Shown here: piece after piece, positions 1-13,554 of the stretch
How the letters are laid out: every line of letters begins with the position of its first letter
Position numbering within the stretch: position 1 is the stretch's first letter
Source: an uncultured Treponema sp.
GTDB taxonomy: Bacteria; Spirochaetota; Spirochaetia; Treponematales; Treponemataceae
DNA length: 13,554 nucleotides
Direction of reading: 5' to 3'
NCBI GenBank assembly: GCA_934667505.1
Contig: CAKULY010000039.1
Location: 1-13,554, forward strand
Notes under the pieces: generated by a model
What the model was told of the DNA's origin: nothing
Seen by the model: only the letters and a program-made list of their open reading frames with translations
The model's database searches: none
Position numbers and translations under genes: made by a program

Positions 1-3
1 AAT

Positions 4-759
4 ATGAAAGAAGAACTATTGGAAGCCATCTACGGCACAGTTGAGAGATTGGAGCAGAAAGTCGATGAACTTTCTGCCTCACCAAAGAATACAGAGGCGG
101 AAAGCACTCCAGTCTCTGTAAGTGTTAATATAAGCAAGCTTGAAAAAGCAATCCTTGCTATGGCTGTAAAAGAAGGGGAGTCTATTGACAAATTGGCAAG
201 ATTAAGAGAGGCTATCTGCATCTTTACCGACCTTACCAAGAAAGAAGCAAGTAACGGAGAACAGCGAAGCAAACTCTTGTTTGATGCAATTAATCAGGTG
301 AAACAAGAGCTGAATGCCACATCAAAAAATGTGCAGGACAAACTTCAGGCAATGGATAATACACCTCTGAAGAAAGTTGTGACTCACCGTTTTGAGCCAA
401 CCTCTAAGTATATTCTTCTTTTCGTCGTTGGCCTGGTTTTATCGCTTGTTTTCTCCATTTGGGGCAATCTCACCCAATGGCGAGAGCACCAAAATTGGGA
501 GGAGGCGGATTTGAAATATCGTGCCTTGCGAATGGTTCTCCCATCTGACGACCCGAACATTCGCTACATCGAAAAGAACTTCTCTGTATGCCGAGACGAA
601 AATGTAATAAATGATGTGAGAAATCGTGTCACTGTTTACGAGGATTCTATTCGTCGCCACCATGAAATGCTTGAAATGGCTGCTTACAAGGATAGCATGG
701 CTAACAAACTTTGGGAAGAATCCAAGGGAATCAAACGAATATTAGAAAACAGGAAGTGA
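4..759 (+). CDS. Single-pass membrane protein of unknown function, mobilisation-region-like
   Basis: This 251-residue protein has no catalytic motif that I recognise. Residues 1-30 are helical and charged, residues 45-115 are mostly helical, a hydrophobic segment at about 136-153 is a likely membrane helix, and a Trp- and charge-rich helical tail of about 100 residues follows. There is no N-terminal signal peptide, so the N-terminal half is probably cytoplasmic. The segment after the membrane helix (Trp-rich, with a DLKYRALRM stretch near 169-177) reminds me of small membrane proteins encoded beside relaxase or mobilisation genes in Bacteroides mobile elements; this is from memory and weak. 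The ATG at 4 lies at the window edge, so an earlier start cannot be excluded. It is the only plus-strand gene, converges on the large operon and ends before the shared terminator, so it is probably not part of the signalling set. Confidence 0.8.
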   Translation: MKEELLEAIYGTVERLEQKVDELSASPKNTEAESTPVSVSVNISKLEKAILAMAVKEGESIDKLARLREAICIFTDLTKKEASNGEQRSKLLFDAINQVKQELNATSKNVQDKLQAMDNTPLKKVVTHRFEPTSKYILLFVVGLVLSLVFSIWGNLTQWREHQNWEEADLKYRALRMVLPSDDPNIRYIEKNFSVCRDENVINDVRNRVTVYEDSIRRHHEMLEMAAYKDSMANKLWEESKGIKRILENRK

Positions 760-796
760 CCCAATAATAACCTCTCTCCTTGAATTGTCATAACAT

Positions 797-832
797 AAAA
801 AATGCTCCACATAAAAACGTGGAGCATTTTTT
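797..832. terminator. Bidirectional intrinsic terminator between convergent genes
   Basis: A perfect 14-bp inverted repeat (797-810 and 819-832) surrounds an 8-nt loop. The GC-rich core GCTCCAC/GTGGAGC is flanked by an A run on the left and a T run on the right, so each strand yields a hairpin followed by a U tract. It lies between the plus-strand gene ending at 759 and the minus-strand operon ending at 842, and should terminate both. Confidence 0.88.
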
Positions 833-841
833 ATAAATGAT

Positions 842-2620
842 TTAGAATGTATAAGCAACATTGAAAGCCCATTTGTTCATTCGTGTCTTATATCCATCAC
901 CAACATCTTGGTAACATTCATTATTTGTAATACCCTTTGAATAAGTTGCGCCTAAGGCAAAACCTTTAATTCGCATATTGAGTCCTATTTCTGCTGTCAT
1001 ATTCAAACGTTTTGGACCATAGATGTCATAACTATCAGTGTTGAACACTGGTTCCCCATAATAATCTGTTATGTCCTCATTATAGTCAGAATCATCAGCC
1101 TTATATGATGCTGCAATACCAATATTGAATCCGAGACCGCCATGTACCCACAATGCCACTTTGTTTCCAAATGGGAATCGGAACAAAGCATGAGCAGGTA
1201 TATAAATATTGTGCTCTTGGAAGCTACTCCAATCATAATCATCATTCGAAGATATATACATTTCGTAATAAACACCAGAGTAGAATCCAAGTCCAAACTT
1301 AAAGCAAGGATGCACACCGACACCTATCTGGAAACCACGCAACCACTTGCTGTCACCTTCAAACCACGCAGGAGACTCCTTTACTTTCTCACCATTTCCT
1401 GAAGTAACAATCTGTTTCTGAACATATCCAACAGAGATATCAACAGGAGTAGGACTATACTCTCTTTCCCAAGGCCATTGGAAATCCTTGCGTGTCTCTA
1501 CTGCCAACTGTATATCTGACGGCATATTAGCACTTACTTTGATAGATTTTGTTCTTGACTTTTGTCCATAGTAAGTTGCATAATACTTAAAAGTTTGACC
1601 TATAGGTCGGGTAACTTCATAGGAGTTTCCACTTACTACTACACCCTCGTCTGTATTTTTTAGCATATTATTGTTTTCAAAAACAGAAGCACTTGTACCA
1701 GCCTGCTTACCATTATACATTGGCGTAACAGTATAGGTCTTGGTATTATAGATAGTTTTGGTTGTATTTCCATGCAGTGTTATCATATTCTTCACAGCAT
1801 CAGGATTTCCTGGGAAATAAGCAATCACCTCGTATGCCTTTTCTGCAAGTTGCATATTAGGTCGGTAATCCATTTCCATTTCGCCATCTTTGATAACCAA
1901 TCGTGCCCCCTCTGGCTTTGTTTTTAAGTTGAGAGTGTATTTTGCTCTACTATCATGGGTGTAGATTTTTGTATCATCCTTTATATCTACAGTACCACGA
2001 ACACTTCCATCAGCAGCATATATAGTTGCTACATGGTCACCAGACGGAGCATTTTCTATCGTTATTCTACCATTGCTGTCGGCATAGTGCTTCTTCGTAT
2101 CTCCATTAATAACGGCGTAAGCACCAGGCAATTGTGTATCTATAAGAACAGGAGCGGGGTCACGAAGTACAAGACGATAGACTTTTCCTGCTTGCAAGCC
2201 ACCTTTCTTGTTACGAACTGTATATTTAGAAATTCCATATTCCGAGAAATTAACCAACACAGACTGATACAAATTTCCTTTAGGAACAATACGCAGGCTA
2301 TTACAATGCTGCTCTACCCAAATATAACTAGCATACCCACCTCCACCAGGAGATAACTTTCGCTCTATCGATTTTGCTGGTCTTGGGTCTGACGACTCCA
2401 CTTCCCCAGGCATAAAGACTTTCACCAAGGCAGAGTTTGCCAACTTTCCTGTGAAATTTGATGGTGTAGTGACATCAAAGTCACTCTTGTCTGCCTCAGC
2501 AAAAGAGACAATTTTCAATTCTCTTCCAGAAGCAGCTTGCTGTGCATTTGCTTCCATGCTAGAGAAGCCAACAGCTAACAGACCTATTGCCAAGGTCTTC
2601 ATTAAAAACGCTTTAATCAT
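842..2620 (-). CDS. PEGA-type outer-membrane beta-barrel protein
   Basis: The preferred start is the ATG at 2620 (592 residues); an upstream in-frame GTG at 2629 adds only three residues before the signal peptide. Residues 1-27 are a typical signal peptide ending near ANA. Residues 32-153 resemble the N-terminal domain of Bacteroides PEGA-containing envelope proteins, ending in GKVYRLVL. Beta-rich domains follow: one at about 155-220, a PEGA-like domain at about 228-285 with a KPEGARLVI core, and another at about 295-375. From about residue 395 to the end there are alternating aromatic strands (GFQIGVGVHP, FGLGFYSGVYYEMYI, ALFRFPF, GLGFNIGIAASY, AEIGLNMRIKGFALGATYSKG) ending in AYTF, typical of a small outer-membrane barrel with a terminal Phe. 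It is the last operon gene, 27 bp after its neighbour. Its likely role is the outer-membrane end of the system; ligand and partner are unknown. Confidence 0.85.
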   Translation of the reverse strand: MIKAFLMKTLAIGLLAVGFSSMEANAQQAASGRELKIVSFAEADKSDFDVTTPSNFTGKLANSALVKVFMPGEVESSDPRPAKSIERKLSPGGGGYASYIWVEQHCNSLRIVPKGNLYQSVLVNFSEYGISKYTVRNKKGGLQAGKVYRLVLRDPAPVLIDTQLPGAYAVINGDTKKHYADSNGRITIENAPSGDHVATIYAADGSVRGTVDIKDDTKIYTHDSRAKYTLNLKTKPEGARLVIKDGEMEMDYRPNMQLAEKAYEVIAYFPGNPDAVKNMITLHGNTTKTIYNTKTYTVTPMYNGKQAGTSASVFENNNMLKNTDEGVVVSGNSYEVTRPIGQTFKYYATYYGQKSRTKSIKVSANMPSDIQLAVETRKDFQWPWEREYSPTPVDISVGYVQKQIVTSGNGEKVKESPAWFEGDSKWLRGFQIGVGVHPCFKFGLGFYSGVYYEMYISSNDDYDWSSFQEHNIYIPAHALFRFPFGNKVALWVHGGLGFNIGIAASYKADDSDYNEDITDYYGEPVFNTDSYDIYGPKRLNMTAEIGLNMRIKGFALGATYSKGITNNECYQDVGDGYKTRMNKWAFNVAYTF

Positions 2621-2647
2621 AATACTCACTTTTTGTTTATAATCAGT

Positions 2648-3607
2648 TTATCTAAAATCATCTACCATTATGAAATCATCATCAGGTGTATCTTTAGGTT
2701 GCCAAGCTCTGACATGAATGACTGGAGGGTCTTCATTGAAATCCCAAAGCAGAAACAAATAACCAGTATCCTCATATTCCTTTCCGCTTTTGTTTTTACT
2801 CTTCCAATGCTGAATAAGGTTTACACCATAATAATTACTCATTGCTTCCGAATTAGCAGGCGATATCATTATCTCATCAAAAGAAACATCTATGTACTTA
2901 TTGTTTCTAAACAACATAGCCAAATTATTCAAGTACCCTTCCTTATCTTGAACCGTGTAGGTTGTCCTCTTTTTTATCTGTTGATTGAAGTCTCCCGATT
3001 CCTTACGTGTTTCCACCCTACCAGTTATGATGAGAGCATCATCGCTATAAATCTTTCTCAACGACTCCAAATCCTTCTCATTATAATAATTACGAAAATC
3101 CTCGACAAACTTCAAGATTTCGTTCTTTCGGCGCACATCATACACTTCCTGCTCTCTCTTTGCTACAGAAAGATGATTGTTCAAGAGAGCAAAGCCTACA
3201 CGTGTGACATTTCCCGATTTATCAAAAGAAATGGTCAACTCTCTTGTCTTCGGGTCTGTACAATCATCAGGTTGTCGAGTAACCGTCGCCTGAATACCTC
3301 GTGCTTGATAACCACTCGTTAGTCCATAGCAAATACTTTTAGCGTTGCTTTGACATACAAAACCGAAATTTTCCCACAACATATCAAGGCGTTCAGCAGC
3401 TTCCATTCCCACCTTTCCATTTAATTGTAAAGAACGCCCCTGCTCCGCTGCCTGATTTATCTCAGTCAGTAAGGCGGAAGCATTACGCTCCATTCTTGAT
3501 TTCAATGCTGCATTATAGATGCCATCTGTAAAATGGAATGAGACTTCTTGCGCCAAAATACTCACAGTCATGAGTACCCCCATAAAAACTAACAACAATT
3601 TTCTCAT
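2648..3607 (-). CDS. Exported protein with C-terminal NTF2-like domain
   Basis: This 319-residue protein begins with a clear signal peptide (residues 1-19, MRKLLLVFMG then an LAQ cleavage site) and is predicted to be periplasmic. Residues 20-160 form a mixed region of unknown fold with three Cys (85, 93, 116) that could form a disulfide. Residues about 162-302 match an NTF2-like/SnoaL-like fold: a long helix (ILKFVEDFRNYYNEKDLESL), SDDALIITG, YLNNLAMLFRNNKYIDVSFDEI, and the terminal strand pair GYLFLLWDF and VIHVRAWQP. I recognise this pattern from exported Bacteroides proteins. The domain usually binds small ligands or acts as a scaffold; no catalytic residues can be assigned. It starts 4 bp downstream of the preceding gene's stop and lies 27 bp upstream of the outer-membrane protein gene, so co-transcription is near certain. 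Confidence 0.82.
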   Translation of the reverse strand: MRKLLLVFMGVLMTVSILAQEVSFHFTDGIYNAALKSRMERNASALLTEINQAAEQGRSLQLNGKVGMEAAERLDMLWENFGFVCQSNAKSICYGLTSGYQARGIQATVTRQPDDCTDPKTRELTISFDKSGNVTRVGFALLNNHLSVAKREQEVYDVRRKNEILKFVEDFRNYYNEKDLESLRKIYSDDALIITGRVETRKESGDFNQQIKKRTTYTVQDKEGYLNNLAMLFRNNKYIDVSFDEIMISPANSEAMSNYYGVNLIQHWKSKNKSGKEYEDTGYLFLLWDFNEDPPVIHVRAWQPKDTPDDDFIMVDDFR

Positions 3608-3611
3608 ATCG

Positions 3612-4313
3612 CTATTTCTTTATTTTCTTCTTCAATTTATCCATGAAATCCTTTGGCAGTTCCTTTCCCATCAGTTGCCGAACATTTGATGTTGGAATAA
3701 ATAGCCATACCACCCCCTCAACAACAAGACCTTTATCTGCAACTTTCTTGATAGGCCAGGATAGATTTAGGACATGAAGCCATTTGTTCTCATTGTTGAA
3801 AAGAAATAAATCAACTTTCATCTCTTTCTTACCCATACCCTCTATGCCTACAAACATTTCATAGCCTTTGTTTCTACAAAAAGTCATCAATTGCTTGAAT
3901 TGAATGTTTACACTATCCTTTTGATAACGATACTTTTGAAAAGTCAACTTGATGCTACCATTAGGCAATTCCCTATTCGGTAGGAGCAACCGATTGGCAA
4001 TTGTCTCTTTAGGATATTTTGCATCACAAAGAGGAATAAAACTTTTGCCTTTACGCTCATAATACGTAGCAGTAGAAATACCGTCAACGATGTAAGTCTC
4101 TCCAGGATGCACATAATAATTTTCACCTTCCACACGACTCATTACCGTAGAATCATTCTTGATACGTGACAAAACATCCATCTTGGCAGCCATCTTCATC
4201 TGTTCGATGAAAGCATCCTCCATGGACTTACGCTTGGAATCAGTTTGTTGTGCCGAAGACACGGCACAACAGAACAGACTTATTGTCATAAATAATAGTA
4301 ATCGTCTCATCAT
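3612..4313 (-). CDS. Exported protein of unknown function
   Basis: This 233-residue protein has a signal peptide (about residues 1-21, MMRRLLLFMTISLFCCAVSSA) and no further membrane segment. Cys15 and Cys16 lie in its hydrophobic part, but the context does not look like a convincing lipobox. The mature part starts with a charged helical stretch (about 25-60) and continues with beta-rich sequence (about 65-205) and a Lys-rich helical tail (about 215-233). I do not recognise the family. The ATG at 4313 is separated by one base from the stop of the membrane kinase gene. A GGAG sequence just inside the end of that gene probably serves as its ribosome site, which suggests coupled translation. Its place between the membrane kinase and the NTF2-like protein suggests a periplasmic partner, for example of the kinase's external domain; this is inference. 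Confidence 0.8.
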   Translation of the reverse strand: MMRRLLLFMTISLFCCAVSSAQQTDSKRKSMEDAFIEQMKMAAKMDVLSRIKNDSTVMSRVEGENYYVHPGETYIVDGISTATYYERKGKSFIPLCDAKYPKETIANRLLLPNRELPNGSIKLTFQKYRYQKDSVNIQFKQLMTFCRNKGYEMFVGIEGMGKKEMKVDLFLFNNENKWLHVLNLSWPIKKVADKGLVVEGVVWLFIPTSNVRQLMGKELPKDFMDKLKKKIKK

Positions 4314-4314
4314 T

Positions 4315-5838
4315 TTATTCTCCTAACATGATTGTTTCTGTAGTTCCATCAGATTTATACCATTTGCCAAAACTCAGATGCCCATTGACATACGATCCTT
4401 CAACTTTATCTCCAGCCTCAGCAATACGCCCCTTAGGATCACGAGAGTCGATACGATGACTTGAAGAGAACCTCATTGTCCCCCTGCCATCAGGCTTTCC
4501 ACTCTTTATAGCTCCTTCCCAAGTTGCATATCCTAGAGAAAGAGTTCCTTGTCTAGCAGTACTGGACGGAGTTTCAACTTTTGGTGCAACTACCCTTACA
4601 GACTTAGGTTTTACTTTTGCGATTGCAGAACCTGTTTTTTTCTCTTCTTTAGTTACCACAACCTTCTTTTTTGTTGCCTCAGGCGATTTCGCAGGCGTCA
4701 CTTCCTTTACCACCTTAACAGTATTCCCCTTTGGTTGTTCTTCACGAGTTCCATTCCATACGAAGAATACAGCCAAAGCAAGAACTACAACAGCAGTCAA
4801 CCCAACTAAAGGTTTCTTCCACCAAGTTTTTGAAGCAATAGGCTCAGAATAGTTGACATGTTCATCTATTTCCTGCTTGCTTTCACTCTGAGTATTGCCA
4901 ATAGCTCCACTTACATGAGGATTGGTTGCCCTTGGATCACTCTTTTCACCTTTTACAGTGGAAGTTGCTTTCCCTTTCATGTTTGCGATGAGTTCTTCAA
5001 CGCATACCTCACCTTGTGAATCTATAACTTCCTTGGCTATTTTTTCCACTTGGTCAGCCCTAGCTCTATCCCAAGTTTCCTTTTCCAGACACCATCGCAT
5101 GATGTCATTGAGATTCTTAGACCATCCAGCACCAAGCAATGGTATCTCCGCCCCTTGGTTCATCATCACGCCACCCATACCAGAAAAGGGCAGTTCCCCT
5201 TCTGCAAGTTCATAGATAGATGCACCAAGAGACCATACATCACTTGCCAGAATGGGTTCTGGATTGGCAGAAAAACGTTCTGGTCCCATATAAGCTGGTG
5301 CACCAGCCTTCAAAGCCCGAGTCGATTGCTTGCTCATCGTATTGCGTATTCGCTTACTGATGCCAAAGTCTGTTATGAGGAAAGTTCCATCCGAAGCTAT
5401 CAGTACATTGTCCGGCTTGATGTCTTGATGGACTATAGGCTCAGGCTTGACATGGTGCAGATAGGCAAGTCCTGCTGCCACATCATGGATAAATCGCCAT
5501 ATTGTACGTTCATCTTCCGATGTCGGTCTGAGTGTACCAACCATATCACCAGCAGAACCTGAGTCACAAAACCTCATCGTCAGCCAAGGATAATCTTGCC
5601 ACACCCCAAAGTCCTTTGTCACCAATAGATTCGGATGTTCAAGACCAGCAGCTATACGGTATTCCTGTATAAACTCCTCACGGCCTTTGTGGTCAAGAGC
5701 CACATAAAACTTAATGGCTACATTTTCGTCCTTGGCTTTGTCATAGGCCAACCATACTTGCCCGAACGTACCACGTCCCTTGTACTCTTTCAGCACATAA
5801 CGACCATTAATTTCTTCACCTTGTTGTATCTCAACCAT
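4315..5838 (-). CDS. Membrane Ser/Thr protein kinase with external MORN-like repeats
   Basis: This 507-residue protein has a Hanks-type kinase domain at about 13-272. Visible motifs are the glycine loop GRGTFGQVW (21-29), ATP-anchoring Lys43 in VAIK, a probable helix-C Glu59, catalytic loop HQDIKPDN (137-144, Asp139), DFG (157-159), GPE in place of APE (185-187), Asp200 in SDVWSLG, and Arg258/260 near the end. All core catalytic residues are present, so activity is likely. Residues 290-340 are a linker, 343-361 a membrane helix, and 362-428 a Lys-, Val- and Thr-rich stalk outside the membrane. Residues 433-455 (GYATWEGAIKSGKPDGRGTM) and about 480-500 are MORN-like repeats. HQD replaces the usual HRD, so the activation-loop control of RD kinases may not apply. 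It starts 2 bp after the PP2C stop, a classic kinase-phosphatase pair. Confidence 0.92.
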   Translation of the reverse strand: MVEIQQGEEINGRYVLKEYKGRGTFGQVWLAYDKAKDENVAIKFYVALDHKGREEFIQEYRIAAGLEHPNLLVTKDFGVWQDYPWLTMRFCDSGSAGDMVGTLRPTSEDERTIWRFIHDVAAGLAYLHHVKPEPIVHQDIKPDNVLIASDGTFLITDFGISKRIRNTMSKQSTRALKAGAPAYMGPERFSANPEPILASDVWSLGASIYELAEGELPFSGMGGVMMNQGAEIPLLGAGWSKNLNDIMRWCLEKETWDRARADQVEKIAKEVIDSQGEVCVEELIANMKGKATSTVKGEKSDPRATNPHVSGAIGNTQSESKQEIDEHVNYSEPIASKTWWKKPLVGLTAVVVLALAVFFVWNGTREEQPKGNTVKVVKEVTPAKSPEATKKKVVVTKEEKKTGSAIAKVKPKSVRVVAPKVETPSSTARQGTLSLGYATWEGAIKSGKPDGRGTMRFSSSHRIDSRDPKGRIAEAGDKVEGSYVNGHLSFGKWYKSDGTTETIMLGE

Positions 5839-5840
5839 AG

Positions 5841-7274
5841 TTACTTGCTTTGTTCTTGTTTTTTCTTCACTGGTGTAACTTCGTCTTTATCGCTACCTTT
5901 GGCAGGAACAGGAGTCAGTTTGTCTTGACCATTTTCCATTGGAACCAACTTAAAGCCACCCGTCTTACTCGTTTTGGAAGGTTTGTTTTCTCCTTGTTTA
6001 GCGTCTTTCTTTCCGTCTTGTTGCTTCTTCTCCAACTGTACTGGTCGTTTTTTTTCGTTATGACTTTTATTCTCTGCTTTCTGAAGCTTCTTAACTTTAA
6101 TCTTCTTTTTTGGAAAATCAACATTCACCGTGTCAACTTTTTCCTTGACTTTTGTGGAATCTACAGACTCTACCTTAGATGGAGTTTCAACATTTTTCTT
6201 CCCTTTTCCATGAAAGTTCAATCCTGCAATCACACCACAGAGCAATAAGAAACAAAATACGGAAGCCAACACTATTTTTTTTCGTGAAACTCGAATCGTC
6301 AATCCATCAAAAGTTTTATTGAGTGGTTTTTCTTGGGGACTTGCTGAACCTACAATTCCCTTCGTTCTCTCTTTAGCCACACAATCACCTGCCCCAGAGC
6401 ATATTTTACAAAGTATGACAGTTACGTTGTCATACCAATCAGCCTTCTCTGCCGCTATCCACAGAGCCTCTCTACATTCACGAAGAGATTCTTGATGGTT
6501 TCTAATAATGTCTTCAAGATTATCACCAGGGTAAAGTTGTCCATTTTCATCATACGTTTTCTTGTCACGCAACACGCCACTCAAACCATCGCTACAAAGA
6601 AGGATGATATCATTATTGCACACTTTAAACAAGCGTGACTCTGGCTTTGCCTTTTGAGTCGTATCGCCAAGACTGCGAGTAACAATGTTTCCTTGCGGAT
6701 GCTCGAAAGTTTGCTCGTATGTAATGATGCCTTTGTTGGCTAGTTCCTGTACATAAGAGTGGTCTCTTGACAACGGTTCGATACCTGTTACTGGATTAAA
6801 ACGATACGCACGGCTATCACCAATCCAAGTTAGTGTCAACTCGCCGTTTACTATCCATGCCATAATGAGTGTAGAACCCATCCCTTCATGTTCGCTATTG
6901 CTCCGAGCATCCTCTTTGATACGATGGTCAGTCTCTCGAACCACCTTTTCCAAATAACGGCTACGGCTTTCATGGGTTGCAGCCAACTGTTCCGTTATCT
7001 TTCCTGGGGCAAAGAACTCAGCCACCGTGTCATGGGCTATCTGGGAGGCAACCTCTCCTGCATTCATGCCACCCATGCCATCGGCTACAGCCATCAGCAT
7101 ACCACAATCTGAAAGCAAGATATCTTCATCGGCAACCAAATGACTAGGAGTATTATCCCCTAGGTCATCATCTACATAATAGTTGTCCTCATTGCCTTCG
7201 AGAGGGGCATTCGGGGCGTACTTGCCTGCAGCATCCGTCCATGCCGCCATACGGAAAATAATATGCTCTGCCAT
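5841..7274 (-). CDS. PP2C-family Ser/Thr phosphatase with membrane anchor and Lys-rich tail
   Basis: This 477-residue protein has a PP2C/PPM domain at about 8-290. Metal-binding and family motifs are intact: NEDN (28-31), DGMGG (65-69), GMGSTL (131-136), GDSRAY (152-157), RDHS (170-173), SDG (228-230) and DN (282-283). It should be an Mn/Mg-dependent phosphatase that removes phosphate from Ser/Thr targets of the two operon kinases. Residues 333-351 form a single membrane helix, so the catalytic part is cytoplasmic and the tail of about 125 residues is outside. That tail is low-complexity, about a quarter Lys, and carries LTPV (453-456) and VTPV (466-469). Its start codon shares one base with the stop of the upstream gene (TAATG), indicating coupled translation. 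Confidence 0.93.
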   Translation of the reverse strand: MAEHIIFRMAAWTDAAGKYAPNAPLEGNEDNYYVDDDLGDNTPSHLVADEDILLSDCGMLMAVADGMGGMNAGEVASQIAHDTVAEFFAPGKITEQLAATHESRSRYLEKVVRETDHRIKEDARSNSEHEGMGSTLIMAWIVNGELTLTWIGDSRAYRFNPVTGIEPLSRDHSYVQELANKGIITYEQTFEHPQGNIVTRSLGDTTQKAKPESRLFKVCNNDIILLCSDGLSGVLRDKKTYDENGQLYPGDNLEDIIRNHQESLRECREALWIAAEKADWYDNVTVILCKICSGAGDCVAKERTKGIVGSASPQEKPLNKTFDGLTIRVSRKKIVLASVFCFLLLCGVIAGLNFHGKGKKNVETPSKVESVDSTKVKEKVDTVNVDFPKKKIKVKKLQKAENKSHNEKKRPVQLEKKQQDGKKDAKQGENKPSKTSKTGGFKLVPMENGQDKLTPVPAKGSDKDEVTPVKKKQEQSK

Positions 7275-8206
7275 TATTTCTTGCCTTTCTTGTTTTGTTT
7301 CTTATTGCCTTTCTTTACATAGACATCATCTTCAACAGGAGTCAAACTATCTTTAGTTACATTTGGCTCAACGTTACTTTCCTTTTGCAACCCATCATTT
7401 TCTTTTATGCCAACAAAAGGAAATGAAACATTCCATTTATCTTCCTTCTCTGTTATTATACCACAAAGCAAGAACTTCACTACACCTACACCTGTTACGC
7501 TTGGTACAATGAAAATACCGCCAAGGATATTTTTATCTTTTGGTGGCAACACACTTTCCTTTCCATCTGTTGCCACATTCAGTTCTTTTTCTATGTAAAC
7601 AAAAGACAACTTAGCCGTTTTATTCAAATCAGCATCCTTATCAGTATAAGCCCAAACTACCCATCCCTTTTGAACACCTTCTACTATATCATAATCCAAG
7701 CCTTTTCCTTTAAATATATTTGATTTAAAACAATAAACCTCTAAAGGGTTCATAGTCTCTTGCAGAGAATATGTTAGAGAATCATAGTCTGTTTTTTCCC
7801 CTTGTTCTGTATATTCTGATAAATATGGAACAGGCTTATACCCATCCCGATAACTATTAAACTTAGAGTTGTACTCCCAAGGTCTAACCGCTTTGTCCGT
7901 CAACAAGAAACCATCCCTCAACTTTACACCGAATGTGATTTCCGTACCGAACTCGTCATGGTTATTCAGTCCATATAATTCACCAGTCTTTTTATCGGCA
8001 ACTTGAAAACTCTGTCGTGAAAGGAAAAAAGCAGAACACACTGCATCTATCACTAAACCTTTATCCAAAGCTTGCCCTACATTATCTATCCCTTTCAATA
8101 GATCTTCACGGATGATTTGCCCAGGAATGACCTTTTGAGAATAAGAAAATGAAGCACATAAAAAACAAAAAAATAAAATAAAAAACTTTTTCATATCAAT
8201 TATCAT
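7274..8206 (-). CDS. Exported protein of unknown function with Lys-rich tail
   Basis: The coding region of 310 residues starts in an ATGA overlap with the stop of the protease gene. A second in-frame ATG four codons later (8194) gives a more conventional MKKFFILFF signal peptide, so either start is possible. The signal peptide ends near residue 23 (SYS). The mature part is mixed alpha/beta with many aromatic residues; a hydrophobic Gly/Val-rich stretch at about 228-251 looks more like beta strands than a membrane helix, but this is uncertain. Residues 275-310 are disordered and Lys-rich, with an LTPV motif (288-291) like that in the phosphatase tail. I do not recognise the family. Overlaps on both sides (4 bp with the protease, 1 bp with the phosphatase) suggest a close functional link, possibly as a periplasmic partner or substrate of the protease. 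Confidence 0.82.
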   Translation of the reverse strand: MIIDMKKFFILFFCFLCASFSYSQKVIPGQIIREDLLKGIDNVGQALDKGLVIDAVCSAFFLSRQSFQVADKKTGELYGLNNHDEFGTEITFGVKLRDGFLLTDKAVRPWEYNSKFNSYRDGYKPVPYLSEYTEQGEKTDYDSLTYSLQETMNPLEVYCFKSNIFKGKGLDYDIVEGVQKGWVVWAYTDKDADLNKTAKLSFVYIEKELNVATDGKESVLPPKDKNILGGIFIVPSVTGVGVVKFLLCGIITEKEDKWNVSFPFVGIKENDGLQKESNVEPNVTKDSLTPVEDDVYVKKGNKKQNKKGKK

Positions 8207-9738
8207 CTTAAATTACAAAGTGGAACAATACCTCCCATATGTTGTCCTGTACCAAAAGATACAATACCTATAGCCTTCGGCTTACCATTGTCATTATAGA
8301 AAACTGGACCTCCAGAATTACCATGTTCGTAATTATTACCCGTTATAAGGATAACTCCACCCTTTAACCCTCTACTGGATGTCTGGCAAGAACCATAAAG
8401 ACAAGAACCTCCATCTGCTTTCATTCCAAGCGGATAACCTAACACTTGAAGTTTTACCCCTGCAGGTAAAGAAGAAGACAAAGAAGCATCCCCAGGAATA
8501 TTTCCACTCTTGTTTGCTCTAGCATAAGCCCAATCGTTTCCTCCACCTGTGGAGACCCTTACTTTTATCTTGCCTTCCTCATCTATAGCCATGGTTCTTT
8601 CTTCACTCGTTGGCATCCTAAAGTTTGTAGATAGTAGTTTTATTTCATCCGTAGGAGAAGTAGCTAATATATAGGATACTAATTTTACTCCATTTTCTCC
8701 TGCCATACCAGACAACAAAAGAGCTTCGTGTGTATCGTCTTTCATTTTCGACACATATGACTTTAGAAAACTAGCAACATCGAATTTCCAACCTTCCACA
8801 CAATGCTTGGCTGTCACGAATCTTCCATCCGACAACAAGAAACCAGTACCTGTCCATCCTATATATCCGCCATCAGAAGTTTCCAATGGTATTCTCTGAC
8901 CATTATATACTGCCATCACTACAGCCTGAATAAAATATATATTCTTCTCATAAGCCTGTAAATTAGCAGCTTCTCCACCAGTACTACTTGTCCCAACATG
9001 AGTACCAGTTCCACCACGTACTACAACCGTTTTTCTTATTGGACGCTGTTTTAGCTTTAACAAAGAATCCAATCTTTTTTGTTCTTTGGCAGATTCTGCC
9101 ATAAGTTTCTCCAATTCTCCATTCTTACCTTTCAACGTTTCTAGTCTTTGTTGAGCATCAGCTATCAATCTCTCATATTCATTACCGCGGAGATAGCTCC
9201 ATGTTCCCAAACCACCTACAGATAGGACTAAAAGTATTGACAAAACTGCTATCGCATACTTATAAGGTCTCAAAGCTTGCTGTCCAAACAAAGATAGTCG
9301 GCGTGTAAGTCCAAGTGATCCTACCGTACCTTTCTTTCCTGCAGGAGTAATGAACCCCATTTTGGGACCATTCACAGAAAGTTGGATTTCATCACCATTC
9401 TGGAGATACCATTCTTTCTGGACTTGATGACCATTAAGGAATGTCGAATTGGTCTGCGACAACTGAACTAATTTCCAATTGTCCCCATCACGCACAATAG
9501 CTGCATGACGACGAGAAACTGTTGGAAACGATTCATCAAATCGAACTTGGCAAGTTGAAGCTCTTCCGAGTTCTATCTGGTCAACAATAATCTGCTGATT
9601 TTCACCAGTTTTGTGATACTTAGAAGAAATCTTGTGCTCCAAGATATAAAAACGACGGTCTGAGCCTAGCACAGACTGCACACCGGCTCCAATAGAGCCT
9701 TTGAGTGTTCGCTTATAGCGTTGAGTTGGTTGAGTCAT
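8203..9738 (-). CDS. FHA domain-membrane helix-trypsin-fold serine protease
   Basis: This 511-residue protein joins three modules. An N-terminal FHA domain (about 28-130) has LGR (57-59), SRRH (75-78) and NG (102-103), the usual phosphothreonine-binding positions. A membrane helix at about 160-181 is followed by a charged coiled-coil (about 186-228). A chymotrypsin-fold protease domain occupies about 262-511 with an intact triad: His311 in TAKHC, Asp402 in DWAYA and Ser475 in GNSGGP. With no signal peptide and the FHA domain expected to face the cytoplasm, the protease should be periplasmic. The residue six before the Ser is Asn469, not the Asp of true trypsin, so cleavage after Lys/Arg should not be assumed. 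Cys312, 446, 451 and 508 could form disulfides outside the cell membrane. There is no PDZ domain, unlike DegP/HtrA. The design suggests that cytoplasmic phospho-binding controls external proteolysis (inference). Confidence 0.93.
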   Translation of the reverse strand: MTQPTQRYKRTLKGSIGAGVQSVLGSDRRFYILEHKISSKYHKTGENQQIIVDQIELGRASTCQVRFDESFPTVSRRHAAIVRDGDNWKLVQLSQTNSTFLNGHQVQKEWYLQNGDEIQLSVNGPKMGFITPAGKKGTVGSLGLTRRLSLFGQQALRPYKYAIAVLSILLVLSVGGLGTWSYLRGNEYERLIADAQQRLETLKGKNGELEKLMAESAKEQKRLDSLLKLKQRPIRKTVVVRGGTGTHVGTSSTGGEAANLQAYEKNIYFIQAVVMAVYNGQRIPLETSDGGYIGWTGTGFLLSDGRFVTAKHCVEGWKFDVASFLKSYVSKMKDDTHEALLLSGMAGENGVKLVSYILATSPTDEIKLLSTNFRMPTSEERTMAIDEEGKIKVRVSTGGGNDWAYARANKSGNIPGDASLSSSLPAGVKLQVLGYPLGMKADGGSCLYGSCQTSSRGLKGGVILITGNNYEHGNSGGPVFYNDNGKPKAIGIVSFGTGQHMGGIVPLCNLR

Positions 9739-9751
9739 ATTTTTATTATTT

Positions 9752-11101
9752 TTAAGTGTCCCACTTATTTTTAAAAGAATACTTTCTAGAGTTTACTTTC
9801 GGATAACCTTCCACACGTAATTTAGTATCACCAATGGTTATGATGTCTCCCACTTGTAGCACAAAGCCATGACACCCCACTTCCGTGGAATTAACATAAG
9901 TACCATTCATACTATTTTTCCATTGCCGATTGCGCCATTGCCCATCGCGTATAATCCACTGTCCTGTTTCGGCATTCTGTTCCAAAGTACAATGACAACG
10001 AGAGATGTAAGCATTCAAGGTATCTTTTATCGGTATGGAATTGACAACTTCATCGTCCTCTCTTCCCATCGTCAGCAAACGGCATACACCATTTACCATA
10101 TCATCCAACCTATATATATTGCCATACTCTTCTCCTTGCATTATATGCAGTTGAATACCACTATCCCCTTGATTCCATGATTCAAACGAAGTTTTCAAGG
10201 TTGGCCGATAACCTTTTGCCTTAACAGACTGCGGCATTAGCGCCAGCACATCATCAACACTCTGAAGCCTTTCCTTGAAATTTGGTATCAAACAGCCTTC
10301 CACCATTTTCTCCCATTGGAGTCCATTTGGCACTTGTTGCAAAAGTGTTCGATTCCACATTCCCTTACGTCCTCGTTCCACATAGGCAGGCAAGTCGGCT
10401 TCCGTAGCACATTCACCGAATGGCAGCTCATAAGTAAGAAGTTGATACATCATGACACCAAAAGAAAATATGTCTGTAGTCGGAAGTACAGTAGCATTGC
10501 CTCTCCTTGGATTTATTTGCTCAGGAGGCATATAAGGAAATGTACCAAACTGTTGTTGTGGGATACCAAATATACCTCGTTGAGTAAGTCGATTGTTTTG
10601 GTCGCCTGATATTCCGAAATCAGTAAGTATCGCCGTTCCATTTTCTCGCATTAGGACGTTTTCTGGTTTCAAGTCACGATGAACCTTTCCTCGCCGATGC
10701 AAGTCACGAAGTCCATAAAGTACATCACGCCCTACCGCAGCAAAATCGACACTTTCCTTTTCGGCTGCTGTCATTAGGTCACCATAAGGACAATACTCCA
10801 TGACAATGTAAGGGTTACCACCAACTTGCCCTTTTGTATAAGAATGTACGAGATAGTTGCTTTCAATATGACCTGTCTCATACTCCATATCGAAACGTTT
10901 CAACAGTTCCTCTCGTTCTGCGGATGGCGACTCCCATAACTTCAGGAGTTTCAAGGCATATACCTTTCCATCATTCCCATTTACTTTATACACGCAGCCG
11001 AAAGTTCCTGCACCAAGCATTTTTTCCACAAGATAATCATTGCCAATTCTGTCACCAGAACAAAATTCACAACGTTCACATTGTATGTAATGACTGCTCA
11101 T
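9752..11101 (-). CDS. Cytoplasmic Ser/Thr protein kinase with C-terminal FHA domain
   Basis: This 449-residue protein has a Hanks-type kinase domain at about 22-290: glycine loop GAGTFGCVY (30-38), Lys51 in YALK, catalytic loop HRDLKPEN (141-148, Asp143), DFG (161-163), PPE (192-194) in place of APE, Asp210 before FSFGV, and Arg278. It is an RD-type kinase and should be active. A C-terminal FHA domain (about 315-430) shows GR (346-347), SRCH (367-370) and NGTYVN (399-404). No membrane helix is present. The N-terminus carries C8xxC11xxC14, a Cys-rich knuckle placed directly before the kinase fold. The kinase with its own FHA domain could bind autophosphorylated partners such as the membrane kinase or the FHA protease. 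It starts 26 bp after the zinc-ribbon FHA gene and is followed 13 bp later by the FHA protease. Confidence 0.93.
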   Translation of the reverse strand: MSSHYIQCERCEFCSGDRIGNDYLVEKMLGAGTFGCVYKVNGNDGKVYALKLLKLWESPSAEREELLKRFDMEYETGHIESNYLVHSYTKGQVGGNPYIVMEYCPYGDLMTAAEKESVDFAAVGRDVLYGLRDLHRRGKVHRDLKPENVLMRENGTAILTDFGISGDQNNRLTQRGIFGIPQQQFGTFPYMPPEQINPRRGNATVLPTTDIFSFGVMMYQLLTYELPFGECATEADLPAYVERGRKGMWNRTLLQQVPNGLQWEKMVEGCLIPNFKERLQSVDDVLALMPQSVKAKGYRPTLKTSFESWNQGDSGIQLHIMQGEEYGNIYRLDDMVNGVCRLLTMGREDDEVVNSIPIKDTLNAYISRCHCTLEQNAETGQWIIRDGQWRNRQWKNSMNGTYVNSTEVGCHGFVLQVGDIITIGDTKLRVEGYPKVNSRKYSFKNKWDT

Positions 11102-11127
11102 ATATATAATAAGGTGAAAATTCCAAA

Positions 11128-11898
11128 CTAATCTCTGAACTCGAAAAGACGGTTGCCTAAAGCAATAACATCTCCAGACTGCAACTTAGTCTTTCTGGAA
11201 ACACGAATCATCGTAGAGTGCTGGTCGCTTAAATCCTCGATATACCAATCTTTCCCATCATTGGTAAGCACTGCTTGCTCACGAGACGTTATAGATTGGT
11301 TGTTAGGGTCTGTGTTCGCACGATTCAAAACGATTCTTTGCCCCGAATATGAAATAGGAGCATATTCCGTATTTTCACGAGACCAAGGCATTGGCTTTAA
11401 AGAACAGAAATCATTACCTTGTGGATTATCCCAAGCATTGACAGTTCCACGCATAGTTAATGGTTGCCCACATGAAGGACAGAATTTTGCACTTCGCAGC
11501 ACATCCGCTCCACATTTCGGACACTGCTTATTTCCTGCCTGTGACTTCTGATAAATGCTACTAACTTCCTGTTGCATTCTCTCACATTGTTCTCGATTTC
11601 GAGAAGTTCCACACTGTGGGCAAATGTTCATTACAGGTGACAAGCTGTAACCACAATTACGGCAAACATCATTTTGATTTTCTGTACTTCCGCTATTACT
11701 CTCAGGGGAAAGATTACCACCAAAAGCAACTGCCTCTCTTAATGTAGAACGAAGTGGAGAAGACGCTTCTTGATTATAGTCATTTTGTTGAATAGATTTA
11801 TCTGCGTCAAAGTTATTTTGACTACTTAGGGCTGAACCACATCTTTCACAGCAAACAACTCCATCAGGATTTTGCCATCCACAATTATTACATCTCAT
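11128..11898 (-). CDS. Triple zinc-ribbon protein with C-terminal FHA-like domain
   Basis: This 256-residue soluble protein has three CxxC...CxxC zinc ribbons: C3/C6 with C17/C20, C79/C82 with C93/C96, and C126/C129 with C140/C143. The last (CPKCGADVLRSAKFCPSCG) is a textbook double-zinc-ribbon unit. Residues about 183-256 form an FHA-like fold: NR (192-193), SR (205-206), WYIEDLSDQHST (218-229) and SGDVIALGNRLFEF (241-254). The usual GR is NR, the SRxH His is Gln208, and the NG position is QH, so phosphothreonine binding may be weakened or altered. The likely role is as an adaptor that links zinc-ribbon contacts (protein or nucleic acid) to phospho-signalling. It lies 33 bp after the antiterminator gene and 26 bp before the kinase. 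Confidence 0.88.
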   Translation of the reverse strand: MRCNNCGWQNPDGVVCCERCGSALSSQNNFDADKSIQQNDYNQEASSPLRSTLREAVAFGGNLSPESNSGSTENQNDVCRNCGYSLSPVMNICPQCGTSRNREQCERMQQEVSSIYQKSQAGNKQCPKCGADVLRSAKFCPSCGQPLTMRGTVNAWDNPQGNDFCSLKPMPWSRENTEYAPISYSGQRIVLNRANTDPNNQSITSREQAVLTNDGKDWYIEDLSDQHSTMIRVSRKTKLQSGDVIALGNRLFEFRD

Positions 11899-11931
11899 AT
11901 GTTATTGTTTTATTTATATATTTTAAAATTA

Positions 11932-12669
11932 TCAGACAATTGAATCTAAATAAGGGGTTGGAATATAGGCTGTTACAGCAGTAACCAAACCATTCATTAT
12001 TACAGCTACTCTCTGTTGCCCTTTATAGCGTGCCACTGTTCCTATAACTCCAGCAAATGCTCCTTTGGTAATACGCACCAATTGCCCTGTCTCGAATTTT
12101 GGTATTTCCTCATTAGAAATTATAATGTCATCAACTTCAGCTGCACATACTATCTTCAAACTTTCCATCTGATAGTTTGGAACTATTATTGGTGTTTTCT
12201 CAATTTTACAACCAACGTGAATATAACGATAATAAAAACGGAGAAATGGAAGGTTTACATTGTCATAAACATAAGTCTTAATTTCTTCTTCGGTGCCATA
12301 AGCGAAAAAAATATTGGGTAAACGAGATTCTGTAATAATTTTGCGCTTACCTTTGACAAGTTTAACAACATCCTTGGTGGGATAGAAAGCAGTAACACCT
12401 CTTGCTACCATATAATCATATGCTTTCTTCTCTCTACCATATGTAGTGCGAAGTGCATACCAATGAGGAACACTTTTTTCTTTGCTACAAATACGCTTAG
12501 AAGTAATTCCTGAAAAGGCACTCTTGGTGGACACCCCTGTTTGTGAACTCGTAGATGAAACAATGTTTCGAGCTTCGGGGAGGGCATTGGATGTAAGTCC
12601 AACGCAGGGAGGCTTTCTTACTCCTCCTTCAGCGCAAACATCTTGCGATGTTCGTTCATAGATTTCCAT
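11932..12669 (-). CDS. UpxY-like NusG-family transcription antiterminator
   Basis: This 245-residue protein is a specialised NusG paralogue. An N-terminal extension (1-67, Ser/Thr-rich, probably disordered) precedes an NGN domain at about 68-178 (HWYALRTTYGREKKAYDYM, then TAFYPTKDVVKLVKGKRK, SRLPNIFFAYGT and the LRFYYRY region). A KOW domain follows at about 195-222 (GQLVRITKGAFAGVIGTVAR), with a short beta tail after it. In the UpxY family of Bacteroides capsule loci, such first genes prevent premature termination in their own leader so that the long operon is transcribed. Here it is likewise the first gene of a ten-gene operon and lies 46 bp downstream of a strong intrinsic terminator, so the same role is likely. 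The 67-residue extension is long for a NusG paralogue, and a later start cannot be excluded. No capsule or glycosyltransferase genes are in the window. Confidence 0.92.
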   Translation of the reverse strand: MEIYERTSQDVCAEGGVRKPPCVGLTSNALPEARNIVSSTSSQTGVSTKSAFSGITSKRICSKEKSVPHWYALRTTYGREKKAYDYMVARGVTAFYPTKDVVKLVKGKRKIITESRLPNIFFAYGTEEEIKTYVYDNVNLPFLRFYYRYIHVGCKIEKTPIIVPNYQMESLKIVCAAEVDDIIISNEEIPKFETGQLVRITKGAFAGVIGTVARYKGQQRVAVIMNGLVTAVTAYIPTPYLDSIV

Positions 12670-12715
12670 ATCGGTGTTAACTTATTCTAAGCAGAACCCA
12701 GTTAATAATAGGCAC

Positions 12716-12751
12716 AAAAAAGCGTGGAATCGTCCTGTTGTCCATTCCACG
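12716..12751 (-). terminator. Leader intrinsic terminator upstream of the antiterminator gene
   Basis: On the minus strand an 8-bp stem (CGTGGAAT pairing with ATTCCACG, 12751-12744 and 12730-12723) encloses a 13-nt loop. One C and a run of six T (12721-12716) follow. This is a strong Rho-independent terminator placed between the operon promoter and the first gene. Transcription of the operon must read through it, which is the natural target for the NusG-like protein. The stem is GC-poor towards the loop, so partial readthrough is plausible. Confidence 0.78.
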
Positions 12752-13147
12752 AACTGAGGCTCTTGCATTGCCTATCTAAGTCGAACAGACAACGTCAGAG
12801 CCCACGCCGATATGAAAATCACTCCGTGAAGAGCCTATATAAAACTTTTGATTGCGCCCAACAAGGTACAATCTAAGCTTACAAGGTCTCCACGAGATTG
12901 ATATAATCACACCCGGGACATCTACCGTTGACCATATTCAAGACTTAGATACTGAGAGGTTGCAAGATTTCAGTTCGTCTTAAACACAGCGTCAGATAAA
13001 CGCCTTTTATATGTCTTGACTCTCTTCCCACCCATTGCCCGCTTATAACCAAGAAAGTTGTTTGGACTTCTCAGCTTTCAGCTCGGCGTTGGCTGTCTGT
13101 TTGTCGGTATTGAGAAATACTCAAATAGGCATACAGACTAAAGAGCC
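12752..13147 (-). ncRNA. Structured leader RNA (attenuator-type 5' UTR)
   Basis: This leader of about 400 nt runs between the promoter and the terminator, with no credible reading frame. Visible minus-strand hairpins are: (1) 13138-13095, GTCTGT/ACAGAC closing an inner TATT(T)GAG/CTCAATA stem; (2) 12983-12938, TTAAGAC/GTCTTGA with an inner ACTGA/TCAGT stem; (3) 12802-12758, GGCTCT/AGAGCC enclosing CGTTGTCT/AGGCAATG after a 2x2 internal loop. The segment AAGAGCC (12764-12758) could instead pair with GGCTCTT at 12835-12829 or at 13147-13141, so competing folds are possible. It does not resemble tmRNA, RNase P RNA or a named riboswitch that I know. The placement matches the long leaders upstream of UpxY-type genes, which are needed for antitermination. 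Confidence 0.6.
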
Positions 13148-13151
13148 GATG

Positions 13152-13185
13152 CAAATTTAAGTATTTTTCTTGAAATACGGACAAT
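13152..13185 (-). promoter_or_regulatory. Bacteroides-type promoter of the signalling operon
   Basis: Read on the minus strand, TAAATTTG (13159-13152) matches the Bacteroides -7 consensus TAnnTTTG exactly. An ATTG (13185-13182) lies 22 bp upstream as a plausible but imperfect -33 element (consensus TTTG). Transcription would start near 13145, just before the hairpin-rich leader. I see no long inverted repeats directly flanking it, so the phase-variable inversion known from capsule promoters is not supported here. Confidence 0.55.
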
Positions 13186-13289
13186 GTTTTGCCGTCTTTC
13201 TTGTCAGCAAAATGCGATTTTAACATTTCGATGGCATTTAGTATCGTATTTAAAAGTATGTGGTTAAGAAGAGAACAAAGCGGGCATTG

Positions 13290-13320
13290 TAATATTGTTG
13301 ATTTTTTTACAACGATATTA
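13290..13320. repeat. Imperfect inverted repeat, 11-bp arms with 9-bp spacer
   Basis: TAATATTGTTG (13290-13300) and CAACGATATTA (13310-13320) are inverted copies with one mismatch, separated by an AT-only spacer of 9 bp. The size fits an operator for a dimeric regulator or the core site of a tyrosine recombinase. It lies about 135 bp upstream of the operon start site. No recombinase gene is in the window. Confidence 0.5.
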
Positions 13321-13356
13321 ACCCTATTGAATATTCGAATGGAGAGAAAAACTTAA

Positions 13357-13370
13357 GATTTTATAAAATC
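13357..13370. repeat. Perfect 14-bp palindrome
   Basis: GATTTTATAAAATC is fully self-complementary. It lies between the imperfect inverted repeat and the rightward promoter candidate. It could be a binding site for a dimeric regulator, but palindromes of this AT-rich type also arise by chance. Confidence 0.35.
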
Positions 13371-13382
13371 AGAGCAGAATAT

Positions 13383-13412
13383 GTTGTTTTTCAAAAAATA
13401 GATATAACTTTG
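13383..13412 (+). promoter_or_regulatory. Candidate rightward Bacteroides-type promoter
   Basis: TAACTTTG (13405-13412) matches the -7 consensus TAnnTTTG, and GTTG (13383-13386) lies 18 bp upstream as a possible -33 element. It would transcribe out of the right edge of the window. At least 135 bp downstream lack a gene, so any product begins beyond the window or is a non-coding RNA. Confidence 0.42.
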
Positions 13413-13450
13413 CACTCGTAACCAAAGCGTTCTTTGTATATTGCAAAGTT
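13406..13450. repeat. 9-bp inverted repeat overlapping the rightward -7 box
   Basis: AACTTTGCA (13406-13414) and TGCAAAGTT (13442-13450) are perfect inverted copies 27 bp apart, and the left arm overlaps the -7 element of the rightward promoter candidate. It could be an operator pair or the base of a hairpin at the transcript start. Confidence 0.4.
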
Positions 13451-13490
13451 GTGAAAGAAAAAGAATATAGCTCGTTTCTAAATCGTTAGC

Positions 13491-13553
13491 AGTCACATTC
13501 TTTAAAATACTCAACTCGCTGATATTCAATAAATAAAAGAATTTACTGTGACT
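13491..13553. repeat. 7-bp inverted repeat at the right edge
   Basis: AGTCACA (13491-13497) and TGTGACT (13547-13553) are perfect inverted arms 49 bp apart. Inside them, ATTCTTT and AAAGAAT-like stretches continue the symmetry after a short gap. It may be a weak hairpin or a paired binding site; a chance origin cannot be excluded. Confidence 0.25.
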
Positions 13554-13554
13554 C

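Follow-up and report, generated by a model that had tools for sequence, protein, structure and literature searches.

Several described systems resemble parts of the operon analysed here. The TerY-P triad consists of vWA, kinase and PP2C proteins, and the protease DegS senses misfolded porins. In Bacteroides capsule operons controlled by UpxY, upxY is the first gene and lies behind a terminator-bearing leader (excerpts of PMC7593976 and PMC7819879). KKP comprises a PP2C phosphatase and a pair of Ser/Thr kinases, of which one carries a fused FHA domain and the other a fused cold-shock domain (excerpts of PMC11341870).

The window, a DNA stretch of 13,554 nt, carries ten open reading frames at 842-12669, all leftward; features below lie on the minus strand unless otherwise stated. 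Like KKP as excerpted, this accessory operon encodes two Ser/Thr kinases and a PP2C phosphatase, with FHA fused to one kinase (g8). However, no cold-shock-fused kinase is present (PF00313 in none of the ten proteins), the phosphatase is not directly followed by two kinases, and the operon further encodes a membrane FHA-protease, a predicted pseudoprotease, a zinc-ribbon/FHA protein and exported proteins. Kinase and PP2C form an accessory module, as in TerY-P, but no vWA match was found in the ten proteins (Pfam) and an FHA-protease occurs instead. That protease, g7, shares with DegS/HtrA a single membrane anchor and a trypsin-fold domain with a His-Asp-Ser triad; in contrast, it has a cytoplasmic-side FHA domain, no PDZ match (Pfam) and kinase genes alongside. 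As in the excerpted capsule operons, upxY comes first and the leader contains a terminator-like hairpin with a T tract, whereas this locus is not a capsule locus and its leader family also precedes operons without upxY. A NusG paralogue and the leader location recall RfaH/ops, on a partial account of that system, but here a folded RNA has an alternative pairing at the terminator, and an ops-like role for the leader's box 1 is putative. Four related loci resemble Zorya in encoding a MotA/TolQ-type channel protein (PF01618 in 4/4) and a short-TM coiled-coil partner, although ZorA matches are weak (PADLOC, best 1.8e-7; L020, L021, L056). No ZorA/ZorB-type channel was matched among the window proteins scanned (Pfam, PADLOC).

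Gene content and distribution of the operon

The first-pass annotation had proposed one tightly spaced operon, and all ten genes were found on a single strand at that span, with intergenic gaps from g10 to g1 of 33, 26, 13, -4, -1, 2, 1, 4 and 18 nt. A bidirectional terminator-like hairpin, assigned to neither strand, marks the operon end (795-834). The carrier of the operon is a Prevotella-like bacterium. Identification of the gene at 4-759, beside the operon, was attempted and gave no identity. Pfam matches in the ten proteins comprised two Pkinase domains and one PP2C domain, in agreement with the predicted two Hanks kinases and one phosphatase, as well as FHA in three proteins, Trypsin and zinc ribbons. 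The core genes are g9 (11128-11898), encoding zinc ribbons and an FHA domain; g8 (9752-11101), a Ser/Thr kinase with a C-terminal FHA domain and no predicted TM helix; g7, the FHA-protease; and g5 (5841-7274), a PP2C phosphatase with one transmembrane helix. A second Ser/Thr kinase, g4 (4315-5838), has a transmembrane helix at residues 343-361, and the gene order runs kinase-FHA, FHA-protease, g6, PP2C, kinase.

Catalytic motifs, previously called intact in both kinases, the phosphatase and the protease, are kept in the window and in relatives. The residues K/H/R/D/N/D were intact in 27/27 kinase-FHA proteins (window and relatives, rows chosen by length and a DGQW motif), K/H/D/N/D in all 47 of the other kinases, and the E/D residues in 32/32 PP2C proteins. 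The motif HQD marks g4, the second kinase, as non-RD, and it occurs in 39/47 overall. Of the three FHA readers proposed, all three were recovered by Pfam, but the g9 domain is degenerate, with Gln at the expected His in 27/31 relatives and His in 4. Residues that normally bind the phospho-group are missing from it; therefore, two FHA domains rather than three look able to bind phosphothreonine.

With the FHA-protease as query, 36 loci were retrieved. The zinc-ribbon/FHA, FHA-protease, PP2C and kinase genes were grouped in 32 of these, patchily across 12 families; at E 1e-15, matches occurred in 21/398 genus, 12/393 order and 3/395 phylum genomes. Two genomes (G001 and G1165) each carry two divergent copies. 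A check of co-occurrence thus found a conserved gene set, a largely conserved order and patchy presence, and for these reasons the kinase/FHA-protease set is a dedicated accessory system. The first-pass annotation knew of no named system with such content, and we found no published system with the same gene set in the full text of CC-licensed PMC articles. The operon may lie on an integrative element. Phage or plasmid cargo was considered and rejected: plasmid and phage records gave no FHA-protease match, 56 pattern matches in viral contigs yielded no confirmed relative, and an exact search of viral contigs for the leader hairpin found nothing.

Four components, namely UpxY, the barrel protein and two exported proteins, are for the most part local additions. 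None of the other 35 loci has a relative of the barrel or of UpxY, and g2 and g3 have relatives in one, L090. The exported g3 (3612-4313; 233 aa) has no Pfam match and is distantly related to its L090 counterpart; the exported g2 (2648-3607; 319 aa) is very weakly NTF2-like (Pfam E=0.073, below cutoff) and has a closer relative there (42%). The product of g1 (842-2629) is exported and combines tandem beta domains, which are PEGA in relatives, with a predicted eight-stranded outer-membrane barrel. The barrel had been proposed earlier, and a structural model (pLDDT 87, pTM 0.44) agrees with it: eight long strands lie at the C-terminal end, and Foldseek matched the model best to Ail and OmpX. Exported companion proteins differ from locus to locus; some other loci contain an unrelated BACON-barrel protein, and the extra proteins in L054, L087, L088 and L096 are FHA proteins (Pfam scan).

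The FHA-protease and its exported partner

The g7 protein (8203-9738) consists of an FHA domain, a transmembrane helix (residues 162-180) and a trypsin-like protease with the triad His312, Asp402 and Ser475, bearing out the earlier description of an FHA-linked membrane protease. The full triad is kept in 99/156 relatives. The dead-protease loci form one clade of 11 rows (support 100/100), in which the triad and the g6 partner are lost while the FHA domain, kinases and phosphatase are kept. Where the triad is lost, the protease domain probably only binds or senses.

The exported 310-aa product of g6 (7274-8206) is predicted from its model to adopt a chymotrypsin fold without catalytic residues. 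HtrA-type proteases rank first for this model, with viral main proteases interspersed. The best Foldseek E is 1.4e-3, with none below 1e-3; profile comparison with the g7 protease was weak (probability 8%, E 0.004). Three system loci (L050, L055 and L056) have an intact triad and no recognisable g6; L097 and L098, also with an intact triad and no g6, are not system loci and were excluded from the g6-triad count. Because the dead-protease loci form one clade, the association between triad and g6 counts as one event, and a hypergeometric value of 1.9e-6, which treated the losses as independent, was discarded.

The upxY gene and its structured leader

The first-pass annotation left the function of the tenth gene unnamed. 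It (g10, 11932-12669) encodes an UpxY-family NusG paralogue, placed in the UpxY antiterminator subfamily by sequence (NF033644, 134 bits, cutoff 100). A -7 box, TAAATTTG (13152-13159), lies 490 nt upstream of upxY and fits TAnnTTTG, which we take to be the Bacteroidales-type consensus; a transcript start at about 13145, proposed previously, agrees with it. Box 1, CAACGGTAGATGTCC (12916-12930), was present in 10/11 UpxY-linked leaders examined and contains CGGTAG..TG, presumably reminiscent of the ops element of RfaH. The structured element begins at box 2, CATATCGGCGTGGGCT (12799-12814), an exact 16-mer found in 86/398 genus genomes (reversed control, 0). There follow hairpin H1 (12758-12802) and a conserved terminator-like hairpin with a T tract (12716-12751), whose stem ends 53 nt before upxY. 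In an alternative pairing, K (12737-12793), positions 12787-12793 would pair with the terminator loop at 12737-12743. An invertible promoter was rejected, as 12400-13554 contains one 12-nt inverted pair, 233 nt apart, too short for a switch claim.

The case for leader structure rests on conservation and covariation across aligned sequences. In 32 leaders (omitting L146, divergent after CGCTT), 97.5% and 98.0% of cells were paired in the two H1 helices and 224/224 in K, with both-side changes in 3/7 K pairs. In 22 further leaders, 139/154 K cells were paired against a row-shuffle mean of 136.1, a value reached in 1/1000 shuffles, which offers modest independent support for K; this set left out L161 (same place as the L047 leader) and L147-L149 (genome places of loci already used or of the window's counterpart). 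Further pair types in K and the terminator were no more frequent than in shuffles (498/500 as high). In simple scans for promoters and terminators, counts were close to those of shuffles or lower, and the leader terminator was missed because its loop is too long for such scans. With a hand-written hairpin scan, 38/200 mononucleotide leader shuffles had a stem of at least 8 with at least 4 G-C pairs, which is not significant alone.

Leaders of this kind precede many unrelated operons, some without upxY. Among the 36 loci, the leader directly precedes the operon in 8 (the window and 7 others); UpxY occurs in 1/36, and 7 of the 8 leader-bearing operons have none in view. In the other 28 loci, a search down to E 10 recognised no leader in front of the operon, some of the contigs being cut. 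That search also returned two weak matches away from operon heads. Open reading frames followed leaders in sense in 34/43 cases and antisense in 3/43 (random sense positions, 780/1608); the distances to the start say more, as 27/34 fall at 35-44 or 58-73 nt. In Rfam 15, no family reached its gathering score over the window's leader (best 14.2 bits versus 50), and at 13 other leader loci only tRNAs did.

A proposed kinase-gated protease or sensor

In our reading, the system is turned on by antitermination and provides a periplasmic protease or sensor that the kinases gate. The parts taken from sequence are the two intact kinases, the PP2C phosphatase, the FHA-TM-trypsin fusion, the cross-family set and the leader terminator hairpin; the g6 chymotrypsin fold without catalytic residues comes from a model. 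Transcription would start near 13150 and usually halt at the leader terminator, and UpxY, encoded downstream of it, would allow polymerase to read through and so feed back on its own operon. The kinases may phosphorylate their own threonines or those of the zinc-ribbon scaffold, with PP2C reversing this, and the intact FHA domains in g8 and g7 would dock on the phosphosites to form a membrane complex. Assembly would gate the periplasmic protease, which g6 may restrain or activate, and the co-encoded surface proteins may be targets or inputs. The first-pass annotation went further, to a phospho-relay from cytoplasm to outer membrane. That relay is unsupported because phosphate is not expected past the inner membrane and the barrel has no relatives elsewhere; UpxY likewise has none, and g2 and g3 only those in L090.

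It is about evenly balanced, in our judgement, whether this is a Bacteroidota accessory system in which a kinase/phosphatase switch in the cytoplasm is coupled to a periplasmic protease anchored in the membrane. Signalling may instead run from outside in, the periplasmic trypsin-like domain, g6 and the surface proteins sensing envelope damage or a ligand, much as DegS senses misfolded porins, and engaging the kinases through FHA docking, with proteolysis secondary. The triad-less clade that retains the fold, FHA, kinases and PP2C, the membrane anchoring of g4 and PP2C and the variable exported companions are consistent with such a sensor, but the full triad in 99/156 relatives and the lack of a PDZ match in g7 speak against it, and it is the less likely course. 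A phage-defence or toxin-antitoxin module like KKP, in which PP2C would neutralise kinases that are toxic when unrestrained and infection would shift the balance, is improbable. It would account for two kinases, one FHA-fused, beside PP2C, for the patchy distribution and for kinase matches to PADLOC families including mad6 and PD-T4-6. These matches, however, span a kinase domain common to many families; the cold-shock-fused kinase is missing, the gene order differs, the excerpted KKP account describes no membrane or exported parts, and no phage record or viral contig was found to encode the FHA-protease. Membership of a defence system was rejected, as PADLOC matches fall on kinase, MotA/TolQ-type, coiled-coil or trypsin stretches that many families share. 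Least probable is ordinary envelope housekeeping by eukaryote-like kinases of the PknB/PstP/FhaB type that adjoin a protease by chance: although the domain families are common and the NCBIfam PknB, Stp1 and FhaB models match operon proteins below their cutoffs, the patchy presence given above, the divergent copies in two genomes and the recurrent set with its fused FHA-protease argue against it.

The predicted g6 pseudoprotease, the triad-less clade, the degenerate g9 FHA, the MotA/TolQ-type addition and the structured leader are points new since the first-pass annotation. Somewhat more tentatively than for the coupling itself, we suggest that the leader may represent a family of attenuator RNAs not described before, which would have a terminator and, in competition with the upstream hairpin, a covarying pairing. 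NusG paralogues would act on it in cis and in trans and so switch on, across Bacteroidales, variable operons for surface and signalling functions as one regulon. In that regulon the kinase/FHA-protease system would be a recurrent member, and itself a novel type of periplasmic proteolysis, gated by phosphorylation and built on an active protease paired with a pseudoprotease. If true, a conserved set in which Hanks kinases are linked via FHA and a single membrane helix to a protease in the periplasm would let phosphorylation lead directly to envelope proteolysis, and the naturally inactive proteases make it easy to test the protease domain's role. A leader RNA common to many operons would help to explain how these bacteria select the accessory operons, for surface and signalling functions, that they express, a choice so far studied mainly for capsules.

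Gene content of the operon

The first-pass annotation placed ten leftward genes at 842-12669, and this arrangement was borne out: all ten lie on the same strand, with intergenic gaps of -4 to +33 nt. In order of transcription, they encode an UpxY (NusG-type) antiterminator (g10), a zinc-ribbon/FHA protein (g9), a kinase-FHA protein (g8), an FHA-transmembrane-protease (g7), an exported protein of 310 aa (g6), a PP2C phosphatase (g5) and a kinase (g4) that each have a membrane helix, two exported proteins (g3 and g2) and, last, g1, an exported barrel protein. The kinases, PP2C, FHA-protease, exported proteins and barrel had thus been recognized correctly, but the UpxY gene had been left unnamed in the reason given. 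A bidirectional hairpin at 795-834, with fully paired 16-nt arms, ends the operon. A convergent gene at 4-759 encodes a coiled-coil membrane protein with no above-cutoff family match. The nearest sequence found was the Prevotellaceae MAG contig JAUNIZ010000111.1 (99% at g7); the same contig, in genome G001, matched the window over 11.35 kb at 97.7%.

Distribution and variation of the system

An alignment of eight FHA-proteases (A1) served as the query against whole genomes; at a cutoff of E 1e-15 it matched 21/398 nearest-genus, 12/393 order and 3/395 phylum genomes, the sets overlapping. The neighborhoods of the matches were annotated with profiles from the window genes, giving 36 loci including the window (L052 is the remainder of the L051 contig). 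One or more kinase genes were clustered with those for the zinc-ribbon/FHA protein, the FHA-protease and PP2C in 32 of these 36 loci, from 12 families. Among the additions to this set in the window, UpxY and the g1 barrel had no relative by these profiles in the remaining 35 loci. Relatives of g2 and g3 were found in one other locus, L090, and g1 had 93 relatives at E 1e-5 in a protein database (7997 candidates scored).

Outside the 32 loci, L056 was without the zinc-ribbon/FHA and FHA-kinase genes, and in L051 the protease gene was broken by a stop; L051/L052 is a system copy with its FHA-protease gene interrupted in this way. L097 (G1102) and L098 (G930) are different loci, and therefore genuine systems were present in 19/398 genus genomes. 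Two divergent copies each occurred in G001 and G1165. At least two kinase ORFs lay on the operon strand in 29 of the 32 system loci, and one in L021, L048 and L050; the kinase-FHA gene was split into two ORFs in L020, and an intact one was not seen in L096. Gene order was conserved in part: zinc-ribbon/FHA, kinase-FHA and FHA-protease were strictly consecutive in 24/37 fetched stretches under a strict motif label; in several others a channel pair was inserted, the kinase was split or the order was rotated.

Every kinase residue of g8, as well as its FHA Ser and His, was kept in 27 selected relatives. The PP2C E/D residues were kept in 32/32 relatives and HQD in 39/47 of the remaining kinases. 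Three FHA-type readers had been claimed; the g9 FHA has Gln where His is expected in 27/31 relatives and is therefore more likely to be a scaffold than a phosphothreonine reader. A clade comprising L023, L024, L081-L086, L089, L090 and L092 was without the FHA-protease catalytic triad and also without g6.

Other components varied between loci. Next to the protease, four loci (L020, L021, L055 and L056) encode a protein of the MotA/TolQ family (PF01618 in 4/4) together with a short-membrane coiled-coil partner. One more stand-alone FHA protein occurs within the system in L054, L087, L088 and L096. L053 encodes an additional exported trypsin-type protease. Barrels recur across loci but are not of one kind: BACON-barrel proteins were identified by Pfam in L018, L019, L047 and L091 and by profile in L095, and g1 of the window combines tandem beta domains with eight long strands at its C terminus.

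A structured leader upstream of the operon

A TAnnTTTG box lies 490 nt upstream of upxY. Between them are a hairpin (12758-12802) and a terminator-like hairpin (12716-12751) with a stem ending 53 nt upstream of upxY; the fold of the 149 nt spanning both beat shuffled sequences (z -3.4, 0/200). Both belong to a structured leader family (window 12704-12814, L117-L146 and L155-L168) characterized by a terminator-like hairpin and an alternative pairing. Across 32 aligned leaders, 95.8% of the cells in the two hairpins were paired, and 5/20 pairs showed both-side changes. The alternative pairing, K, joins the 5' strand of the first hairpin (12787-12793) to the terminator loop (12737-12743) and was complete in 224/224 cells of these leaders, with both-side changes in 3/7 pairs. 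Since K shares a strand with the hairpin, the two are mutually exclusive, or else K and the terminator together make up a pseudoknot. A further 22 leaders added little (139/154 cells paired versus a row-shuffle mean of 136.1); in L166, both K strands were one base shorter and pairing was retained. No Rfam 15 family reached the gathering score over the window leader, and tRNAs alone did so in 13 other leader loci. Box 1, CAACGGTAGATGTCC (12916-12930), which we liken to the RfaH ops element, was present in 10/11 UpxY-linked and 8/22 other leaders examined.

The leader family precedes many unrelated operons in Bacteroidales. The exact 16-mer opening the element occurred in 86/398 genus genomes, and UpxY was directly downstream in 9/31 of the 16-mer loci examined among the matches listed, window included. 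A model built on the 32 leaders, K excluded, matched 20/198 order genomes at E 0.001, in up to nine places per genome. Among five other UpxY upstream regions, the hairpin recurred at an unchanged distance in L111 and L113, lay farther off in L114 with letters changed on both stem sides, and was not seen in L112 and L116. Ten proteins encoded downstream of non-UpxY leaders or of UpxY were scanned with Pfam: seven matched (tubulin-like, WG repeat, LRR, C39 peptidase, RDD, FHA and MBOAT) and three had no match. By eye, L114 holds another accessory operon, which encodes a tubulin-like protein and is headed by a leader and a related UpxY (41%), and the first gene of a fatty-acid/polyketide-type cluster in L116 encodes an UpxY relative.

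Immediately upstream of the operon and co-oriented with it, the leader was found in 8/36 loci (the window, L018, L024, L047, L091, L093, L095 and L096), at a distance from the first gene of 202 nt in L093 and of 23-69 nt in the other seven; L047 belongs to another family. Even with the cutoff relaxed to E 10, the leader model had no match at the operon head in the other 28. The nearest MAG has a leader (L152, G001:C316) that was 98% like that of the window as far as the terminator (CACGCTT), beyond which it ran into unrelated sequence; the upstream side of g9 also differed (L017, G001:C114), and UpxY was not seen there. The L146 leader has a similar break, after CGCTT. The G001 discontinuity may represent a recombination junction or an assembly break.

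Implications for the system

That no named system has this gene set was the earlier impression, and none was found in full-text searches of the CC-licensed PMC library. For comparison, the composition of the kinase-kinase-phosphatase module was drawn from portions of PMC11341870, and UpxY biology from portions of PMC7593976 and PMC7819879. The conflict systems in the sections of PMC7159879 consulted have kinase, PP2C, zinc-ribbon or trypsin parts and not the set of the window, and none of the candidate RNA motifs of human microbiomes in the corresponding sections of PMC8040213 was recognizable as the window leader.

These data establish the composition and conservation of the system, the integrity of its residues, its predicted folds and the conservation of the leader. 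FHA domains may gate assembly, with g6, a predicted chymotrypsin-fold pseudoprotease, having a putative role in the system; transcription would terminate in the leader, and UpxY would suppress this termination. Whatever bears on substrates or on the direction of signaling, we infer. The best-supported reading is that the operon encodes a dedicated phosphorylation/proteolysis system that spans the envelope and is controlled by attenuation.
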